DNA of 64,000 nt. It comes from Comamonas resistens. Lineage in GTDB: Bacteria > Pseudomonadota > Gammaproteobacteria > Burkholderiales > Burkholderiaceae_C. How positions within the stretch are numbered: the stretch's first letter is position 1; the number at the start of each line of letters is the position of its first letter. The position numbers and the translations under genes were made by a program. Positions 1 to 64,000 of the stretch are shown one piece after another. Where the stretch lies: positions 2,666,001-2,730,000 of the forward strand of contig NZ_CP125947.1 in the NCBI RefSeq assembly GCF_030064165.1, given 5' to 3'. The notes beneath the pieces were generated by a model. That model worked only from the letters and a program-made list of their open reading frames with translations. It made no database searches and was not told where the DNA came from.

Positions 1-1218
1 CGTCATGCAGCTCTGCTAGGCAGCACCGGCTCTGGAAAATCCTGGACTGTTGCCGCCATTCTCGAACAAGCATCTAAGCTCCCTTCATCAAGTCTGATCG
101 TTTTTGATTTGCACGGCGAGTACCGTGAGCTGAGCTATGCCAGACACCTACGCATCCCTGGGCCGGAAGAACTCGGAAAATCGGATCCAGCGTTGCTCTT
201 CTTGCCTTATTGGCTTCTCAACACTGAGGAGTTGCAAGCCATGTTCATTGATCGAAGTGAATTCAGTGCTCACAACCAGGTAATGGCTTTTCAGGACACT
301 GTTGTAGCCGAGAAAAAGAAAACCCTTGAGTCTCAGGGCAAGACCGATGTGCTCAATGCCTTTACGTTGGACAGCCCCGTTCCATTTGACGTCCATTGCG
401 TCATCTCTGAGTTGAGGCGGCTCAACGAAGAAATGGTTCCTGGCGCAAACAACAAAGACAAGCAAGGTCCATTTTTTGGACAGTTCAGTCGCTTGCTGCT
501 GCGTCTGAATAGCAAGGTCAGCGATAAACGCTACGGCTTTCTGTTTCAGGCACCTACCTCTGAACATGCTTATGACGCCATGGCTAGCCTAGTCAAGCGG
601 CTCATGGACTACTCGGAAGACAAGTCACAGATTAAAGTCATCGATTTTTCCGACGTGCCAGCAGATATCCTGCCCGTGATCGTTGGTTTGGTTGCGCGCA
701 TCATCTATCAAGTCCAGTTCTGGATGGATCGTGACAAGCGTCGTCCATTGGCATTGGTTTGTGATGAAGCACACCTCTACCTGCCAAAGAAAGACGGAAA
801 AAATCCCGTCGAGCAACGTGCGATTGAGAATTTCGAAAAAATTGCCAAAGAAGGGCGCAAGTACGGTGTTGCACTCCTCGTCATCAGCCAAAGGCCAGCA
901 GATGTAAGCACAACGATACTAAGTCAGTGCAATAACGTCATCGCTCTGCGTCTGACCAATGGTGATGATCAAAATACTGTCAAACGCTTGATGCCGGAAA
1001 GCCTAGAAGGGCTAATGGATACACTCCCCGTGCTGGATATGGGAGAAGCATTGGTTGTAGGTGACGCGGTACTTCTACCCAGCCGAATCAAGATTCAAGC
1101 GCCACAAGAACGGCCGATCAGCGCCACTATCGAGTTCTGGGATAAATGGAGTGAAGCTCCAGGTACGCCTGATTTTGCGAAAGCGGTGGAAAACATGCGC
1201 AGACAGAACAGGGCTTGA
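1..1218 (+). CDS. HerA/FtsK-type ATPase (DUF87), 5'-truncated by the window edge
   Basis: A hexameric DNA-pumping ATPase of the HerA family is the best reading. The frame is open from base 1 with no start codon visible, so the N-terminus lies outside the window. The Walker A motif GSTGSGKS falls at codons 7-14, the Walker B region ending in CDEAHLYLP near codon 255, and the HerA-typical stretch VISQRPADVS near codon 298, followed by LRLTNGDDQ. The N-terminal HAS-barrel expected in HerA would precede the visible part. Its stop overlaps the ATG of the methyltransferase by one base, so both belong to one operon. It is visibly more AT-rich than the next genes, which hints at a separate origin. 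In this operon it may supply the motor role that BrxC/PglY plays in classical BREX; that is inference, because the upstream genes are not visible. Confidence 0.85.
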   Translation, partial: RHAALLGSTGSGKSWTVAAILEQASKLPSSSLIVFDLHGEYRELSYARHLRIPGPEELGKSDPALLFLPYWLLNTEELQAMFIDRSEFSAHNQVMAFQDTVVAEKKKTLESQGKTDVLNAFTLDSPVPFDVHCVISELRRLNEEMVPGANNKDKQGPFFGQFSRLLLRLNSKVSDKRYGFLFQAPTSEHAYDAMASLVKRLMDYSEDKSQIKVIDFSDVPADILPVIVGLVARIIYQVQFWMDRDKRRPLALVCDEAHLYLPKKDGKNPVEQRAIENFEKIAKEGRKYGVALLVISQRPADVSTTILSQCNNVIALRLTNGDDQNTVKRLMPESLEGLMDTLPVLDMGEALVVGDAVLLPSRIKIQAPQERPISATIEFWDKWSEAPGTPDFAKAVENMRRQNRA

Positions 1219-4022
1219 TGATGGACGAACAACTGAACCTTGGGCGCGTCTCAAAAGACTCCAGTCCCGTTGAATGCCTCGGCCAGACGTTCCCCAGCGA
1301 CGACGCGCGCCGCGCGCATTTTCTTGCGCTGCTGGCCGAGAAGTTGAAAGACCCGGCATTTCGCAAGCAGGAAGGCTTCCCGCAGGGTACCGACGAAGCG
1401 ATTCTCGCCATGTCCGATCCGCCGTATTACACCGCCTGCCCGAATCCGTGGCTGGCGGAGTTTGTGGCGCATTGCGGCACGCCCTACGACCCGGCGGTGA
1501 AGTACAGCCGCGAGCCGCTGGCGATTGATGTGAGCGTGGGCAAGACCGATGCCATCTACAAGGCGCACAGCTACCACACCAAAGTGCCACACTTGGCCAT
1601 CGTGCCGTCCATCCTGCACTACACCCAGCCGGGCGATGTGGTGCTGGATGGTTTTTCCGGTTCGGGCATGACCGGCGTGGCGGCGCAGTGGTGCGGCACG
1701 GCTCCGGCCAGTTATCGGTTTGAACTGGAACAGGCGTGGAAGAAGGAAGGCCGCGCCGCGCCCAAGTGGGGCGCGCGCCGCGCGGTGCTCAATGACCTGT
1801 CGCCCGCCGCCACCTTCATCGGCGCGAACTACAACATTCCCTTCAATGTGGATGCCTTCGCCAAGGCGGGCAAGCAATTGCTCAAGGAGGTTGAGCAGGA
1901 CATCGGCTGGATGTACGAAACGCTGCACAGCGATGGCAAGACGAAGGGGCGCATCGAATACACGGTGTGGAGCGAAGTATTCAGTTGCCCGGAATGTGCG
2001 GGGGAAGTGAATTTTTTGGATGAAGCCTTGGATGAGGAATCCAAGCGCGTCAAAGATGAGTTTCCGTGCCCGCACTGCAATGCCGGATTGACCAAGAAAA
2101 AGCTGGAGCGGCTCTACGTCACTAAGCTGGACAGTGTCACGGGCAATACGCTGCAAGCCTCTAAGCGCGTGCCCAGCCTGATTTCATATCGCATAGGAAA
2201 AACCAGATATGAGAAAAAGCCGGATGTGGCGGACTTGGCCTTGCTACAAAAAATTGATGCCTTGCCATTACCCAGTGTCGTGCCCATAGTCCCGTTTCCA
2301 TTTGCGGATATGTGGGAAGCCCCGCGTATGCGTGACAAGGGCATCACTCACACGCACCACATGTTTCTGCCGCGCGCTGCGCAGGCGATGGGTAAGCTGT
2401 GGGAAAAAGCATTGGCGAATACTGATGCGCGGATTCGTGCATTTTTGATCTTTATGGTTGAGCAGGCGATTACTGGCCTATCGGTATTGAATCGCTATCA
2501 ACCAATACAACAAGGACGACCTGGTGGCTCACAAGTCAATCGACAATTGACGGGTGTTTATTATGTTGGTGCACAGCACTCTGAATGTACCCCTTGGTAT
2601 AACTTATCAGGAAAATTTGAACGGCTTGTAAAAGCATTTTCAGAGTTCAAAGTTGAGCTTGGTAATGCGGCTTTGAACACAGGTACGGCAGCACGTTTGC
2701 CGCTACCAGATGGTTGCATCGACTATGTTTTTACCGATCCGCCTTTTGGTGAAAACATCCCCTATGCCGAGTTGAATTTTCTGGTCGAGGCTTGGCACGG
2801 CGTGATGACGCAAGCCAAGCTGGATGCCATCGTTGATCGCGCCAAAGAAAACCGCGCGGCGCAGAAGTCCGTGGATGACTACCGCAGGCTGATGGCGGAT
2901 TGCTTCAAGGAATACTTCCGCGTACTCAAACCCGGTCGCTGGATGACGGTGGTGTTTTCCAACACGCAGGCGGCGGTGTGGAACGGTTTGCAAACGGCGA
3001 TGCAGGAAGCGGGCTTTGTCGTTGCCAACGTATCTGCGCTCGACAAGCAGCAAGGCAGCTTCAAGGCAGTGACAACCGCCGTCGCCGTCAAGCAGGATTT
3101 GGTGATTTCCGCCTACAAACCCAACGGCGGGCTGGAGGAGCGGTTCGCGGAGCGTGGCGCAACGCCGGAATCAGCATGGGACTTTGTGCAGACCCACTTG
3201 AAGCAGCTCCCTGTCGTGAAGGTCAGGGGTGGCGAACTGGAGTTCGTCGCCGAACGCGACCCGCGCATCCTGTTCGACCGGATGGTGGCGTGGTTCGTGC
3301 GGCACAGTGCGCCCGTACCGCTTTCCAGTCAGGAGTTTCAGGACGGCCTGCGCGCCCGCTTCCCTGACCGCGACGGTATGGTCTTTCTGGCCGAGCAAGT
3401 GGCCGAATACGACAAGAAGCGCGCCCAGACCGCGCAAGCGCCGCAGATGGAAATGTTCGTCTCGGATGAGCGCAGCGCGATTGACTGGGCGGCGGACTAT
3501 CTGAAGGCGCGGCCTTCCATCTATCAGGACATCCACCCGGAGTTCATCAAGCAACTGGGCGCGGGCTGGAAGAAGCACGAAACCCGCCCGGAACTCTCTG
3601 CGCTGCTGGAAGCCAACTTCCTGCGCTTTGATGGCGCGGGTGAGGTGCCCAGCCAGATTCACCGCTACCTCTCTACCAATTACCACGACCTGCGCGGACT
3701 GGAGAAAAACGATCCGCGCCTGATCGCCAAGGCGCAAGATCGCTGGTATGTGCCCGACCCGAACAAGGCGCAAGACCTGGAGAAAAAGCGCGAGAAGGCG
3801 CTGCTCAAGGAGTTCGAGCAGTACAAAACCTTTACTGGCCGCAAGATCAAGGAATCGCGCCTGGAAGTGCTGCGCGCCGGTTTCCGCGCAGCATGGGCGG
3901 CCAAGGACTACGCCACCATCCTGCGCGTGGCCGACAAGCTGCCGGACGCCACGCTGCAAGAGGATGAAAAGCTGCTCACCCTGTACGACATGGCGCTGAC
4001 GCGCAGTGAGGGCGGTATCTGA
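1218..4022 (+). CDS. DNA methyltransferase with zinc ribbon (BREX/DISARM-associated type)
   Basis: Likely an adenine-N6 (or cytosine-N4) DNA methyltransferase that marks host DNA as self. About 934 residues. A catalytic SDPPYY motif is near residue 67, and the SAM-binding FSGSGMTG motif comes after it near residue 145, the order of beta-class enzymes. Two CxxC pairs (CPEC near 257, CPHC near 284) form a probable zinc ribbon. A second TDPPFGENIPY motif is near residue 507, as in the large DPPY-type methylases of defence islands. The C-terminal third is helical and charged. TTG 1215, ATG 1218 and ATG 1221 are possible starts; ATG 1218 overlaps the upstream stop by one base. It may fill the PglXI role of BREX type 3, but the N-terminal DUF1156 hallmark is not seen, so the family call stays open. 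Confidence 0.85.
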   Translation: MMDEQLNLGRVSKDSSPVECLGQTFPSDDARRAHFLALLAEKLKDPAFRKQEGFPQGTDEAILAMSDPPYYTACPNPWLAEFVAHCGTPYDPAVKYSREPLAIDVSVGKTDAIYKAHSYHTKVPHLAIVPSILHYTQPGDVVLDGFSGSGMTGVAAQWCGTAPASYRFELEQAWKKEGRAAPKWGARRAVLNDLSPAATFIGANYNIPFNVDAFAKAGKQLLKEVEQDIGWMYETLHSDGKTKGRIEYTVWSEVFSCPECAGEVNFLDEALDEESKRVKDEFPCPHCNAGLTKKKLERLYVTKLDSVTGNTLQASKRVPSLISYRIGKTRYEKKPDVADLALLQKIDALPLPSVVPIVPFPFADMWEAPRMRDKGITHTHHMFLPRAAQAMGKLWEKALANTDARIRAFLIFMVEQAITGLSVLNRYQPIQQGRPGGSQVNRQLTGVYYVGAQHSECTPWYNLSGKFERLVKAFSEFKVELGNAALNTGTAARLPLPDGCIDYVFTDPPFGENIPYAELNFLVEAWHGVMTQAKLDAIVDRAKENRAAQKSVDDYRRLMADCFKEYFRVLKPGRWMTVVFSNTQAAVWNGLQTAMQEAGFVVANVSALDKQQGSFKAVTTAVAVKQDLVISAYKPNGGLEERFAERGATPESAWDFVQTHLKQLPVVKVRGGELEFVAERDPRILFDRMVAWFVRHSAPVPLSSQEFQDGLRARFPDRDGMVFLAEQVAEYDKKRAQTAQAPQMEMFVSDERSAIDWAADYLKARPSIYQDIHPEFIKQLGAGWKKHETRPELSALLEANFLRFDGAGEVPSQIHRYLSTNYHDLRGLEKNDPRLIAKAQDRWYVPDPNKAQDLEKKREKALLKEFEQYKTFTGRKIKESRLEVLRAGFRAAWAAKDYATILRVADKLPDATLQEDEKLLTLYDMALTRSEGGI

Positions 4023-4333
4023 TGACCCCAGCCATGCAGCGCTGTCGCCAAACCTTGGGGGCGAACTTGGCGTTGAACCAGGCGGATGCACAGGCCAGGG
4101 AGCCAGCTGGGACCAAGTTGGGATCAAGTCGGGACCAAGTCACCCCGGAAGTGCGGCGGATGCTGGCCTTCCCGGAAATGAAGGGGTTTTCGCGCGCCAA
4201 CCTGATGTATGTGGGAGCGTTTGCCGAGGCTTGGCCGGATGCCGAAATTGTCCAACAGCCTGTTGGACAATTTCCCTGGGGCCAAAATCTGCCCAGCATT
4301 GAGCAGATCGAACGCGAGGTGGGTGGGCAGTGA
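4022..4333 (+). CDS. Small protein resembling the DUF1016 (YhcG) N-terminal domain
   Basis: A 103-residue protein. Residues 50-90 (FPEMKGFSRANLMYV, AFAEAWPDAEIVQQPVGQ, PWGQN) closely follow the conserved N-terminal domain of YhcG/DUF1016 proteins, which normally continue into a PD-(D/E)XK nuclease domain. That nuclease part is absent. The gene could be a truncated relic, but both its ends overlap its neighbours (1 base with the methyltransferase stop, 4 bases with the helicase start), which argues for a kept, cotranslated operon member. The first 40 residues do not match the family and include a triplicated 11-bp repeat. A DNA-binding accessory role is a guess. Confidence 0.6.
   Translation: MTPAMQRCRQTLGANLALNQADAQAREPAGTKLGSSRDQVTPEVRRMLAFPEMKGFSRANLMYVGAFAEAWPDAEIVQQPVGQFPWGQNLPSIEQIEREVGGQ
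4109..4141 (+). repeat. Three tandem 11-bp units
   Basis: GGGACCAAGTT, GGGATCAAGTC and GGGACCAAGTC follow each other without gaps inside the small DUF1016-like gene. They encode the stretch GTKLGSSRDQV. The repeat sits where similarity to DUF1016 begins, so it may mark a fusion junction or a slippage-prone linker. Confidence 0.7.
4245..4273. repeat. Perfect 29-bp palindrome inside the DUF1016-like gene
   Basis: Arms AAATTGTCCAACAG and CTGTTGGACAATTT are exact reverse complements separated by a single C. The palindrome lies about 60 bp before the helicase start codon. It could act as an operator or an mRNA hairpin tuning helicase translation, or be a by-product of codon choice for the EIVQQPVGQF peptide. 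Confidence 0.8.
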
Positions 4334-7161
4334 GTAGCGGAACCGACTTCACCACTGGCGATTGGTGCTGGTTCACCCGGCAGGCATCGCCGTGCCGGGT
4401 GATCGAGCGGCAAGATGTGTGGGGCGAGGTGGCCTACCGCGTGTGGTTGCCCGCCAAGGACGCGGTGGTGCGCGCTCGGGCGGTGGATCTGGCCTCGCTG
4501 GAAAGCGTGCGCCCGAGCGTGGAGCAGATCCTCCACACCACGGCGGCCGCCAAGTTGCTGGATGCGCTGGAGGACAACCTGCTGCTGGCGCCGATCCAGT
4601 CCAGCGTGGTGCCGCTGCCGCATCAGCTCTATGCGTTGAACCGCGCGGTCAGCCGCGACCGCATCCGTTACCTGCTGGCCGATGAGGTGGGTCTCGGCAA
4701 GACCATCGAGGCCGGCTTGGTGCTGCGTGAATTGAAGTTGCGTGGCCGCGTGAAGCGCATCCTGGTGGTGGCGCCCAAGGGACTGGTGCGCCAGTGGCAG
4801 GCCGAAATGCGCCTGCACTTTGGTGAGACGTTTCAGTTTATTGAGCCGTCCGAGCTGGCGGCCTTCCGGCAGTGGCGCAGCGGCGGTGCGGGCGAGGAAG
4901 AAAACCTGTGGCGCATGCACGACCAGGTGATCTGCTCGCTGGATTCGGTGAAGCCCATGGAAAGTCGGCGTGGCTGGAGCCTGGAGCAACTCAACACCTA
5001 CAACCGCGAGCGCTTTGAGGACCTGATCTCAGCGTCGTGGGATCTGGTCATCATCGACGAAGCCCACCGCATGGGCGGCAGCACCGAGCAGGTGGCCCGC
5101 TACAAGCTGGGCGCGGCGCTGGCGGAGGCGTCGCCCTATCTCTTGCTGCTGTCAGCCACGCCGCACCAGGGCAAGACTGACCAGTTCATGCGGCTAATGC
5201 AGTTGCTGGACCGCGAAGCTTTCCCGGACGAGAGCAGCGTCAGCCGCGACCGGGTGAGCCCATTCGTGATCCGCACCGAAAAGCGCGTATCCATTAATGC
5301 CGAAGGCCAGCCGCTGTTCAAGCCGCGTGTTACCCGGCTGCAGGCCGTGGCATGGCAAGCGCGGCACGGGTCGCAGCAGCGCCTGTACGAAGCGGTGACC
5401 GACTATGTGCGCCACGGCTACAACCAGGCCATGGCGGCCAAGCAGCGCCACATCGGCTTTTTGATGATTCTGATGCAGCGGCTGGTGACGTCTAGCACGG
5501 CGGCCATCCGCACCACGCTGGAGAAGCGCCAGGCCATGCTTGATGCGCCACAGCCCCAAGCGAATCTCTTTGAGAACACCAGCCAGGACGAGTGGGCCGA
5601 CCTCGATGGCCAGTCCCAGGTGGATCTGGCGATGCAGTCCAGTGGCTGGGAATTGGAGAAGTCCGAAGTCGAGATGCTGCTGGAACTGGCGCGGGAAACC
5701 GAGGCCGCTGGTACCGATGCCAAGGCTGAGGCGCTGCTGGAGCTGATCTACAAGCTGCAGCAGGAGGAAGGCGACCCGGCGTTGAAGGTGCTGATCTTCA
5801 CCGAGTTCGTGCCCACGCAAGCGATGCTGGCCGACTACCTGGAAAGCCGTGGCTTCTCGGTGACGACGCTCAACGGCAGCATGGATCTGGAAACCCGCAC
5901 CCGTGCGCAGCAGGCGTTCTCCAAGGATGTGCGCGTGCTGATATCGACGGATGCCGGTGGTGAAGGTCTGAACCTGCAGTTTTGCCATGTCATCGTCAAC
6001 TTCGACATGCCGTGGAACCCCATGCGGATCGAACAGCGCATTGGCCGCGTAGACCGTATCGGACAGAAGCACGTGGTCCGCGCCATCAATTTCGTGCTTG
6101 AAGACACCGTGGAACACCGCGTGCGCCAGGTGCTGGAGGAAAAGCTCGAGGTCATCGCGCAGGAGTTTGGCGTCGACAAGGCGGCCGACGTGATGGACTC
6201 GGTCGAGGCCGACCCGATCTTCGACGAGCTGTTCGTGCACGGTCTGCAGAACCCGGATGCCATCGAACAGGAGTGCGACGCGGTGGTGTCGCAGTTGCGA
6301 TCCACCCTGGCGGAGTCGAAGAAGAACAGCGATCTGCTCACCACCGAACACGATCTGGACGCCGACGATGCCCGCAAGTGGCGCGACCACCCGGCGCAGT
6401 TCTGGCTGGAGCGCGCCATCACCAGCGGGTTGGCTGCGCGCGGTGGCTCGGCAGCAAAAGTTGGCAAGGCATGGCGGGTGAAGTGGGCGGACGGCAGCGA
6501 GTCGGCACAGGCCTGTTTTGACGCCCGCACGGCGGATGAGAACCCGGAGTTGGAATGGGTCACGATGGAAGACCCGCGCGCACGCGCTGTGATCAGCGAG
6601 CTGCCACGCTTTGTCGCCGGGCAGCCGCTACCGGTGATCCGCGTGACCGGTCTGCCGGATTCGGTTCGCGGCATCTGGTCGCTGTGGGAGATCAGTCTGG
6701 CGGCCGAAGGCCTGAGCCGGAAGCGCTTCCTTCCAGTGTTCATCAACGAAGAAGGTCGCCCCTTCGTACCGACCGCGAAACGCGTCTGGGATCTGCTGCT
6801 CACTGAAACCGTAGACGTGCATGCCGTGACCGGCGCCGAGGAGTCGGTGAGGTGGTTCGAGGCATCGCATTCCGCTGCCAGCACCCAGGGTGAACGGATC
6901 TTCACGGAGCTGCTGACCGAACACAGCGCCCGGCTGAAAGAAGAGCGCGAACGTGCGCTGTATGCGTTCGAGGCCCGAGGTCAGGCCATCGGCCGAATTG
7001 GCCTGCCCGCCGTGCGTGAGCACCGGCGCAAGCGGCTGCAACAAGAACACGATGCACGCATGGCCGCCCTGGACGACATGGAGGCCAGCCTGCCGGATTT
7101 GAATGCCGTGATGATGGTGCGCGTCTCCGGCGATGTGATGCCCGGAGGACAGGTGGGATGA
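4330..7161 (+). CDS. SNF2/RapA-like superfamily 2 helicase (BrxHII/DrmD-like)
   Basis: A DNA translocase or helicase of the SNF2-like group found in BREX type 3 and DISARM. 943 residues. Motif I DEVGLGKT is at about 118-125, motif II DEAH at 243-246, motif III LSATPHQGK near 273, and motifs V/VI STDAGGEGLNL (about 538) and QRIGRVDRIGQ (about 568). A C-terminal region of about 300 residues after the helicase core is typical of these defence helicases. The GTG start overlaps the preceding stop as GTGA, so it is translationally coupled. BrxHII of BREX-3 and DrmD of DISARM cannot be told apart by eye; the PglZ gene next door favours a BREX-like setting. Confidence 0.9.
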   Translation: MSSGTDFTTGDWCWFTRQASPCRVIERQDVWGEVAYRVWLPAKDAVVRARAVDLASLESVRPSVEQILHTTAAAKLLDALEDNLLLAPIQSSVVPLPHQLYALNRAVSRDRIRYLLADEVGLGKTIEAGLVLRELKLRGRVKRILVVAPKGLVRQWQAEMRLHFGETFQFIEPSELAAFRQWRSGGAGEEENLWRMHDQVICSLDSVKPMESRRGWSLEQLNTYNRERFEDLISASWDLVIIDEAHRMGGSTEQVARYKLGAALAEASPYLLLLSATPHQGKTDQFMRLMQLLDREAFPDESSVSRDRVSPFVIRTEKRVSINAEGQPLFKPRVTRLQAVAWQARHGSQQRLYEAVTDYVRHGYNQAMAAKQRHIGFLMILMQRLVTSSTAAIRTTLEKRQAMLDAPQPQANLFENTSQDEWADLDGQSQVDLAMQSSGWELEKSEVEMLLELARETEAAGTDAKAEALLELIYKLQQEEGDPALKVLIFTEFVPTQAMLADYLESRGFSVTTLNGSMDLETRTRAQQAFSKDVRVLISTDAGGEGLNLQFCHVIVNFDMPWNPMRIEQRIGRVDRIGQKHVVRAINFVLEDTVEHRVRQVLEEKLEVIAQEFGVDKAADVMDSVEADPIFDELFVHGLQNPDAIEQECDAVVSQLRSTLAESKKNSDLLTTEHDLDADDARKWRDHPAQFWLERAITSGLAARGGSAAKVGKAWRVKWADGSESAQACFDARTADENPELEWVTMEDPRARAVISELPRFVAGQPLPVIRVTGLPDSVRGIWSLWEISLAAEGLSRKRFLPVFINEEGRPFVPTAKRVWDLLLTETVDVHAVTGAEESVRWFEASHSAASTQGERIFTELLTEHSARLKEERERALYAFEARGQAIGRIGLPAVREHRRKRLQQEHDARMAALDDMEASLPDLNAVMMVRVSGDVMPGGQVG

Positions 7162-9173
7162 GCCAGTGGTCAGAACGTATTCTCAGCCACTTCACGGCCG
7201 ATCTCACCCGGCTGTGGGTGGCGTGCGACCCGGATGATGTGCTGCTGGACGAAAAGCTGTTGTCCGAACTGCGCAGCCGGGGCTTCGAGGTCATGCTGTA
7301 CGAAGACCCGTTCGCCTTTCGGGCGGAATACGAGGAACGCTATCGCGCAGCCTGGGATCGCGGTGAGGCGGGGCCAGCGCCTTCGCTGGTTCTGCATCTG
7401 CGCAGCGCCGACGCGAATGCGCTGCCGTGGGACATCGTGCACCACGGGCGTGTGGTTCGATTGAGCCTTGCGGAGCTTTTCCCCAGGCTGGCATACAGCG
7501 CGGTACAGCAAGTCGAGCCGGAGCATCTTGCCGGGCTGTTTCATGCACACCAGACGGAATTGCAGAATGCGCGCGGCGAGAACGAGTCCAAGGACTTCAT
7601 TCTCGAGCACGTCTACCAACTGACGCCGCGATCTATTCGCAACCCAGTGGACTTCTGGCGCGAGCTGCTGCGGATGCACTTTGCCAACCGCTCGTTGCCA
7701 CCCCTGTTTGCCCAGCACGCGGCAGGCATCATTCAAGGCAAGGGGCTGTTCACGGATCTGCCCGTCGCCACATGGTTGGCATCCAAGAGTGCGCTGCTGC
7801 GCGTGGTGCAGGATGCCTGGTATCGCTACCTGACGACACTGGGGCTGGATGGCACGCGCACGGGCGAACCGCCGCCGCCAGACTACGTCGCCAAGATCGA
7901 GATTCCGTTCGACCACTCCGATGTGCAGGTGCTGGTCGATTCCATGTTCCTCGACGGCAGCTTGCATCCGCTGGCGGTGCACAGCGTCCCGGCGGGGATG
8001 CCGAGTTGGATCAAGGCGGGGATTGTCCAGGACCCAGCGGCATTGCAGGCCTTGGTGCTCAAAGGCATTGATGGCCTGATCGAGACGATCCCAACGGCAG
8101 CGTCTTCGCACAAGGACTGGAGCGAGTTCGCCAAGCGCTACGGTGAGATCCTGGCCCGCGCGCATGGTCTGCCCGGCACGGAAGCCAGCGAACACTTGCC
8201 GGTGATTCGGGAGCAGATTAAGACCTTGCAAGCGCAATCGGACGAGCATCTGCAAGCCTGGGTCGCAGCCAAGCACTACGCCGACCTGATCCTGCAGCCG
8301 GTGACCAAGGGCCCGGTGATGGTGCACCACGTGCCGCGCTTCTTGCGCCATCGGCGATCCGCAGGGGAAACGAAGGTGGCTCTGCTGGTCTTCGACGGAC
8401 TGGCCTTCGACCAGTGGGTGCAGATCCGCGAGCGCCTGATCGCCACCACCAAACGTTTCGCGTTCGATGAGGGAACCGCGTTCGCATGGCTGCCGACCGT
8501 GACATCGGTGTCGCGCCAGGCGCTGTTTTCTGGGTTGAAACCGCGAGAGTTCGACGACTCCATCGACCGAACGGACAAGGAGGAATCCTTGTGGAAGACG
8601 TTCTGGCAGAACGAAGGCGTCAATTCGAATGAGGTGATGTATCGACGTGCGCTGCGTCAGATTGATCAACTGGACGTGCTTGAGGCGGACTTGAACGATC
8701 GGCGCCCGAAGGTGGTGGGCCTGGTCATCGATGAGGTGGACGATCGGCTCCACAAGGAGCGGTCGAAGAAGGACGTGGCGATGTGGATCGGGAACTGGTT
8801 GACGACTGGTTTCGTCGACCGGCTGTTCTCGCTGCTGCTGGACAGGGGATACCACATCTATCTCACGGCGGACCATGGCAACGTAGAGTCCACCGGCGTC
8901 GGCAGGCCGAACCAGGGCGTCATTGCCGAGACGCGCGGTGAGCGCGTGCGGGTGTATCGGAGTGAGCCATTGCTGGCCGACTCCGCAGCGGCCTATCCCA
9001 GCACGGTCAGGCTTGACGTCGCAGGCCTTCCCGCGAACTTCATGCCCCTGTTCGCAGGCGGACGAACCGCCTTTGTGCCGGAGGGCGACCAGGTGGTGGT
9101 CCACGGCGGGGTGTCGGTCGAAGAACTGATCGTGCCCTTTGTGAAAGTCAGTTATGTGATAGGTACCGAATGA
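7158..9173 (+). CDS. pglZ: PglZ, alkaline-phosphatase-superfamily BREX component
   Basis: PglZ is the hallmark protein of BREX-type phage exclusion. 671 residues, the usual length of the BREX-3 form. Metal-site and nucleophile motifs of the alkaline phosphatase superfamily are present: LLVFDGLAFDQW near residue 410, SVSRQALFSG near 450, LTADHGNVESTG near 568, and VHGGVSVEELIVPF near 647. The N-terminal 350 residues are helical and PglZ-specific. The ATG overlaps the helicase stop (ATGA), and the next gene overlaps its own stop in the same way. It probably works with the methyltransferase and helicase; its biochemical role is still unclear in any BREX system. Confidence 0.92.
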   Translation: MSQWSERILSHFTADLTRLWVACDPDDVLLDEKLLSELRSRGFEVMLYEDPFAFRAEYEERYRAAWDRGEAGPAPSLVLHLRSADANALPWDIVHHGRVVRLSLAELFPRLAYSAVQQVEPEHLAGLFHAHQTELQNARGENESKDFILEHVYQLTPRSIRNPVDFWRELLRMHFANRSLPPLFAQHAAGIIQGKGLFTDLPVATWLASKSALLRVVQDAWYRYLTTLGLDGTRTGEPPPPDYVAKIEIPFDHSDVQVLVDSMFLDGSLHPLAVHSVPAGMPSWIKAGIVQDPAALQALVLKGIDGLIETIPTAASSHKDWSEFAKRYGEILARAHGLPGTEASEHLPVIREQIKTLQAQSDEHLQAWVAAKHYADLILQPVTKGPVMVHHVPRFLRHRRSAGETKVALLVFDGLAFDQWVQIRERLIATTKRFAFDEGTAFAWLPTVTSVSRQALFSGLKPREFDDSIDRTDKEESLWKTFWQNEGVNSNEVMYRRALRQIDQLDVLEADLNDRRPKVVGLVIDEVDDRLHKERSKKDVAMWIGNWLTTGFVDRLFSLLLDRGYHIYLTADHGNVESTGVGRPNQGVIAETRGERVRVYRSEPLLADSAAAYPSTVRLDVAGLPANFMPLFAGGRTAFVPEGDQVVVHGGVSVEELIVPFVKVSYVIGTE

Positions 9174-9892
9174 ATTCATCAGCCCCAAAAATAGGCTTTG
9201 ATCGGTTCATTCAGCTTGATTGGGCGGCTGCGGCACTGAATGTTCGTGCAGGCGTGGCTGGGCTAGATGATCTGAATGCACTGCTCGATGCAGCCGAGCT
9301 TGGCGTGGAAGCCAAGAAGAAAACGCGCACCGTTCTGAATCGGCTGTGGCTGGAGCCGCGCGCCGAACTGGTCGATTACGCCGATCGCGGCGTGGCCATC
9401 CACAACACGCAGCTGGACATTCCCGTCTCAGCACTGTGCTGGGGCATGTCCGTGGCGACGTACCCGTTCTTTGGCAAGGTGGCCGAGCTGGTGGGCCGCC
9501 TGTCCGCCATCCAGGGCGACTGCGCCGCTGCAGAAGTGCATCGGCGCATGAGTGAAACCTATGGGGAGCGCGAAGGCACCCGGCGCATGACCAACATGGT
9601 GATTCAGAGTCAGGCGAGCTGGGGCGCAGTGGAGCGGGTCGAGAAAGGCAAGCGGGTCATTCGCCTGCCACAGACGGGTATCGACAACGATGAACTCACA
9701 GTTTGGCTGATCGAAGCTGTCGTGCGCTACGCCGGCAAGCCGGTTTCAGTGCCCAGCCTGCAGTCGCTGCCCGTGCTGTTCCCGTTCAACTTGACGCGGC
9801 CTTTGGCTTACTTGGTGGCGAACAGCCCGAACCTGATCCTTCGATCAGAAGGTCCGAGTAACCAGTTCGTTGCGTTGCGAGGCGCGCTTTGA
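9170..9892 (+). CDS. Unknown protein in the BrxA position of the PglZ operon
   Basis: 240 residues, starting with an ATGA overlap on the pglZ stop. No catalytic motif or membrane segment is visible. The middle part (PVSALCWGMSVATYPFFGKV, then a helical stretch with ETYGEREGTRRMTNMV) looks like one or two winged-helix domains, a guess from the helix-turn-helix-like spacing. In BREX type 3 the small BrxA gene follows pglZ, and this protein has a similar size and place, but I see no convincing BrxA (DUF1819) signature. A DNA-binding adaptor for the complex is the most likely role. Confidence 0.6.
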   Translation: MNSSAPKIGFDRFIQLDWAAAALNVRAGVAGLDDLNALLDAAELGVEAKKKTRTVLNRLWLEPRAELVDYADRGVAIHNTQLDIPVSALCWGMSVATYPFFGKVAELVGRLSAIQGDCAAAEVHRRMSETYGEREGTRRMTNMVIQSQASWGAVERVEKGKRVIRLPQTGIDNDELTVWLIEAVVRYAGKPVSVPSLQSLPVLFPFNLTRPLAYLVANSPNLILRSEGPSNQFVALRGAL

Positions 9893-9958
9893 GGTGAGCG
9901 GCTTGCAGCTGAGACTCTGCGTGCCAGGCCACGCGATGAAAACGGGCTCGTAAAGAAC

Positions 9959-10972
9959 ATGGACAGAATAGGAATCGACACTTGGGCGGACATCAGCGCG
10001 GAAAGTTGGAGCTCCCTCCTTCTGGGTAACGGCGCCAGCATCGCCATCCACAAGGAGTTTGCATATCCAACACTCCACAGCGTTGCCGACGCAAAAGGGT
10101 TGCTCGCAACCACTGCGCCAATATTCGCCAAGCTCGGGACGACTGACTTTGAGCATGTGTTGCTCGCATGCTGGTATGCGGAGCACGTCAACGTCGCCTT
10201 GGGAACTCCGTCTGCCGACATCTCTGCGGCTTATGCGGAAGTGCGATCAGCACTGATCGAAGCTGTGCACAGCGTGCATCCGATACATGCCGATGTCGCC
10301 GCCGACCTACAACGGGTCGGTACATTCGCGAGCGCGTTTCCCACTGTCGTCAGTCTGAACTACGACCTCACCTTGTACTGGGCCATGCTGCTGTTCAATG
10401 CGGCAAACGGTAGCTGGTTCAAAGACGCATTCCATCATGGGGAATTCCAGGCGGATTGGGGGTATCTGCGCAGGCCACTTCCCCCGGCCGGTGGGGCCAC
10501 GCTAGTGTTTTATCCTCATGGCAGTCTCGCCATGGCGCGTGACTACATTGGTGATGAGACAAAGATTTCTGTTGGTGCAGGAGCCGCAGGTGACCTGCTC
10601 GAAACGATAACTCTCAGGTGGTCGTCCCGGAACTACGTGCCCGTGTTTGTTAGCGAGGGCACCAGTAAGCAGAAAGTCGCAGCGATTCGTCGGAGCCACT
10701 ACCTGACGAATGTGTATGAGGAGGTGCTGCCGGCGCTCGGGGAGGATCTGGTCGTCTATGGCTGGAGCTTTGACGAACGAGACCAACACGTGTTTGATGC
10801 CATCGCGGCGAATAAGCCAAAGCGAATGGCCGTCTCGGTTTTCACTGGTCAGCCGGATGGAGATCAGCAAGCGTTCTGCCACCAGGTTCTGAAGGCTGCT
10901 GGTCGATCCTTGCCTGCCACAGATGTGACATTCTTCGATTCGCGAAGCCCAGGTTGCTGGAACAATCCATGA
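9959..10972 (+). CDS. DUF4917 protein, SIR2-like (probable NAD-binding) effector
   Basis: 337 residues that follow the DUF4917 pattern, a branch of the SIR2-like fold. Near the N-terminus is LLLGNGASIAI (a glycine-rich NAD loop), then SLNYDLTLYW near residue 130 (the N-Y-D typical of SIR2-like proteins), FYPHGSLAMA near 184, FVSEGTSKQKVAAIRRSHYL near 230, and VYGWSFDERDQHVFDAI near 265. SIR2-like proteins in defence islands degrade NAD to stop phage-infected cells. It lies 66 bp downstream of the PglZ operon on the same strand and may be part of it or a separate one-gene system. It is the last cargo gene before the convergent relaxase gene. Confidence 0.8.
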   Translation: MDRIGIDTWADISAESWSSLLLGNGASIAIHKEFAYPTLHSVADAKGLLATTAPIFAKLGTTDFEHVLLACWYAEHVNVALGTPSADISAAYAEVRSALIEAVHSVHPIHADVAADLQRVGTFASAFPTVVSLNYDLTLYWAMLLFNAANGSWFKDAFHHGEFQADWGYLRRPLPPAGGATLVFYPHGSLAMARDYIGDETKISVGAGAAGDLLETITLRWSSRNYVPVFVSEGTSKQKVAAIRRSHYLTNVYEEVLPALGEDLVVYGWSFDERDQHVFDAIAANKPKRMAVSVFTGQPDGDQQAFCHQVLKAAGRSLPATDVTFFDSRSPGCWNNP

Positions 10973-11066
10973 CCTGATTAGCGATGAGCCTCAGCCGAGC
11001 GAATCTCGCGCAGGGGCCGTGCAGATGGCGGCAGCCACGAGCAATTGCACAGGAAGTTCGCGTAGA

Positions 11067-12908
11067 TTAAGCCAACTTCAAGAATGGATTATTTGGGGGC
11101 TCGTCATTGAATATCGAGCTGGGTTCGAGAAGCAGATAGCCATGCAGTTTCCGTGACTTTCTGGGGCCAGTGACTTCGCATGTCCAGATGTTCAACCCAC
11201 TCGGCTGTTTGCGATGCAATTGCAGTCGCTCGAAGCGCTTCTGCACCCACTGCCAATCCTGCAGGTTCTCCTGTTTGGCCAGTTTACCTACCTGCGGATG
11301 TTCCTGCGCATAGCGCTGGAATACGCCAGGGCTGACCAGGTAGGCGGTGTCGCTCACGGTATGCACCAGCGCTTTCGCATCGTTGATAATGAGCCGCCGC
11401 GTGGCGATGCCCTGTTTCAGCCACTCCATGAAGTGCTCGCCGGATGGCTGTGCCGTCGAGGACGTGGAGGCCGGTCGCGAAGGCGCAGCGGCGGCCAAGG
11501 TCGGCAGGGGCGTATCGGAAAGAACGATGGGTGTTTCGTCCGGGGCGGTTTCCACATCTTGATCGGTGGTTGGCGAGTTTCCCGTTCCCACCATTGCCAG
11601 CATGTCCGCCATGACGTCGGGTATGGCCGGTGCCTTGGATGGAGGGGCCGATGCGATGTCACTACCTTCCGCTGGCGGAGCGTTTTGGTTCTCCAAAGCG
11701 GACGTCGCGCCGTCCGCAGAAAGGGTGGCCCCTGCCTCGACATCTTCGCCTGCGGGGGGCGTATCGATCATCACCGTCCCGGAAAAGGGCGCCGGTCGCT
11801 CACCAGATTCCCAGATCAGCGCGGGTGCCAGCCGTAGCAACGTAAACGAGTGGGTCCAGCCGGTGGAACTGGTCACGGTAGCACGCCAGATCGCTTTGCC
11901 GTCCGGCGTGGGCTGCAACATGCCGTGATCCTGCAGCACGTTGAACACGGCGGTGTTGTTCGCTGGGATGCCGTCTATGCCCTGGGACAGCAAGTGCGCC
12001 CGCAGCTTGTCTGAGACAGTCTTGCTGACCAGCCACAAACCATCCTCGGTGAGCCAGCCATCGGAGGCCTCGGGTTGGTTCAGCTTCAGCTCCTCCTTGA
12101 GCAGGTAACGCAGCCCGTCCAGCAGCTTGCGTTGCAGCGCGTGCTTGGGCGCAGCCATGGCGCGCGCAGGATCGCCACCCAGTTCCTGGGCCACGGAAGC
12201 CCGGTCGGCCTGCACCACCAGTTCGCCCAGCACCCCTGCATGCTCGTACTGCCCGGCCAGGACATAAAGCAGCGGTGCCCACAGTGATGGGTAGCTGCTG
12301 AGCCAGTCCAGGACTTCACGGTCAAGCAGTTGCCGGTAGAGCAAACCTGTCGCGGCGCTGTGCAGGCGGTACTCGCGATCGTCACGGTAGCGGAAGCGGT
12401 ATGGCTGGTGCAGCGGGCCGTGCCACGGATGCCAGGTATTGCCGTCGGCTAGCTCGACGTGCAGATCGACAGCGATCTTGCCGATGTCGTGCAGCAGTGC
12501 GGCGTAGGCGATGGCAGCAGTCCACGCCTCGGCTTGCGCGGCCTGATCCTCGGGGTTGGCGCCGATCGGCAGCAGATGAGACTGGCGCAGCTTCAGGCTG
12601 TAGGCGACGATTTCCAGACCGTGGTCGAGCATGCCGCCTGGGTAGGCATGGTGATGCGCTTCGGAGGCAGGGAAAGCCTGGACCAGCTCGGCATAACGTT
12701 CCAGCGGCGCACGGTACAGCGCGGCGAACTGCTTGCGCGAGAGCGAGGTGCGCTGCCAGATGTGTTCCAGCAGTTTCTGTCGGCGCGGTGTCGCCAGCAG
12801 CGATGCGGCCGATTCCGGCCTGATCAGCCCTTTCGGGAGGTCGGTGGCGGGTGCTGGCGACGGAGCGGCAGCGCCTGGGGGCCGTTTTCGCTGGAACAGA
12901 GAGAGCAT
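11067..12908 (-). CDS. traI: MobH-family relaxase TraI of the ICE
   Basis: The DNA nickase that starts conjugative transfer at oriT. About 613 residues from the ATG at 12908 (MLSLFQRKRP); an ATG 24 bp further up is also possible. The N-terminal TraI_2 domain carries HHHAYPGGMLDHG and, about 45 residues on, LLHDIGK, the histidine-aspartate metal ligands of the HD-hydrolase-like MobH fold. A proline/alanine-rich linker of about 150 residues leads to a C-terminal winged-helix-type domain (HFMEWLKQGIATRRLIIND and onward). In this ICE family traI normally marks the end away from the integrase, and it does so here, with the defence cargo beyond it. Divergent from the prlF-yhaV pair. Confidence 0.9.
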   Translation of the reverse strand: MLSLFQRKRPPGAAAPSPAPATDLPKGLIRPESAASLLATPRRQKLLEHIWQRTSLSRKQFAALYRAPLERYAELVQAFPASEAHHHAYPGGMLDHGLEIVAYSLKLRQSHLLPIGANPEDQAAQAEAWTAAIAYAALLHDIGKIAVDLHVELADGNTWHPWHGPLHQPYRFRYRDDREYRLHSAATGLLYRQLLDREVLDWLSSYPSLWAPLLYVLAGQYEHAGVLGELVVQADRASVAQELGGDPARAMAAPKHALQRKLLDGLRYLLKEELKLNQPEASDGWLTEDGLWLVSKTVSDKLRAHLLSQGIDGIPANNTAVFNVLQDHGMLQPTPDGKAIWRATVTSSTGWTHSFTLLRLAPALIWESGERPAPFSGTVMIDTPPAGEDVEAGATLSADGATSALENQNAPPAEGSDIASAPPSKAPAIPDVMADMLAMVGTGNSPTTDQDVETAPDETPIVLSDTPLPTLAAAAPSRPASTSSTAQPSGEHFMEWLKQGIATRRLIINDAKALVHTVSDTAYLVSPGVFQRYAQEHPQVGKLAKQENLQDWQWVQKRFERLQLHRKQPSGLNIWTCEVTGPRKSRKLHGYLLLEPSSIFNDEPPNNPFLKLA

Positions 12909-13216
12909 GTGGGTGTCCTGGTGGCGGGCCAAGCGGGAGGCTTTTTCGCCTTTTCGGGTAGGGCCTTTCCCCTTGCACCCATTCCCTTGCTCCCTTTGAC
13001 CTTTTGGCCTTTAGAAGCCTTTGGATATAGAGCGGTGAGCATTGGTCGTCCACCGTCAATGCGGGTGTGGCGGGGCCGGATTGATGCGGGAAGGCTGGCT
13101 GTTCCCACCCTACGATGAGGTTCATTGTTGGATGCTGGAGAACCCTGGTGAGACCTCTCATTGACGAGGTAAGGATATTTCCTTACAATGCAGGCATTGC
13201 GATCAGGAGAGCCGCC
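12909..13216. other. Divergent intergenic region traI / prlF
   Basis: 308 bp without a gene. The right half contains the prlF promoter and operator (13161-13189). The left half should hold the traI promoter, but no convincing -35/-10 pair was seen there. Confidence 0.6.
13161..13189 (+). promoter_or_regulatory. Sigma-70 promoter with overlapping operator for prlF-yhaV
   Basis: TTGACG (13161-13166) and TACAAT (13184-13189) are separated by 17 bp, close to the sigma-70 ideal. The inverted repeat GTAAGGA / TCCTTAC (13169-13186) covers the spacer and the -10 box. This is what an autoregulating antitoxin complex would bind. Transcription would begin about 20 bp before the prlF start. Confidence 0.75.
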
Positions 13217-13534
13217 ATGCCTGCCATTCACGAAGTTGCCACGCTGACCTCCAAAGGCCAGATCACGCTGCCCAAGTCCATCCGACAGGCGCTTGGCGCC
13301 GATACCGGCAGCAAGCTCGCGTTCGAGCTTCGTGGCAGTGAGGTCGTCGTGACCCGCGCCGATGCCGAGCACGAGGACCCTGCCATTGCCGCGTTCCTGA
13401 CCCTGCTGGCCCGCGACATTGAAGCGGGCCGGAATGTGCGCGGCCTGCCCGAGGATCTGGCTCGCACAATGCTGGAGCACGCGGGACACAAGGTGGACCT
13501 GGGCGATGATTTCGATGAGGACGTGGAAATCTGA
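13217..13534 (+). CDS. prlF: PrlF-family antitoxin (SohA), AbrB fold
   Basis: 105-residue antitoxin that neutralises YhaV and probably represses its own promoter. The N-terminal swapped-hairpin AbrB domain is seen as TLTSKGQITLPKSIRQALG (residues about 9-27), and the acidic C-terminal tail (GDDFDEDVEI) is typical of the toxin-binding end. ATG 13217 is preceded by AGGAGA at good spacing. Its stop overlaps the yhaV ATG by one base. Such pairs stabilise ICEs after transfer. Confidence 0.9.
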   Translation: MPAIHEVATLTSKGQITLPKSIRQALGADTGSKLAFELRGSEVVVTRADAEHEDPAIAAFLTLLARDIEAGRNVRGLPEDLARTMLEHAGHKVDLGDDFDEDVEI

Positions 13535-13992
13535 TGCAACAGCATGGCTGGACACTGCTGTTCCACGACAACCTGATCGAGCAGATGATGAAGCTGTGCG
13601 CGGCTGTGCTGCGCGCCCAAGACAACGACCCGGAAGGGTTCGGATCGAACGCCAACGTCAAGTTCTTCCGGGCCTTGACCCAGTTGATACAAGACGTGGT
13701 GCCGAGTGATCCGGCGCGCGACGAGTACCGTCAAGGCAACACCATGGGGCCGGCCTATCGCCATTGGCGGCGAGCCAAGCTCGGAAGGCGATACCGGCTG
13801 TTCTTCCGCTACGACTCGAAGGCGAAGGTCATCGTGTACGCATGGGTCAACGATGAACAGACCCTGCGGTCTTCGGGAAGCAAATCGGACCCGTATGCCG
13901 TGTTCGAGAAGATGCTCGGGCGCGGGAACCCGCCGGACGAATGGAGCGCATTGGTACAGGCAAGCAAGCAGGATTGGAGCAAACTGGAGTAG
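13534..13992 (+). CDS. yhaV: YhaV-family toxin, RelE-like mRNA interferase
   Basis: 152 residues, the usual YhaV length. Family stretches seen are NANVKFFRALTQLI, RRAKLGRRYRLFFRY, VYAWVNDEQTLR and DPYAVFEKMLGRGNPPD. YhaV is a ribosome-dependent endoribonuclease that blocks growth when free of PrlF. The one-base overlap with prlF couples toxin to antitoxin synthesis. No frameshift or missing segment is visible, so the pair looks functional. Confidence 0.9.
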   Translation: MQQHGWTLLFHDNLIEQMMKLCAAVLRAQDNDPEGFGSNANVKFFRALTQLIQDVVPSDPARDEYRQGNTMGPAYRHWRRAKLGRRYRLFFRYDSKAKVIVYAWVNDEQTLRSSGSKSDPYAVFEKMLGRGNPPDEWSALVQASKQDWSKLE

Positions 13993-14019
13993 CGATCTCA
14001 CATGTAGCAGGTGACGACC

Positions 14020-14394
14020 ATGAACACGACGACCCGCATCAGCACCGCAGAACGCCTCGGCCGCAGCTTTGGCCGTCGATGGCGCGCCTATGCGCGTGGC
14101 GAACGGCGGGCGTCGAACTGGTTGGTATCCGAGGGCGTGCCGGTAGCTGGTGCCACCGTGCTGTTGTGGGTGGTCAAGCTGGCCGTGCTCGGTGTACTGC
14201 TCTATTCCGCGTTCTGGCTGGCACTGCTGTTGGTTTGTGTCGTGGCTGTGGGATGGGCAGCAAATCAGAGCCATTCAGACGAAGAGTTCCATTTGCAGTT
14301 TCCTACCACCTTGGAAGAACTTCGAGAGACACCGGGTTATGACCCGAATCTCTACAACGACACATCTCATGAGATGTACAAGGATGATGACTGA
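14020..14394 (+). CDS. DUF3742 family membrane protein
   Basis: 124 residues from ATG 14020, which has AGGTGA at good spacing; GTG 14011 is an alternative. An arginine-rich N-terminus (ERLGRSFGRRWRAYARGERR) precedes two hydrophobic segments (about residues 45-80), with a cytoplasmic acidic tail. This matches DUF3742, a family confined to ICEs of this type near the relaxase gene. Function unknown. It is convergent with the TraG-like gene, with 19 bp between them and no terminator seen. Confidence 0.8.
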   Translation: MNTTTRISTAERLGRSFGRRWRAYARGERRASNWLVSEGVPVAGATVLLWVVKLAVLGVLLYSAFWLALLLVCVVAVGWAANQSHSDEEFHLQFPTTLEELRETPGYDPNLYNDTSHEMYKDDD

Positions 14395-14413
14395 CACTCG
14401 GCTTGAGCGTGCG

Positions 14414-15931
14414 TCACTTCAACTTCCTTGACATTGCGCCAGCTCCTTTTCCACCGGCAGCGCCTGCGTCCCTCGTACCTGCTGAGAAACTGTTTGCGAT
14501 CGTTCCAGCGCGGATTCCGGCCCAGGTCAGCGCACCGATCCAAAAGGTGGGCAGCACGATGAACATCGTCCCCATAACGAAGTTCAACAACAGGTCGCCA
14601 AAGGCGTTGTTCAGCCCCACCAGTGGATCGAAGTTGGCGTGTGGCCGGTTCCAGCCGAAGCCCCAGCCATAAAGCGCATCGAGGATGGTGCTGTCGATCC
14701 AGCGCGCGAGCTGGAACCAGAAATCGACGAAGAACAGCGCGAACTGCACGACGCTCACGGTAACGACCGTCTTCAAGTCATAGGTGCCCACAACCAGCAC
14801 CAGCGGGATGCAGATGACCAGCGCCATCTTGAGCAAGCCGAGCACCATGGGCAGCGCTTGGCGCACCACGTCCATGGCGGGAAACGCGGCAATCGCGCCG
14901 ACAGCCATGCCGACGTCGCCCGTGGCCCGCGTCACGATGTTTGGCAGGGTCTTGTCGATTTGGCCGCCGTAGTCCGTATAGACGTTGCCCTGGTTCAGTT
15001 TCTGCTGCCGCGGCGAGGCGATGGTGCGGATTACCGAGTCGTCCACCTCGGCTCGGCTCAGAAAGCCGGCCCAGCCCGCCAGGCGATTCAGCAGGCTTGG
15101 GTCTACCTGCCCCAGCAGGCGTGCGCGCAGGCCATTGCTGCCATCGGCCCACCACTGCCTGCAGGACGGATAGCCGCCACCGCTGGCCACCTGCGCAAGC
15201 CCGGCATCACGGTTGCTGTCGTAGGGCCAGTCATCGCGTGGTGTGCTGGAGCGATAGCTGTCGTAGTAGCCGCCGGTGTCCGTGAAGAAGCGCGAGCCGA
15301 TCCAGGTCACGTCGTGCATTTGTGTCTCATCGAGGTCCGGGCGCAGCATGAAGAGCTTGGCGCGTGCCGGTCCGTAGCAGTCCCGCGAGAAATCCGCCAC
15401 TTCCTGAGCCAATACCGGGTCGTCGATGCGCGTCGCGTCGATCTCCATGCGCATCTGCCGCAAGTCGGTGCCGCAGGGAATCGCCGCCACAGAGGCACCG
15501 GTCACTGCTCGCGAGAGTGTGTGCATAAAGGCCCACCAGACGGGCACCTTCGCCGACTGGTTGTTGATAGTGCTGAAGGACTGCGACCAGCCGGTATCGG
15601 TGGGCTGCGGCACGCTGACTTGGCATTGGGCCGAGCGCGAGCTGTCGTAGCGGATGGTGTTGAGATCCACGTCGATGAATGGGATGCCGGCGAACATCAC
15701 CACCACGATGGCGACGAACACCCGGTTCTCAATGCGCGCAGCCGAGAGCACGCCCTTGTTGCCTTCGTCGGCACCCTCCGCACGGGCCTTCAGCCACTCT
15801 TGCACGATGATGGCAATGAAAGGCAGCGCGAATACACCGCTCGCCACCAGCACGGCCCAGATGCCGTTATGGACGATCCACGACACCAGCGTCAGGTAGT
15901 ACTCCAAGTAGTCGGTGGTGAAAAGCGTCAT
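14414..15931 (-). CDS. TraG N-terminal-like mating-pair protein
   Basis: 505-residue inner-membrane protein matching the TraG-N family of ICE mating channels, implicated in mating-pair stabilisation. Hydrophobic segments lie at residues about 20-40, 70-90, 345-400 and 455-475, with a large periplasmic domain between, containing CGTDLRQMRMEIDATRI and several cysteines. The C-terminus is glycine/alanine-rich. It is the last gene of the long minus-strand transfer operon; the preceding gene ends 12 bp upstream. Confidence 0.85.
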   Translation of the reverse strand: MTLFTTDYLEYYLTLVSWIVHNGIWAVLVASGVFALPFIAIIVQEWLKARAEGADEGNKGVLSAARIENRVFVAIVVVMFAGIPFIDVDLNTIRYDSSRSAQCQVSVPQPTDTGWSQSFSTINNQSAKVPVWWAFMHTLSRAVTGASVAAIPCGTDLRQMRMEIDATRIDDPVLAQEVADFSRDCYGPARAKLFMLRPDLDETQMHDVTWIGSRFFTDTGGYYDSYRSSTPRDDWPYDSNRDAGLAQVASGGGYPSCRQWWADGSNGLRARLLGQVDPSLLNRLAGWAGFLSRAEVDDSVIRTIASPRQQKLNQGNVYTDYGGQIDKTLPNIVTRATGDVGMAVGAIAAFPAMDVVRQALPMVLGLLKMALVICIPLVLVVGTYDLKTVVTVSVVQFALFFVDFWFQLARWIDSTILDALYGWGFGWNRPHANFDPLVGLNNAFGDLLLNFVMGTMFIVLPTFWIGALTWAGIRAGTIANSFSAGTRDAGAAGGKGAGAMSRKLK

Positions 15932-15943
15932 GTCCTCGCCCCC

Positions 15944-16315
15944 TCAAGCGGCCTGCATCAACAGGCTGGCTTCCAGCGCCACAATGGCGGCGACGCCGGC
16001 GATCTCGCTGCGCAGCAGGCGCCGTCGCGCCTGCCTATCCGCTCCGCGCTGGGCCTCGCGCGCCAGCAGTCGGCGACGCATCCAGACCCAGCCATAGGCT
16101 GTTGCGCCGTACAGGCACAGTCGCCACACAAGGAAGTAACCCGCCGTGGCCGTCAGCCACAGTTCCCAGCTGGCGACGCTGCCGACGAGGTAAATGCCGA
16201 CGACGTTGGCACCCACGGCGGCAGCAACGAGCACCACCGTCCACAGCAACGCCTTCGCCGCGCGCCGATTCAGCAGCCAGCGCGGGCGCAGCCAACTGGC
16301 GCGCGGCAGGTTCAT
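15944..16315 (-). CDS. ICE transfer-region membrane protein
   Basis: 123 residues with two strong hydrophobic segments (about 22-45 and 48-70), then a basic helical stretch (WMRRRLLAREAQRGADRQARRRL) and a final hydrophobic helix. The start overlaps the preceding stop (ATGA). Small membrane proteins occupy this place in related ICEs; no specific function is known. Confidence 0.7.
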   Translation of the reverse strand: MNLPRASWLRPRWLLNRRAAKALLWTVVLVAAAVGANVVGIYLVGSVASWELWLTATAGYFLVWRLCLYGATAYGWVWMRRRLLAREAQRGADRQARRRLLRSEIAGVAAIVALEASLLMQAA

Positions 16316-17730
16316 GGGTTGCCTCCCGGACTGCCCTTCTGGAGCCGGTCAAGGCGGTCGGGAATGGGATCGCCTTCGTAGATGCCACGCGAGCCAGCCG
16401 CGCGCGTGCCGTGGCGCTGGATGATGGCCATCGGCGAGTTGTTCGCCAGCTCGCGGCGCAGCTCCAGTTCGGTCTTGAGGTTGCGGATCTCCTGGTCGAG
16501 CGTGTCGCTCTCGTGGTTCACGGCCTCGACCGCCAACTGGTTCGCCACGACGTTGGGCTCCTTCTTGCCGGTCAGCAGGGTGCGCTGGAGCAGCAATGCC
16601 TTCTCCAGCACCGACGCCAGCGCGACCTCCGAGGCCAGGCGCCGCGCCAGCAGGTCTTGGTCAGGCTCGTCGCGCAGCGCCTCGATGACGCCGCGCGTGA
16701 TGGGCAGCGAGGTGCTGCCAGCCGCGCGCAGGTTCTCGAAGGTGGTGTTGCGCGTTCCCGAGACCAGTTCCTGCAAGGCTTCCAGCTTTGCCTCGTACTC
16801 CTCCTGGATCAGCGGCGTCAGCCCGACGCCGGGCACCGTTTCGGTCTTGGTGCAGGCATCGCAAGTGCGCTGTACCTGTTCGCCGAGAACCCGTGTGGCC
16901 CATTCGGTCGCCTGCTGTGGCGAGGTCCAGGTCTGGCAGGACAGGCTCGCGCAACTGGCGGAAGCGATGGACGACGTGTCGGTCACGCCGCGGCCGTTGA
17001 CCAGGTTGTAGCCCGCGCGGGTGACGTCGCCGACCACGCGGATGGCCGACTGACCTGCGCCCCCCGCATTGCTGCCGCCGACCCAGGGCACGCCGTCGTT
17101 GCCACGGCGCGTCTCTGCCTGCTCAATCGCCGACACGGCGTCCGTGCTCGACACCGCATCGCGCAGTGCCATGCCTTCGGCCATCTGGCTCCAGCCGAGC
17201 TGTCCGCCCGCCGTGTCGGCCATCTTCTCGGCCATGGCGCGGCAGGTCAGCTTGGAGCGGTCGAAATCCAGCCGCGCCTGCAGCACGCCGTTGGTCAGCA
17301 GGTTGTACAGGCCCGGATCAGCACGCTGGATGATCAGCGCAGGCAGCGATGCCACCGCGCTAGTGGCGCTCTGGATCACGTTGCTCATGATCTGCTGAAA
17401 GCCGTTGGTGACGCCGTTGAGCTGGTTGCGCAGCGTGGTCTGGATGCTCATGTCGCCGCAGATCAGGTTGCTGTTCCAGCCCACGCCGACGCCGATCGAG
17501 CGCATGCCGGCAGCGCGGCCCATGGACACTGCGCTGCCGCCGCCAATCGAATACATCACCTCGTCGCCGATCACGGAGCCGCCGGTTTGAAAGCCGGTCT
17601 GCGCCCACGCCAGGCCGCCGCCAAGAACGAGTCCGCCAGCCAGCAGCCCAGCCGATACCCGAGCCAATACCATGGGGCGCAGCAGGCGGCGTGCCTTTGG
17701 GGAGAGGTTCATCAGTTCAGGACGCTTCAT
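16312..17730 (-). CDS. ICE transfer protein, PFL_4711 family (TraH-like)
   Basis: 472 residues from ATG 17730, which is preceded by GAGG; upstream in-frame starts would overlap the neighbouring gene. A signal-peptide-like segment follows a basic start (PMVLARVSAGLLAGGLVLGGGLAWA). It includes SVIGDEVMYSIGGGSAVSMG near the N-terminus and a CDACTKTETVPGVGLTPLI stretch typical of this ICE family, considered TraH-like in the F-type pilus assembly complex. Probably periplasmic. It is coupled by overlap to the next small membrane protein. Confidence 0.8.
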   Translation of the reverse strand: MKRPELMNLSPKARRLLRPMVLARVSAGLLAGGLVLGGGLAWAQTGFQTGGSVIGDEVMYSIGGGSAVSMGRAAGMRSIGVGVGWNSNLICGDMSIQTTLRNQLNGVTNGFQQIMSNVIQSATSAVASLPALIIQRADPGLYNLLTNGVLQARLDFDRSKLTCRAMAEKMADTAGGQLGWSQMAEGMALRDAVSSTDAVSAIEQAETRRGNDGVPWVGGSNAGGAGQSAIRVVGDVTRAGYNLVNGRGVTDTSSIASASCASLSCQTWTSPQQATEWATRVLGEQVQRTCDACTKTETVPGVGLTPLIQEEYEAKLEALQELVSGTRNTTFENLRAAGSTSLPITRGVIEALRDEPDQDLLARRLASEVALASVLEKALLLQRTLLTGKKEPNVVANQLAVEAVNHESDTLDQEIRNLKTELELRRELANNSPMAIIQRHGTRAAGSRGIYEGDPIPDRLDRLQKGSPGGNP

Positions 17731-17740
17731 CGCCGTACCC

Positions 17741-18688
17741 TCATTGGAAATCGACGCTGCCAAGGAACACCTGACCCCGGCGTTGGCAGCACGCATAGGG
17801 CCGCCACAGCGCCCAGGCGTAGTCGCCTTGCTGGGCTTGGGTCAGGAAGCCGCTGCGCGGGAACACCGTGCAGGACGAGGACAGGACGGGCGTGAGTTCC
17901 TGCCACTTGCCCGTCGAGGCATCGCCTTCCATCAGCGCGCCGGCAGGCCAGTAGCCGGGCCGCGAGTTGGCGAGCAGCGGCTGATAGACGTGGATTTGCC
18001 CACGGCGCGTGACGACATCGCCGGCGCGCTGGGCCACTACGGCGCCGGCCTTGTGGTCGTCGGCCTGGTGCAGGAAGCCGCCGCGCGGATACACGTTGCC
18101 CCAGAGGTTCAGCGTGGTGCGCGCGCCGACCTCGCGCCTGCCCGGAATCAGCGCCTCCGGGTAGGCCATCTCGGGCACGTTGTAGCGCCAGGCCAGCGTG
18201 TCCAGGGTGCTGAGCAGATACGGCATGAACGCTGTGCCTGCGCCCTCGCAGAAATAGCCCGAGGACGAGACGAACTGGTTGAACACCTCGACGCCGGGAT
18301 GGCCGATCACGTCTGCATTCTTGAACTTGGCGAGATTGTTCTCGTGATCCTCGTTGGTGGTGCCATCTCCGCCCGCTTGGGCGGACGGGTTGGGCGCGCT
18401 CATCGCCCGGACTTCGACCCACGGGTTCTCGCCGGTGTTGCTGTAGCTGGAGACGACCGCATCGGGGATGTAGTGGCGGACCTTGATCGACGTGCGCACC
18501 GTGCAGCCCGTCCAGGTGCAATAGAGCCAGTAGCAGATGCCGACGACGCGGTATTCGAGGCAGTCCGGCGATGCCACTGAGCCAACGATGGTTGCGGTGT
18601 TGAGGGCGTAGCTGCCCGTGGCGCTGAGCAGCAGCATTGACGCCACGCCAGCACGCAGGCGGCGCATCCGCTCGAAGGGTCGGGTCAT
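17741..18688 (-). CDS. ICE transfer protein, PFL_4710 family (TraU-like)
   Basis: 315 residues from ATG 18688. The N-terminal signal segment is MLLLSATGSYALNTATIVG. Cysteine-rich (CLEYRVVGICYWLYCTWTGC), then PEMAYPEALIPGRREVGART and CCQRRGQVFLGSVDFQ at the end, all in line with TraU-type periplasmic mating proteins whose disulfides need a Dsb-type partner. The start overlaps the stop of the upstream TrbC-like gene (ATGA). Confidence 0.85.
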   Translation of the reverse strand: MTRPFERMRRLRAGVASMLLLSATGSYALNTATIVGSVASPDCLEYRVVGICYWLYCTWTGCTVRTSIKVRHYIPDAVVSSYSNTGENPWVEVRAMSAPNPSAQAGGDGTTNEDHENNLAKFKNADVIGHPGVEVFNQFVSSSGYFCEGAGTAFMPYLLSTLDTLAWRYNVPEMAYPEALIPGRREVGARTTLNLWGNVYPRGGFLHQADDHKAGAVVAQRAGDVVTRRGQIHVYQPLLANSRPGYWPAGALMEGDASTGKWQELTPVLSSSCTVFPRSGFLTQAQQGDYAWALWRPYACCQRRGQVFLGSVDFQ

Positions 18689-19131
18689 GGCTGCGGCCTC
18701 CGGTATTGCGCAACGCGCGCGACGGCACGAGCCACGTCCGGTTCGCCATAGACCACGTAACGCTGATCCACCACGACCGCCGGAATGCTGGTGACGCCCA
18801 GGCTCCATGCATCGGCAACGCCCTGGTATGCCGACGCGATTCGGCGCTGGAGGTCGGCACCGCCGTTGTTCAGGCGGCGCTTGACGATGGCCGTGGCCTG
18901 CTCAGGATCGGCGGGCAGCTGTGCGGAAAGCTCGGCTTCGATGCGCGCGCCTTCATCCAGCTCGATCAACCGCTCTCCACCCATGGCCTTGACCGGGTGA
19001 CGGCTGTCGGTGACGACCACCACATCGGCGGCGAAGGCGGCGGGGCTGAAAACGGCCAAGGATGCCGGCAGTGCAACGGCCAGGCCAAGGGTTCGCCAGC
19101 CGGATGCGAAGCGGAATAAAGATGCTGGCAT
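18685..19131 (-). CDS. ICE transfer protein, PFL_4709 family (TrbC-like)
   Basis: 148 residues with a clear signal peptide ending in AFAADVVVV. The remaining part resembles a thioredoxin-like fold lacking CxxC (VVVVTDSRHPVKA, SLGVTSIPAVVVDQRYVVYG), as in TrbC proteins that pair with TraU in F-type systems. It is the first gene after the strong terminator at 19245-19271, so it needs its own promoter or read-through. Confidence 0.8.
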   Translation of the reverse strand: MPASLFRFASGWRTLGLAVALPASLAVFSPAAFAADVVVVTDSRHPVKAMGGERLIELDEGARIEAELSAQLPADPEQATAIVKRRLNNGGADLQRRIASAYQGVADAWSLGVTSIPAVVVDQRYVVYGEPDVARAVARVAQYRRPQP

Positions 19132-19244
19132 GTCGCGTGCCCTGGAAGTTGATCAGAGCCATAGTCGAACGCGAACCCGCTGCCGCCCCAACAAACAATG
19201 CGCATCGCGGGCACCCCGCATACCTGTTCGGTGCTGCCGCATGG

Positions 19245-19271
19245 AAAAAAGCGGAGGCCGAAGCCCCCGCT
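19245..19271 (-). terminator. Rho-independent terminator after radC
   Basis: On the minus strand AGCGGGGGC, a TTCG loop and GCCTCCGCT form a 9-bp stem (one G-T pair) followed directly by six Ts. It lies 5 bp past the radC stop and splits the transfer operon. Confidence 0.9.
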
Positions 19272-19275
19272 GTGA

Positions 19276-19770
19276 TTACAAAAGACCAGACTCGGCGAAT
19301 GAGTACGGTGCGCCCTGACCAATCACAAAATGGTCGAGTACCCGCACGTCGATAAGCGCCAAGGCCGTCTTCAACTGCTCTGTCAGCAAGCGATCCGCAT
19401 TGGATGGCTCGGTGGTGCCCGAGGGGTGCTGATGGGCGAAGATGACCGCAGCGGCGTTCAGTTGCAACGCTCGCTGCAGCACGACACGCGGATAAACCGA
19501 GGTCGCATTGATCGTTCCATGGAACATCGGCTCCACGGCCAGCACGTCGTGCATGCTGTTCATGAACACGACGACGAATATCTCATTGGGCTCGGCGACC
19601 AGCTTCAAGCGAAGGTAGTCCCTGACCGCAGCGGGCCGTTCAAGACGTGGCCCTGCTTTGAAAACCCGTCGCTCCAGCAACACGATGGCTTGCTGGACGA
19701 TCCAGTCCTCGTTCTGAACAGAAATATCGGAAAGCGACTCCAGGCAGGAGTCATTGATGACGACAGACAT
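19276..19770 (-). CDS. radC: RadC-like JAB/MPN domain protein
   Basis: 164 residues from ATG 19770, preceded by GGAGG. The JAMM-type metal motif HQHPSGTTEPSNAD is intact, with the upstream E of the family in the IFVVVFMNSMHDVL region. The N-terminal helix-hairpin-helix domain of chromosomal RadC is missing, as usual for mobile-element copies. Early DNA-repair claims for radC were traced to another gene; on mobile elements its role is open, possibly linked to entry or recombination. A structured motif resembling the radC RNA lies 160 bp upstream. Confidence 0.88.
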   Translation of the reverse strand: MSVVINDSCLESLSDISVQNEDWIVQQAIVLLERRVFKAGPRLERPAAVRDYLRLKLVAEPNEIFVVVFMNSMHDVLAVEPMFHGTINATSVYPRVVLQRALQLNAAAVIFAHQHPSGTTEPSNADRLLTEQLKTALALIDVRVLDHFVIGQGAPYSFAESGLL

Positions 19771-19928
19771 GGCGAACCTCCAGGCAGGGAAATCGGAGGG
19801 CGCACATGCCCCTGGAGGGCAGGCCCTCCAGGGAATGGAACAAGGTGCATCCATCACCGCAGCAGCGGTGATCGTTCGCGGCCAGGATGCGGGGCGAACG
19901 GGTAGCGGTCAGCGCAGCGTGCTGCGCC

Positions 19929-19984
19929 GTAGCCTCAATGACCGCGGGCTACCTGGGCATGTCGCCGACGACGTCGGCAGGCAT
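19929..19984 (-). ncRNA. radC-RNA-like two-stem motif, copy 1
   Basis: On the plus-strand text, stem 1 is GTAGCC (12-nt loop) GGCTAC and stem 2 is GCCGAC (GAC loop) GTCGGC, joined by a conserved CTGGGCATGT linker. It is transcribed on the minus strand about 160 nt upstream of radC and overlaps the last codons of the DsbA-like gene. Stem bases differ from the other three copies but stay paired. Context matches the published radC RNA motif. Confidence 0.75.
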
Positions 19985-20713
19985 TTCCGTAGTGGGTGAA
20001 ACGACCGAATCCTCAGCTGCCAGCATGTCCATGGCCGACAGCAGTGCATCGCCTTCGATCGGCCCCTGCAGCAGGATCGCCTGGCTGGTCTGGCGATCGT
20101 GTAGTCGCAGGGATGGCGTCGCGGTCACGCCGCCCTTGGTGGCTTCCTCGGCCTGAGCGCGAATCAACGTTTCGGGCCGCTCGCTGGCCAAACACTGCTC
20201 GACGGCTGGGTTTAGGCCGGGATAGCGCAGGCCCTCGGGCAAGCCCAGGCCGTCACTGCGCGTGTGCGCATAGACCCATTCAATGGCCTGCCAAAAGGCC
20301 AAATGCCCGCCACTTTCGGCGGCGCACTCGGCCAGGCGTGCCTCGGCAGAGGCGGCCGGTTCGTGCGCGGCCAGCGGCTGGTGCTGCCATTGCAGGGCTA
20401 CGTCCGCGTTGGCGCCCACCCAGCGTTTGAGTTGCGGAAAGTACTCCCGGCAGAACGGACATTCGAGGTCGGCATAGAGCGTCAGCGTGAACCGGCCCTG
20501 CGCGTTGCCCATTTGCCAGGGCGGCCCGGCCACCTGCGCGGTACTGACCGGCGCGGGAGCCAACGACGCGGGTTCGCTGGGTGCGCGGGACACGAGCCAG
20601 ATCAGCAGCAGCGCGATCAATCCAGCGGCCAAGAACCAGGGCCAGCGCTTGCGCGAGCGCCGATGGCGGAGCGCCTGGACTGGCATAGGAACGAAAGGAT
20701 GTTTCGGTTTCAC
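19949..20713 (-). CDS. DsbA/DsbG-like thioredoxin-fold protein, membrane anchored
   Basis: 254 residues. An N-terminal basic stretch and one membrane helix (WFLAAGLIALLLIWLV) hold the protein on the periplasmic side. The active-site CxxC is in YADLECPFCREYFPQL near residue 92, and the cis-proline region is GGVTATPSL near 195. Likely makes or shuffles disulfides in cysteine-rich mating proteins such as the TraU-like one. The final residues (EMPADVVGDMPR) are encoded by the radC-RNA-like motif, so the tail may be an accident of that overlap. It follows the VirB4-like gene by 15 bp. Confidence 0.85.
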   Translation of the reverse strand: MKPKHPFVPMPVQALRHRRSRKRWPWFLAAGLIALLLIWLVSRAPSEPASLAPAPVSTAQVAGPPWQMGNAQGRFTLTLYADLECPFCREYFPQLKRWVGANADVALQWQHQPLAAHEPAASAEARLAECAAESGGHLAFWQAIEWVYAHTRSDGLGLPEGLRYPGLNPAVEQCLASERPETLIRAQAEEATKGGVTATPSLRLHDRQTSQAILLQGPIEGDALLSAMDMLAAEDSVVSPTTEMPADVVGDMPR

Positions 20714-20728
20714 GGCAGTCTCCGGCGG

Positions 20729-23638
20729 CTATTGCGGCAGGCCCAAGGCCGGCGACTCGATGCCGCGCGCCTGGTCGATCTTCTCGGCCACCTTGAAGGC
20801 CGCGTCGAGTTCACTGATGCCGTGCTGTTGCATGAGTTGGTAACGCTCGGCTTTCTCCTCGGGTTCGGTCTGCGCAAGCGCGAGATAGAGGCTCGGTGGC
20901 ACGGCCCGAAACAGCACTTCCAGGCTCTTGGAGAGGATGACGCCCTCGGTGAACTTCCCGGCTTCCTTGCGCGCCGAAAGCATCAGCGCCTTCTGCGCAG
21001 GCGAGAGTTCGCGGAAGCGGGCGATCTTCTCCACCTCATCGGGTGGCATCGACAGGCAGATCCACCACTCGATCATGTTGAGCATGGGCTCTGCGGCGCG
21101 CGGCAGATCGTCGATGTTTTGTGTGGCGAGCCAGAACCAGGCCCCCAGCTTGCGCCACATCTTGGTGATCTTCACCACGTAGGGGGCGAGCAGCGGGTTC
21201 TTGGTGATGATGTGCCCTTCGTCGGTGACGTTGATGATCGGGCGGCCCAGGTACTGATCGCGCTCGGCAATGTTGTTCACCGTGCTGATCAGGCTTATGT
21301 AGGCAATGGAGAGCTGCGCGTTGTAGCCCTCGCGGGCATAGGTCGCCAGATCGACCAGGGTGATGTCGGCCTCGGGCCACGGCGAACCGTCGCGGTCGAA
21401 CATTTCACCGTCCGTGCCTTGGCAGAACATGTCCATGGCGTCGGCCATCTCCAGCAGTCGCACACGCCGCATTTCCGGCAGCGTCGGGTCCTGGCTGCGC
21501 GTGCGCAGCGCATTGCGCACATCGCGCGTGAGCACGGTGCGCTTCTCGCCATCCTTGCTGTGGCAGTGTTCTGCGGCATCGAGGATGCACTGACGGATCA
21601 GCGAGCGGTCGGCCCGCGTCATCCGGGCTTCTTCCTTGTCTTCGCCACCGGTGATCATCAGCCTCGCGGTGATCTCCAATTCGCCCAGCACGTCGCGCTG
21701 CTCATCCGCCTCCATGGCCACAGCATCGGGTGGAAGGTCTTCGTCCAGCGCATCGGCGTCGAGCGTCTGCACGCCGCTGGGCGTCTCGATCAGCCGCCGC
21801 GCATCCGCGAACGGCGCGAGCGTCACACCCGAGCCTGGGGCCAGTTTGACCCGGTTCACGGTCAGACCCAGGCGCCGGGCAAAATCGCTGAACAGGCCGA
21901 AGCTGTTGCCGGCCTCGACAATGAACAGCCGTGGCCGGTAGATCGCCGTGACCTGATTCAAGAGGTTGTTGAGGGTCGCCGACTTGCCCGAACCCGTCGG
22001 GCCGAACAGAAACAGGTGGGCATTCATCTGCCGGTCAAGGCGGTTGAGCGGGTCGAAGGTGATCGGCCCGCCGCCGCGGTTGAACATCGTGATGCCGGGA
22101 TGCCCCGTGCCCTGGCTGCGCCCCCACACCGGCGAGAGGTTCGCCGCGTGCTGGGCGAACATCAGTTGCGTGTACCACTTCTTGCGATCCTGGCTGGGGT
22201 TGTAGCAGCACGGTAGCCAGCGCAGGTAACTGTTGAGCGGCGCTACTTCGTCGTCCTCGCGCACCGGCTGCAAGCCAGCGTTGAGCATGACGTTCGCCAG
22301 GTCCAGGCCGCGTCGGTCCAGTTCCGCCTCATCGCGCCCGCGCAGGTAGAACGCCAGCGTGCCGCGATAGAGCTTGTGCGCGCTGCCGATCAGGGAACGG
22401 GCTTCATGCACGTCCTTGAGCGTCTGCTCCGACGCCAGGGTTTCGCCGACCGCTTTCTTGGCCAGGTGGTTCAAGTCCGCCTCAAGGACATCCTGCGGCG
22501 TGGCGACCATCGTCAGGCAAAGGGTGGTGTCCTCGGGCATCTGGTCGAACAGCGTGTTGATGGCATCGCCTTTGCGTGTCTCGCCGGTCAGGTGCCCTGT
22601 GCCCGGCGGCATGCGCAGGCGGTCGGTGATCAGCACGCGGTGCGGCAGGCCGTCGAAATGCCAGGTGCCCTGCGCCACGTCGGAGCGCGGCTGGCCGAAG
22701 AACAGCCGCTGGCTGAAATCCCGCCCGCTCGCCAATTCGATCTCGCCGTCTTCGCCGGCCTCCGTACTGTCGGGGTAGCGCGCCAGCGCATAGAAGCGCT
22801 CCCTGTCTTCGGCCCCAGGCCCAAGCAACGTGGGACGCGGGTTGAACCAGCGCAGCAGCCAGTCGTGAACATCCGCAGCCACCATGCGCCGGGCCTGAAT
22901 GCCGGCGTTCGCCAGTCCGCCGCACAGGCGGTCGCAAACGATATTGAGCATCTGCTCGGGCGTCTGCCCGCGGCGGCTGTTTTGCCCTTGGCCGGTCACG
23001 CGGCGATAGACCACCATGCGCACACGCCGGGTCTGGCCGCGCCAGCGCAGCCGTGTGACCACCGTGTCCTCGAACAGGCCGCCCGGCTTGGCCACCGCGC
23101 GCAGGTGATGGCCGAAGAAGCGCAGGTAGAACTCGGTGAACGCCGTCTCACGGGCGCGCGGCTGCACATAGTCGCGCAGGGTCTGCATGTACTGGTCGAA
23201 ACTGGGCTCGTCCTGAGCGTAGAGCTGCAGCACCCAGGGGTTCTCATCCAGTTCATCGAAACTGTCCTGCAGCGCGTTTTCCAAGGCATCGCGGGCCTGC
23301 GCGAGCCAGCCAGGTTCCCGGCCTTCGGTGCCCAGCGGCACCAGCTCGTAGAACGCCGCCACCGATTGCCCGTCCTCCAGCAACATGGCTTTCGACTGCG
23401 CCAGGAACTCCACCCAGGGCAGCAGTTCCACGAACGACGGCGCGACCTCGTACAGCGCCTGCTCGTCTGCCAGGGTCGCCGGCCTGCGGCCTTGCACCGC
23501 CGTGCCGGGTTCGGGGATGCCGACCTGGCGCAGTGCCTCGACGTGGCGTTGCCAGCCGTCCGGCTGCTCGTCGTCGTCAGCATCGGATGCGGCCAGCTTC
23601 GGCGCGGTCGGCTTCGGTCTGGGGAGTTTCCAGCGCAT
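20729..23638 (-). CDS. Conjugative transfer ATPase, PFL_4706 family (VirB4/TraC-like)
   Basis: 969-residue ATPase that energises pilus and channel assembly at the inner membrane. Walker A LFGPTGSGKSA is near residue 545 and Walker B region VTDEGHIITKN near 806, with KIARFRELSPAQKALMLSA in the C-terminal part. The N-terminal half matches the TraC-type domain. It starts one base into the upstream lipoprotein stop, so the two are coupled. Length and motifs are normal and nothing suggests damage. Confidence 0.92.
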   Translation of the reverse strand: MRWKLPRPKPTAPKLAASDADDDEQPDGWQRHVEALRQVGIPEPGTAVQGRRPATLADEQALYEVAPSFVELLPWVEFLAQSKAMLLEDGQSVAAFYELVPLGTEGREPGWLAQARDALENALQDSFDELDENPWVLQLYAQDEPSFDQYMQTLRDYVQPRARETAFTEFYLRFFGHHLRAVAKPGGLFEDTVVTRLRWRGQTRRVRMVVYRRVTGQGQNSRRGQTPEQMLNIVCDRLCGGLANAGIQARRMVAADVHDWLLRWFNPRPTLLGPGAEDRERFYALARYPDSTEAGEDGEIELASGRDFSQRLFFGQPRSDVAQGTWHFDGLPHRVLITDRLRMPPGTGHLTGETRKGDAINTLFDQMPEDTTLCLTMVATPQDVLEADLNHLAKKAVGETLASEQTLKDVHEARSLIGSAHKLYRGTLAFYLRGRDEAELDRRGLDLANVMLNAGLQPVREDDEVAPLNSYLRWLPCCYNPSQDRKKWYTQLMFAQHAANLSPVWGRSQGTGHPGITMFNRGGGPITFDPLNRLDRQMNAHLFLFGPTGSGKSATLNNLLNQVTAIYRPRLFIVEAGNSFGLFSDFARRLGLTVNRVKLAPGSGVTLAPFADARRLIETPSGVQTLDADALDEDLPPDAVAMEADEQRDVLGELEITARLMITGGEDKEEARMTRADRSLIRQCILDAAEHCHSKDGEKRTVLTRDVRNALRTRSQDPTLPEMRRVRLLEMADAMDMFCQGTDGEMFDRDGSPWPEADITLVDLATYAREGYNAQLSIAYISLISTVNNIAERDQYLGRPIINVTDEGHIITKNPLLAPYVVKITKMWRKLGAWFWLATQNIDDLPRAAEPMLNMIEWWICLSMPPDEVEKIARFRELSPAQKALMLSARKEAGKFTEGVILSKSLEVLFRAVPPSLYLALAQTEPEEKAERYQLMQQHGISELDAAFKVAEKIDQARGIESPALGLPQ

Positions 23639-24087
23639 CAGTAATCCTCCACGCGCTCGCCTGGCATGGCGTACTGCACGCGCTGGTACAGCGGGAACAC
23701 GGTCGTATAGCCCGGAATCGGCACTGGGTCGGTGCCCGCCAAATGCGGATACACGTACATTACGAGATCGGGGTTGGGCAGGCGCTGGAACTGGCGGTAG
23801 ACCTCGTTGCGCGCCGTGCGCGTGTAGCGCATCTGCTCGGCAGGCGCGGCCTGCACGTCCATCTCGGTCAGCGGCCTGCGCAGGCTCTGGCGCGCATCGA
23901 GCAACTGCCTGCGCGCTACCTGGCCGGCACCACCGCCGCCGTCGCCGGCGTTCTGCTGCCAGATGTTCATCATCGTGCTGTCGCCGTGGGTCAGCAGCTT
24001 TTCCTTGCTGGTGGCGCAGCCACCGAGCAGCGCGACGGCCAAGGCCAGCGCCAGGCCCTGAGCCCAGCTATTCAAGTTCGAGGGCAT
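23638..24087 (-). CDS. ICE transfer lipoprotein, TIGR03751 family
   Basis: 149 residues from ATG 24087. A hydrophobic signal ends in the lipobox LLGGC (Cys about 23), so the product is an outer-membrane-directed lipoprotein. Conserved family stretches follow: TRTARNEVYRQFQRLPNPDLVMYVYPHL and IPGYTTVFPLYQRVQYA. It probably plays the TraV-like part of the outer-membrane core complex. It overlaps the end of the upstream TraB-like gene by 20 bases. Confidence 0.85.
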   Translation of the reverse strand: MPSNLNSWAQGLALALAVALLGGCATSKEKLLTHGDSTMMNIWQQNAGDGGGGAGQVARRQLLDARQSLRRPLTEMDVQAAPAEQMRYTRTARNEVYRQFQRLPNPDLVMYVYPHLAGTDPVPIPGYTTVFPLYQRVQYAMPGERVEDY

Positions 24088-25477
24088 GGCTTTCTCCTGC
24101 GCGGTGATCGACCTTGCGGCCTTCGGGATCGAAGTCGATGGCGAGCGGCTTTTCGAGGTGGACGGCGACCTTGGCACCGGGCTGCACATAAACGGCAGCG
24201 AAGGCCTGGCCGTAGAGCTTGTTGACCCAGCTCGACATGTCCTGGACGCCGCTGGCGAGAATCCGGCCCACGGCTTCCTGGCCGCTGATGCCCACGCTGC
24301 CGATGGAGCCGTCGGCGCCGACATAGGACGCCCTGCCACTGTCGGATTCGATCAGCGAGGCCACGCCAGCCCCAGCCGCCGTGATCAGCGCCTGGGTGCC
24401 GAGGTACTGCTGCGCATTGCTGCGCCGCTCGCCGCTGACACAGGGAATGCCGTGCGGGTCGCTGATCCAGCCCAGGCCGTCGCGTTGTTGGTTGTTCTGC
24501 TGGTTGCCCTCACGATCCTCGGGGATGGTGCGGATGGTCCCGTCATGGAACACGAAGGTGATGCTGCGCACCTGGCCGCGCACGCAGGAGAGCGTCCAGT
24601 CGCCCGATGCGGTGCCGGAGAACACGGCCCCGGCCACATCGGGAATGTCGATGCCGTTCGCGGTCAAATTGTCAGGCCCGACCAAGACCTTGAAGGGGTA
24701 TGGATCGTTCACCGTGCCGTCGATCGGCACGCGGCCAATCAGCGCCGTCATCGCCACCGACCCCATCAGCGTCGAGTTGGTCGGCACGGTATAGACGGGC
24801 GTCGGGCTCTTGACGCCTGCCGCGCGTGCGCCCGCGTTCGCCACGGTTTGCGCTGTGGTTTCCAGCGTGCTCTGTGCGGAACCGAAGCTGGTGGGGAAGC
24901 TTATGCCGCCATTCGACCTGCCACGCCCGTCGCTTTGTTTCGCGTCATCCGGCTCCACCCAGCGCATACCGCCTTCCATGCCGGCCTCGTCGCCGTCACG
25001 CAGGCCCAGCCCCACCGGCAAATCGGCATGGCCACCGCCACGTCCGCCGATGCTGTCCAGGCGCTGCTGCAGGTCGGCGAGCAGCCCCTCGGTCTGCTGG
25101 CGCGTGCTGGCCGCCTGCTGCTGGTCACGGCGCAGGTCGGAGCGCTCGGATTCGAGGGCCGAACTGATGCGCTGGTCGATGGCGCTCTCGCGCTGGCGCA
25201 GTCGCTGATTCTCCTCGCGCTGCGACCTGTTGTCGGACAGCGCGGTCTGAAGCTCGGTGCGCAACTGCTTCACCTGGGCAACCAGCGTCGCCACGGTGTC
25301 GCGCGGGGTGTCACCCTCGATGCCCAGCGCCTTCATTTCTTCCGGCGTAAGCCTGCCGCCGCCATCCGCGACAGGCGGTGCCGACGCACCGCCACCGGAA
25401 AACAGCCGGATGGCGACAAACAGCACCAGCAGGGCCACGGGGATCAGCAGCCACTTCAGGAGTCCGTTACTGCGCAT
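24068..25477 (-). CDS. ICE transfer protein, PFL_4705 family (TraB/VirB10-like)
   Basis: 469 residues. One N-terminal membrane helix (LLIPVALLVLFVAIRLFSG), a coiled coil at about 60-140 (QVKQLRTELQTALSDNRSQ and onward), a linker, then a VirB10-like beta-barrel domain (TNSTLMGSVAMTALIGRVP, PFKVLVGPDNLTANGIDIP, AVYVQPGAKVAVHLEKPL). This is the inner-to-outer-membrane bridge of the secretion channel. It overlaps the TraK-like gene by 11 bases and the lipoprotein by 20. Confidence 0.88.
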   Translation of the reverse strand: MRSNGLLKWLLIPVALLVLFVAIRLFSGGGASAPPVADGGGRLTPEEMKALGIEGDTPRDTVATLVAQVKQLRTELQTALSDNRSQREENQRLRQRESAIDQRISSALESERSDLRRDQQQAASTRQQTEGLLADLQQRLDSIGGRGGGHADLPVGLGLRDGDEAGMEGGMRWVEPDDAKQSDGRGRSNGGISFPTSFGSAQSTLETTAQTVANAGARAAGVKSPTPVYTVPTNSTLMGSVAMTALIGRVPIDGTVNDPYPFKVLVGPDNLTANGIDIPDVAGAVFSGTASGDWTLSCVRGQVRSITFVFHDGTIRTIPEDREGNQQNNQQRDGLGWISDPHGIPCVSGERRSNAQQYLGTQALITAAGAGVASLIESDSGRASYVGADGSIGSVGISGQEAVGRILASGVQDMSSWVNKLYGQAFAAVYVQPGAKVAVHLEKPLAIDFDPEGRKVDHRAGESHALELE

Positions 25478-26405
25478 GGCGGGCCTCCCTGTCGTCGCTG
25501 GCTGCTGCTTTGGGCTGCGGGAGATGCACAGCGGGGTCGAAGCGATGGATCGCCGGCAGCAGCGATTGCGCGAGGCCGTGCCCGCGCGTCACCAGGTACA
25601 GGACGGTGGTGTCCTCGGGGGTTCCGCGCGGGCCAAGCGCCTCGTGCTGGAAGGTGGCGGTGAGGAAATCCCCTTGCAGCACGCGCGGGTCGAGGCTGAT
25701 CCAGTCGCTGCTACTGTTGGTCAGGCGCACGGCAGTGACCCACTGGTCTTCCAGGCGCCACGAGGCGAGCGCGACCGCGCGTGCCGGCAAGGTCGGCATC
25801 AGCGTGCCGAGGTCGAGGTCGCGGCGCAGGTTGACCCGCATGACGCCTGGCAAGGCTTCCACGGTGCGCAGCGGTGCGTAGAGGTTCTGCGCAGCAAAAC
25901 GTGTCAGCACGACGGGGATTGGCGTTTCGCGCCGCGCCGTCCGGGTGCCCGCCTGCTCCTGAGCGCGTGCATGGGGCGCATCGGCACCGTCAGGCTGATC
26001 GCCATAGCGCGCTGTTGAGTTGTTGCCCTCGACGATTCGCACCGGTTCCAGCTCGGCTTCGCCGTCCTTGGGCGGCTCCGCCGCAATGTCGAGCAGGATC
26101 AGCGCGCCGGTGTCGGCGTCCTGCAATTGCAGCCGAGTGGGCTCGATCGGCTCGCTGGCGCGCAGGTACACCGCGCCGCCCGCGCTCTGCACGCGCAAGC
26201 GCTCACCGACGCCTGCGGGAACGCCCACGCGGACGTTTCGGTCGATGAACACGATGCGCTCCTGGCCGACCTTCAACGGCACCGCCAGCGGCATGCGCTC
26301 CCAACGCAGGATCTCCACCGCCTGGACAGCGGGGGACACGACCACTGCGGCGGCCACGGCCAGCAGCCCCAGCAGCGCGAGTACAGGATGCTTCATGGGC
26401 TTCAT
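25467..26405 (-). CDS. ICE transfer protein, PFL_4704 family (TraK/VirB9-like)
   Basis: 312 residues with a signal peptide ending near AVQAVEILRW. The mature protein is periplasmic and beta-rich, as expected for the TraK/VirB9 ring component that contacts the lipoprotein and TraB. Family stretches include GQERIVFIDRNVRVGVP and VYLRASEPIEPTRLQLQD. The start overlaps the TraE-like stop by four bases. Confidence 0.85.
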   Translation of the reverse strand: MKPMKHPVLALLGLLAVAAAVVVSPAVQAVEILRWERMPLAVPLKVGQERIVFIDRNVRVGVPAGVGERLRVQSAGGAVYLRASEPIEPTRLQLQDADTGALILLDIAAEPPKDGEAELEPVRIVEGNNSTARYGDQPDGADAPHARAQEQAGTRTARRETPIPVVLTRFAAQNLYAPLRTVEALPGVMRVNLRRDLDLGTLMPTLPARAVALASWRLEDQWVTAVRLTNSSSDWISLDPRVLQGDFLTATFQHEALGPRGTPEDTTVLYLVTRGHGLAQSLLPAIHRFDPAVHLPQPKAAASDDREARHAQ

Positions 26406-27094
26406 GGGGAATTACCTCCTTGAGGCGCTTGCGGCGTCAGGCCACCAGGCACCGGGCGCGTCGGCTCCGGTGCGCTGATGCGCTGGGGCGTGCCCTCGTA
26501 GCAGTCGATCACCAGGCCGAACGGGTTGCGTGCGGGATCGACGTCCACCCGCGCGACCTTCACGGGGTAGCGCACCAGGGCGCGCTTGACCTGCTCGGCG
26601 CCGTAGTACTCGTCGGCGCTGATGTCCAATGTCACCACCCAGTCGCGGTCGGAGATCACACGCACGCGCGCCGTGGGGTTGTCGCCATAACTGCGGCCGG
26701 GGATTTCGTAGATGCCACGCACACGCTGGCGCAGTTCGCCGGTGCTGCGGCGGTAGTCGTAGTCCGCCTTGAGGAATGCCTGGCAGGACGGGGTGAGGTA
26801 TGGCGAGAGCGTGTGGAGGTTGCGCGGGTAGTCTTCTTCGCCATTTGTGGGCCAGCGATTGAGGGTCTGGAACACGTAGAACGTGAACGCATAGATCGAC
26901 TCGGGCGGCACCTCCCACCACTTGCGGGTACTGCCGGAGCGCAGGTCAGGCGGGACGTGGATGGTCAGGTCGCGCGGCGCGCTCCACCAACCGCCGCCCA
27001 TGACCAGGGCGACGATGACCAGCGCACCCGCGCCGAGGCGCAGCGTCTTGATGTGCGCCTGCAGGTGGGTGATCTCGTTCTTGAAACGGCTCAT
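26402..27094 (-). CDS. ICE transfer protein, PFL_4703 family (TraE/VirB8-like)
   Basis: 230 residues from ATG 27094 (MSRFKNEITH); the reading frame is open further up, but that stretch is the overlapping TraL-like gene. A single membrane helix at 20-38 (AGALVIVALVMGGGWW) leads to a periplasmic VirB8-like domain with NRWPTNGEEDYPRNLHTLSPYL. Inner-membrane scaffold of the channel. ATGA overlaps occur on both sides. Confidence 0.87.
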   Translation of the reverse strand: MSRFKNEITHLQAHIKTLRLGAGALVIVALVMGGGWWSAPRDLTIHVPPDLRSGSTRKWWEVPPESIYAFTFYVFQTLNRWPTNGEEDYPRNLHTLSPYLTPSCQAFLKADYDYRRSTGELRQRVRGIYEIPGRSYGDNPTARVRVISDRDWVVTLDISADEYYGAEQVKRALVRYPVKVARVDVDPARNPFGLVIDCYEGTPQRISAPEPTRPVPGGLTPQAPQGGNSP

Positions 27095-27501
27095 CGTGCG
27101 CCCCCATGCCTGCCCCTGCGGGTGGTCCAGAAACCGGAGCGCGAGATCAGCACATGGCCGCCCACCCAACCGGCCATCAGCGGATGGCGCGTGGCAATCC
27201 GCCATTGCAACTGCCGGTACAGCCAGGTGTCGGGACGCCCACGCTTGAGGCGGCGCAGGATGCCGCCGCCGATGAAAACGCCCAGCGCCACGCCCAGGAC
27301 AACAAAGGTCGGCGCGATGGCAATCGTGCGGAACACCCAGGACAGCGGCGCGCCGACCACCAGGCCGGCAGCGCCGGACAGGCCGCAGCAAATCCACAAC
27401 TCGTCGGCGGTGAGGCCGCGCACGACCACCGGGTGCCTGTTGAGCCGGTGTGGAAGGAACGTGACCGTCCCATCGGCACGGACATGCTGTTGCTCGGACA
27501 T
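27091..27501 (-). CDS. ICE transfer protein, TIGR03750 family (TraL-like)
   Basis: 136 residues. Begins MSEQQHVRADGTVTFLPHRLNRHP, has two membrane helices at about 35-55 and 62-82, and ends in a basic tail containing RRLKRGRPDTWLYRQLQWR. The TraL/VirB3-like proteins anchor the VirB4 ATPase to the membrane. It lies 13 bp after the pilin-like gene. Confidence 0.85.
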   Translation of the reverse strand: MSEQQHVRADGTVTFLPHRLNRHPVVVRGLTADELWICCGLSGAAGLVVGAPLSWVFRTIAIAPTFVVLGVALGVFIGGGILRRLKRGRPDTWLYRQLQWRIATRHPLMAGWVGGHVLISRSGFWTTRRGRHGGAR

Positions 27502-27514
27502 GGCCCGTCCTCGC

Positions 27515-27874
27515 TTACAGGATGCCGGTGGCTTCGGTGAGCAGCCAGATGCCGATCACGAGCAGGACGGCGCCGATGGCGACCGTGAGGCCGAACTGGC
27601 CCCAGGTCTTGCGCCCGGTGTGGATTTCCGCGTAGGTGCCGTAGGCGTGATAGCACACGCCAATGAACATCGACGCCACCACCAGCAGAGCCACGAGCAT
27701 GATGATGTCGTAGCCGTAGTTCCTGATCGTTTCCATGATGCCGCTGCCAGCGCCGCGGGTTGGGTTTTCCAACTGCGGCAGCCCTTGCGCGAACGACAGC
27801 GCGGGCAGCGCGGCGGCACCCAGGGCGACGGCGGCGCGTTGGACAAAACGAGTAGTGAGGATGCGGTTTTGCAT
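27515..27874 (-). CDS. ICE transfer protein, TIGR03745 family (pilin/VirB2-like)
   Basis: 119 residues from ATG 27874. The cleavable signal ends near SFAQGLPQLENP. Two hydrophobic segments follow (about 50-70 and 90-110), as in VirB2/TraA-type pilins or TIGR03745 membrane subunits. It is the small hydrophobic gene just before the TraL-like gene, the usual pilin position. Confidence 0.8.
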   Translation of the reverse strand: MQNRILTTRFVQRAAVALGAAALPALSFAQGLPQLENPTRGAGSGIMETIRNYGYDIIMLVALLVVASMFIGVCYHAYGTYAEIHTGRKTWGQFGLTVAIGAVLLVIGIWLLTEATGIL

Positions 27875-27890
27875 GGTCAATCCCTTCAGG

Positions 27891-28124
27891 TCAGGAGAGG
27901 AGGAAGAAAGTCAGCACGAGGTACATCGCGACGAAGCGGATGCAGACGCCGAGGAACTGGCGCTGGTTGAGGCGGTTCTCGGCCCACCCCACGTAGGCCG
28001 TTCGGATGGCCCAGACGCCCCAGACGAGCAGAACCGCGAACACGACGCCGACCAGGACGGTCGCCATTGCGGACGGCGCGATGCCGCTGTTGGCTTGAAA
28101 TGCCGAGACCTGGGCACCGTTCAT
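27891..28124 (-). CDS. ICE transfer membrane protein, PFL_4701 family
   Basis: 77 residues with two membrane segments (about 20-42 and 60-76) joined by AYVGWAENRLNQRQFLG. This matches TIGR03758, a small protein between the RAQPRD and TIGR03745 genes in related ICEs. The start overlaps the preceding stop (ATGA). Possibly a second pilin-like or channel subunit. Confidence 0.82.
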   Translation of the reverse strand: MNGAQVSAFQANSGIAPSAMATVLVGVVFAVLLVWGVWAIRTAYVGWAENRLNQRQFLGVCIRFVAMYLVLTFFLLS

Positions 28125-28504
28125 GGCCTGCCCTGCACAGTCGTCGGCAGCGATGGCGGGACGGCCCGCTCGGTGCGGTACTCGCCGGCCAGTTCGGAAA
28201 GGTCGCGCGGCTGGGCGCGCGACGGGTTGAGATGGGCCTGGATACCAGCGCGCACACGGGCCAGATCAGTCAGCAGTCGTGGGTAATCGAAGTGGTAGCG
28301 CTCGCCCGGCTGGATGGCGGTTTGCACGGAGCTGTCCTTGACGGTGCGCTCCAGCGCATCGAGCTGGCGCAGCGCAGCAACCAGCTCCTGACGCTGCGCC
28401 GGGGACTCGGCCAACGCCATCGAAGACTGCCCCATCAGCAGGGCCGTCACGAGAAAAGTGGGCACGCCGCGATGCGCGGCGCGCAGCCAGATCGGAGCCA
28501 ACAT
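28121..28504 (-). CDS. RAQPRD family ICE protein
   Basis: 127 residues. The signal peptide ends near SMALAESPAQ. The family name sequence RAQPRDLSELAGEYR is present near the C-terminus. A periplasmic protein of unknown detailed role, always beside the small pilin-like genes in this ICE class. It is preceded by a 98-bp gap, so a transcript may start there. Confidence 0.88.
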   Translation of the reverse strand: MLAPIWLRAAHRGVPTFLVTALLMGQSSMALAESPAQRQELVAALRQLDALERTVKDSSVQTAIQPGERYHFDYPRLLTDLARVRAGIQAHLNPSRAQPRDLSELAGEYRTERAVPPSLPTTVQGRP

Positions 28505-28602
28505 CGCGCCATTCCTGTGTGATCAGCAATGGCTTGATCGTGGCGATCAGAGACGTATCAGGCCGCAAACAATAAGAACCTGCGGATGACCGGATTGATG
28601 GC

Positions 28603-29352
28603 CTAGAGGTACTTCTTGAAGCTCCCTGCAGTCAGGCTCACGGCCAGTCCCAGCAAGCCGGCGCTGGGCAGCAGGATCAGGAGCGGATGCACCGAGATCG
28701 GTAGCGCCAGGTACGTCACCCAAGGCAGTACGGCCAGCGGCATCAGACTGGCTTTCGCTCGGTGGTAGATAAAGCCGGACTCGCGGCCCGCGCCGAACCG
28801 GCGCACATCCCGCCTCACCAGTCCGTCGATCAAACCGACAAATGCCGCCGTGAAGATCAGCGGAAGCGTGAGCGCCAGGACCAACAGACGCACCAAAAAA
28901 GTGAGCGTGGTGAAGGCGGCAGCGATCAGGTAGCTTTCGGCCCAAACATAGACTTGGCTGATGAAGTAGCGGAAGTTTCGTGTCTGCCCCTGACTGGGCG
29001 CGCGGGCGCGCTCGGCGGTCTGGCTCATGCGCTCCAACAGCCCCGATCGCACGAACACCCATTCGTAGCCGGTGTCCACCAGCTCGTGCGCCGTTCGCCC
29101 CGGCTCCTGCACGACCACGCTGCGCGTGAAATGCTTGGACAGGTGCCCCAGCTCGTACTGCAACATTTGCTGGGAGTGCTGCCAGCCCTGGTCTTTCCAG
29201 AACAGGTGCATGCCGATGCACTCCATCAGGATCGAGAACAGCAGCGAGCCGACCAGTACCCCGAGCAGCCGGAACGGCAAGGTGATGGTGCCGACGGTCA
29301 AGCCCTGGCGGCGGTTCTGCTCGCGCTGCGCAGTCGAGGCGGCATCGCTCAT
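28603..29352 (-). CDS. ICE membrane protein, PFL_4697 family
   Basis: 249 residues with hydrophobic segments at about 25-50, 130-165 and 215-240. Family stretches include DQGWQHSQQMLQYELGHLS and RDVRRFGAGRESGFIYHRAK. It is encoded directly behind TraD with an ATGA overlap, which fits a TraD partner at the inner membrane. Confidence 0.82.
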   Translation of the reverse strand: MSDAASTAQREQNRRQGLTVGTITLPFRLLGVLVGSLLFSILMECIGMHLFWKDQGWQHSQQMLQYELGHLSKHFTRSVVVQEPGRTAHELVDTGYEWVFVRSGLLERMSQTAERARAPSQGQTRNFRYFISQVYVWAESYLIAAAFTTLTFLVRLLVLALTLPLIFTAAFVGLIDGLVRRDVRRFGAGRESGFIYHRAKASLMPLAVLPWVTYLALPISVHPLLILLPSAGLLGLAVSLTAGSFKKYL

Positions 29353-31532
29353 GGCGCGGCCTCTTCGCTGGCCGTGTCGCCCGTGTCGGTGATGGGTGTG
29401 GCGATGGCCGCCTCATCGATCAAGTCGTCCGGCAAGGCCGCGTCCTGCAAGACCGGGGAGCTGGTGAACTCCCACCATTGCGTGGCCTCGCTGTAGCTTT
29501 GGCGCATGTGCCCTGCCAGTTGCTGCAAGTCCGCCGGCATCACTTCATCCGGGTCTGGCGCCGGCAACGGCATGCGCACCTTCCAAAGCTGGCCGCCCTG
29601 CAGCAGCGCGAAGCACTGGCCTTTGGGCAGGCCGACGATGTGCGATGGCTCGATCATCGGCACGCTGGACATGCTGATGCGGTCCTGGGTGTTTGACGTA
29701 AAGTCTGTCGCTCCACGAATATCGGAGCTGTCGGTCGCGCCGCTGACGATGGTGGTCGTATAGACCTCGACCTTCGGCAACTGCCGGGTCAGCAATTCAG
29801 CGGTAGCCGTCTCGCGCACGCGCAGCATGAACAGGTTGTTGAAGTTGCCGATCACCTGACCGGCCTTCGCGCGGTTGCCGATGCGGGCTTCGATGTCCGA
29901 GAGCGTCTGTGTGTACGCGGTAACTTGTAGGCCAGCGCCGCCGCCCTTGTTGATCAGCGGAATGAACTCGTCGCCCATCAACTCGTTGAACTCATCGGCG
30001 TGGACGTTGATCGGCACGCGCGTGCCAGCCGATGCGCCCGGCAGACCGTCGTCGATCCCGTGCTTGTAGATGTGGCCGGCGACCGAAACCAGGTCGGAGA
30101 ACATGGAATTGCCGACCGCCGCGGCGACCTCGGCGTCGGACAGCGCGTCCAGGCCGACATAGACCACGGCGCGCTTTCGGATGACCTGCATCCAATCGAA
30201 GATCGGACGCGGGTCGGCCAGGTCGGAGTAGTTCGGGGCCAGAAGCTGGGCGATCTTGCCGCTGGTGAGCTTCTCCAGCAGGGGCAGCAGCGATGCGACG
30301 ATCTTGTCGAAGTAGGTCTTGTCGTAGCGCACTGCCGAGCGCAGGCCGTCGAGCACCGGGTCATAGTTGCGCGCCTGCGAGAGGTACTGCTCCAGCGCCA
30401 CCACGCGCTTTTCGCGCCCGATCATGTTGCGCGGGATGTTCTTTTCGTTGAGCTTGGCCTCGATCTGGACGATCACCTCCCAGGCCTTGGGCTCGGTCTT
30501 GGCGAAGTAGTGCTGGGCGTACTCGATGAACAGCGCATCGATGTTGATCACATGGCGCTGGATCAGCATGTAGTCCGGGCGCTGCCCCAGTTCCACCAGG
30601 GCGCGGGCGATGATGTTGACGAAGCGCCACGCAAACTCGCGAAATGCCGCGCTGTTGCCTTCCCCGGAGAGCTGCCCTGCAACACGGGTGGCCACCTCGC
30701 TGATGCGCCCAAAGCGGCCCACGGCGTTGTAGCGCGCGGAAATGTCCGGCCAGCCCAAATGGAAGACATAGAACTCGCCCTCGCGGCCCGCACGCTTGGC
30801 CTCGACGTACACCCGCTTCAAGAGATCGGCGTCGCCCTTGGGATCGATGACGATGACGACCTCGTGCTCGCCGTCGGCGTTCTTGCGCCGAATGTCCTGG
30901 GTCACGAACAACTCGGCCAACCGCGTCTTGCCCACGCGCGTGGTGCCCAGCACCAGCGAATGCCCGACGCGCTCACCCAGCGGCAGGCTGACGTCCACCT
31001 CATCGGGTTCGATGCCGTGCAGGCGCGGCAGGCCGCCCACAGGCGGCAGCGGGCGCACCGGGTTGAAAGGCACATCCCAGCCCGTGAGCGCGGGCAGCCG
31101 GGACAGCGGGAACGGCGCGAACTCCAGCCGTTCCTCCAGCCTGCGTGCCAGCCGGTAGGCCGGCGTTGGCTCGACGTAGCGGCGAAATTCCGGTCGGTAC
31201 GTCTGCATGAGCCTATGGGTGTGTTTCTGCTCCCACAGAAACCCGCGCCCCACGAACAGACGCTGCTGGCTGACCGGCACGTCCTTGCTGGTCATCACGT
31301 AGCGCGGCAAGCGGCGAATGTTGCGCCGGTAGCGCAGGATGACGCGGGCATCGCGGTAGCGGATGGCACCGTAGGCGCAGAACGCCAGCGCACTGCCGAC
31401 GCCCATGGCGGGGCTCAGCGCGAGCGACCACGGTGCCACCAAGGACAGAAACGCGGCGCCTGCACACGCCGCGACGGTATAGAACTCCACCGCTGGGCGC
31501 AGCAGAACCTCGACCGGCTGTTTCCCCGACAT
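29349..31532 (-). CDS. traD: TraD-type coupling protein (SXT/TOL subfamily)
   Basis: 727-residue coupling ATPase that brings the relaxase-DNA complex to the channel. Two membrane helices lie in the first 60 residues. Walker A GTTRVGKT is at 196-203, Walker B VVIVIDPKGD follows about 30 residues on, and the later NVHADEFNELMG motif is near 500. It is four bases after the TIGR03765 gene. Intact and of normal length. Confidence 0.93.
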   Translation of the reverse strand: MSGKQPVEVLLRPAVEFYTVAACAGAAFLSLVAPWSLALSPAMGVGSALAFCAYGAIRYRDARVILRYRRNIRRLPRYVMTSKDVPVSQQRLFVGRGFLWEQKHTHRLMQTYRPEFRRYVEPTPAYRLARRLEERLEFAPFPLSRLPALTGWDVPFNPVRPLPPVGGLPRLHGIEPDEVDVSLPLGERVGHSLVLGTTRVGKTRLAELFVTQDIRRKNADGEHEVVIVIDPKGDADLLKRVYVEAKRAGREGEFYVFHLGWPDISARYNAVGRFGRISEVATRVAGQLSGEGNSAAFREFAWRFVNIIARALVELGQRPDYMLIQRHVINIDALFIEYAQHYFAKTEPKAWEVIVQIEAKLNEKNIPRNMIGREKRVVALEQYLSQARNYDPVLDGLRSAVRYDKTYFDKIVASLLPLLEKLTSGKIAQLLAPNYSDLADPRPIFDWMQVIRKRAVVYVGLDALSDAEVAAAVGNSMFSDLVSVAGHIYKHGIDDGLPGASAGTRVPINVHADEFNELMGDEFIPLINKGGGAGLQVTAYTQTLSDIEARIGNRAKAGQVIGNFNNLFMLRVRETATAELLTRQLPKVEVYTTTIVSGATDSSDIRGATDFTSNTQDRISMSSVPMIEPSHIVGLPKGQCFALLQGGQLWKVRMPLPAPDPDEVMPADLQQLAGHMRQSYSEATQWWEFTSSPVLQDAALPDDLIDEAAIATPITDTGDTASEEAAP

Positions 31533-31536
31533 GGCT

Positions 31537-32085
31537 TCATTGCTCGATGCCGGTGGCTGTGATCAGCACCGGGTAATGGCGCAGACCCAGGCGCTCGGCC
31601 AGGTCGTCACCGACCACAGGCGCAAGGGGCACGCCCGGCACCAGGGCGCGCAGCCGTGCCAGGCCCTGCACGGTCTCGACGTTAACCACCAGGCCCACCG
31701 CGCCGCGCTCGCGCAGGGATGTTGCCTGGCGGCGCAGCCAGGCTTGGGACGCCTCGTCGTCGCCGACGACCACGAAAGGCCGCAGGCCCGGTGCCTCGAT
31801 CACCCGCCGCGCGACGGTGCCAAGCGTGAGCTTGGCACTGCGCACCGGCAACATCGCGGCCTCGTCCATGGGCGTGGCGGGCACCGGGAGCATCGGGATA
31901 GGCTGTCGGGCCGGAGCATCGGCGCGCGGCTGAAGGTTCAGAGCCTCGTAGTACGGCAGCGCCGATGTGCCGCCACGGTCTTCGACCACGATCAGCGGCT
32001 CGCCGGCGCTCGAGGCCAGTGGCAGAGCCGCCAGCAGCAAGAGCAGGCCCTTCAGCGTGAGGTTGGCCAGAGGGGGCTTCGTCAT
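31537..32085 (-). CDS. ICE transfer protein, PFL_4695 family
   Basis: 182 residues. The signal peptide ends near LASSAGEPLIVV. Family stretches are VEDRGGTSALPYYEAL and AVGLVVNVETVQGLARL, with the C-terminus RLGLRHYPVLITATGIEQ. This is TIGR03765, a periplasmic protein always next to traD. The start overlaps the transglycosylase stop. Confidence 0.83.
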   Translation of the reverse strand: MTKPPLANLTLKGLLLLLAALPLASSAGEPLIVVEDRGGTSALPYYEALNLQPRADAPARQPIPMLPVPATPMDEAAMLPVRSAKLTLGTVARRVIEAPGLRPFVVVGDDEASQAWLRRQATSLRERGAVGLVVNVETVQGLARLRALVPGVPLAPVVGDDLAERLGLRHYPVLITATGIEQ

Positions 32086-32687
32086 GGGGATGTCTCCTGG
32101 TGCGCGGCGAGGGCCGCGGCGGTTGGGTGCGTGCCCTGCACACGGGCAAGGTGGCGCGACACGCTGCGCCGGTAACGTGCGGCAGGTTCTCCGCCCGCAG
32201 GGCGGTGGTAGCGACCGATTGCCAGTAACCAGTCCTCGCCAGTGGTGTGCTGCTCCTTCAGAATTTCAGCGGCGAGGGCGAGGTTGCGGTATGGGTCGAG
32301 CAAGTCGCACGGGCTGACATAGCGCTGCTGGTGGTAGCCGAGGTTGATCTGACCCAGGCCCGCGTCGATGCGCGTGTGCGGCGTGGCGCGCATCGCCTGC
32401 TGCAAACCGGCGCAAGCGTCGGCGCGTGTGGCGTAACGACGCGACTGGCCAGCGACGTTGAGCGACCACGGCCATGGGACGATGCGCCCGTTGCGGCGGA
32501 TGCCGCTCTCCTGCAAGGCCACGGCGTAGAGCACCGTCGAGGGGATGCCTGCGCGCTGGGCGGCGAGTTGGTAGGCCGGTGGCGGAACCTCTTGGGCATG
32601 GGCGGCGCAGGCGTACAGGCCAGCAGCGAGCACCAGTGCGCGTAAGCACTGCGAAACGGAGGTGGCCGCTATGGCTGGCGTTGCCAT
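32082..32687 (-). CDS. Lytic transglycosylase of the transfer system
   Basis: 201 residues from ATG 32687. A signal peptide precedes an SLT domain: VLYAVALQESG carries the catalytic glutamate, with GLGQINLGYH and LLAIGRYHRPAG downstream. It opens peptidoglycan for the mating channel (VirB1 role). It overlaps the upstream gene by 19 bases. Confidence 0.88.
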   Translation of the reverse strand: MATPAIAATSVSQCLRALVLAAGLYACAAHAQEVPPPAYQLAAQRAGIPSTVLYAVALQESGIRRNGRIVPWPWSLNVAGQSRRYATRADACAGLQQAMRATPHTRIDAGLGQINLGYHQQRYVSPCDLLDPYRNLALAAEILKEQHTTGEDWLLAIGRYHRPAGGEPAARYRRSVSRHLARVQGTHPTAAALAAHQETSP

Positions 32688-33406
32688 TGGCCGTTCACCT
32701 CGCGCACGACTGCTGGAAGGTCGCCGGGCAAGCTCAGCGACAGCCACCGCCCGCCATCATGGTTGAGCGTGATGCCACCGCTGCGCACGCGCGCCGGATC
32801 GACGTTCGCACGCTTGGCCCAGTCGCGGATACGTGTGTCGTCTTGGCGGCTGCCAACCATGTACAGGTCGAACTCGGTGCCGGAGGATTGCAGGCGCTGC
32901 ACAAGCTGCCCGCAGGCCGCGCAGCCGTCCTTGACGAACACTGCTGTGCGGCCTGAACCGCGCAAGGGGTTGGCGCTTGTGCCGGCGCCGGGTTTTTCGT
33001 CAGGCAGGCTCACCCGCTGCATGCCGGGATTTAGGCGCTGCCAGGCCTCGTCGTAGGCACGCTGGTAGGCGAGCAGCTTCTCGACACGGCGCGCCTCGAT
33101 CTGCACCTGCAGTTCGGCGTAGCGGCGCCGTTCCTCGTCGGTGCGCGCCTCGATGCCCAGGGCGGACAGTGGGTCCAGGTTGGGCGAGTAGATGCCCAAC
33201 GGCCCGTCCATCAGTTCGCGATAACGCGCCCACTCCTGCGGTTGCAGGCCCCAGTTGCTTGCCACACGGTCGTCCAGGGTGCGGGCGATCAGCGAGCGCT
33301 CCTGACTTTGTGCATTGCGGGCGGGAGCCGTGGCCGGCTGCTGCGCCCAGGTGGGCAACTGGGCAGACGCGAGCAGAAGCGCGGAAAGGATGATGGCTGG
33401 CTTCAT
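32669..33406 (-). CDS. ICE transfer protein, PFL_4693 family (thioredoxin-like)
   Basis: 245 residues. The signal peptide ends near LPTWAQQP. A central conserved stretch is QEWARYRELMDGPLGIYSP. The C-terminal half has a CxxC (KDGCAACGQLVQRLQS) in a thioredoxin-like context, so a disulfide role in the periplasm is plausible. It is followed by the transglycosylase. Confidence 0.83.
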   Translation of the reverse strand: MKPAIILSALLLASAQLPTWAQQPATAPARNAQSQERSLIARTLDDRVASNWGLQPQEWARYRELMDGPLGIYSPNLDPLSALGIEARTDEERRRYAELQVQIEARRVEKLLAYQRAYDEAWQRLNPGMQRVSLPDEKPGAGTSANPLRGSGRTAVFVKDGCAACGQLVQRLQSSGTEFDLYMVGSRQDDTRIRDWAKRANVDPARVRSGGITLNHDGGRWLSLSLPGDLPAVVREVNGQWQRQP

Positions 33407-33420
33407 GTCGTGTCCTCAGC

Positions 33421-34062
33421 TCAAGGGATCGCCACGCGACGGGTCTGGTCGCCGGCCTGAAACACGGCGGAGTTGCCCTCGACCGCCTGAAAGCGCCATG
33501 GGCCGAGCGAATCGCCGGGCAGCAGCACCTCAAGCTGGTCGGGCGTGTAAGACCCGGCGCTCGGCGCAACGGACAGGCTGCGTTGACCAGCGCGAAGCTC
33601 GGCACCGACGATGCGAAATGGCAGTGGCGGCGGTTCTGGTTTGGCGGTGGGCCTGCTCGGTGAGCGCGGCTGAGCGGGTGCTGCTGCGCGCGCAACGGTC
33701 TGGCGCGTCTTGATTTGCTCGACCTCGGTGCGCAGCGCCTGAAGGTCGTCAGCAGCGGCATAGCCGCTCAGCGTTTTCTCGAACTGGGCAGCGCGTGCTT
33801 CCAGGAGTTCGCGGGTGTCTTTGAGGTCTGCCGCCGTTGCGACGGCTGGACGCTGCTGGATGGCATCAATGGTCTCGGCCAGGCCCATCGCCTGCGCTTC
33901 GAGACGTTGCAGGCGGGTATCAAGCTGATTCTGGTCGGCCTGCTCGTTCACCGCCTGGTAGCCGAGTGCGACGAAAACGCTGAGGCCGATCAGCCAGAGC
34001 CACATCAGGCTCTGCAACACCACGGCGGTGATCGGGCGACGGGGAGACTGCGCGGCATTCAT
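33421..34062 (-). CDS. ICE transfer-region protein with coiled coil
   Basis: 213 residues. One membrane helix (about 15-35), a coiled coil at about 40-125, a proline-rich linker (PSRPTAKPEPPP), then a small beta-rich domain (FRIVGAELRAGQRSLSV, LEVLLPGDSLGPWRFQAV). The layout resembles periplasm-spanning PilP/PilN-like adaptors. It is coupled by overlap to the PilL-like gene. Exact function unknown. Confidence 0.7.
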   Translation of the reverse strand: MNAAQSPRRPITAVVLQSLMWLWLIGLSVFVALGYQAVNEQADQNQLDTRLQRLEAQAMGLAETIDAIQQRPAVATAADLKDTRELLEARAAQFEKTLSGYAAADDLQALRTEVEQIKTRQTVARAAAPAQPRSPSRPTAKPEPPPLPFRIVGAELRAGQRSLSVAPSAGSYTPDQLEVLLPGDSLGPWRFQAVEGNSAVFQAGDQTRRVAIP

Positions 34063-34637
34063 GGCTGGCCTCCCGAAACCGAAGGCATCAGCGGAAACGT
34101 CTGCACCGCCTCGGCAACAGGCGGCTCGTGTGCGTGCTCGGCGGTCGCGCTGCCTCCAGCCTGCTCAAAGCAAATCTGCCGTGCCCGGTCATTCGCATGC
34201 AGTTCCCAGGCCGGGCCAGCCAGGGTGAGCAGCGCATCGCGCAAGGTCATGGGGCCAAGATGCAGGTGCGCCGCCGGCAGCGGGAGCGCATACAACTCGC
34301 TCACGGCGCGGGACGTCTCGCAAAGCTGGTAGCCGCTGCGTTTGAGCACATGCCGCAGGCCATCGCCCACCGTGGTGCGGGCGTCCTCGGGCATGGACAC
34401 GTCGATGGTCTGCAACAGCAAGTCACGCTGCGCCGCCGTGGGTGCCAGCTCGACCAGCGTGTAGCGGCCATAGCGCACGACGGGAATGAACTCGAGTGCC
34501 TCGGGTTCGGGAACGGAGGCGACTTCTTCTATGGCGTCTGGCACCAGCGGCGCGGTCGTGGTCGTGCAGCCGCTGGCCAGCGCTGCAGCCAGGAGACCAG
34601 CGCCGACCAGACACCGTGATACAGGGATTGCGGGCAT
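34059..34637 (-). CDS. pilL: PilL-like lipoprotein, TIGR03748 family
   Basis: 192 residues with lipobox ALASGC (Cys about 24). Conserved parts are FIPVVRYGRYTLVELAPTAAQRDLL and TVGDGLRHVLKRSGYQLCE, followed by LHLGPMTLRDALLTLAGPAW, which resembles secretin-associated N-domains. It is the first gene of the main transfer operon and faces the three-gene cargo operon divergently. Confidence 0.83.
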   Translation of the reverse strand: MPAIPVSRCLVGAGLLAAALASGCTTTTAPLVPDAIEEVASVPEPEALEFIPVVRYGRYTLVELAPTAAQRDLLLQTIDVSMPEDARTTVGDGLRHVLKRSGYQLCETSRAVSELYALPLPAAHLHLGPMTLRDALLTLAGPAWELHANDRARQICFEQAGGSATAEHAHEPPVAEAVQTFPLMPSVSGGQP

Positions 34638-34958
34638 GGCATCGGCTCTTCTGTTGCGATGCCGATACCTTGGCGGCGCGTCGCTGCGCGGTCAGCCAGG
34701 AATGCGAACTGGGTGGTGCCCGCTTTTCTGTCTTGGGGTAGTGCCGGGGGTGGCAATACGAAAGCGGAGACCGTCTCTATCTGTCATTCCTCGCCAACTT
34801 ACTTTGGGTTACATTGCCCGAGCATGTGCCTTTATTGGCCTTGCCTGCAAGGAATCGATCTGGATCAGGATATGCCCACAGGATCACTGCTCGCATGCTG
34901 TTGTGGGTCGATGGAATTTGGCGACTACCAAATTAGGTTCTAGGAGAAACAAAGCGGC
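34638..34958. other. Divergent intergenic region pilL-like / cargo operon
   Basis: 321 bp without a gene. It should hold the promoter of the transfer operon (leftward) and of the cargo operon (rightward). Besides the palindrome at 34839-34852 no convincing promoter pair was seen. The right half is more AT-rich than the left, so the cargo boundary is probably inside it. Confidence 0.6.
34839..34852. promoter_or_regulatory. 14-bp palindrome upstream of the cargo operon
   Basis: CCTTGC / GCAAGG arms with a CT spacer, about 107 bp before the first cargo gene. A possible operator; short enough to be chance. Confidence 0.35.
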
Positions 34959-35588
34959 ATGACGATTCGGTCACCTCATCGCGATGCACTGCGAATTTTG
35001 TTCGTCTTAAGAGCAGGAGGCAGCCCTGTCGAACCACCGACGGCTGAGCATGCTCTCGTCTTCAAAGGCGAAGCACGTCTACAAGCTTTCGATTTTTGGA
35101 TGCGAAATCCAGACTATCTTGCGGCGGAGTTGCTTGATTTGTTCGCAGAGACAAAGGACAAGAGCTACTACAAAGCAGCGCAGGTGATCTTGGACGACGA
35201 GGAGCCTGACCTCCGCCGTGTTCCTATGGTTCGGTACTTCTTTGGTGCCTATGAGCGGCTGGATGATGCCCTCTCGCTGCTAAGGTCCCGGGATCTGATT
35301 CGCATCACTGGCACCAAGGGAGCCAAAAACAAGGTCTTGGAGACAGATTTCGTTCTTACGAAGTCCGGCTATGACGTCTGCTCGACCGCAGTGTCGCAGG
35401 AGCCCATTCTTCAATGGTATGCGGATAGGGCTGCATTGGTAGCCAAGATCGCGGGTCCTATGGGTGGGACAGCTTTGAAACAAAAACAGTATCAGCGCGC
35501 GAGCTACGCAGAAACCAAGTTGGGCGGAGTTATCCCGGCCATCACCGAAGATGTACGAGTTCGCCTGATACAGCTGAAATCCGTGTAA
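34959..35588 (+). CDS. First gene of a three-gene ABC-ATPase/nuclease system (middle-component-like)
   Basis: 209 residues, mainly helical, no membrane segment or enzyme motif. The segment FFGAYERLDDALSLLRSRDLIRITG (residues about 89-113) looks like a winged-helix element, and the C-terminus is basic. Small helical proteins like this accompany SMC-like ATPases as kleisin- or winged-helix-type adaptors (the middle component of ABC three-component systems). ATG 34959 has AGGAG 12 bases upstream, rather long spacing. The next gene starts 14 bp after its stop, so they form an operon. The assignment rests on context; the family itself was not recognised. Confidence 0.6.
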   Translation: MTIRSPHRDALRILFVLRAGGSPVEPPTAEHALVFKGEARLQAFDFWMRNPDYLAAELLDLFAETKDKSYYKAAQVILDDEEPDLRRVPMVRYFFGAYERLDDALSLLRSRDLIRITGTKGAKNKVLETDFVLTKSGYDVCSTAVSQEPILQWYADRAALVAKIAGPMGGTALKQKQYQRASYAETKLGGVIPAITEDVRVRLIQLKSV

Positions 35589-35602
35589 CGATGGGGAGAA
35601 AT

Positions 35603-37570
35603 ATGGCAAAACCCAAGGAAGAATGGCTGCGCGCGATAGCAAATCGAGCAGAAGTGGAGACTGCCGCAGTTGAGGGCGTCCTTTCCGCTCACCGAATTCA
35701 ACCATCACCTGTACTTGCCCAGCCTCGCAGACTTGTTCTGCGAGAGATCGAGTTTTCTGGCGAGAAAGATGGCATCGCGAATGCTGGCCCTTTCGCGTTT
35801 TCCTGGACGGCCCTTGATCACGGTCTGTGGGCCATGCTTTCTGAGCATAACCTACGGGGCAAATCAACCATCATCGAAATTGTTCGATGGATGATAAGAG
35901 GAAGACCATCAAGCAACTTGCAAGACGATGTGCGACGATGGGTTCATGCCGTGAGGCTGGGATTCCTCCTTGATTCAGACGAATACGAGATCGTTGCCAG
36001 AACTCAGGGTGAGCCTATCGGCAGCCTGTACCGTATTCGTGCGCCCAGCCCTAGCGGAGGCAAACCGGGGAAAACCGTTCTTGCCGACTTTGCTACCGAT
36101 GGCGAGTTCGAAGCAGTCATGGCAGATTTCTTCATGCGCACGTTCGCGATGGATCCGATATCGACTTGGCGACAGGGAAAAGAAGACGAAGGTCAATCGG
36201 TAACACATAGCTGGGTATCCTTTTCAGGCGCCATGTTCATCGGCACTAACTACGAGGTACTCCTTGGCGACATGCCCGTCACCACTGGCCTCACATCGCG
36301 GTTAATGCAGATGTACCTCGGCGTTCCGTGGGTTTCAACACTCGCTGCTGCGAAGACCGCGCACCAGATCGTTGAGCAAGCTGTTCAAGTTTTTGCGAGA
36401 AAAAATGAACAGGGGCATGAGGCAAGCAAAGAGCGCATTGCAAGCATTAGCGCCCAACTGGCAGAGAAACGTGCCGACCTAGCGAAGATTCCAAGCGATG
36501 AGGCCTTGCGCAACGCCATTGATGCGGATGCGGCCGAGCTAGCTGATATTCGTCGCCAAGAACGAGCCATGGTCGAACATGCGGAACGCGCCGTTGCCGC
36601 GCTCCGAGAACTCACGGCCATTCATCAGGAGGATCGGCGGGACCTTCAGACACACATGGATGCCATGTCCGCAATGGCAGTGTTTCGTCGTCTGGAACCC
36701 AAGTGTTGCCCTCGTTGCGACCACACGATCTCCAAGGTGAAGAAGGAACTTGAAAGTTCCAACCACTCATGCTCTGTTTGCGGTGAGTCGATCACGAGCT
36801 CCGAAGATGGCGAGACGATCAAGGCTGAGCTGCAGGAGCGGGTTGCGGAATCTGATTCCGCAGTAGCGCGCGCCTCGACCAAAAAAGAAGAAGTGGAGGC
36901 TGACTTAGCCACCCTTCGAGAAAAAATTGACATCTTGCAAAGTCGTCTTGAATCAGCTTCTAAAGAGCTAGGTTCCGCAGTGCGACGGCAAGAGGTCGCA
37001 ATAGCCGTAGCTGCTCTGGAAGGTCGGCTGGCGGAGGCCTCAATAAGCCCAGTTGCACAAGCTGACAACCGAAGCGACGAACTGAAAATTCTGTCTGCTG
37101 TCGTGGCGGAAACAGAGGCTCGGGTTAAGGCCGTGAGAGATGGTTTGCTCACCGATGTTTCTGCACGCCTGGTTGAATACGCCAAGGCCTTCGGAATGGA
37201 GAACTTGTTGGAGGCGTCACTGAAGGGAAACGCAGCTCTATCTTTGGTCAAAGGAGGAGTGCCCACGAGCTACAGCAAGGTAACGGAAGGCGAGAAGTTA
37301 CGTCTGAAGGTGGCGACCGTTCTTGCGATGATTGAAATCTCTGAAGCGCGGGGTATTGGTCGGCACCCGGGATTGCTCATGATTGATTCGCCCGCTGCTC
37401 AAGAAGTATCCCCTGTCGACGTCGATCACCTTATTGCGGGGCTTCAGGAAGTTTTTACCAAGCTGCCGCATTTTCAAGTGTTTGTTGCCGGTATCTCGTC
37501 CAAGGCTATAACCGATCACATACCGGAGACGAATCGCCGTGAGGTTGCCGGCAATGCGTTCCTGTGGTGA
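35603..37570 (+). CDS. SMC/Rad50-like ABC ATPase with zinc motif
   Basis: 655 residues from ATG 35603, chosen because GGGGAGAA lies just upstream and overlaps the ATG at 35591. A short helical N-terminus (about 45 residues) precedes the ATPase head. Walker A is the variant EHNLRGKST near residue 86. The coiled coil (about 260-530) is broken by two CxxC pairs, CCPRC (about 368) and CSVC (about 391), as in a zinc hook or ribbon. The signature-like VTEGEKLRLK is near 559, and Walker B is LLMIDSPAA near 590, with the serine usual in RecF/RecN-like branches. It probably senses or holds DNA and controls the nuclease encoded next. Confidence 0.8.
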   Translation: MAKPKEEWLRAIANRAEVETAAVEGVLSAHRIQPSPVLAQPRRLVLREIEFSGEKDGIANAGPFAFSWTALDHGLWAMLSEHNLRGKSTIIEIVRWMIRGRPSSNLQDDVRRWVHAVRLGFLLDSDEYEIVARTQGEPIGSLYRIRAPSPSGGKPGKTVLADFATDGEFEAVMADFFMRTFAMDPISTWRQGKEDEGQSVTHSWVSFSGAMFIGTNYEVLLGDMPVTTGLTSRLMQMYLGVPWVSTLAAAKTAHQIVEQAVQVFARKNEQGHEASKERIASISAQLAEKRADLAKIPSDEALRNAIDADAAELADIRRQERAMVEHAERAVAALRELTAIHQEDRRDLQTHMDAMSAMAVFRRLEPKCCPRCDHTISKVKKELESSNHSCSVCGESITSSEDGETIKAELQERVAESDSAVARASTKKEEVEADLATLREKIDILQSRLESASKELGSAVRRQEVAIAVAALEGRLAEASISPVAQADNRSDELKILSAVVAETEARVKAVRDGLLTDVSARLVEYAKAFGMENLLEASLKGNAALSLVKGGVPTSYSKVTEGEKLRLKVATVLAMIEISEARGIGRHPGLLMIDSPAAQEVSPVDVDHLIAGLQEVFTKLPHFQVFVAGISSKAITDHIPETNRREVAGNAFLW

Positions 37571-37575
37571 CCAAC

Positions 37576-39540
37576 ATGCATCCGATTGAAGCAGAACTTA
37601 TAGAGGCCGTGAAGAGCGGGCGGGACTGGCAGTTGGAAGATCTTGGCGGGATCACGAAGCTTGCGTCGGCAGCACGATCGCTCGGTAGCACGCCCATGAT
37701 GCCCGAACTGCTTCACCCGCTTGTGTTGGGGTGGAACGATGCAAAAACAGCAGATCGGGACGTGTACAAAGGCGTCCTGCACGATCTATTGGAGGTCGCA
37801 ACAACAGATTTCGTACTCCTTGAAGCGGTCGATATCCTAGAACATCATCGCCCGCTGCCGGACGACGGAGATGAGTGTTGCTTCATGCTCTTCCTTGCAA
37901 AGGCCGCAACCGGCGACCATTCGCTCTCTGGGCTATCGCGCGGCGCGGCGCTTGATGGCGCGTTTCGCTGGGCCGGAGACAACAGGCGCTGGCAACTTCG
38001 CTTACTGGACTTCTTCCTCGGTCTTGCGCCAAGCGACGATACAGAGTTCCTGCGGCGGGCCGCCAAGATTGTCGGTGTCGCTTTTTCGCACTGGCGTGAC
38101 AAGGAGTTGGTCGAGGTTTTGCACAAACTCGCCCAACTCGAAGCGGTCCGGCCCGAGGCAGCATTCGAGTTGGGAATGGCGGCTCTTGCTGAAGCCATGG
38201 ATAGAGGGGACAGCAACGCGGCAGTCACGGCATTCCGTGACGCCAGAGACTGGTTTGGAGAGTCCGACGGAGTGTCTGATCACCATCCTGAAGCCAGCTT
38301 GTACCTCGATGGCCTCGACCTACTCCTGAGCTTCCACAGCGGGGCCGCAAGCGCATCGATCAGTGTCGTAAGCACTCGCGTTCAGCAGCATGCGTTCGAG
38401 CTCCACGCCTGGTCCGGAGGTTCCGGCCCTCCGTGGCTGGGGGCGAGGCAGACCGAAGCGGTGTGTTGGAGTGTGTTGGCCAGTGCTGTTGCGGGACTGG
38501 CAGGCGCACTTGACGAACCGAGTTGGTGGGAACCGGCTGTTGTCATCGAGGAAGGTCTCCTGTCGGTGTACAGCGCAAGTCGATCGATCTTGCGTCGAGA
38601 TCAGCACGGTGGCGTCGAAGCGATGGTCAGGCCTCGAATACGTGCAAGTGTCGCCACTCGGGCCGGACAGGTGCATCAAGTTCGCATGTGGCTCCAGCAA
38701 AACGCGACCCATGAATGGATTGCGGAAGCGCAGGATCTGATTGCACAGATTGATGCCTTCGTTGAACAGTCAGGCGGTCGGGAAAACCCTCCTGAGGCGG
38801 CGAATGAACGGGCCCGGCTCGCCGCCATCATCGCAGGGTCCAGCATTCCAGAAGAACAGAGGAATGTCCTTCTGGGTGTAGTCGCGAACGCCATATCTCT
38901 GCAACTTTCCAACATGACAAGTGCCGAAGCCGATGTCATAGAGCGCTGCTGTAACGAAGTTCGTGGGCACTCCGACTACAGCGCGAACACGAACGGGGCA
39001 CGTCTCTTCGATACCGTGCTTCTCTGGTTGGTTCGTTTTATTTTCAATCGTCTGGAATTGACTAAGGGCGATGACCCAACTGGCGCCTATCTCTTCGAAC
39101 GCGATGATGGTTCACTGCCTCACGAGGATGAACTACAGCAGGACTTTTTTCGCTGGGTGGCAACGTATGCAGCAGGGAGCGACCTTGAACCGACAAACAT
39201 TGCGAGTGGCAGAGCCGATATACGTCTGAAGTCTGGCCCAGAACGTCTCGTTGTCGAGGTGAAACGTGAGGAAAAGGACTGTTCTTTCGATGCGCTTTTT
39301 AAGTCATATGCAGCACAAACGGCGGACTACCAGAACGTCAGCATCCGATTAGGCGTACTGTTGGTGCTCGACTTGGCGACACCCAACCGCGAAGGCACCC
39401 CGCATTTGACGAGTTTATTTGAGGCTCGCCGCGTTCATCGCTCAGGCGAGGATCAGTCGCGGTTTATCCTAATTGTCAAGATTCCCGGTCGGCGCAAGAG
39501 ACCAAGCGATCTTACAAAGCTTGCCAGAACCAGCCGGTAG
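37576..39540 (+). CDS. Large helical protein with C-terminal PD-(D/E)XK nuclease domain
   Basis: 654 residues from ATG 37576, which has GGTGA just ahead within the upstream gene's end; GTG 37564 would overlap that stop. The first 500 residues are helical repeats with no known motif. The last 140 carry a nuclease pattern: HEDELQQDFF (about 515), GRADIRLK (about 544), LVVEVKREE (about 560) and SYAAQTADYQ (about 577), giving E, D, ExK and Q positions of restriction-type enzymes. Likely the effector of the three-gene system, cutting DNA when the ATPase is triggered. A hairpin of the neighbouring operon follows it. Confidence 0.75.
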   Translation: MHPIEAELIEAVKSGRDWQLEDLGGITKLASAARSLGSTPMMPELLHPLVLGWNDAKTADRDVYKGVLHDLLEVATTDFVLLEAVDILEHHRPLPDDGDECCFMLFLAKAATGDHSLSGLSRGAALDGAFRWAGDNRRWQLRLLDFFLGLAPSDDTEFLRRAAKIVGVAFSHWRDKELVEVLHKLAQLEAVRPEAAFELGMAALAEAMDRGDSNAAVTAFRDARDWFGESDGVSDHHPEASLYLDGLDLLLSFHSGAASASISVVSTRVQQHAFELHAWSGGSGPPWLGARQTEAVCWSVLASAVAGLAGALDEPSWWEPAVVIEEGLLSVYSASRSILRRDQHGGVEAMVRPRIRASVATRAGQVHQVRMWLQQNATHEWIAEAQDLIAQIDAFVEQSGGRENPPEAANERARLAAIIAGSSIPEEQRNVLLGVVANAISLQLSNMTSAEADVIERCCNEVRGHSDYSANTNGARLFDTVLLWLVRFIFNRLELTKGDDPTGAYLFERDDGSLPHEDELQQDFFRWVATYAAGSDLEPTNIASGRADIRLKSGPERLVVEVKREEKDCSFDALFKSYAAQTADYQNVSIRLGVLLVLDLATPNREGTPHLTSLFEARRVHRSGEDQSRFILIVKIPGRRKRPSDLTKLARTSR

Positions 39541-39587
39541 CAGTTGCTCTGCGCTTGTTGGCGTTCATGGAACTTGTTGGGATAAGA

Positions 39588-39626
39588 AAAAGCACAGCCA
39601 TGTCCACGTAAGCGTGGGCATGGCTG
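39588..39626 (-). terminator. Terminator between the cargo operon and the helicase gene
   Basis: Arms CAGCCATGTCCACG / CGTGGGCATGGCTG (39595-39626) pair over 13 of 14 positions around TAAG. On the minus strand the stem is followed by TGCTTTTTCTT, ending helicase-operon transcription before it runs into the convergent cargo genes. Confidence 0.85.
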
Positions 39627-39677
39627 CAAGGTGGAAATGAGTGAGCCGGCGGCGCTAGGCCGACGATGGCGTGGAAA

Positions 39678-41957
39678 TCAGGCGGTGACCAACTGCCGGG
39701 CCAGTGCGACCTCGACGGAATCACCGTCCTGGTTCAGAACATCCAGCCCCGATTCGGGCACATCGCCCGAGGTGGACTGCGAGACCATGATCTTCTTGGC
39801 CATCAGTTCCAGGCAGGTCATCTGCGAGGAACCGGCGTAGCCGAGGTAGATCACGCACACGGGCTGTTTCTGCCCAATGCGCCAGGAGCGGCGTGCTGCC
39901 TGTTGGAGCGAGTACACGTTGTAGCCACTTTGCATGAACACAATCGTCGGGAACTCCAGCAGGTCCAGCCCCGTCTTGACCAGCTCGGGATTGGTGACGA
40001 GCACGTCGATGCCCCGGTCCAGTTGCTCGGCGATCCAGTCCTCGCGGCGGCTGGCATCCACGCTTGCGCGCAGTACCGCCACCTTGAATCCTTCCTGCTC
40101 CAGCAGCCCCTTCAGGCGCGACGTGGTGTCGCGCGTGCCGGTATAGACCGTGTAGGCCAGAACCTTGCGGCCCTGTGTCTTCTCCTGCTTGCAGATGTCG
40201 ATCAGCTCACGCTCCTTGGGGCTGATCTCGAACTCATTGAACTGAGCCGGGACAAACGCCAAGGTGTTGCGCGTGCGCGGATGCACCACGGTCTCCGACC
40301 GGAAGCAGCAATCCGGCCAGGCCAATAGCACGTTGAGCACCACACCCAGCAAGGTCGTGTCGCGTCGCGCCAGAGCCTGTTTCAGCTCTGCGGTCAGCCG
40401 ACCCGCCAGATCGCGGTAGGCCGCAGCTTGCGCCACGTCCATCTGGACTTCACGAAACTCCTCGTCATACGGCGGCAGGACGTTGCCGCCGATGTCCTTG
40501 AGCTTGAGGAAAATCGTGAACGGCAGGATGCAGCGCAAGACGCCTTTCGGGCCGAAGCCGGGAGCCTTGACCGTGCGCACCGATACCTTGGTGCCATTGG
40601 CTGTCTTGTGCGCCGTGCCGGTGCTCTCGGAATAGATGTCCTTGAGGACGCCGTGATCGCGCATGAACGCCATCGCAGCCGAGGTCATGCTGCCGCTCGT
40701 GGTCGGGCGGTAGCCGTCTTCGATCATCCGTCCAGGCAGCGCCCGGAACAGCAGGTAGAACAGATCATCGCCATAGCCGCCCATCAGCGTGCCGGTCAGC
40801 AGCAAGGTCTTGCGAGCCTTCGCCGCCAGCACGCCCATGGCCTGGCCCTGGGCACTGCCACCGTTCTTGTACTCGTGCGCCTCGTCGGCGATGAGCAGGT
40901 CGAACGTGCCTTGCGGCAGGTAGCGCTTGATGAACTCGGACGGTTGGTAGCCGCCTTCGCCAAAGCCAAACTCCATGTTGGCCATCGCACGTTCCATGCG
41001 CGTGGCCTGACGGTCGGAAAACACCAGCTCGCCGTTGCCATCCATGAGGTTGATGAACTCATGGATGTTGTCGCCCAGCATCGAGGCCAGGAAGCCGTCA
41101 CCGAACTTCTGCATCAGCTTCTGCGCGGTGACCTCCCCGATGGTCGGGATGCGCTTCAAGGCTTTGAGGACGACCGAGGACTGGTCACTGCCGGACAGGC
41201 TGCGCGGGCGGATCAGCGTCCACAGGGGCGCGGCGCAGTGGCTGCACTTCCTGCGGGACTCCTCGGCTTCGAGCGAGATCGGGTTGACCGGCTCGCCGTC
41301 GAGGTCGGTGATGAGCGTGCCGCAGTCCGGGCAGGCTGCCACGTCGCCGTGGCGGGTGCGCCGCTGGGTGAAGACCGGCTTCCAGTGGAACCCCATCCGC
41401 ATCCTGACGCGGCCCAGGATGAAAAACTCCTGGCCCGTGGGCTGCACACCCAACTGCTCGCGCAGCTTGATGAGCTTGACCAGCGTGTCCGGGCCATTGA
41501 GCACCCAGACCTTGGCGCCGGCCACCGTCTCCTGGATCTCGCGCCGCCACTTGTAAACCAGGTGGGGTGGCGAAAGCACCAGGGTGCGGCGGTAGCCTTC
41601 GGCGTTGAGCACGGCGGCCGTGGCGATGCCGACGGTCGTCTTGCCGCAGCCCATTTCACCGTTGACGATCGCAGCGCGCTCGCCTTGATCGACCAGCAGC
41701 TCGGCGGCGGCATGGACAACGTCGGCCTGGGCCTGGAACAACTTGCGCTTGAGGCTGGCGACGACGAGTTGTCGCTGCGCCTGTGCTTGACCGGCATAGA
41801 CCGGCGGGTTGGCGCGGTTGAGAGAGTCGAGCAGTTCGTCGCCGAACTCGCCGACAAAATCCTGAAGGCTCAGGGTGAGAGGGTTGGATTCCGCTTCGAG
41901 CAGTTCGTCCTGTACGGGCGCTGAATCGTTGGCGGTGGTGTCGAGATCGAGGGACAT
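39678..41957 (-). CDS. Superfamily 2 DEAH helicase of the ICE
   Basis: 759 residues from ATG 41957. Motif I GEMGCGKTTVGIAT near 125, a four-cysteine ribbon (CPDCGTLITDLDG and RKCSHCA) in the middle, motif II LLIADEAHEYKNG, motif III LLTGTLMGGYGDD, and C-terminal motifs VTNPELVKTGLDLLEFP and SLQQAARRSWRIGQKQP. This is a SNF2-like helicase of a kind found in the accessory region of ICEclc-type elements. It may act in ICE replication or DNA processing. It has a GC-rich hairpin leader. Confidence 0.85.
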   Translation of the reverse strand: MSLDLDTTANDSAPVQDELLEAESNPLTLSLQDFVGEFGDELLDSLNRANPPVYAGQAQAQRQLVVASLKRKLFQAQADVVHAAAELLVDQGERAAIVNGEMGCGKTTVGIATAAVLNAEGYRRTLVLSPPHLVYKWRREIQETVAGAKVWVLNGPDTLVKLIKLREQLGVQPTGQEFFILGRVRMRMGFHWKPVFTQRRTRHGDVAACPDCGTLITDLDGEPVNPISLEAEESRRKCSHCAAPLWTLIRPRSLSGSDQSSVVLKALKRIPTIGEVTAQKLMQKFGDGFLASMLGDNIHEFINLMDGNGELVFSDRQATRMERAMANMEFGFGEGGYQPSEFIKRYLPQGTFDLLIADEAHEYKNGGSAQGQAMGVLAAKARKTLLLTGTLMGGYGDDLFYLLFRALPGRMIEDGYRPTTSGSMTSAAMAFMRDHGVLKDIYSESTGTAHKTANGTKVSVRTVKAPGFGPKGVLRCILPFTIFLKLKDIGGNVLPPYDEEFREVQMDVAQAAAYRDLAGRLTAELKQALARRDTTLLGVVLNVLLAWPDCCFRSETVVHPRTRNTLAFVPAQFNEFEISPKERELIDICKQEKTQGRKVLAYTVYTGTRDTTSRLKGLLEQEGFKVAVLRASVDASRREDWIAEQLDRGIDVLVTNPELVKTGLDLLEFPTIVFMQSGYNVYSLQQAARRSWRIGQKQPVCVIYLGYAGSSQMTCLELMAKKIMVSQSTSGDVPESGLDVLNQDGDSVEVALARQLVTA

Positions 41958-41980
41958 GGTGATGCTCCAAAGAAAAATGG

Positions 41981-42024
41981 GACATGCACCACCCCAGCGG
42001 GGCGATGGCATGCCCCGTGATGGG
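41981..42024 (-). promoter_or_regulatory. GC-rich hairpin leader before the helicase gene
   Basis: Plus-strand blocks ACCCCAGCGGGGC and GGCATGCCCCGTGATGGG form alternating CCCC/GGGG pairing. Same plan as the leaders of eight other genes downstream. Confidence 0.55.
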
Positions 42025-42092
42025 AAGATAGACGGCGAACCGTCGGTGGTTGGACAGTGCAGGCGCTCGCGGCCTACGGTGACAACTCGCGG

Positions 42093-42398
42093 TCAGTACT
42101 CGGACGGCAGCACGATGCGGGTCGCTCTGCGATCTGCTTCGGTGAAGATGCGGATGCTCAGGTCACGGGTGACGACGTAAAACGAATCGAGGCGTTCGCC
42201 AGACTCCAACGCAGCGTTGTTCTGTTGCCATTGGTTATCTGCGACGTCGCCCCAGTCGCCACGCATGTGGCGTTCGAAAAGCGGCATGGGATCGAGCCGG
42301 CCTTCGTTCATCAGGCGTTCGACGCCTTCGCTGAACTCCAGTGCACCGATCTCGAACAGCCGTTTGCGGCGGTGCTTGTCATGTTGGTTGGATGTCAT
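42093..42398 (-). CDS. Small ICE protein, paralogue of the next gene
   Basis: 101 residues, no membrane segment. The pattern GDWGDVADNQWQQNNAAL, GERLDSFYVV, LSIRIFTEADR and final LPSEY is shared with the product of 42468-42779, so the two arose by duplication. The family occurs in ICE and plasmid accessory regions without a known function. Confidence 0.7.
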   Translation of the reverse strand: MTSNQHDKHRRKRLFEIGALEFSEGVERLMNEGRLDPMPLFERHMRGDWGDVADNQWQQNNAALESGERLDSFYVVTRDLSIRIFTEADRRATRIVLPSEY

Positions 42399-42415
42399 GT
42401 GGCTTCCTTCTGAGT

Positions 42416-42457
42416 GAAGGGGCTACGGCACCCTTGCGGGGTGTCGGTGGCCCCGCG
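42416..42457 (-). promoter_or_regulatory. GC-rich hairpin leader
   Basis: GAAGGGGCTACGGCACCC and GGGGTGTCGGTGGCCCC can pair. It lies about 18-60 bp before the ATG at 42398. Confidence 0.5.
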
Positions 42458-42467
42458 TTGGAGAAGA

Positions 42468-42779
42468 TCAGTACTCGCTGGGCAGCAGCAGCGTGGTGAC
42501 GCTGCGATCCCATTCGGTGATGATCCAGAGCTTCAGGCCGGGTGCGACCTGGTAGGAAGAAAACAGACGATCCTCGCCGGACTTCAGCGCGGCATCGTTC
42601 TGCCGCCTGTCGCTGTCGTCGAGGTCGCCCCAGTCGCCACCGAAGTGGCGGCGCAGATACGGAATCGGGTTGAGCCGGCCCTGTTGGACCAGGTCATCGA
42701 CGCCGCAGGTCATGACCACCTGGCCGGGCGAGAAGCGCAGGCTCGGTGTCTGGCTGATGGAAAGTGCTTGGGCTGCCAT
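42468..42779 (-). CDS. Small ICE protein, paralogue of the previous gene
   Basis: 103 residues from ATG 42779, preceded by AAGGAG. GGDWGDLDDSDRRQNDAAL, GLKLWIITEWDRSVTTLLL and PSEY mirror the 42093-42398 product. The N-terminal third (SPGQVVMTCGVDDLVQQGRLNPIPYL) also aligns with its paralogue. No function known. Confidence 0.7.
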   Translation of the reverse strand: MAAQALSISQTPSLRFSPGQVVMTCGVDDLVQQGRLNPIPYLRRHFGGDWGDLDDSDRRQNDAALKSGEDRLFSSYQVAPGLKLWIITEWDRSVTTLLLPSEY

Positions 42780-42796
42780 GGAAGGCTCCTTGATAT

Positions 42797-42843
42797 GGAA
42801 GGGCCGCGGCACCCCATCGGGGCGACTGGACCCCGGTGGGTGG
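42797..42843 (-). promoter_or_regulatory. GC-rich hairpin leader
   Basis: GGCACCCCATCGGGGCG and GGACCCCGGTGGGTGG in a row. The clearest example of the shared leader, read on the minus strand as CCACCCACCGGGGTCC then CGCCCCGATGGGGTGCC. Confidence 0.6.
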
Positions 42844-42881
42844 AAAAAATCGACGGCGAACCGTCGGCGGTGGAGAAACGA

Positions 42882-44003
42882 TCAGCGGATGGTCAACACC
42901 TCGCCCCGCGTGGCGGAACCCGGCGTCATGTCCCAGGCGCGGATGACGGGAACGAACTTGTCGGTGAGGATGCGCGTCTCGGCAATCGAGCCGTCTTCGC
43001 GTTCGGTGAATTCCCGCTGGAGCGTCTTGTCCTTGTGGGTGTCACCTTTGACGACGAGCACGCGCCCCGTCTTGGATTGCACGACTCCCGAGATCGCGCC
43101 CGCAGCCAAAGCCAGGGCGAGATGCCAGTGGGACAAGGCCCGCGCCGGTGGACGCAGCGTCTGCTGCGCGGCCCCCAACTGGGTATCCCGCGACGGCCAG
43201 AGGCCTTGCAGCCTGCCAACCTCATCGGCGAACTGCTCCGGCTCCATCGTCACGCGGAAGAAATGCCCCGGCTCCGCCGGGCTGGTGGGGACGATGTACG
43301 GCAGGAACGGCCATTCGCTCGGCAGCTCCTCGGCTTCGACTTCGCCAAGCCCAACCTGCAGCAGCAGATTGCGCACGGCCTTGACGCCATCGGGCGTCTG
43401 CTCACGCTGGCGCACCCGCCGTCCGAAGATCACCACCTGCTTGAACTGCGTTTCCACCGCTCGGTAGATGCGCAGATCGGTGTAGTGGCGCGTCAGCCAG
43501 CCAACCAGCTCCGCGTCGAGCACGTAGCCGGGGACGATGAAGACCAGCACGCCGCCGTACTGCAGCAGGGGCAGCGTGCGCTGGTAGAACAGTTTTTCGA
43601 GGCGGGCACGGCCCTGACCCTGATAGCCAATGTTGCCGTTGACATCCTTGGACAGGTCGCCATACGGCGGATTGAGCCAGAGCAGCCCAAAGGACTGTTT
43701 GGAGATCATCGTGTCCATCAGGTCCGCGTGCAGGCAGTGATCGACCAGGCTGCGGGCATGGCGCGCCCGCTCTGCGTCGAACTCGACGGCGAACGCCCTG
43801 GCCTGCTCGCGCCCGAGGGCATGAGCAGCTTCGGCGATTGCCACGCCTTCGCCGGCGCAGGGATCGAGGATGCACATCGGCCCATTGGATTCAGGCGCAC
43901 TGGGCATCAGTGCATTGAGGGCTCTTTCGAGCGTCGGTTCGTCGGTCGGGAAGTACCCGTTCTTCACGAAATTGCGGGCGAGCCGCGGGAACATGAGAGC
44001 CAT
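42882..44003 (-). CDS. DUF6094 class I SAM-dependent methyltransferase
   Basis: 373 residues. The SAM site ILDPCAGEGVAIAEAA is near residue 45 and the catalytic LLWLNPPYGD near 107, the gamma-type order of adenine-N6 DNA methyltransferases. A region of about 150 residues follows (FLPYIVPTSPAEPGHFFRV). These enzymes accompany the ICE helicase in related elements and may protect the ICE from host restriction. Intact. Confidence 0.82.
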   Translation of the reverse strand: MALMFPRLARNFVKNGYFPTDEPTLERALNALMPSAPESNGPMCILDPCAGEGVAIAEAAHALGREQARAFAVEFDAERARHARSLVDHCLHADLMDTMISKQSFGLLWLNPPYGDLSKDVNGNIGYQGQGRARLEKLFYQRTLPLLQYGGVLVFIVPGYVLDAELVGWLTRHYTDLRIYRAVETQFKQVVIFGRRVRQREQTPDGVKAVRNLLLQVGLGEVEAEELPSEWPFLPYIVPTSPAEPGHFFRVTMEPEQFADEVGRLQGLWPSRDTQLGAAQQTLRPPARALSHWHLALALAAGAISGVVQSKTGRVLVVKGDTHKDKTLQREFTEREDGSIAETRILTDKFVPVIRAWDMTPGSATRGEVLTIR

Positions 44004-44067
44004 GGAAGTCTCCTGGTTGGCGGGGATGAATAGAGAAGGCGCGCCTTGGCGTGCCTGCGCAGGTGGG

Positions 44068-44718
44068 TCAAGCCGCTACCGTTTCCGGCGTCCAAATCTT
44101 GGCCGGATAGGGATAGGCGGTGAGCACGTCACTGCGGATCAGCGAGCCGAGCGCCTGGGTCAGCGCCGGCACGTCGATGGCGAGCCGATGGCCCACTAAA
44201 GGCCCGAGGGCGAATGGCAGACGGGTCAGCATCTCGCGGCTTTGCAGCAGTTCCAGCACGGTTTCGCGCCAGTGGTCGAGCAATGGCAGTGGGCAGGTGT
44301 CCTGCACCAACGTCCACAGGCGGTCAAGCCGGTGGTCGCTATCGCGGGGCAGCAATGCCAGTGCGCTGGCGTTGGCCTTGTCGGGCTTGACGCAGCGCCG
44401 ATCGAACAGCCACACGTTGGACAGCGAACCGAACAGCGTTCGCCGGTAGGCGCGGGTCATGCGCTTTTCCAGGCGATCGACGTTGCCGACGAACACCGGG
44501 ACGCTACCGTCCTGGTCGGTGATGAGGTGGAACTGCTCCAGCCCCTGCTCGTCGCGCCCGAGGGTCAGGCGAGCCAGGAACTGCTGGACGGCGGTGTCCC
44601 GCGCCCAGATCGACAGGAAGATCAGGTTGCCCTGGTCATCGCCGACGCAAGCGTCGGCCATCACGTCCGGGCATTCGTCGATGCGGTACAGCGTGGTGGA
44701 AGAAGTGTTTGCGGGCAT
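44068..44718 (-). CDS. ICE accessory protein of unknown function
   Basis: 216 residues, no membrane segment. Notable stretches are RIDECPDVMADACVGDDQG, LSIWARDTAVQQFLARLTLG and NVDRLEKRMTRAYRRTLFGSL. No enzyme motif was recognised. It has its own hairpin leader and lies 64 bp before the methyltransferase gene. Confidence 0.65.
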   Translation of the reverse strand: MPANTSSTTLYRIDECPDVMADACVGDDQGNLIFLSIWARDTAVQQFLARLTLGRDEQGLEQFHLITDQDGSVPVFVGNVDRLEKRMTRAYRRTLFGSLSNVWLFDRRCVKPDKANASALALLPRDSDHRLDRLWTLVQDTCPLPLLDHWRETVLELLQSREMLTRLPFALGPLVGHRLAIDVPALTQALGSLIRSDVLTAYPYPAKIWTPETVAA

Positions 44719-44737
44719 GGTGGTGTCCTCGGATGAA

Positions 44738-44783
44738 CGGGAACAGCACCGCCCGCAGGGGCAAGTGCTGCCCCTTGGGGTGG
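44738..44783 (-). promoter_or_regulatory. GC-rich hairpin leader
   Basis: GGGAACAGCACCGCCC then GGGGCAAGTGCTGCCCC with GGGGTGG. Read on the minus strand: CCACCCC, GGGGCAGCACTTGCCCC, GGGCGGTGCTGTTCCC. Confidence 0.55.
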
Positions 44784-44800
44784 AAGTAAAACGCTCTGGT

Positions 44801-45208
44801 TCAGGCCGTCAGCGCCGTAGCTGGGGCTGTGGTCGCCTTGGGTGCGCGCCGCCGTGCGTGGTAAGCGCGAACGCCTGCACGCCAGTCGGCGGACTGCTCC
44901 GGTGCGAGGTTCAGATAGGACAGCGGGCACGAGTAGTAGTACGGGTGCATGGATTCGTCCAGCGGCTTGTAGCCCCACTGGCTGCCGCTGCGTTCCAGCA
45001 GATCGCAGCGGATGGTGCGCAGGGACTGGCCCGGTGCGAGATCACGGTGTACGCCTTCGGCCTTGGCCGTCACTTGCACAACGGACCAGAGGACGTTGCC
45101 ACGCAGCGCGTGGGCGATGACCTTGACGCTGGCGCGCTCGGTCTCTTGCGGTGCGATCAACTCCGCGATCAGTTCAGACCGCGATTGGGGTGAGAAATAC
45201 CAGCCCAT
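44801..45208 (-). CDS. ICE accessory protein of unknown function
   Basis: 135 residues with no membrane segment. Contains RSELIAELIAPQETERASVKV, ALRGNVLWSVVQVT and YKPLDESMHPYYYSCPLSYL. The last two features resemble small plasmid proteins around DUF6927-type genes, but the match is not firm. It is preceded by CCTCC-type spacing and a hairpin leader. Confidence 0.6.
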   Translation of the reverse strand: MGWYFSPQSRSELIAELIAPQETERASVKVIAHALRGNVLWSVVQVTAKAEGVHRDLAPGQSLRTIRCDLLERSGSQWGYKPLDESMHPYYYSCPLSYLNLAPEQSADWRAGVRAYHARRRAPKATTAPATALTA

Positions 45209-45240
45209 GAGAGGCCTCCTGGAAAAATTGAGCCAGAAGC

Positions 45241-45271
45241 CTCCCCGGTGGGGAAGACCCCCGGCGGGTGG
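45241..45271 (-). promoter_or_regulatory. GC-rich hairpin leader
   Basis: CTCCCCGGTGGGGAAG followed by CCCCCGGCGGGTGG, about 33-63 bp before the ATG at 45208. Confidence 0.55.
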
Positions 45272-45299
45272 ATGAACACCGCAGATGCGGTGTCCAGTA

Positions 45300-45998
45300 C
45301 TACGCAGGTTGCAGTTCGGCCTGGCGGCTCCACTCCTGCGTCTTGAAGTCCAGCGCGTAGCCCAGTTCGCCCAGGCGGACGATCTGCGCGCGCAGGGTGC
45401 GGCGGTCGATGGTCGAATCCAGTTTCACGGACTCGCCCAGTGGCCAGAGCAAGCTGAACAGCGCGGCGTCGCCATCTTCGGTACTGCCGGGAGCAGTTGC
45501 CGCAGCGGGCGTCGGCGCATCCACGCCGAAGGGCGTGGTATCGACCAGCGGATCCGTGGATGCCTGCACGGGTGCGGGCTTGGCGGGCTTGGACGTTTTG
45601 GCAGTCTTGGCCGGTGTTGCCGGCGTTACTGCAGGCTGCGCGCCCAGCTCTTCATCGAGCGGATCGACGTCCTGGGTGGCGAAGCTGCGTGCCTCGTCAC
45701 GGCTCAGTTTGTCGATGTCGTAGAGCGTCATCCCGTCCAGGCTGGCACGGATCTCGAAGCGCATGCCGCCACCGACCGGGTAGGACTTCGGGAAGATGTA
45801 CCTGATGATGAATTCCCCGTCGTACTTGCCTTCGGGGTATTGCTCCAGCTCCGGGTCCTTGACCTCGAAGGTACCCAGGTGCGTGGCGAGGCGACCGACC
45901 GTGAAGGGGCCGTTCTTGCCGCGGATGGTGCGCAGCGTGAGCTGGCCGGGGACGACGATGGGCGAGACCGATTTCTCGGATGCCGATGTGGCTGCCAT
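45300..45998 (-). CDS. DUF3275 family ICE protein
   Basis: 232 residues from ATG 45998, preceded by AAGGAG. The family core is GQLTLRTIRGKNGPFTVGRL and DGEFIIRYIFPKSYPVGGGMRFEIRA, cut here at those limits. A long alanine/proline-rich middle joins it to a short C-terminal domain (FSLLWPLGESVKLDSTIDR, RLGELGYALD). DUF3275 is confined to ICEs of this class. Possibly single-strand or RNA binding, but unproven. Confidence 0.8.
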   Translation of the reverse strand: MAATSASEKSVSPIVVPGQLTLRTIRGKNGPFTVGRLATHLGTFEVKDPELEQYPEGKYDGEFIIRYIFPKSYPVGGGMRFEIRASLDGMTLYDIDKLSRDEARSFATQDVDPLDEELGAQPAVTPATPAKTAKTSKPAKPAPVQASTDPLVDTTPFGVDAPTPAAATAPGSTEDGDAALFSLLWPLGESVKLDSTIDRRTLRAQIVRLGELGYALDFKTQEWSRQAELQPA

Positions 45999-46020
45999 GA
46001 TGGTTCTCCTTAGCGATTGG

Positions 46021-46048
46021 GAAAACGACAAGGCCCGCGAGGGCCTTG
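46021..46048 (-). terminator. Terminator-like hairpin between DUF3577 and DUF3275 genes
   Basis: CAAGGCCC / GGGCCTTG with a GCGA loop, then GTCGTTTTC on the minus strand. It lies 5 bp past the DUF3577 stop and ahead of the next gene, so it may attenuate rather than stop transcription. Confidence 0.65.
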
Positions 46049-46052
46049 CCGA

Positions 46053-46967
46053 TCAGAACGAAGCAGCCAATGCCGGCTCCTGCTTCTCGACTTCACCTTC
46101 GGGCTCGCGCTCGGCGGGCTCGGCAGGCTGATCGGCAGCGGGGTCGGCGTCCTCGGCTTCGGACGCGGATGCGTCCTGGGCTGGCGGCGTCTCGGCTTGC
46201 GCGGGGCTCGTCGGATAGACCTTGGTGCCGTCGATCTTGATCAGGCCGATGTGGATCAGCGTCGATTCCAGGCTTGCGGCCGGTTCCCCAGCGCGTTCAC
46301 CCTTGGTGCGGATGTACGGATCGATCTTCATGTCGTTGAGACGGAAGGCGATCAGCACCTTGCAGTCCCCTTCGATGGCCTGCACGCACCGGCGAACCAG
46401 ATGCTCGGCTTCAGGGGTGGTGACGATGGTGTCGAAGTACCGATACTCCGGTTCATCGACAGGCCCGGCCAGCGCGGCGACGGTGCAAGAGAGGAACGGG
46501 TCGCCATCTTTGGGCGTGACGTCCTTCGGACGGCTGAGGTAGCCGATGCCGCGGGTGATCAGCTCGTGCTGCCTGATCGAAGCCAGTTCGGCCCGGTCAA
46601 GCGGCTCGGCCTTGAGTAGGCGCGCCTTGAGGGACGCGGCGGCTTGACCTTTCTGATCGCCCTTGTCACGGATGTATGCATCGCCCCACAGGTCGCCGAG
46701 GCGAAAGCGCACCAGTGGGCGCTGCTTGGGATCGTCAACGCCGATGTAGCGCTCGACCAGCTTCTTGGCCTCGGCACCCGAGACCTTGACGTCGCAATAG
46801 CGATAGCTGGGGTCCTTTGCGGAACCGACCAGCGCGGCGATGGTGCATGCCAGGAAAGGCTGCGCGCGGCGGCCGCCCCGGACAGGCACTTCACGGGCAC
46901 GCTGGATGTAACCGATGCCCGAGGTGTGGAGGTCGAAATACGATTTCTCGTTGGACGTGGTGCTCAT
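46053..46967 (-). CDS. STY4534/DUF3577 family ICE protein
   Basis: 304 residues from ATG 46967 (GGAGA upstream). Two related halves are visible, each with IGYIQRAREVPV / IGYLSRPKDVTP, PFLACTIAALVG / PFLSCTVAALAG and a PSYRYCDV / PEYRYFDT strand, so the protein is an internal duplication of one domain. The C-terminus is acidic and alanine-rich. Related proteins are annotated as ICE replication factors; direct evidence for that role is thin. It has a radC-RNA-like motif about 170 nt upstream. Confidence 0.82.
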   Translation of the reverse strand: MSTTSNEKSYFDLHTSGIGYIQRAREVPVRGGRRAQPFLACTIAALVGSAKDPSYRYCDVKVSGAEAKKLVERYIGVDDPKQRPLVRFRLGDLWGDAYIRDKGDQKGQAAASLKARLLKAEPLDRAELASIRQHELITRGIGYLSRPKDVTPKDGDPFLSCTVAALAGPVDEPEYRYFDTIVTTPEAEHLVRRCVQAIEGDCKVLIAFRLNDMKIDPYIRTKGERAGEPAASLESTLIHIGLIKIDGTKVYPTSPAQAETPPAQDASASEAEDADPAADQPAEPAEREPEGEVEKQEPALAASF

Positions 46968-46998
46968 GGTGAATCTCCATAGGGATGAAGCGGAGACA

Positions 46999-47045
46999 CA
47001 CCGGCCCCACGCTGCGGGGAAAGGTGCGTAACCCCGCGATGGGTT
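46999..47045 (-). promoter_or_regulatory. GC-rich hairpin leader
   Basis: CACCGGCCCCACGCTGCGGGG and ACCCCGCGATGGGTTG alternate C and G blocks like the other leaders. It ends about 30 bp before the ATG at 46967. Confidence 0.5.
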
Positions 47046-47137
47046 GATAAGGCGAAAGCATCCACCACCAGAGACTGGTGGCCGCTCGCGGATGGATGTG
47101 GTGCGAGCTGGCTCGGTCACGCAGTGGGAACTGCGCC

Positions 47138-47193
47138 GCAACCTCGAAGACCGATGGTTGCCTGGCATGTCGCTGACAACGTCAGCAGGCATG
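47138..47193 (-). ncRNA. radC-RNA-like two-stem motif, copy 2
   Basis: Stem 1 GCAACC (12-nt loop) GGTTGC, linker CTGGCATGTC, stem 2 GCTGAC (AAC) GTCAGC, then AGGCATG. Compared with copy 1, both strands of each stem changed together. It lies 171 nt upstream of the DUF3577 gene. Confidence 0.78.
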
Positions 47194-47276
47194 GGCTCAG
47201 CATGGCCGGGCCTCGCGCGCGAGACAGCCATCAATCGGCATCCGGTCGATTCCCTTTGATGAAATCTCCCAGGCAG

Positions 47277-47312
47277 AAAAAAGGCCCTCCTTCCGAATGG
47301 AGGGAGAGCCTG
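47277..47312 (-). terminator. Rho-independent terminator after the 47348 gene
   Basis: Minus strand: AGGC, bulge, CCCTCC, loop, GGAGGG, CCT, then six Ts. It separates the 47348-48160 gene from the following motif-led unit. Confidence 0.8.
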
Positions 47313-47347
47313 TGGGGGGGGCATGTCGCCTGGTTCTTTTCGTGGTG

Positions 47348-48160
47348 TCACGCCGGTACAGCGCGGCGCCGTCGGGACGTCTCCGCGCCGATCACGCTCA
47401 CATCGATCAGACGCCAGCGCCCGTCGTCGATGAGCCGCTCCAGCACTTCGCCGAGGATGTCGAAATACACCTCGTCGTGCCGATCGACCAACTCGCCGTC
47501 GCGGCGCAGCTCCACCGCATAGGTATCGCTGCCGCGCTGGTAGAGGATCGTCACCTGGCCGGCGAACTTCGCGGTCGAAACCGTGAAACTGATCGCCGGA
47601 GGCGTTTCGATGATCCTGGACGGCTTCGGATCGACCCAGGTGAAGTCGTGGGCGCCCGCATCGACCAGCATGTGGGTGATGCGCCGGAACCCGTCGGGCG
47701 CCGGCATTTCCTCCAACTGCTCGATGAGCTGACCCAGTTCCATGCACTGCGGCTCGGGAATGGGCAGCTTGGCCGGCGCGGAGCCGAGGATGTGTGTCTT
47801 GACGGTGTAGGGAGTGCCGTCGGACATCATCTCGGTGCGCTCTTCTGGCGTGTCCGCACGCAGACCGTCGAAACGACGACGGGCATAGGGTTGGACATGC
47901 ACCTTGGTGCCCTCACTGGGAATGCTGGTCACCAGGTTGGGATCGAGTACCGCGAACTCGCTGGGCTTGAGCTTGACGACGATGGCGTCTTCGCTGGCTG
48001 CGACCACCTTGCCGTCGAAGGGCTGGGGATCAATGATGAAGCCCAGTGTCGAGGACTGTGGCTGATCATCGAACACGCGGTACTTGAACGACCGCACGTT
48101 GCGGGGCACATGGCCTGCGACCAGCGAAGGCATCAGGGTCTTGATAAGAGAGCGATCCAT
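47348..48160 (-). CDS. ICE accessory protein of unknown function
   Basis: 270 residues from ATG 48160 with AAGGAG upstream. No membrane segment. Recognisable stretches: FKYRVFDDQPQSSTLGFIID, ASEDAIVVKLKPSEFAVLD, MHILGSAPAK-like region with VKTHILGSAPAKLPIPEP, and DEVYFDILGEVLERLIDDGR. No enzyme motif. It is led by a radC-RNA-like motif and a GC-rich hairpin. Confidence 0.65.
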   Translation of the reverse strand: MDRSLIKTLMPSLVAGHVPRNVRSFKYRVFDDQPQSSTLGFIIDPQPFDGKVVAASEDAIVVKLKPSEFAVLDPNLVTSIPSEGTKVHVQPYARRRFDGLRADTPEERTEMMSDGTPYTVKTHILGSAPAKLPIPEPQCMELGQLIEQLEEMPAPDGFRRITHMLVDAGAHDFTWVDPKPSRIIETPPAISFTVSTAKFAGQVTILYQRGSDTYAVELRRDGELVDRHDEVYFDILGEVLERLIDDGRWRLIDVSVIGAETSRRRRAVPA

Positions 48161-48180
48161 GTGAATCTCCTTGAGGAAGA

Positions 48181-48224
48181 ACAAGGGATTCCCCGCCCGC
48201 AAGGGAGAGGTCCCTTGTGGGTGA
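48181..48224 (-). promoter_or_regulatory. GC-rich hairpin leader
   Basis: ACAAGGGATTCCCCGCCC then GCAAGGGAGAGGTCCCTTGT. The outer ACAAGGGA and TCCCTTGT blocks pair exactly. Confidence 0.6.
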
Positions 48225-48276
48225 ATGGGCGCAATGCGTCCGTAGGAAGAAACAACCAGCACGGTTTCCCGCGCTT

Positions 48277-48331
48277 GCAGCCTTGAAGGTCTTGGCTGCC
48301 TGGGCATGTGTCGGCAACGCCGACGAACATG
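48277..48331 (-). ncRNA. radC-RNA-like two-stem motif, copy 3
   Basis: Stem 1 GCAGCC (11-nt loop) GGCTGC, linker CTGGGCATGT, stem 2 GTCGGC (AAC) GCCGAC, then GAACATG. 117 nt upstream of the gene starting at 48160, and 80 nt after a terminator. Confidence 0.78.
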
Positions 48332-48409
48332 GGGCAAGGATGGCCCTGGAGTGAGCCGCCTGCGCTCAGGAAACCGCACCGCGCCGCACCCGCTTTCCTG
48401 CGTCGCGAC

Positions 48410-48433
48410 AAGAAAAGCCCCTCGAAAGGGGCT
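48410..48433 (-). terminator. Rho-independent terminator after the 48440 gene
   Basis: Minus strand AGCCCC, loop TTTCGA, GGGGCT, then TTTCTT. It lies 7 bp past the stop of the 92-residue gene. Confidence 0.85.
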
Positions 48434-48439
48434 GGGTGG

Positions 48440-48718
48440 TCAGGCTTGGTACACGAAGTAGTGTTCGCGCTGACGTGGAAAGAACACGTGCTTCCACGTG
48501 TCGCCGCCGGTGTTGCCACCGTCGAAGACGACCATTTCGTAGGCATCAATGTCGGTGTCTGCCAGATCGGCGCTGGCGATATGGCGCATGTGCAGCATGC
48601 CGCTCAAGCGCTCGAATACCAGGATCTGGCCGATGGCGTCGTCCTGGCCCATGGCGTTGACGCAGGCTCCAAGCTGATGCTCGAAGTCGCGTGCGGGCGA
48701 GATGAGGTCGGGGAACAT
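48440..48718 (-). CDS. Small ICE protein of unknown function
   Basis: 92 residues: starts MFPDLISPARDFEHQLGACV and continues with IGQILVFERLSGMLHM and YEMVVFDGGNTGGDTW. No membrane segment or known motif. Last gene of a transcript that ends in a strong terminator. Confidence 0.65.
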   Translation of the reverse strand: MFPDLISPARDFEHQLGACVNAMGQDDAIGQILVFERLSGMLHMRHIASADLADTDIDAYEMVVFDGGNTGGDTWKHVFFPRQREHYFVYQA

Positions 48719-48814
48719 AAAGTGCTCCTATGGAATTGGACCAGCCCGGCTCCCAGAAAGGAGACGGGCTGGCATGGAGGACAAAGAGGAAGGTGGGCGC
48801 GTGGTGTGTTTGCT

Positions 48815-49552
48815 CTAGGACTCGGCCAGCGGCAGGCCCAGCAACACGGGCGCGTCAGCGTCGAGGATGAGGATGCGCACATCGGCCTGCCCAGCCAGTT
48901 CCAGGATGTTCGCCAGGTCGTCTGGCATGCCCTTGCTGCGGTGCTCCTGCCGAAGCTGCTCGGCGGTGATGCCCTCGGCGTGCTCCAGGTTCTTGTCCGT
49001 CCAGGGTGTGGAGATCAGCTTGACGCCGATCGCCGGGCTGTACGGAACCCGAAAGGCGATGAACAAAAAGGCCTCCGGCGTGGCAAGATCCGCCAGATTG
49101 GCGAGGTACTGGTCGGTTTCCGGGCTGATGTGCGCGCTGCTGATCTCCCAGCATCGGCTGTAGTAGCCGGTCTCGAAACTCAGGCGCTGCACGACTTCCC
49201 GCGCGGCCTCGACCGAATAACTGTCACCAACGTGGATCAGGCGACCGTCGAAGTCCTCGCCATGAATGGCATAGACCACGGCATTGATCACGCCTTCGCC
49301 GTTAACGCCTTCATCGGCATCGCATTCGGCCAGTACCTCGGCACTCACAGGTTCAGAGCCGTTCGTGACCACCGCGAAATCGCTGGTGACGATGCAGGAC
49401 GATGAAATCAGTTCCTGGTCGGAAAGGTGTTGCTGGCTCGGGTGGATGTTTCGCCAGACATGCGGGCTTCCGTCCTCGTAGCTGATGGACAGCGTGCGGA
49501 CGATGTTCAAATTCCAGTAGCCGCGCAGAAAGGGATTTGGATTCTGAGACAT
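48815..49552 (-). CDS. DUF5983-like ICE protein
   Basis: 245 residues from ATG 49552. The C-terminal pattern DVRILILDADAPVLLGLPLAES recalls DUF5983 (final acidic LILDADAPVLxGLPL motif), a family in plasmids and ICEs. Upstream parts include LIHVGDSYSVEAAREVVQRL and CWEISSAHISPETDQYLANL. No membrane segment. Assignment by the C-terminal motif only. Confidence 0.6.
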   Translation of the reverse strand: MSQNPNPFLRGYWNLNIVRTLSISYEDGSPHVWRNIHPSQQHLSDQELISSSCIVTSDFAVVTNGSEPVSAEVLAECDADEGVNGEGVINAVVYAIHGEDFDGRLIHVGDSYSVEAAREVVQRLSFETGYYSRCWEISSAHISPETDQYLANLADLATPEAFLFIAFRVPYSPAIGVKLISTPWTDKNLEHAEGITAEQLRQEHRSKGMPDDLANILELAGQADVRILILDADAPVLLGLPLAES

Positions 49553-49579
49553 GGGAACGCTCCTGATTGAATAATGGAG

Positions 49580-49615
49580 CCAATTCCCGCCACCGGGAAT
49601 TGGACCCGGTGGGTT
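49580..49615 (-). promoter_or_regulatory. GC-rich hairpin leader
   Basis: CCAATTCCCG / CGGGAATTGG pair exactly around CCAC, followed by ACCCGGTGGG. About 30-65 bp before the ATG at 49552. Confidence 0.6.
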
Positions 49616-49691
49616 GAAAGTGGAAAATGCGTCAGGCAGAGGTGATCGTTGGCTTTGATTCAGCCTTACGCTGGGCAACGGAAAGGAAATT

Positions 49692-49723
49692 GAGGGACAT
49701 GACCGTGTAGGCGCATGTCTCTC
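49692..49723 (-). terminator. Weak terminator or attenuator hairpin
   Basis: Minus strand GAGAGACATG and CATGTCCCTC pair (one mismatch) around a 12-nt loop, followed by AATTTCC. It lies downstream of the 49762-50154 gene. Confidence 0.4.
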
Positions 49724-49761
49724 GTGGGGAACGAAAAGGCGATGGTGTGCCGGAAACGGGG

Positions 49762-50154
49762 TCACCAACCGCTGTAGTTCAGCATCAAGTCGGCAATGAC
49801 CTTGCGGCGTTCCAGGTCGAGACCGTCGAAGTCCGACAGCCCGTGGAAGTGGCAGCGTTTGAGCATGGCACCGCCCTCGCGCGCGTTGTAGAAGCTGACC
49901 ATGGCGGACAGAAACATGCGTTGCCCGCTGCTCAGGACACCGAGGGCGTCGTTGAGCCGCAGCATGTTGGGACGCAGATCCCACTTGCTCTTGGCCTGGT
50001 TCAGGCCGTCACGGGTGCCATCGCCAAACCATTCGGGGCCAGCGATCTCGGCACCACGCTTCCAGGCCTCGAAGAAGGCTTGGGGCGCGGCAGCGAAATG
50101 CTGCTCTTCCCGCATGATCTGATCGACGACTTCCTGCGGCAGCAGTTGATTCAT
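49762..50154 (-). CDS. Small ICE protein of unknown function
   Basis: 130 residues. Helical, no membrane segment: LLPQEVVDQIMREEQHFA, WDLRPNMLRLNDALGVLSSG and LSDFDGLDLERRKVIADLML. The second stretch resembles small plasmid proteins of unknown role. It starts 21 bp after the preceding gene, so they form a pair. Confidence 0.65.
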   Translation of the reverse strand: MNQLLPQEVVDQIMREEQHFAAAPQAFFEAWKRGAEIAGPEWFGDGTRDGLNQAKSKWDLRPNMLRLNDALGVLSSGQRMFLSAMVSFYNAREGGAMLKRCHFHGLSDFDGLDLERRKVIADLMLNYSGW

Positions 50155-50175
50155 GGCGTGATTCCTCCAGTTGGA

Positions 50176-50388
50176 TCAGGGAATGGCGAGCTGGGACCAG
50201 CCGCCTCTTTCGAGGGCACGTTGAGCCGCCGCATGGCTGCGGAAGTACTCGTGCGATTCCCGCGAAACGGGACCTTCGGTATCGCGCGTGCCGATGTAGT
50301 GGCCGGCGGCGCTTTGCAGGACTTCGAGCGGCAGGAACTTGCCGCAATAGGTCAAGGCCAACTGGCCGAAAGAGGCTATGTGGGACAT
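50176..50388 (-). CDS. Small ICE protein of unknown function
   Basis: 70 residues from ATG 50388 with AAGGAG upstream. LALTYCGKFLPLEVLQSAA and RDTEGPVSRESHEYFRSHAA suggest a compact helical protein. First gene of the unit led by the fourth radC-RNA-like motif. Confidence 0.6.
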   Translation of the reverse strand: MSHIASFGQLALTYCGKFLPLEVLQSAAGHYIGTRDTEGPVSRESHEYFRSHAAAQRALERGGWSQLAIP

Positions 50389-50410
50389 GGGTAGGCTCCT
50401 TGGAAAAGCG

Positions 50411-50453
50411 AGGCCTTGTCCCTCACGGGATGGCAGCTCCCGCACGCGGTGGA
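50411..50453 (-). promoter_or_regulatory. GC-rich hairpin leader
   Basis: AGGCCTTGTCCCTCACGGGA and GCTCCCGCACGCGGTGG. A weaker member of the leader family. Confidence 0.45.
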
Positions 50454-50535
50454 TAAAAAGCATCGGCGTCACGGGGACGCGCGTCCGCAGACTTGATGCG
50501 ATACGGACTGGCGGGTTACGCGGGAAGAACCCGCG

Positions 50536-50586
50536 GCAGCCAGGAACCCATGGCTGCTGGCATGTGCTGACGAATCAGCGAACATG
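50536..50586 (-). ncRNA. radC-RNA-like two-stem motif, copy 4
   Basis: Stem 1 GCAGCC (10-nt loop) GGCTGC, linker TGGCATGT, stem 2 GCTGA (CGAA) TCAGC, which on the minus strand has a UUCG loop, then GAACATG. 148 nt before the gene at 50388 and 77 nt after a terminator. Confidence 0.78.
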
Positions 50587-50662
50587 CGGGCAGCTTCATG
50601 CGGGGGCCGCGCTGCGTCAGTTGGAAAACGGCATTCGGCCCAGCCCGGATTGATCGGCGCAG

Positions 50663-50690
50663 AGAAAGAAAACCCGCATCAAGTGCGGGC
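50663..50690 (-). terminator. Rho-independent terminator after the 50719 gene
   Basis: Minus strand CCCGCA, loop CTTGA, TGCGGG, then TTTTCTTTC. Confidence 0.85.
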
Positions 50691-50718
50691 TGTCAGGGTG
50701 GTGCGTGGGTGCGTTGGC

Positions 50719-50964
50719 TCACTCGGGCGTGTCGCCCAGGACATGCTGCTTCCACAGGGCGAATGCCTCGTCCTGTCCCAGTTCGGCCAGGACCACAATG
50801 GGTTGCGCCTGCCGCGCACGCAGCGAAGCGAAATACGCCTTACGGTCGGCGATGGCCTTGAGGTTGATGCCATCGATGAACAGCAGTTTGCCGCCCTTGA
50901 TGAACAGCACCTTGTTGCCAAGGTCGCGCTCGAACGCGGCTCGTACTTTCTCCGGTTGTTGCAT
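50719..50964 (-). CDS. Small ICE protein of unknown function
   Basis: 81 residues from ATG 50964. AAFERDLGNKVLFIKGGKLLF and DGINLKAIADRKAYFASLRA hint at a small alpha/beta fold. No motif known. It ends 29 bp before a strong terminator. Confidence 0.6.
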   Translation of the reverse strand: MQQPEKVRAAFERDLGNKVLFIKGGKLLFIDGINLKAIADRKAYFASLRARQAQPIVVLAELGQDEAFALWKQHVLGDTPE

Positions 50965-51020
50965 GCGTCGGTTTCCTGTTGCTGTGGCCGTCCATTGGGT
51001 CGGAATGTTGATCGGCGAGA

Positions 51021-51051
51021 TAAAGACGCCGAAGGCTCGCTGACCTTCGGC
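51021..51051 (-). terminator. Probable terminator downstream of topB
   Basis: Minus strand GCCGAAGG, 8-nt loop, CCTTCGGC, then GTCTTTATC. It sits at the left end of the gene-free stretch after topB. Confidence 0.7.
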
Positions 51052-51052
51052 T

Positions 51053-51487
51053 CGGGAGGAAATAACCACCCGTGGGCTGTTGCAGGCCCGGTCGTCGCTA
51101 GAACCGTCTGCTCATCAGCAATCACACCCGGCCCATGTCGTGGCTGGGGCCGGCATCGTCTGGCGCACATCCGCGCACAAAGGGAGCCCGTTTTTGCGCC
51201 GGTGGGCACCGGCACCGAATACCGCTGACCACAAAGGGTCTCCGGAGGGTTCGCGCAGCCTGGCAAGCCATCGGGGGACCCTTCGCAGTGGGCGGGAGAA
51301 ACACAGACCAGCAGAACACGCGGGAGACGGTTCGCGGAAAAGCTACCTTCAGGTCCCGCAGCCGGGGACGGCTGGACGGGACGCGCACACGGACAAGAAG
51401 GCGTTGCGCGCTGGGCGACCCGCAGGGGCGTGCGGGACACGGGCCACGCCTTTGAAACAGAGCGCGGCCCACGGGAAACGGAGTCGG
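51053..51487. other. Gene-free region between topB and small genes
   Basis: 435 bp without a supported gene. It contains the inverted repeats CCGGCCC / GGGCCGG (51128-51153) and GCCGGTG / CACCGGC (51198-51213), plus a T-run at 51191-51195. Possible regulatory or transfer-origin sequence; nothing decisive seen. Confidence 0.55.
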
Positions 51488-53500
51488 TCAGGTGCCTTTG
51501 CGGCCGCTGCTATGCGAGCGCGAAGCGCCACGCTTGGGCGTACCGGATTCGACCGGCAGCGTGCCTTGGCAGTCGGGGTAGCGACTGCACGACCAGAATG
51601 GGCCGCTCTTGCCGGTGCGCTGGCGCGTCGGTGCGCCGCACTGCGGGCATATTGGCCCATGGGGAAGCTTGATGGACAGGGACATGCTGCCGTACTGCGC
51701 GGTCAACTGCGAAATCCAGGTGGCCTGCTTGCTGAGGAATACGTCCAGGGTGAGCTGTCCGGCCTCGATCATGTCGAGCGCCTGCTCCCACACCGCAGTG
51801 GTGCCGGGATCTGCAATCGCTGCGGGCACGGCGTCGATCAGCGTGAACGCCGCATCCGATGCGCGAATGGAGCGTCCCTTCTTCACGATGTAGCCACGGG
51901 CGATCAGCACGCTGATGATGTTGGCTCGCGTCGCCTCGGTGCCGATGCCCGTTGTGTCCTTCAGCTTCTGTTTCAGACGCGGGTCGGTCACGAAGCGCGC
52001 AACGCCCTTCATCGACTTGACCAGTTCGCCCTGGGTGTAGGGCTTGGGCGGCATCGTCTTGAGCGCCTTGATCTCGACCTCGGCCACCTGGCACGCCAGG
52101 CCCTCACGCAGCGGGGGCAGCACCTGGCTGCGCGTCGCGTCGTCGCCGTCCTCATCCGCTTTCGGTTCGGCCAGCACCAGACGCCAACCCTTGACGACCA
52201 CCTGTTTACCGGTGGCCACCAGCGTCTGCTGCCCGCAGGAAAACTCAGCCACGGTACGGTCGAACTCGTGGTGTGGGAGGAACTGCGCCAGGTAATGCGC
52301 CCGGATCAGCCGGTACACCGCCAGCTCCTTCTCGCTCAGAGCAGAGAGGTTCGCGGGTTCGAGCGTCGGAATGATGCCGTGGTGCGCCGTGATCTTGCCG
52401 TCGTTCCAGGCGCGCGAACGCTGGGAGCGGTCGAGCTGACCCATGATCGGTCGCAGCGACGGGTCGGTCTTGAACAGGCTGTCCAGGACAGTGGGCACCT
52501 CGGCGAACATGCTTTCGGGCAGGTAGCCGGAGTCCGAGCGCGGGTAGGTCGTGGCCTTGTGCGTCTCGTACAGGGCCTGGGCGATCTGCAATGTCTCCTG
52601 CACGTCCAGCCCGAGCTGCCTGGAACAGACCTCCTGAAGCGTCCCCAGGTCGAACAGCAGCGGCGGGCCTTCGCGCACGCGCTCGGTCTCGACCGACACC
52701 ACCTGGGCGCTGCCCGCAGCGCGAATCTGCTGCGCCGCCTGCTGGGCGACCGGCTGTTGCAGGCAACGACCGGCGTCGTCGGTGCAGCCGTCGGGCGCAA
52801 CCCACTGCGCGGCGAAAGCCTGACCCTCTGCGGACAGAGACACGTCGATGGCCGAGAACGGCACCGACTTGAAAGCCGCGATTTCGCGGTCGCGGTCCAC
52901 GACCAGCTTCAGGGTCGGGGTCTGGACACGTCCGACCGACAGCACGCCGTCGTAGCCCGCCTGCCGCCCGAGCACAGTGAAAAGACGGCTGAGGTTCATG
53001 CCGACGAGCCAGTCTGCCCGCGAACGTGCCAGCGCCGAGTAATACATCGGCAGCGTATCGGACGACGGTCGCAGCTTGCCGAGCGCAGTGCGGATCGACG
53101 CATCGTTGAGTGCCGATAGCCACAAGCGCTCGATGGGGCCACGGTAGCCGCACAGGTCGATGATCTCGCGGGCAATCAGCTCGCCCTCGCGGTCGGCATC
53201 GGTGGCGATGACGAGATGGGTCGCCTTCGCCAGAAGCGCCTTGACGACCTTGAATTGCGTGGCGGTCTTGGGTTTGACCTCGACCCGCCACTGCTGGGGA
53301 ATGATGGGCAACTGCTCCAGTGACCAGCGCTTGAGCGCCGCGTCATAGACCTCGGGTGCTGCCGCTTCTACGAGATGGCCGATGCACCAGGTAATCGTGA
53401 CGCCGGAGCCGTTGAGGCAGCCTTCACCGCGCTGTGTCGCGCCGAGAATCCGACCAATATCCTTGCCCTGGGAGGGCTTCTCGCACAAGAACAGCCGCAT
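51488..53500 (-). CDS. topB: DNA topoisomerase III (TopB) of the ICE
   Basis: 670-residue type IA topoisomerase that resolves single-strand links during replication and transfer. The Toprim domain opens with MRLFLCEKPSQGKDIGRIL; the acidic triad region ATDADREGELIAREI follows. The catalytic tyrosine is in TTYPRSDSGYLP near residue 318. LSVGRVQTPTLKLVVDRD and a C-terminal zinc motif CPQCGAPT...CSRYPDC are present. A 23-bp palindrome lies 205 bp upstream. Confidence 0.93.
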   Translation of the reverse strand: MRLFLCEKPSQGKDIGRILGATQRGEGCLNGSGVTITWCIGHLVEAAAPEVYDAALKRWSLEQLPIIPQQWRVEVKPKTATQFKVVKALLAKATHLVIATDADREGELIAREIIDLCGYRGPIERLWLSALNDASIRTALGKLRPSSDTLPMYYSALARSRADWLVGMNLSRLFTVLGRQAGYDGVLSVGRVQTPTLKLVVDRDREIAAFKSVPFSAIDVSLSAEGQAFAAQWVAPDGCTDDAGRCLQQPVAQQAAQQIRAAGSAQVVSVETERVREGPPLLFDLGTLQEVCSRQLGLDVQETLQIAQALYETHKATTYPRSDSGYLPESMFAEVPTVLDSLFKTDPSLRPIMGQLDRSQRSRAWNDGKITAHHGIIPTLEPANLSALSEKELAVYRLIRAHYLAQFLPHHEFDRTVAEFSCGQQTLVATGKQVVVKGWRLVLAEPKADEDGDDATRSQVLPPLREGLACQVAEVEIKALKTMPPKPYTQGELVKSMKGVARFVTDPRLKQKLKDTTGIGTEATRANIISVLIARGYIVKKGRSIRASDAAFTLIDAVPAAIADPGTTAVWEQALDMIEAGQLTLDVFLSKQATWISQLTAQYGSMSLSIKLPHGPICPQCGAPTRQRTGKSGPFWSCSRYPDCQGTLPVESGTPKRGASRSHSSGRKGT

Positions 53501-53775
53501 ATCCGTCCATCCGATTTCCGTGGTTCATTGAGTTGCTGGAATCGAGGATGCCGGGCACCGCCAGGGGCAACAGCAAACAAGTCGCAAGCGGTGGCGACCA
53601 CTTTCACGGGATGGAATGGCTGGGGCGGAGATGGCGTGCAGCTGGGGTGTGCGGGCCGGGAGCCGCGATTTTCGGGAGCGCGTGGAAGCCGGTGGACGTT
53701 GATGGAGCTATCCCCTGGGGATAGCTCGCAGGTGCATGGATAGCAGCGAAGCACCGCAACCGCCTCCATGCCGGA
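53501..53775. other. Intergenic region topB / ssb with operator-like palindrome
   Basis: 275 bp without a supported gene. It holds the palindrome at 53705-53727 and presumably the topB promoter; no clear -35/-10 pair was seen. Confidence 0.6.
53705..53727. promoter_or_regulatory. 23-bp palindrome, copy 1
   Basis: GAGCTATCCCC and GGGGATAGCTC around a central T, a perfect match of 11-bp arms. Upstream of topB. Two further copies occur at 55736 and 55868. Confidence 0.85.
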
Positions 53776-54219
53776 TCACTTCCTGCGCTTGACCTCCTTC
53801 GGCGCAGCCGGTTCCTGGGCTGCTTGGGGCTTCGGCTGCGCGTCCTGCGCGGTCTTGGGGCTGAGGGTCACGGACTCGACGCGGAACGGCAGGATGCCAA
53901 CGCTGCGCGCGTTGATCTGCCAGGTTTCGCGCGGCTGATCCTCGTTGTCCGTCCAGGGTTCGCGCTCCATGCGTCCGACGACCAGGACGCGCATGCCCTT
54001 CTGGTAGAGGTTCTTCCAGTGCGCGGCGTCGCGGTGCCAGATTTCCACCGGTGCCCAGAAGCCGCCGCGATCCTCGAAGTCACCGCCTTTGGTGGGAATG
54101 GGGTTGTCGAAATACACGTTCAACCGCAGCAAGCGCCGCGGCTCGTCGTTGCCGTTGGGGAACTCCCGGTACTCGGGCGGGGAGCCAATGTTGCCTTCGC
54201 CCCAAAAATGCGTGCTCAT
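53776..54219 (-). CDS. ssb: Single-stranded DNA-binding protein
   Basis: 147 residues from ATG 54219. An OB-fold pattern: GSPPEYREFPNGNDEPRRLL, NVYFDNPIPTKGGDFEDRGG, VEIWHRDAAHWKNLYQKGMR and VLVVGRMEREPWTDNEDQ. The lysine/proline-rich tail lacks the acidic DDDIPF-type end of chromosomal SSB. In ICEclc an ssb follows inrR in one operon, as here, and the protein covers single strands formed in excised ICE replication. Confidence 0.88.
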   Translation of the reverse strand: MSTHFWGEGNIGSPPEYREFPNGNDEPRRLLRLNVYFDNPIPTKGGDFEDRGGFWAPVEIWHRDAAHWKNLYQKGMRVLVVGRMEREPWTDNEDQPRETWQINARSVGILPFRVESVTLSPKTAQDAQPKPQAAQEPAAPKEVKRRK

Positions 54220-54292
54220 GTTGCAATCTCCATGGTGGTTGAAATACCCGTGCCACGTCGGTGCCGGGCGTGTACTGGGGTGTCCGGTGCAA

Positions 54293-54820
54293 TCACCGAT
54301 CACGCATTCCAGGTGGGATGGACTTGAGCCTGCGCAGGTAGGCGTCTTCCGCCTTGGCGGCCTTGCTGGCGCACTCCTGGGCCTGCCTGCCCAAGGTGTG
54401 CAACAGGCTGATCTGCATGTTCAGCGTGATGCGCTGAAGCTCGATCGCGTGCAGCTCGGCCAGCAAGTTGACCGGCGTGCCGGTGCTCGCCATCAATTCC
54501 TGCCACAGGGCTACGCCCATGGCTGAGCGGTCGTGCTTGCGCCAGCGCAAAAACGCCGTGCCTGCGCCAGTGGTTTGCTGGGCCAACTCCACGGGCAGCA
54601 GGTGGAAGGGATGCCCGACTGCCTGTTGCAGCACCTGCCGCTGCGTCAAGCCAATCAACTCGTCGCGCATGGCGAAGCACTGGCTGGCCCAGGCCTCAAG
54701 ATCCCCCTTACCCTTAAAAGGCTTCAAAAGGCCTTTTAGAGAGGCAGCGTGTTCCAGCTTCATGAAGGCAGCCTGTTGCAGGCCCTGGAAGTAACGGGGT
54801 TCGCGATTCGGATCGCTCAT
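54293..54820 (-). CDS. inrR: DUF3158 protein, InrR-like
   Basis: 175 residues, helical: AAFMKLEHAASLKGLLKPFK, LGVALWQELMAST-like middle, and LGRQAQECASKAAKAEDAYLRRL. The size and position just before ssb match InrR of ICEclc, which is needed for full integrase expression. Symbol given by synteny. It is coupled by an ATGA overlap with the TIGR03761 gene and 73 bp from ssb. Confidence 0.75.
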   Translation of the reverse strand: MSDPNREPRYFQGLQQAAFMKLEHAASLKGLLKPFKGKGDLEAWASQCFAMRDELIGLTQRQVLQQAVGHPFHLLPVELAQQTTGAGTAFLRWRKHDRSAMGVALWQELMASTGTPVNLLAELHAIELQRITLNMQISLLHTLGRQAQECASKAAKAEDAYLRRLKSIPPGMRDR

Positions 54821-55617
54821 GCCTGCTCGCCCTCGACCTCGCCGGCGCTGACTTCGGGTGCTGCGTCAGTGGCGGGCTCGTCGGTGGTGGCCGCGTCGTT
54901 GTGGGCAGGCGCTGCAGCAGGACTCTCAGCACGCTGTTGCAGGCCACGGCGCACGATGGGCGGCGCGAACTTCGAGCGGCGCGTGCCTTCCAACACGTCC
55001 TGCGGCAGTTCGCCGAATTTCTCCAACGCCGCCCGTGCTGCGGCGTTCTTTGATACGAAGTCGTCGCGCGTGCAGCCCGAATAGCGGTATTGCTGGGCCA
55101 GCGAGAACAGGCTGCGCAGTGCATGGGCGCCCTCGTTGAGCCAGCGCTCCAAGGTGCTGCGGTCGATGAGCGCCGTGTGGTGGGCGAGGATCAGTTTGCG
55201 GGCGATGTCGTCGTAGTCGGCCAGCAGATAGACGGCGGCAAAGCCGAGCTGCGCATTGACGAACAGCGGCAACTTGACGGGCTGCACGTTGAGGTTTTCG
55301 CCCAGGCTGAGTGCCGGCGGCACGCTCGCCAGCGCCTGATCCACCTGCTCGCGCAGCGATTGCAGCGTGGTCTTGGTCTGGTCGAGCTTGACCTCGATGC
55401 GCAGCATCCACCAATCCGAGTACGGGTCGTCCTGTTCCGAACCGCGCCGCATCTTGTTCATTTGGGCGATGTAGCCGTTCAGGCCAACGATGCCCGGTCG
55501 CCCCTCGGCGGCGGCACGGCCATGCCAGATGCGCGAAGCGTGGTGCGTGTGAAGCGTCAGCGACATCGCGCTGCGCAGGGAGCCGAGATTCAGTTGCAGA
55601 GGTTCATTGGTTGCCAT
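54817..55617 (-). CDS. ICE protein, TIGR03761 (PFL_4669) family
   Basis: 266 residues. Conserved stretches: LTLHTHHASRIWHGRAAAEG, LNGYIAQMNKMRRGSEQDDP and SDWWMLRIEVKLDQTKTTL, then LAQQYRYSGCTRDDFVSKN. First gene of the inrR-ssb operon, with two 23-bp palindromes upstream. Function unknown; always part of the ICE processing block. Confidence 0.87.
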   Translation of the reverse strand: MATNEPLQLNLGSLRSAMSLTLHTHHASRIWHGRAAAEGRPGIVGLNGYIAQMNKMRRGSEQDDPYSDWWMLRIEVKLDQTKTTLQSLREQVDQALASVPPALSLGENLNVQPVKLPLFVNAQLGFAAVYLLADYDDIARKLILAHHTALIDRSTLERWLNEGAHALRSLFSLAQQYRYSGCTRDDFVSKNAAARAALEKFGELPQDVLEGTRRSKFAPPIVRRGLQQRAESPAAAPAHNDAATTDEPATDAAPEVSAGEVEGEQA

Positions 55618-55735
55618 GGTGTCCGCTCGTTGTGTGGAAAGGAGCGGTCAGCTTCGGCAGGAAGCGGAAGGCCGTCAGTCAACAAACCGAAACCTGCCAG
55701 ACCCCGGTTCAGCGCGTGGTGGCCGCCTGCGGCGC

Positions 55736-55758
55736 GAGCTATCCCCTGGGGATAGCTC
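55736..55758. promoter_or_regulatory. 23-bp palindrome, copy 2
   Basis: GAGCTATCCCC, central T, GGGGATAGCTC; identical to copy 1. Confidence 0.85.
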
Positions 55759-55867
55759 CATGGAGCGCCAACGAACGCTGCACGTCGGGATCAGGGCGGA
55801 CAACGCCGATGCTGCTGCAGATGTTCGAGGCCAGGCTTGCGACTGCACGGCATCCGCCCCAACGGTG

Positions 55868-55890
55868 GAACTATCCCCAGGGGATAGCTC
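55868..55890. promoter_or_regulatory. 23-bp palindrome, copy 3
   Basis: GAACTATCCCC, central A, GGGGATAGCTC; one mismatch in the left arm compared with the other copies. Confidence 0.8.
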
Positions 55891-55934
55891 TATTGGCATC
55901 CATGGGCGTCCACTTCACGGCCTTGTCGGCCGGC

Positions 55935-57179
55935 TCACTTGCTGGCGAGCAGATCTCGCAGCCGCTCGATGTGCTGCCTGGCGACTTCTGGTGGCACCGG
56001 CTTACCCTGCGTTTGGGCCGGCGGTGTGGGTGGTGGCCGTTCGTTTGGCGGAGCGGGTGCCGGTGGCGGGTCTTTCTTGGCCCAGGCATTGAACTCGCCG
56101 TGGATAGCTCGCTGGATGATGCCGAATAGATACCCAGCGGGATTGCGGATGCCGTGGTTGCTACAACGCGCGGCCCATTCGTCCAGCACGTCCTGCCTCA
56201 GCGAGGCATCAACCTGCTGCAATGCCACCTTGGCACCCGCCTGCTGTTCCGCCTTCAGTTGCGCAAAGCGCTTGGGCCATTGCAGATCGTCCAGCGCGCG
56301 CGCCTGCGCAGTAGTACGTATTTCATTAATACAACTACTACGTACTGTACGGGCCTGCTTCGGATTCCGAAGAGAGACGTCTGGCGCGGGTTCCGACCCT
56401 GCTTCGGAATCCGTAGCGGGTCGTTCACGATTCCGAAGAAGGCTCGGAGCCCCTTCTTCGGAATCGTGAATGGCGTCTTCCTGTGGATAACTATCGCTGG
56501 CCGTGAGGTCCTGGTTGGCGAGACGTTCGGCCATCACCTGCAACCGTGACGGGAGGGTGCGTCCGACCAGTAATGGGTCTTCGCCGATTTCCTTGAGCGT
56601 GTGCAGGCCCACGATCTGCACGGCCTTGGCAGAATGGCCGAGTGCCTGGCTGACGAGTTGCAGGTAGTCCGGGTCGAGCTGCATGGCCTCGAACGGTGTC
56701 AGGGGTTCGTCGTGCAGCACGTACAGATTGCCGAGGATGCGGCCGGTCTTGGGGTCACGCCGTCGCCGAACCAGGCTCAGCCAGCGGGTCAGGCGCATCA
56801 GTGTCAGCGCCCGTGCCACGGTTTCATGCGAGGCCTGCCCTGCGCAGGGCATGGACGCCAGCCAGGGCCGCAACTGCTCGTAGGTGGGGAATGCGGTCAC
56901 GCCATCGTCGTTGAGCATCAGCCGGAACACTTGCCAGGCGTTTCGTTCCAGCGGCGTCAAGCGGCGGTCGAGGAACAGCTTGCGTGGCACCGTCTCGTGC
57001 CGGTTGCCACTGAACAGGAAAGCATCGCCGGAGGTAGGCGTGGGCGACTGTGCAGGTGTAGACGCAGGTGTGCTGGGGGCGGGCTTGGGCGCAAGGTCTT
57101 TCAGCGCAGCATCGAACAGCTCTGCGAGTGCGATGGGGCCTTGGCGTCGGACTCGTGGTGCGGTGTCGTCCACGGCCAT
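55935..57179 (-). CDS. STY4528 family ICE replication protein
   Basis: 414 residues. The N-terminal half looks like a winged-helix replication-initiator domain (NRHETVPRKLFLDRRLTPLE, RNAWQVFRLMLNDDG, HETVARALTLMRLTRWLSL). A low-complexity linker (about 230-290) precedes a small C-terminal domain that ends QHIERLRDLLASK. Family proteins are annotated as pathogenicity-island replication proteins. The DNA that encodes the linker carries repeats and a DnaA box, so the gene may contain its own target. Four bp after the DUF2857 gene. Confidence 0.82.
   Translation of the reverse strand: MAVDDTAPRVRRQGPIALAELFDAALKDLAPKPAPSTPASTPAQSPTPTSGDAFLFSGNRHETVPRKLFLDRRLTPLERNAWQVFRLMLNDDGVTAFPTYEQLRPWLASMPCAGQASHETVARALTLMRLTRWLSLVRRRRDPKTGRILGNLYVLHDEPLTPFEAMQLDPDYLQLVSQALGHSAKAVQIVGLHTLKEIGEDPLLVGRTLPSRLQVMAERLANQDLTASDSYPQEDAIHDSEEGAPSLLRNRERPATDSEAGSEPAPDVSLRNPKQARTVRSSCINEIRTTAQARALDDLQWPKRFAQLKAEQQAGAKVALQQVDASLRQDVLDEWAARCSNHGIRNPAGYLFGIIQRAIHGEFNAWAKKDPPPAPAPPNERPPPTPPAQTQGKPVPPEVARQHIERLRDLLASK
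56424..56470. repeat. 19-bp perfect inverted repeat, 9-bp loop
   Basis: Left arm TTCACGATTCCGAAGAAGG (56424-56442), right arm exact reverse complement (56452-56470). Within the linker-coding part of the STY4528 gene. Confidence 0.85.
56482..56490 (-). promoter_or_regulatory. Exact DnaA box
   Basis: TGTGGATAA on the plus strand, that is TTATCCACA on the minus strand, the consensus 9-mer. 12 bp from the 19-bp inverted repeat. Confidence 0.6.
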
Positions 57180-57182
57180 GAC

Positions 57183-57743
57183 TCAAGCCAATCCCTGATC
57201 GACCCAGCTCTTGATCGAGGCCCAGACCACCGACAGAGGCAGCGACATGCCTTCGGCCAAGTCCATGGCGGCATCGAGGATGGAGGTTTCGTCTTCGAGA
57301 TCGACCGTTCTGCTGTTGGTCACGGCCTTCCATTGCCGCCACAGCTCCGTGTCCTGCTCCTCGTCCAGCACGGGGTGCCGACCCTTGCGTTTGGGCAGAC
57401 CGAGGATTTCACGGCGAAGTGCCACTTCCTGATGCGTCAAACCATAGAACTTGCTGACCATCTCCGTGCTCGCGCCCAGCCTGAGCATGCGATCGACTGT
57501 GGCGATTTCCTTCTCCACGTCCTGCGCCTGCTGGAGCAGCCGCCGCAGCACTTCGCGGTTGACCGTCACTGAGCACCAGGAGACGTTGGCATTGGCCAGC
57601 ACGCTGATCAGCGCGGGATGCTTGAGGGCGTCCAGCTCTGCCTCGCCAAACCCCATCAGTTTGCAGCGGCGCAGTTGCCCATTGCGCAGGTCATAGAGGG
57701 CCTGGGCGATGACAGCCTGGTTGAGTGGGTGTGCTGTGGACAT
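57183..57743 (-). CDS. DUF2857 protein, BisC-like regulator
   Basis: 186 residues. LRNGQLRRCKLMGFGEAELDAL and VSWCSVTVNREVLRRLLQQA, followed by GASTEMVSKFYGLTHQEVALR, which resembles FlhC/SetC-type activators. In ICEclc the gene directly after the ParB-like bisD is bisC, whose product with BisD starts transfer competence. Gene order matches here. It is 15 bp from the ParB-like gene. Confidence 0.75.
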   Translation of the reverse strand: MSTAHPLNQAVIAQALYDLRNGQLRRCKLMGFGEAELDALKHPALISVLANANVSWCSVTVNREVLRRLLQQAQDVEKEIATVDRMLRLGASTEMVSKFYGLTHQEVALRREILGLPKRKGRHPVLDEEQDTELWRQWKAVTNSRTVDLEDETSILDAAMDLAEGMSLPLSVVWASIKSWVDQGLA

Positions 57744-57758
57744 GCTGGCCTCCCTCGC

Positions 57759-59387
57759 TTAGGTTCCAGAGTCCGCAGCGCCGGCTTCGAGATCGAGCAG
57801 GCGGCGGGCCAGTCGCAGCAGGCGAAACAGCTTGACCAGCGCGGTGTCGCTCAATCGTCGGGTTACGTCGCCCTGGCCGTGCAGCAGCGCCGGCAGGTCG
57901 ATGACGAGTTTCCCGTTGTCCAGACCGACGTCGGCGGGCTGCTGATCGGCCAGGCAAGCTAACAGCGCATGGACGGCACGGCCCAGCGGCGCTGGGTTTG
58001 TGGTGCGAGCGCGGCAGGCGAAGCCGATGCCGTCTGGGCGGTCATCGATGCACTCGCCCAGGTCTGCCTCGACCGCAATCTCGCGGGCAAACTGCGCGAT
58101 GTGGATGCGCAGGTGCTCGGGTGTGTCCAGGCCAGGGGTGATGTACCAGACATCCGAGATCGGATAGAGCCCGCCGGCCTGCACCGGGATGGACTGCAAG
58201 ACGTTCGCTGAGAAGGTGGGCGGCAGCGCATCGCCCAACTGGTCGGCGACCATGCGTTGGATGGACTCAAGTCGCTCCGTTGTCGGCGCCGGGGAAACAA
58301 TGTGCTCCCGAAGCAGGTCGCCATCTGCCGCCGGACTGACCGCGCCCGAATGACTGGCATCCGCGTCGCTCTCGCCCGTCGAGGGCGTTGCCGTCGGCCT
58401 CGCATCAGGTGGCGCAGTATCGGCAGGAGGGCGCGCGATGGCTTCTGGCTCTGGCAAGGCGGGCGGCGTCGAGGGCGGCGTCGGCTCGCTGACCAAGGCA
58501 CGCTGGCGGCTCTCGGATTCAGTCATGTCTAGAGCGAGCACGTCGTAATCAACACCCAGCAATTCGGTCATCTGGCCGATCAGTTCGTCCTGTACGCGTT
58601 GCGCAGAGAATTCGTCGGCCTGGGCATCGAATTGCGACAGCACTTCCTGAAAGAACTCGTCGAATTCCTGCACCAGTGAGCGGCCTTTGGCGTAATGCTC
58701 CCAGGTGCGCTCGCAGGCCTTGCGCATGACCGACAACCGCTCGACCTGGTGACGCCCCAGGCCGGCGTAGAGCACGGTCGGGATTGCGGGCAGCAGGTAG
58801 CGTACGGCGTCGGCCATCCGGCTGATGTGCGACTGCTGCACGGGGTATCCATCGGCGGCCAGGCGGCGGGCCAGCTCGGACTGGCTCAGGGGGGAGCCGC
58901 TTTCCAGTTCGTAGAACTCGCGCGCTTTCTCGACGCCCAAAGCGCGCTCGATGAAGGTGAGGCCACCGCGCAGTTCGTTTTCCGCAAGATGCCCGGTGAG
59001 CGCGACGATCTCGCCACGCTCGGGCCACGGGCGGAACAGGCATGAGACCCGAAAAAATCGTTCGTCCCTGGTCTCCGACCAGAGTTCGCGCAGGATTGCC
59101 AGTCGCGTGTTGCCGCCATTGCGGATGATGTAGTGATCGTCGCCGGGCCGCCGGGTGATGGCCGGTGCCGCGTCCAGACCACGCTCGCGGATGGATGCCT
59201 TGATTTCCTCGTACACCGGATTGCGCTTCTTGCGCGGGTCGTGGTCGTAGGGGCGCAACTGGTCCAGGGTCACGACCATGGGCGTGTCGGCGATCGGGTC
59301 GCTCAAGGACGTTGCTGACGGGCCGCTGCGCTCGAACCCGGATGCAAGCAGTTTGCCGGCCATCTGCTGGGAGGTGATCTCAGTCAT
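57759..59387 (-). CDS. ParB-family protein, BisD-like (TIGR03764)
   Basis: 542 residues from ATG 59387. The ParB N-terminal domain shows VVTLDQLRPYDHDPRKKRNP and IIRNGGNTRLAILRELWSE; an HTH follows (SQSELARRLAADGYPVQQSH, ISRMADAVRYLLP). The last 250 residues are an ICE-specific extension with a proline-rich part. In ICEclc the equivalent is BisD, which with BisC activates the alpA and transfer promoters. It overlaps the shi-like gene by 8 bases. Confidence 0.83.
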   Translation of the reverse strand: MTEITSQQMAGKLLASGFERSGPSATSLSDPIADTPMVVTLDQLRPYDHDPRKKRNPVYEEIKASIRERGLDAAPAITRRPGDDHYIIRNGGNTRLAILRELWSETRDERFFRVSCLFRPWPERGEIVALTGHLAENELRGGLTFIERALGVEKAREFYELESGSPLSQSELARRLAADGYPVQQSHISRMADAVRYLLPAIPTVLYAGLGRHQVERLSVMRKACERTWEHYAKGRSLVQEFDEFFQEVLSQFDAQADEFSAQRVQDELIGQMTELLGVDYDVLALDMTESESRQRALVSEPTPPSTPPALPEPEAIARPPADTAPPDARPTATPSTGESDADASHSGAVSPAADGDLLREHIVSPAPTTERLESIQRMVADQLGDALPPTFSANVLQSIPVQAGGLYPISDVWYITPGLDTPEHLRIHIAQFAREIAVEADLGECIDDRPDGIGFACRARTTNPAPLGRAVHALLACLADQQPADVGLDNGKLVIDLPALLHGQGDVTRRLSDTALVKLFRLLRLARRLLDLEAGAADSGT

Positions 59388-59628
59388 GGCCGCCCCCCTG
59401 CGCTTGGGACCGGGTCTCGCGCTCAGCACGACGGATCTGCGCACGGGCGTTGAGGGCTGCCCGGTGATCGCTGGCCGTCGAACTGGTGTAGATCGCGGCG
59501 CAGCCTGCCTTGGTGAACTTGAGGTGACCGCCCGCCGTGCGCTTGACGTGCCAGCCTTCATCGACGGCGAACTCGATCAGGGCGCGCAGCCGGCTGTGGC
59601 CTCGGGCCAGTTCATGTGCGTTGGCCAT
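59380..59628 (-). CDS. Shi-like small protein between parA and parB
   Basis: 82 residues from ATG 59628, with AGGAGGT just upstream. AFVDEGWHVKRTAGGHLKFT-type centre (FAVDEGWHVKRTAGGHLKFT) resembles HicA-like small RNA-binding folds. In ICEclc the small gene at this place is shi, required with parA for the slow-growth state of transfer-competent cells. It overlaps parA by 17 bases and parB by 8. Confidence 0.65.
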   Translation of the reverse strand: MANAHELARGHSRLRALIEFAVDEGWHVKRTAGGHLKFTKAGCAAIYTSSTASDHRAALNARAQIRRAERETRSQAQGGGHD

Positions 59629-60487
59629 GGGACCTCCTGGTATCAAGAGGCTGTAGCGGACGGCCGGGCACGGCGGCAAATCGATCCTGCCACTGCGGGA
59701 GCAATTCGCCGGCAAGATCGCGCATGGTGGCGAGCGCGGCGGGAGCGACTCTGCCCACTGGTTGGCGGTACTCGACCCGATGCACCGGCAGGCCGCGCGT
59801 CGCAGCACGCGGATAAGCCTCAATGGCCGGTACGTCGGTGGCCAGAATCCGAATGTCGGTGTGGCCCTGGAAAAGATCGCGCAGCGCCTGCTGGATCAGC
59901 CGGGCGTTGGCGGACACCGGATGGACGCGGTTGATGAGCAGGTACAGCGGCGGCGGCCCGATACCCAGGTGCCGGTATGGTGCAATGTCCTCCAGCAACT
60001 GCATGGTGCCGCGCCGCAGTTCGCGGGCGGCGAGGATTTCCGGAGTCACGGGCGACAGCGCGAGGTCGGAGGCAAGCACCGCCATCTCCAGCAGCACCGA
60101 GCGCGCGCCCTGGGTGTCGATCAGCACCAGGTCGTAGAGGGGGTTCAGTATCGGCAGCAGATGCCGCAGCCGCAGGCGCCCGTCTGGCGCATGCAGCAGC
60201 AAAGTGTTCAGTTCTCCTCGGTGGTCGTTGGAGAGCACCAAGTCCAGGCCCGCGATGATCGTGCGGGACACAAGCTGGTCGAGGTCGCGCTCGTTGAAGG
60301 CCAGCAATTCATAGATGCCGCCGGGCGCGCGGTGAGCCAGCTCATAGTAGGAGGACAAGGTGGGCTGCACATCGAGATCGAGCAGCAGCACGCGCAGTCC
60401 GGCGTCCGCAGCGAGACCGCCCAGGTTTGCGGCCGTGGTGGTCTTGCCGACCCCGCCTTTGGTTGAAATGATGGATACGACCTGCAT
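59612..60487 (-). CDS. parA: ParA-family ATPase
   Basis: 291 residues. The deviant Walker A STKGGVGKTTTAANLG is at about 8-23, the DLDVQPTLS motif near 40, and VLIDTQGARSVLLEMA near 120. Partition or positioning ATPase of the excised ICE, also needed in ICEclc for transfer competence. 42 bp after alpA; same operon. Confidence 0.9.
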   Translation of the reverse strand: MQVVSIISTKGGVGKTTTAANLGGLAADAGLRVLLLDLDVQPTLSSYYELAHRAPGGIYELLAFNERDLDQLVSRTIIAGLDLVLSNDHRGELNTLLLHAPDGRLRLRHLLPILNPLYDLVLIDTQGARSVLLEMAVLASDLALSPVTPEILAARELRRGTMQLLEDIAPYRHLGIGPPPLYLLINRVHPVSANARLIQQALRDLFQGHTDIRILATDVPAIEAYPRAATRGLPVHRVEYRQPVGRVAPAALATMRDLAGELLPQWQDRFAAVPGRPLQPLDTRRSHGQRT

Positions 60488-60529
60488 GGTGTTCTCCGTA
60501 TGAGGATGGAAAGTCCGCGGGAGAACGGA

Positions 60530-60751
60530 TCAGGCCCGGTTGTTGACGCGCTCGTCGATCCACTGATCGATTTCGATGGAGTCCCAGCCCACGGCGCGCA
60601 CGCCCAGACGCAGCGCTTGCGGGAACTGGCGTTTCTTCATCAGGTTGTAGATGTGGGCGCGCTTGAAACCGGATTTCGCTTCGACTTCTTCCAGGCGCAG
60701 GATGCGGCGCTCGTTTGGCGGCAGTACAGGTGTTTGCGACATGGCGGTCAC
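60530..60751 (-). CDS. alpA: AlpA-family transcriptional regulator
   Basis: 73-residue MerR/excisionase-like winged helix: RRILRLEEVEAKSGFKRAHI followed by YNLMKKRQFPQALRLGVRAV and WDSIEIDQWI. First gene of the regulatory operon. In ICEclc the alpA promoter is the main target of the bistable BisR/BisDC switch. Two short palindromes lie 35-80 bp upstream. Confidence 0.88.
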   Translation of the reverse strand: MTAMSQTPVLPPNERRILRLEEVEAKSGFKRAHIYNLMKKRQFPQALRLGVRAVGWDSIEIDQWIDERVNNRA

Positions 60752-60785
60752 TCCTGAACGCTCAGTGGCGTTTGTTGGCGTGACC

Positions 60786-60798
60786 TCTATTCAATAGA
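60786..60798. promoter_or_regulatory. Palindrome upstream of alpA (A)
   Basis: TCTATT / AATAGA around a central C. 35 bp before the alpA start; overlaps where a -10 region might be. Confidence 0.5.
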
Positions 60799-60815
60799 CA
60801 CGGCAGCGAAAAGAC

Positions 60816-60829
60816 ATTGCAAATGCAAT
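60816..60829. promoter_or_regulatory. Palindrome upstream of alpA (B)
   Basis: ATTGCA / TGCAAT with AA between. 65 bp before the alpA start. Confidence 0.5.
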
Positions 60830-60860
60830 CTCCGCTACTGCACATACAAGCTGGCAAATC

Positions 60861-61616
60861 TCAGCGGGAGGCGCTACGCAACCGGCGCCTGGCGGTGGCG
60901 AACTTGCCGTTCAATGTCCGCTCCGCGATACCCATGGCGCCGCTGTGATGGGCGACCAGCGCGCTGACCACGGCCTCCTGCGTCTTGAAGCTGGAGTACG
61001 GCGTGCCCGATGGCGACTGGCCGAGCATCAGCTCTAACAGGCCGCCAACGATGTTCAGGTAGGTGGCCTCGGCCCGATCACTGATCGGACACTGCGCGCA
61101 TGCCGAAATCACCGTGGACTGCTTGAGCAGCGCGTCATGCTTGTCCTGCAACTCGCGAAGCTGACGTTTGGTCTGTTCCAGGGCGGATTTCAAAGCCTGG
61201 CGTTCGACCAGCATGGCTTGCCCTGTTTCTAGGGAGATGAAGGGATGGATGATGCGCTCGCTGCGGGAGAAGAGAAAGCCGGGCCGCTGCTCGGGGTAGT
61301 GCTGGCGCATCCAGCACTTCAGATCGACATGGCGTACCGTCAGATCAGGCGATTCGATCAACGCGGTGTCGCGTGTCGTGATGCCATGCTGCCCGAAGGG
61401 CAGTTCCCCGTTGAGGATGCCGTCATAGATGCGGTCGGTGTACAGCCGCAGTTCGCCCAAACGCGGGCAGTCCAGCGACTGCGGCAGATCCATAGGCGAC
61501 GAGACCGAAGCCAGGATCACCTGCTCGTATCGCAGCAGTCCGGCCCAGCGGATGGACGCTTCGAGCGGGCGGTAGAACACCTTTGATGTTGGTGCATCAT
61601 TTTTGTTCTCGTGCAT
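60861..61616 (-). CDS. ICE protein of unknown function next to the regulatory block
   Basis: 251 residues from ATG 61616, AGGAG-type sequence upstream. No membrane segment. A middle coiled coil (ALKSALEQTKRQLRELQDKH) is followed by CAQCPISDRAEATYLNIVGG, with a CxxC, and ends with a basic tail GKFATARRRLRSASR. Earlier VRHVDLKCWMRQHYPEQRPG suggests an N-terminal domain. Similar genes lie between int and alpA in related ICEs. Role unknown. Confidence 0.65.
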   Translation of the reverse strand: MHENKNDAPTSKVFYRPLEASIRWAGLLRYEQVILASVSSPMDLPQSLDCPRLGELRLYTDRIYDGILNGELPFGQHGITTRDTALIESPDLTVRHVDLKCWMRQHYPEQRPGFLFSRSERIIHPFISLETGQAMLVERQALKSALEQTKRQLRELQDKHDALLKQSTVISACAQCPISDRAEATYLNIVGGLLELMLGQSPSGTPYSSFKTQEAVVSALVAHHSGAMGIAERTLNGKFATARRRLRSASR

Positions 61617-62180
61617 GCTCCGTCTCCTTCCAGGAGAAGAACTACAGGGCCGACTGCTTTTGCAGCCGTCCTCATGGTCGGCCTGTTGTCCGCGCAAGAC
61701 GCGAGTGATGACGCCCGCTTTTGATGACTTCTGATCAGTTCGCGCAACGAGTAGGCGTTGTGTGCTCGATGTGCAAAAATCCATCGGGCACAAGAAAACC
61801 GAGCGTCTGTCGCGGCTCGACAGTGACGCTTGCGCTATCAGGATCGTGAGAAGTGGCTGCTCTCGCAAAACCGTATCGGTATGGTCTGATGCGCCAGCGG
61901 TTTCAAAAAGCGGCGAACGCTCGGAATCTATTGATCGGGGCTTGAGATTGGCAACGAAAATCCGCTGGTGTCATATCCGATCGAGATACTGATATAGCGA
62001 GATAGCATTACCGAGAAGTCGCCTATGGTGACTGCCGAGCGCTGATCCGACGCTAAACGCTGCCTGCCAAAACGTGGAAATTGCGAGTTGGCCGCGCAGA
62101 AGACGGATGGGCGGCCATGCGAAGCGATCGACGTTCCCTCCTTTGACCTTGACCGGACGGTGCTGCCGCCCGGCCTCAGC
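61617..62180. other. Gene-free region between integrase end and regulatory block
   Basis: 564 bp. The stretch 61930-62010 is more AT-rich than the surroundings. No gene, RNA gene or strong hairpin was recognised. Probably carries the promoter of the 60861-61616 gene. Confidence 0.55.
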
Positions 62181-64000
62181 TCAACGGGCGACGGGATCTT
62201 CGGGCATATCAACCAACATTGCCGTTTTTACCAGGCGCTCTACAGTCTGCCTGGCCAGCACCGGAGACGCCTCCGATTGCTCTGCAAGCTCATCGGTTTC
62301 TATGGCATGTGCGGCGACCAGTCGAGCTGCAAGATGCAGGTTGGTCGGATCGACGGCCTCGATGACTGGACACTTGCCCAGGGCATCGTATGGCCGCAGC
62401 AGTGCGTGATAGATGTGCCAGGTGTCGATACCGCGCGGCACCAGCTTCAGGACAGCCTGAATCAGCTTGCGCTTGATGGGGTCGAGTTGCCAGTCCGGGA
62501 CGCGCTGCCCACGGTGACCCAGATGGATCGACAGGAGATTGCCGGCCTGAATCTCGTAAGTGATCCAGCGGCGGGACTTGCCAACCAGCTTGGCGTAATC
62601 GGCCACCGACAGGTTGTGGGATGCCTCGAATATCTCCAGCAATTGCAAGCGCTCGCGCTGCACCTCTGACAGCGTGGGTCGCGCGTACTCGGGCAGATGC
62701 ACCGCCGAAAGTCGATAGACGGAAGCTGGAACCGCTGGTGCATCGGGTGCAGGCGCAACGATCAACTGAGGGGCGTTTGGATTCAGGGCGGGCGGCTGCG
62801 CTGCCGCCTGTCCGGCGATTGTGGGCAGGCCCTGCAACGTGATGGTCAAGTGCGTGCTGGCAACTTCGACCTGATTCTGCTCGAACAAGTCCAGCCGGTC
62901 GGCCCAGTCCTGCATCATGACGCGGCGTTGCTCGACGTACTCGGCGTGGTTGTAGGTCGCGCTGATCCGATCCGGATCGGCATGCGAAAGTTGGGCGTCT
63001 ACCCACTTGGGCGGATACCCCAATTCATTGAGCGCAGTCGAGATGGTGGCGCGAACGCCATGCCCAGTGAGTTGGTCTTCATAGCCCATACGCTTGAGCG
63101 CGCCATTGAGCGTGTTCTCGCTCAGAGGGTTTTTCAGGCACCAATCACCGGGGATAAGATACACCTGTGCTGGCTTCAGATTTCCCAGCAAATGACGAAC
63201 GACCTCTTGTGCCTGCAACGACAGTGGCACGATGTATGGCGGGATGTCGGCGAAACGCTGGCGCTTCTTCTTGGTGAGCTGCTTGCGTTGCTTGAGCCTG
63301 ACAACCGGGATGATCCACAGACCGCGCTCCAGATCAAACTGATCGGGCGTGGCGTAGCGCAATTCACCGGTGCGCACGCCCGTGAGCAGCAGCAGACGTA
63401 GACCCAGTTGCGTATTCAGGCGACCGCTGTACTTGCGCAACGTCTGCAGCATTGCCGGCAGCTCGGGCATGCGCAAAAAGGGATTGTTCTCCACCGGGGG
63501 CAGCGGCATCGCCACCACGTCCAAATCCTTGGCCGGGTTGTCGCCCATGTTGGGCACCACCACCGAGGCGTAGGTGAATAGCTGGCTGAACCAGGTGCGC
63601 AGCTTCTCGGCCACCGACAGCGAGCCACGCTTTTCCACTCTGCCGATGATGTCCAGCAGGTGGGCGCGGGTGACGTCGTAGATGGTCAGGTGGCGCAATA
63701 CGGGAAACACGTCCTTGGCGAAGACGCGCCCGATCTGCTTGGGCGTACTTTGGCGGCCCTCATTTTCCAGAGAGAGGCTGCGGTGGGCCAGCCATTTGTC
63801 GTAGATGGTCTGGAAGGTGTGCTCGCCAGCCAGGACAATCACGTGACGTTTGCGCTTGCGTTCCGAGTGCGGGTTGATGTCCTTGGCCAGCAGCGCCCGC
63901 GCCTCTTCACGCAAGTCGCGAGCCTGTTTCAAGGAGAGGGCCGGATAGCCGCCAAAGGTGATGCGCTCACGCTTGCCCAGCCAGGAATAGCGGAAGTGCC
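62181..64000 (-). CDS. int: Tyrosine integrase of the P4/IntB13 type, 5'-truncated by the window edge
   Basis: Integrase that excises and inserts the ICE, probably at a tRNA gene beyond the right edge. At least 606 codons are open to base 64000, beginning in the arm-binding DUF4102 domain (YSWLGKRERITFGGYPALS). Catalytic residues are seen as TGVRTGELR (Arg), HGVRATIST (His, Arg), QLSHADPDR (His) and YNHAEYVEQ (Tyr). A C-terminal extension of about 200 residues follows with a helix-turn-helix (LSVADYAKLVGKSRRWITYE) and a region resembling Xre/MbcA-type domains. Such an extension is known for the 657-residue IntB13 of ICEclc. Confidence 0.9.
   Translation of the reverse strand, partial: HFRYSWLGKRERITFGGYPALSLKQARDLREEARALLAKDINPHSERKRKRHVIVLAGEHTFQTIYDKWLAHRSLSLENEGRQSTPKQIGRVFAKDVFPVLRHLTIYDVTRAHLLDIIGRVEKRGSLSVAEKLRTWFSQLFTYASVVVPNMGDNPAKDLDVVAMPLPPVENNPFLRMPELPAMLQTLRKYSGRLNTQLGLRLLLLTGVRTGELRYATPDQFDLERGLWIIPVVRLKQRKQLTKKKRQRFADIPPYIVPLSLQAQEVVRHLLGNLKPAQVYLIPGDWCLKNPLSENTLNGALKRMGYEDQLTGHGVRATISTALNELGYPPKWVDAQLSHADPDRISATYNHAEYVEQRRVMMQDWADRLDLFEQNQVEVASTHLTITLQGLPTIAGQAAAQPPALNPNAPQLIVAPAPDAPAVPASVYRLSAVHLPEYARPTLSEVQRERLQLLEIFEASHNLSVADYAKLVGKSRRWITYEIQAGNLLSIHLGHRGQRVPDWQLDPIKRKLIQAVLKLVPRGIDTWHIYHALLRPYDALGKCPVIEAVDPTNLHLAARLVAAHAIETDELAEQSEASPVLARQTVERLVKTAMLVDMPEDPVAR

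Follow-up and report, generated by a model that had tools for sequence, protein, structure and literature searches.

A Lamassu-family operon with a predicted C-terminal nuclease effector, carried as cargo of an integrative conjugative element in Comamonas resistens

The operon and its mobile-element setting

The window analysed here is a stretch of 64,000 nucleotides from Comamonas resistens (contig NZ_CP125947.1, positions 2,666,001 to 2,730,000), in which three tightly packed genes of one strand, lmuC, lmuB and lmuA (34959-39540, + strand), lie between two backbone genes of an integrative conjugative element (ICE), as follows.

34059..34637, - strand: pilL2, ICE backbone gene, left border of the cargo site (TIGR03748, 144 bits)
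34959..35588, + strand: lmuC, small component, 209 aa (PADLOC LmuC PDLC03872, 263 bits)
35591..37570, + strand: lmuB, SMC/Rad50-like ABC ATPase, 659 aa (PADLOC LmuB PDLC03864, 731 bits over residues 5-659)
37564..39540, + strand: lmuA, effector, 658 aa, GTG start (PADLOC LmuA PDLC03853, 682 bits over residues 5-652)
39585..39626, - strand: possible terminator hairpin with T-run, 3' of the helicase gene, between the convergent lmuA and helicase genes (sequence inspection)
39678..42011, - strand: SNF2-like helicase gene, ICE backbone, right border of the cargo site (Pfam SNF2-rel_dom, ResIII, Helicase_C)

The preliminary description of this DNA had pictured three coupled genes running opposite to the transfer operon and more AT-rich than their surroundings, and both points are borne out. 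The open reading frames of lmuB and lmuA overlap by 7 nt in the ORF listing of the window, and the transfer genes flanking the operon (TraC-type ATPase, TIGR03752, TraD, TIGR03759 and PilL2) are on the - strand. The GC content of the operon is 0.53-0.57, against 0.64-0.67 in five ICE backbone genes, and its GC3 is 0.54-0.60, against 0.76-0.87 in the same five. Because dN/dS of the operon genes is 0.055-0.14 in nine pairwise comparisons, sequence comparison indicates that the three reading frames are real genes under purifying selection. Judged from the starts of its relatives, the probable start of LmuB is M5, at about 35603.

The operon is cargo in an ICE of the PFGI-1 class. In Tistrella pTM3 the cargo site is empty, with the helicase gene (95% identical) adjoining pilL2. 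It is noted that a hairpin similar to that at 39585..39626 is present in the Diaphorobacter locus L006, and that the hairpin was not picked up by a pattern scan. The cargo position of the operon could suggest that it is not for defence and serves instead as a maintenance or entry-exclusion module of the ICE, acting for example on the ICE's own transfer intermediate. Conserved ICE backbone genes do border the operon both here and in Diaphorobacter L006, whereas the otherwise similar element in pTM3 is without it. Moreover, among 25 genome loci with relatives, close matches to the ICE genes of the window were found, within the stretch examined, only at L006, those at L012 and L014 being distant (29-39% identity), and the relatives of the operon occur on chromosomes and plasmids, partly beside defence genes. 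We thus consider the ICE-module explanation highly improbable.

Family assignment and features of the three proteins

Because all three proteins match PADLOC profiles over their full length, the operon is assigned by sequence to the Lamassu family of defence systems (SMC-like, type II-like, ABC three-component). Since the profiles matched are PDLC03853, PDLC03864 and PDLC03872, the subtype is already catalogued, and the operon represents a known type of defence in a well-conserved variant form, not a new kind of system; the corresponding library rows say nothing about mechanism or about how the domains are arranged. The SMC-like LmuB, which excerpts of PMC10586767 give as the component common to all Lamassu systems, is present. 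No Pfam family was above the cut-off for whole LmuA, LmuB or LmuC; the accession PF28130 stands on three of the 120 LmuA matches listed (of 208 found) and is absent from the Pfam version searched.

Conservation was read from alignments A1, A2 and A3, which have 60, 67 and 60 rows, window included, and were picked from the best 120 of 208, 197 and 417 matches, respectively, and from a wider set of 41 rows holding only full-enough LmuB/LmuA pairs (42 paired loci minus L109 and L110, plus the window). The features within the proteins are the following.

35843..35869, + strand: LmuB Walker A EHNLRGKST, residues 85-93 (N87, R89, G90 and K91 identical in 67 of 67 rows)
36707..36781, + strand: LmuB four-cysteine motif CPRC-x17-CSVC, residues 373-397 (four Cys in 67 of 67 rows)
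37373..37405, + strand: LmuB Walker B LLMIDSPAAQE, residues 595-605 (D-S in 67 of 67 rows)
37564..39063, + strand: LmuA N-terminal alpha-solenoid, residues about 1-500 (predicted structure)
39124..39534, + strand: LmuA C-terminal PD-(D/E)XK nuclease domain, residues 521-657 (predicted from model and motif)

The motifs named in the preliminary description, i.e., Walker A, two CxxC pairs, LLMIDSP and GRADI...VEVK...Q, are present with their key residues conserved. The CxxC pairs of LmuB lie at 373/376 and 394/397, and the four cysteines, kept in 40 to 41 of the 41 rows of the wider set, probably form a zinc site; many Lamassu systems, though not all, have in their arm a Cys motif of the zinc-hook type, as LmuB does here. 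LLMIDSP (595-601) is indeed a Walker B motif, but one without the catalytic Glu (D-S-P), a point that had been missed; in the wider set the position holds Ser in 38 rows, Ala in two and a gap in one. Replacement of this glutamate is a Lamassu feature, the residue reported in excerpts of the review PMC10586767 being Gln. The coiled coil proposed for LmuB is suggested by low-scoring profile matches to arms of the SMC type (SMC_prok_B, 20 bits; SMC-related ASRP, 35 bits; both far below the cut-offs). These coil matches are also what likens LmuB to Rad50/SMC, from which it differs in being much shorter and in having two CxxC pairs per chain and no Walker B Glu. Against PDB, the best match of LmuB was at E 0.53 with the single sequence, and at 0.085 (YbgF) and 0.16 (Rad50 hook) with the profile.

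For LmuC, previously taken as a helical adaptor, the AF2 model (pLDDT 77.7) does contain helices; it is not purely helical, since a beta-hairpin and a winged-helix-like part are also modelled. The search of its fold against PDB gave no confident match, none being better than E 0.22, and its sequence search of solved structures gave nothing.

The PD-(D/E)XK superfamily is characterized by an alpha-beta-beta-beta-alpha-beta core carrying E...D...ExK...Q. The same order of secondary structures is seen in the model of the C-terminal part of LmuA, whose motif reads E542...GRAD552...E565-V-K567...Q585xxxY589 (the GRADI...VEVK...Q stretch spanning residues 549-585). Its eight key residues do not vary in any of 27 rows, which extend to relatives of 26% identity, nor in any of the 41 rows of the wider set. 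On this sequence and model evidence, the C-terminus of LmuA is a predicted PD-(D/E)XK nuclease with an intact site, giving the effector its enzymatic domain, and a non-catalytic fold, which would have spoken against a nuclease module, is unlikely because the active-site residues are invariant. Pfam matches to the nuclease were weak, with Mrr_cat, PDDEXK_9 and DpnII-MboI each in one of 27 members and none for the LmuA of the window. The nuclease part alone matched nothing among PDB sequences up to E 10; the best PDB match of whole LmuA was Hrd3 at E 0.019 with the single sequence, nothing better than 0.62 being obtained with the profile. The N-terminal part had been proposed as a possible new sensor. 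This is unsupported, because it models as a generic alpha-solenoid in an effector protein and because, in excerpts of PMC10586767, sensing in the described Lamassu systems is assigned to LmuB; the rows that Foldseek and VIA list for LmuA are HEAT/ARM/TPR solenoids of a generic kind, at a level that helical repeats can reach by chance. No chain named Lamassu is among the matches listed from the sequence searches of solved structures and the fold searches of LmuA and LmuC, and the viral structure library gave nothing at E <= 0.001.

With Lamassu type II/DdmABC of V. cholerae the operon shares an SMC-like LmuB, about 650 aa long, that carries a Cys motif and in which Walker B is without its catalytic Glu, a small LmuC, a nuclease effector LmuA and a three-gene operon on a mobile island. 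By contrast, the gene order is A-C-B there and C-B-A here, so that lmuC is first and not in the middle as is usual (not by definition) in type II, while still being directly before lmuB; LmuB here has two CxxC pairs, with Glu changed to Ser and not to Gln. The described LmuA, according to excerpts of PMC10586767, has its enzyme at the N-terminus and, likely, its docking part at the C-terminus, whereas here the solenoid comes first and the nuclease occupies residues 521-657; DdmA is given in excerpts of PMC12409362 as Cap4 plus an unidentified C-terminal domain. With the ABC-3C clade, as outlined in excerpts of PMC10586767 and PMC12409362, the operon has in common an ABC ATPase, a small component and an effector, the small gene being in the middle there and first here.

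An SMC-like ATPase with a small winged-helix-like partner and a separate nuclease also recalls Wadjet JetABCD, an anti-plasmid system in which an SMC-like ATPase has a nuclease partner. It could accordingly be supposed that small circular DNA is extruded or gripped by LmuB and that LmuA cuts only that DNA, the host surviving; for a system riding on a conjugative element, such exclusion of rival plasmids would be favoured. However, none of the three proteins matches JetA, JetB or JetD in PADLOC at E<=1, JetC is matched only in the coil at 6-16 bits, the site is of the PD-(D/E)XK type and not the Toprim domain that excerpts of PMC10586767 give for JetD, and LmuB is without the catalytic Glu for a hydrolysis-driven motor. 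We hold a Wadjet-like direct nuclease to be very unlikely.

Relatives, linkage and kinship

All 25 LmuB loci on genome contigs show the order C-B-A over whatever part of it the contig covers (LmuC is off-contig in two), and all three proteins occur in order at each of the first 12 plasmid loci examined; five further plasmid loci were examined later, and 20 of the 36 LmuB records were covered as tabulated matches. Every one of the 42 loci with a full-enough LmuB/LmuA pair keeps the B-to-A order (two of them, L109 and L110, probably duplicate L005 and L028), and the 7-nt overlap is shared by 24 of the 42 as judged from the longest ORF. The distances of LmuA and LmuB are correlated with r = 0.986, none of 999 permutations, which ignore kinship, being as high. 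The search for conserved co-occurrence that had been suggested thus found the linkage, in genome and plasmid loci, and homologues occurring apart, which would have counted against a single module, were mostly not found; in the exceptions seen, the contig ended, the copy was broken, or LmuA was present as a fragment or, in one case, as an orphan. A supposed LmuB-LmuA fusion in Streptomyces longwoodensis (CP109035, L098) was rejected, since the long ORF has a LmuB part covering hmm 10-575 and no LmuA match, and looks like a broken copy.

The relatives occur in Proteobacteria, Acidobacteria, Planctomycetes and Actinobacteria. With the profile from A1, LmuA was found independently in eight of 398 genomes of a phylum sample, own genome included. 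Six of these have the full C-B-A order; in another, LmuA is accompanied by a split lmuB and the contig stops short of lmuC, and the last shows just a fragment of LmuA, close to the end of a contig. In 369 genomes of the class, PDLC03853 gave a strong match in the own genome only and two further below 20 bits. IMG/VR gave two loci only; no match was found among phage protein records or, in a distant DNA search with the first 4000 bases, in E. coli genomes, and no near-identical DNA on plasmids. A 3' remnant of an upstream partner gene, as present at L005, L008, L009 and L011, was sought in the window, and the scores were within or barely above those of shuffles, the strongest comparison being with Diaphorobacter L006 (42.0 versus 37.5 for the best shuffle).

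Neighbouring ORFs of the relatives (110 of 120 picked, from 24 loci, L006 left out) matched 212 PADLOC families at 1e-10, versus 19 for 105 control ORFs, the counts not being independent because nine of the 24 loci are close relatives. The profile matches, the co-occurrence and these defence-gene neighbours support the earlier proposal of an ABC three-component defence module combining an SMC-like ATPase with a nuclease.

How close the operon stands to other Lamassu systems differs among its proteins. LmuB matches other PADLOC LmuB families at 77, 71, 49 and 28 bits; its hhalign comparison with two single canonical LmuB sequences is weak (probability 3.5 and 29.6), so that LmuB is tied to the family by its profile matches, which fall chiefly within the arm and the C-terminal half of the protein. 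LmuC has no usable similarity to other PADLOC LmuC families (11 bits, E 0.044), LmuA matches no other PADLOC LmuA family, and neither is significant in hhalign against single sequences from canonical operons. This absence of detectable homology, together with the inverted domain order, the different gene order and one effector in the 42 paired loci versus the varied effectors described for Lamassu in excerpts of PMC10586767, would fit a separate SMC-like defence lineage that acts like Lamassu, in which a LmuB relative recruited its own adaptor and solenoid-nuclease, LmuA and LmuC being analogues and not homologues. On the other hand, the four other LmuB families are matched at 28-77 bits, as against 16 bits at best for JetC, and a small gene lies directly before lmuB here as well as in both canonical operons compared (PADLOC-named in one). 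Separate descent is therefore somewhat unlikely, if tenable.

Proposed mechanism and its meaning

Our main reading, to which we give a probability of about 0.8, is that the operon is a Lamassu cargo immune operon in which LmuB and LmuC would sense aberrant foreign DNA and license the LmuA nuclease, aborting the infection; it follows the mechanism of the described Lamassu systems in excerpts of PMC10586767, PMC12409362 and PMC12904381. A LmuB dimer with LmuC would clamp DNA and recognise an aberrant structure (a free end, a hairpin or a stalled fork) arising from replicating phage or plasmid DNA. Because LmuB is missing the catalytic glutamate, the complex would be closed by ATP binding rather than by rapid hydrolysis. 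LmuA would be kept inactive on the complex via its N-terminal alpha-solenoid until sensing frees or re-arranges it, so that the C-terminal PD-(D/E)XK domains come together and cleave DNA irrespective of its sequence, by which the cell would be killed or arrested (abortive infection).

Note that activation by release and tetramerisation is reported for a Cap4 effector with the enzyme at its N-terminus, and may not apply where the nuclease is C-terminal. As a tentative and quite doubtful variant, the LmuA solenoid, like the HEAT subunits of SMC complexes, might read the ATP/DNA state of LmuB and swing the nuclease onto the trapped DNA in place. If this is true, the effector of such an inverted Lamassu would act within the complex and not by release and tetramerisation, which would account for LmuA and LmuB having stayed linked, with the same type of effector throughout the relatives examined. 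No mention of an inverted LmuA was found in the excerpts of the Lamassu literature searched, and it may still be published.

Finally, we note that this lineage is widespread, that its effector begins with the solenoid and ends with the predicted enzyme, and that no exchange of the effector was observed; as such it would provide a natural test of the signalling from LmuB to the effector, and also of whether release and oligomerisation is the sole switch for a Lamassu nuclease. The operon would moreover exemplify an anti-DNA system that travels on a conjugative element, lodged in a defined cargo site.

Assignment of the operon

The three genes of the operon are as follows.

Genes of the operon in the window
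34959-35588, + strand, lmuC; PADLOC LmuC profile, 263 bits
35591-37570, + strand, lmuB; PADLOC LmuB profile, 731 bits
37564-39540, + strand, lmuA; PADLOC LmuA profile, 682 bits

It is noted that the open reading frames, the strands and the lower G+C are as the preliminary description gave them, with GC3 being 0.54-0.60 in the operon genes versus 0.76-0.87 in five backbone genes of the integrative conjugative element (ICE), and that lmuB and lmuA overlap by 7 nt. The dN/dS values of the operon genes, 0.055-0.14 in nine comparisons, correspond to purifying selection. Note also that the start of LmuB is probably the fifth codon of the frame (ATG at 35603, after 35591-35602), a start common to many relatives.

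Because the matches to the LmuC, LmuB and LmuA profiles of PADLOC, an anti-phage profile library, are full-length and high-scoring for all three proteins, the operon is assigned to the Lamassu family, mainly from LmuB, the profile library and the operon logic; with Pfam and NCBIfam, no match at cut-off was obtained for any of the three. According to passages of two papers, LmuB is the SMC-like sensor, LmuC is small and LmuA is the effector, and the system targets phages and plasmids via abortive infection (PMC10586767; PMC12409362). The earlier proposal of a defence module is thus right in kind, but this type of operon is already catalogued in a defence-gene library. Neither PADLOC profiles nor single-sequence hhalign linked LmuA and LmuC to classical LmuA and LmuC, and fold searches with the two gave no such link among the matches listed. 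The similarity of LmuB to other LmuB families lies mostly in the arm and the C-terminal half by PADLOC profiles and is weak in single-sequence hhalign.

Effector, ATPase and proposed action

In the structural model of LmuA (mean pLDDT 80.9), an all-helical superhelix extending to about residue 500 is followed by an alpha-beta-beta-beta-alpha-beta region, so that the predicted domain order is inverted, with the solenoid N-terminal and the nuclease C-terminal. Structure comparison of the N-terminal part returned HEAT/ARM/TPR solenoids, with no single relative picked out. That this part is a new sensor, as had been suggested, is possible, its size being the one argument for it; the solenoid would be the natural docking part in this system. 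The C-terminal part looks like an intact PD-(D/E)XK site, because each of the eight residues E542, G549, R550, D552, E565, K567, Q585 and Y589 of the window protein is identical in all 60 rows of the LmuA alignment (chosen from the best 120 of 208 matches), in 27/27 diverse rows and in 41/41 rows of the wider set of paired loci, the window being counted each time. With Pfam, the nuclease part gave weak superfamily matches in three single members of the 27. The QxxxY ending is reminiscent of RecB-type nucleases.

In LmuB, the Walker B motif has Ser at the position of the catalytic Glu in 67/67 rows, and in the wider set of 41 rows it has Ser in 38, Ala in two and a gap in one. Gln is reported at this position of Lamassu proteins in a review (PMC10586767), and Thr occurs there in two canonical-type operons (L092, with all three proteins named by PADLOC, and L093, with only LmuB named). 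With Ser here, Gln in the review and Thr in these two operons, slow hydrolysis, or none at all, may be a general feature of LmuB. Moreover, all four cysteines of CPRC-x17-CSVC are identical in 67/67 rows; whereas the Rad50 hook needs a partner for zinc, two CxxC pairs in one LmuB chain could hold zinc partner-free.

The gene order of L092 and L093 is lmuA-lmuC-lmuB, whereas that of the window operon is lmuC-lmuB-lmuA (C-B-A). In the portions of the Lamassu literature covered, no description was found of an inverted effector, of the C-B-A order or of a steady cross-phylum partnership of LmuA and LmuB.

The most likely action is that LmuB and LmuC would sense an aberrant DNA form produced by the invader, that ATP binding by LmuB would then license LmuA, and that the nuclease of the licensed LmuA would cut DNA broadly. 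In DdmABC, the type II Lamassu of V. cholerae, the effector is reportedly freed and forms a tetramer, by which its Cap4 nuclease is switched on (addendum of PMC12409362); in LmuA here the predicted nuclease is C-terminal, behind the solenoid.

Persistence of the gene partnership

A search of genome contigs with LmuB gave 25 loci, with the C-B-A order in 25/25, two of these contigs (L014, L029) ending before LmuC would be reached; the hosts are beta- and gammaproteobacteria, Magnetococcales, Acidobacteria and Planctomycetes. In plasmid records the LmuB search matched 36, and the first 12 loci examined all have C, B and A by profile. The LmuA search matched 29 plasmid records, 28 with an adjoining LmuB match; the other, Rhodococcus opacus pROB02 (L095), has an orphan LmuA, the 9 kb examined there matching neither LmuB nor LmuC. 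Eight LmuB plasmid records had no tblastn match to LmuA, and among the six examined by profile LmuA was recovered in four (L074, L075, L096, L099); in L097 and L098 none was found by profile, and lmuB is broken in both. Among 398 genomes of the phylum, LmuA had eight matches, own genome counted and three probably being the same records as loci already counted: six have a complete C-B-A operon, one (G536) has LmuA and a split lmuB with the contig ending before lmuC, and one (G458) has only a C-terminal LmuA fragment near a contig end.

Past the length cut-offs there are 45 LmuB and 44 LmuA loci, and the 42 having both all show the B-A order, 24 of them with the identical 7-nt overlap (by longest ORF). 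The five unpaired loci are L075 and L079, where LmuA is present below the cut-off, the broken L098, L090 at a locus end and the orphan L095. Broken copies of lmuB, with split frames or truncated, were seen in L024, L029, L070, L097 and L098, from Providencia, Magnetococcales, Roseovarius and Streptomyces longwoodensis; lmuA is still open in the first three.

The distances of LmuA and LmuB are correlated with r = 0.986 over 41 rows, the best of 999 permutations, in which kinship is left uncorrected, giving 0.31; taken separately, the solenoid and nuclease parts of LmuA give 0.98 and 0.95 against LmuB. The trees of the two proteins, that of LmuA being a quick one, have the main groups in common and differ in details. 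No other effector was found on this LmuB lineage in searches seeded with the lineage's own proteins, and therefore more distant effector swaps could be missed.

Neighbours and the cargo site

Many relatives of the operon are located near defence genes. The 110 ORFs near 24 loci matched 212 PADLOC families at 1e-10, the most frequent among those listed being PDC-S32 (seven ORFs), AbiEi (six) and AbiEii (five), followed by GajA/AriA/PtuA-type ATPases (four) and GajB (three), while 105 control ORFs, for which an identical selection rule was applied at 20 arbitrary positions in ten genomes of the class, matched 19 families, each in at most two ORFs. This excess is a contrast rather than a test, because the loci include close kin, the control hosts are others and a single ORF may match many families.

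Directly upstream of lmuC, 4/25 genome loci have a gene for a protein of about 362 aa (L005:8284-9369, L008:8145-9368, L011:8083-9369 and L009, about 8332-9363), which in L005, L008 and L011 matched nothing in Pfam (E<=0.01) or PADLOC (E<=1e-4); this could be a fourth component that is optional, or else a gene separate from the operon. A gene for about 304 aa directly precedes lmuC in the Zoogloea/Accumulibacter group (L013:8456-9367, and alike in L015, L016, L017, L021 and L027), preceded in several loci by an AbiE toxin-antitoxin pair; the two proteins scanned singly (L013, L017) match AbiJ_NTD4 and PDC-S32.

Within the window, pilL2 and a helicase gene flank the operon, whose neighbours are - strand genes of a PFGI-1-class ICE: TraC-type ATPase, TIGR03752, TraD, TIGR03759, PilL2, STY4534-family replication protein, topoisomerase III and ParB. 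The element recurs in Diaphorobacter caeni (L006), where it carries this operon at the same site. Tistrella mobilis pTM3 (L067) also has the element, with TraD 97% and the helicase 95% identical, and there pilL2 and the helicase gene are about 170 bp apart (L067:7399-7571) with nothing between. At the same junction another locus has about 4.9 kb of unrelated genes (L061:10222-15111), by eye not defence genes, and at a second place in the own genome (L060) a related ICE helicase, 79% identical, has different genes beside it, no pilL2 being found in the stretch examined. Because the operon is present in the window and L006, the junction is empty in pTM3 and other genes occur in L061 and L060, the pilL2-helicase junction is, as judged from these sequences, a cargo site, and in this type of ICE it is worth surveying as such.
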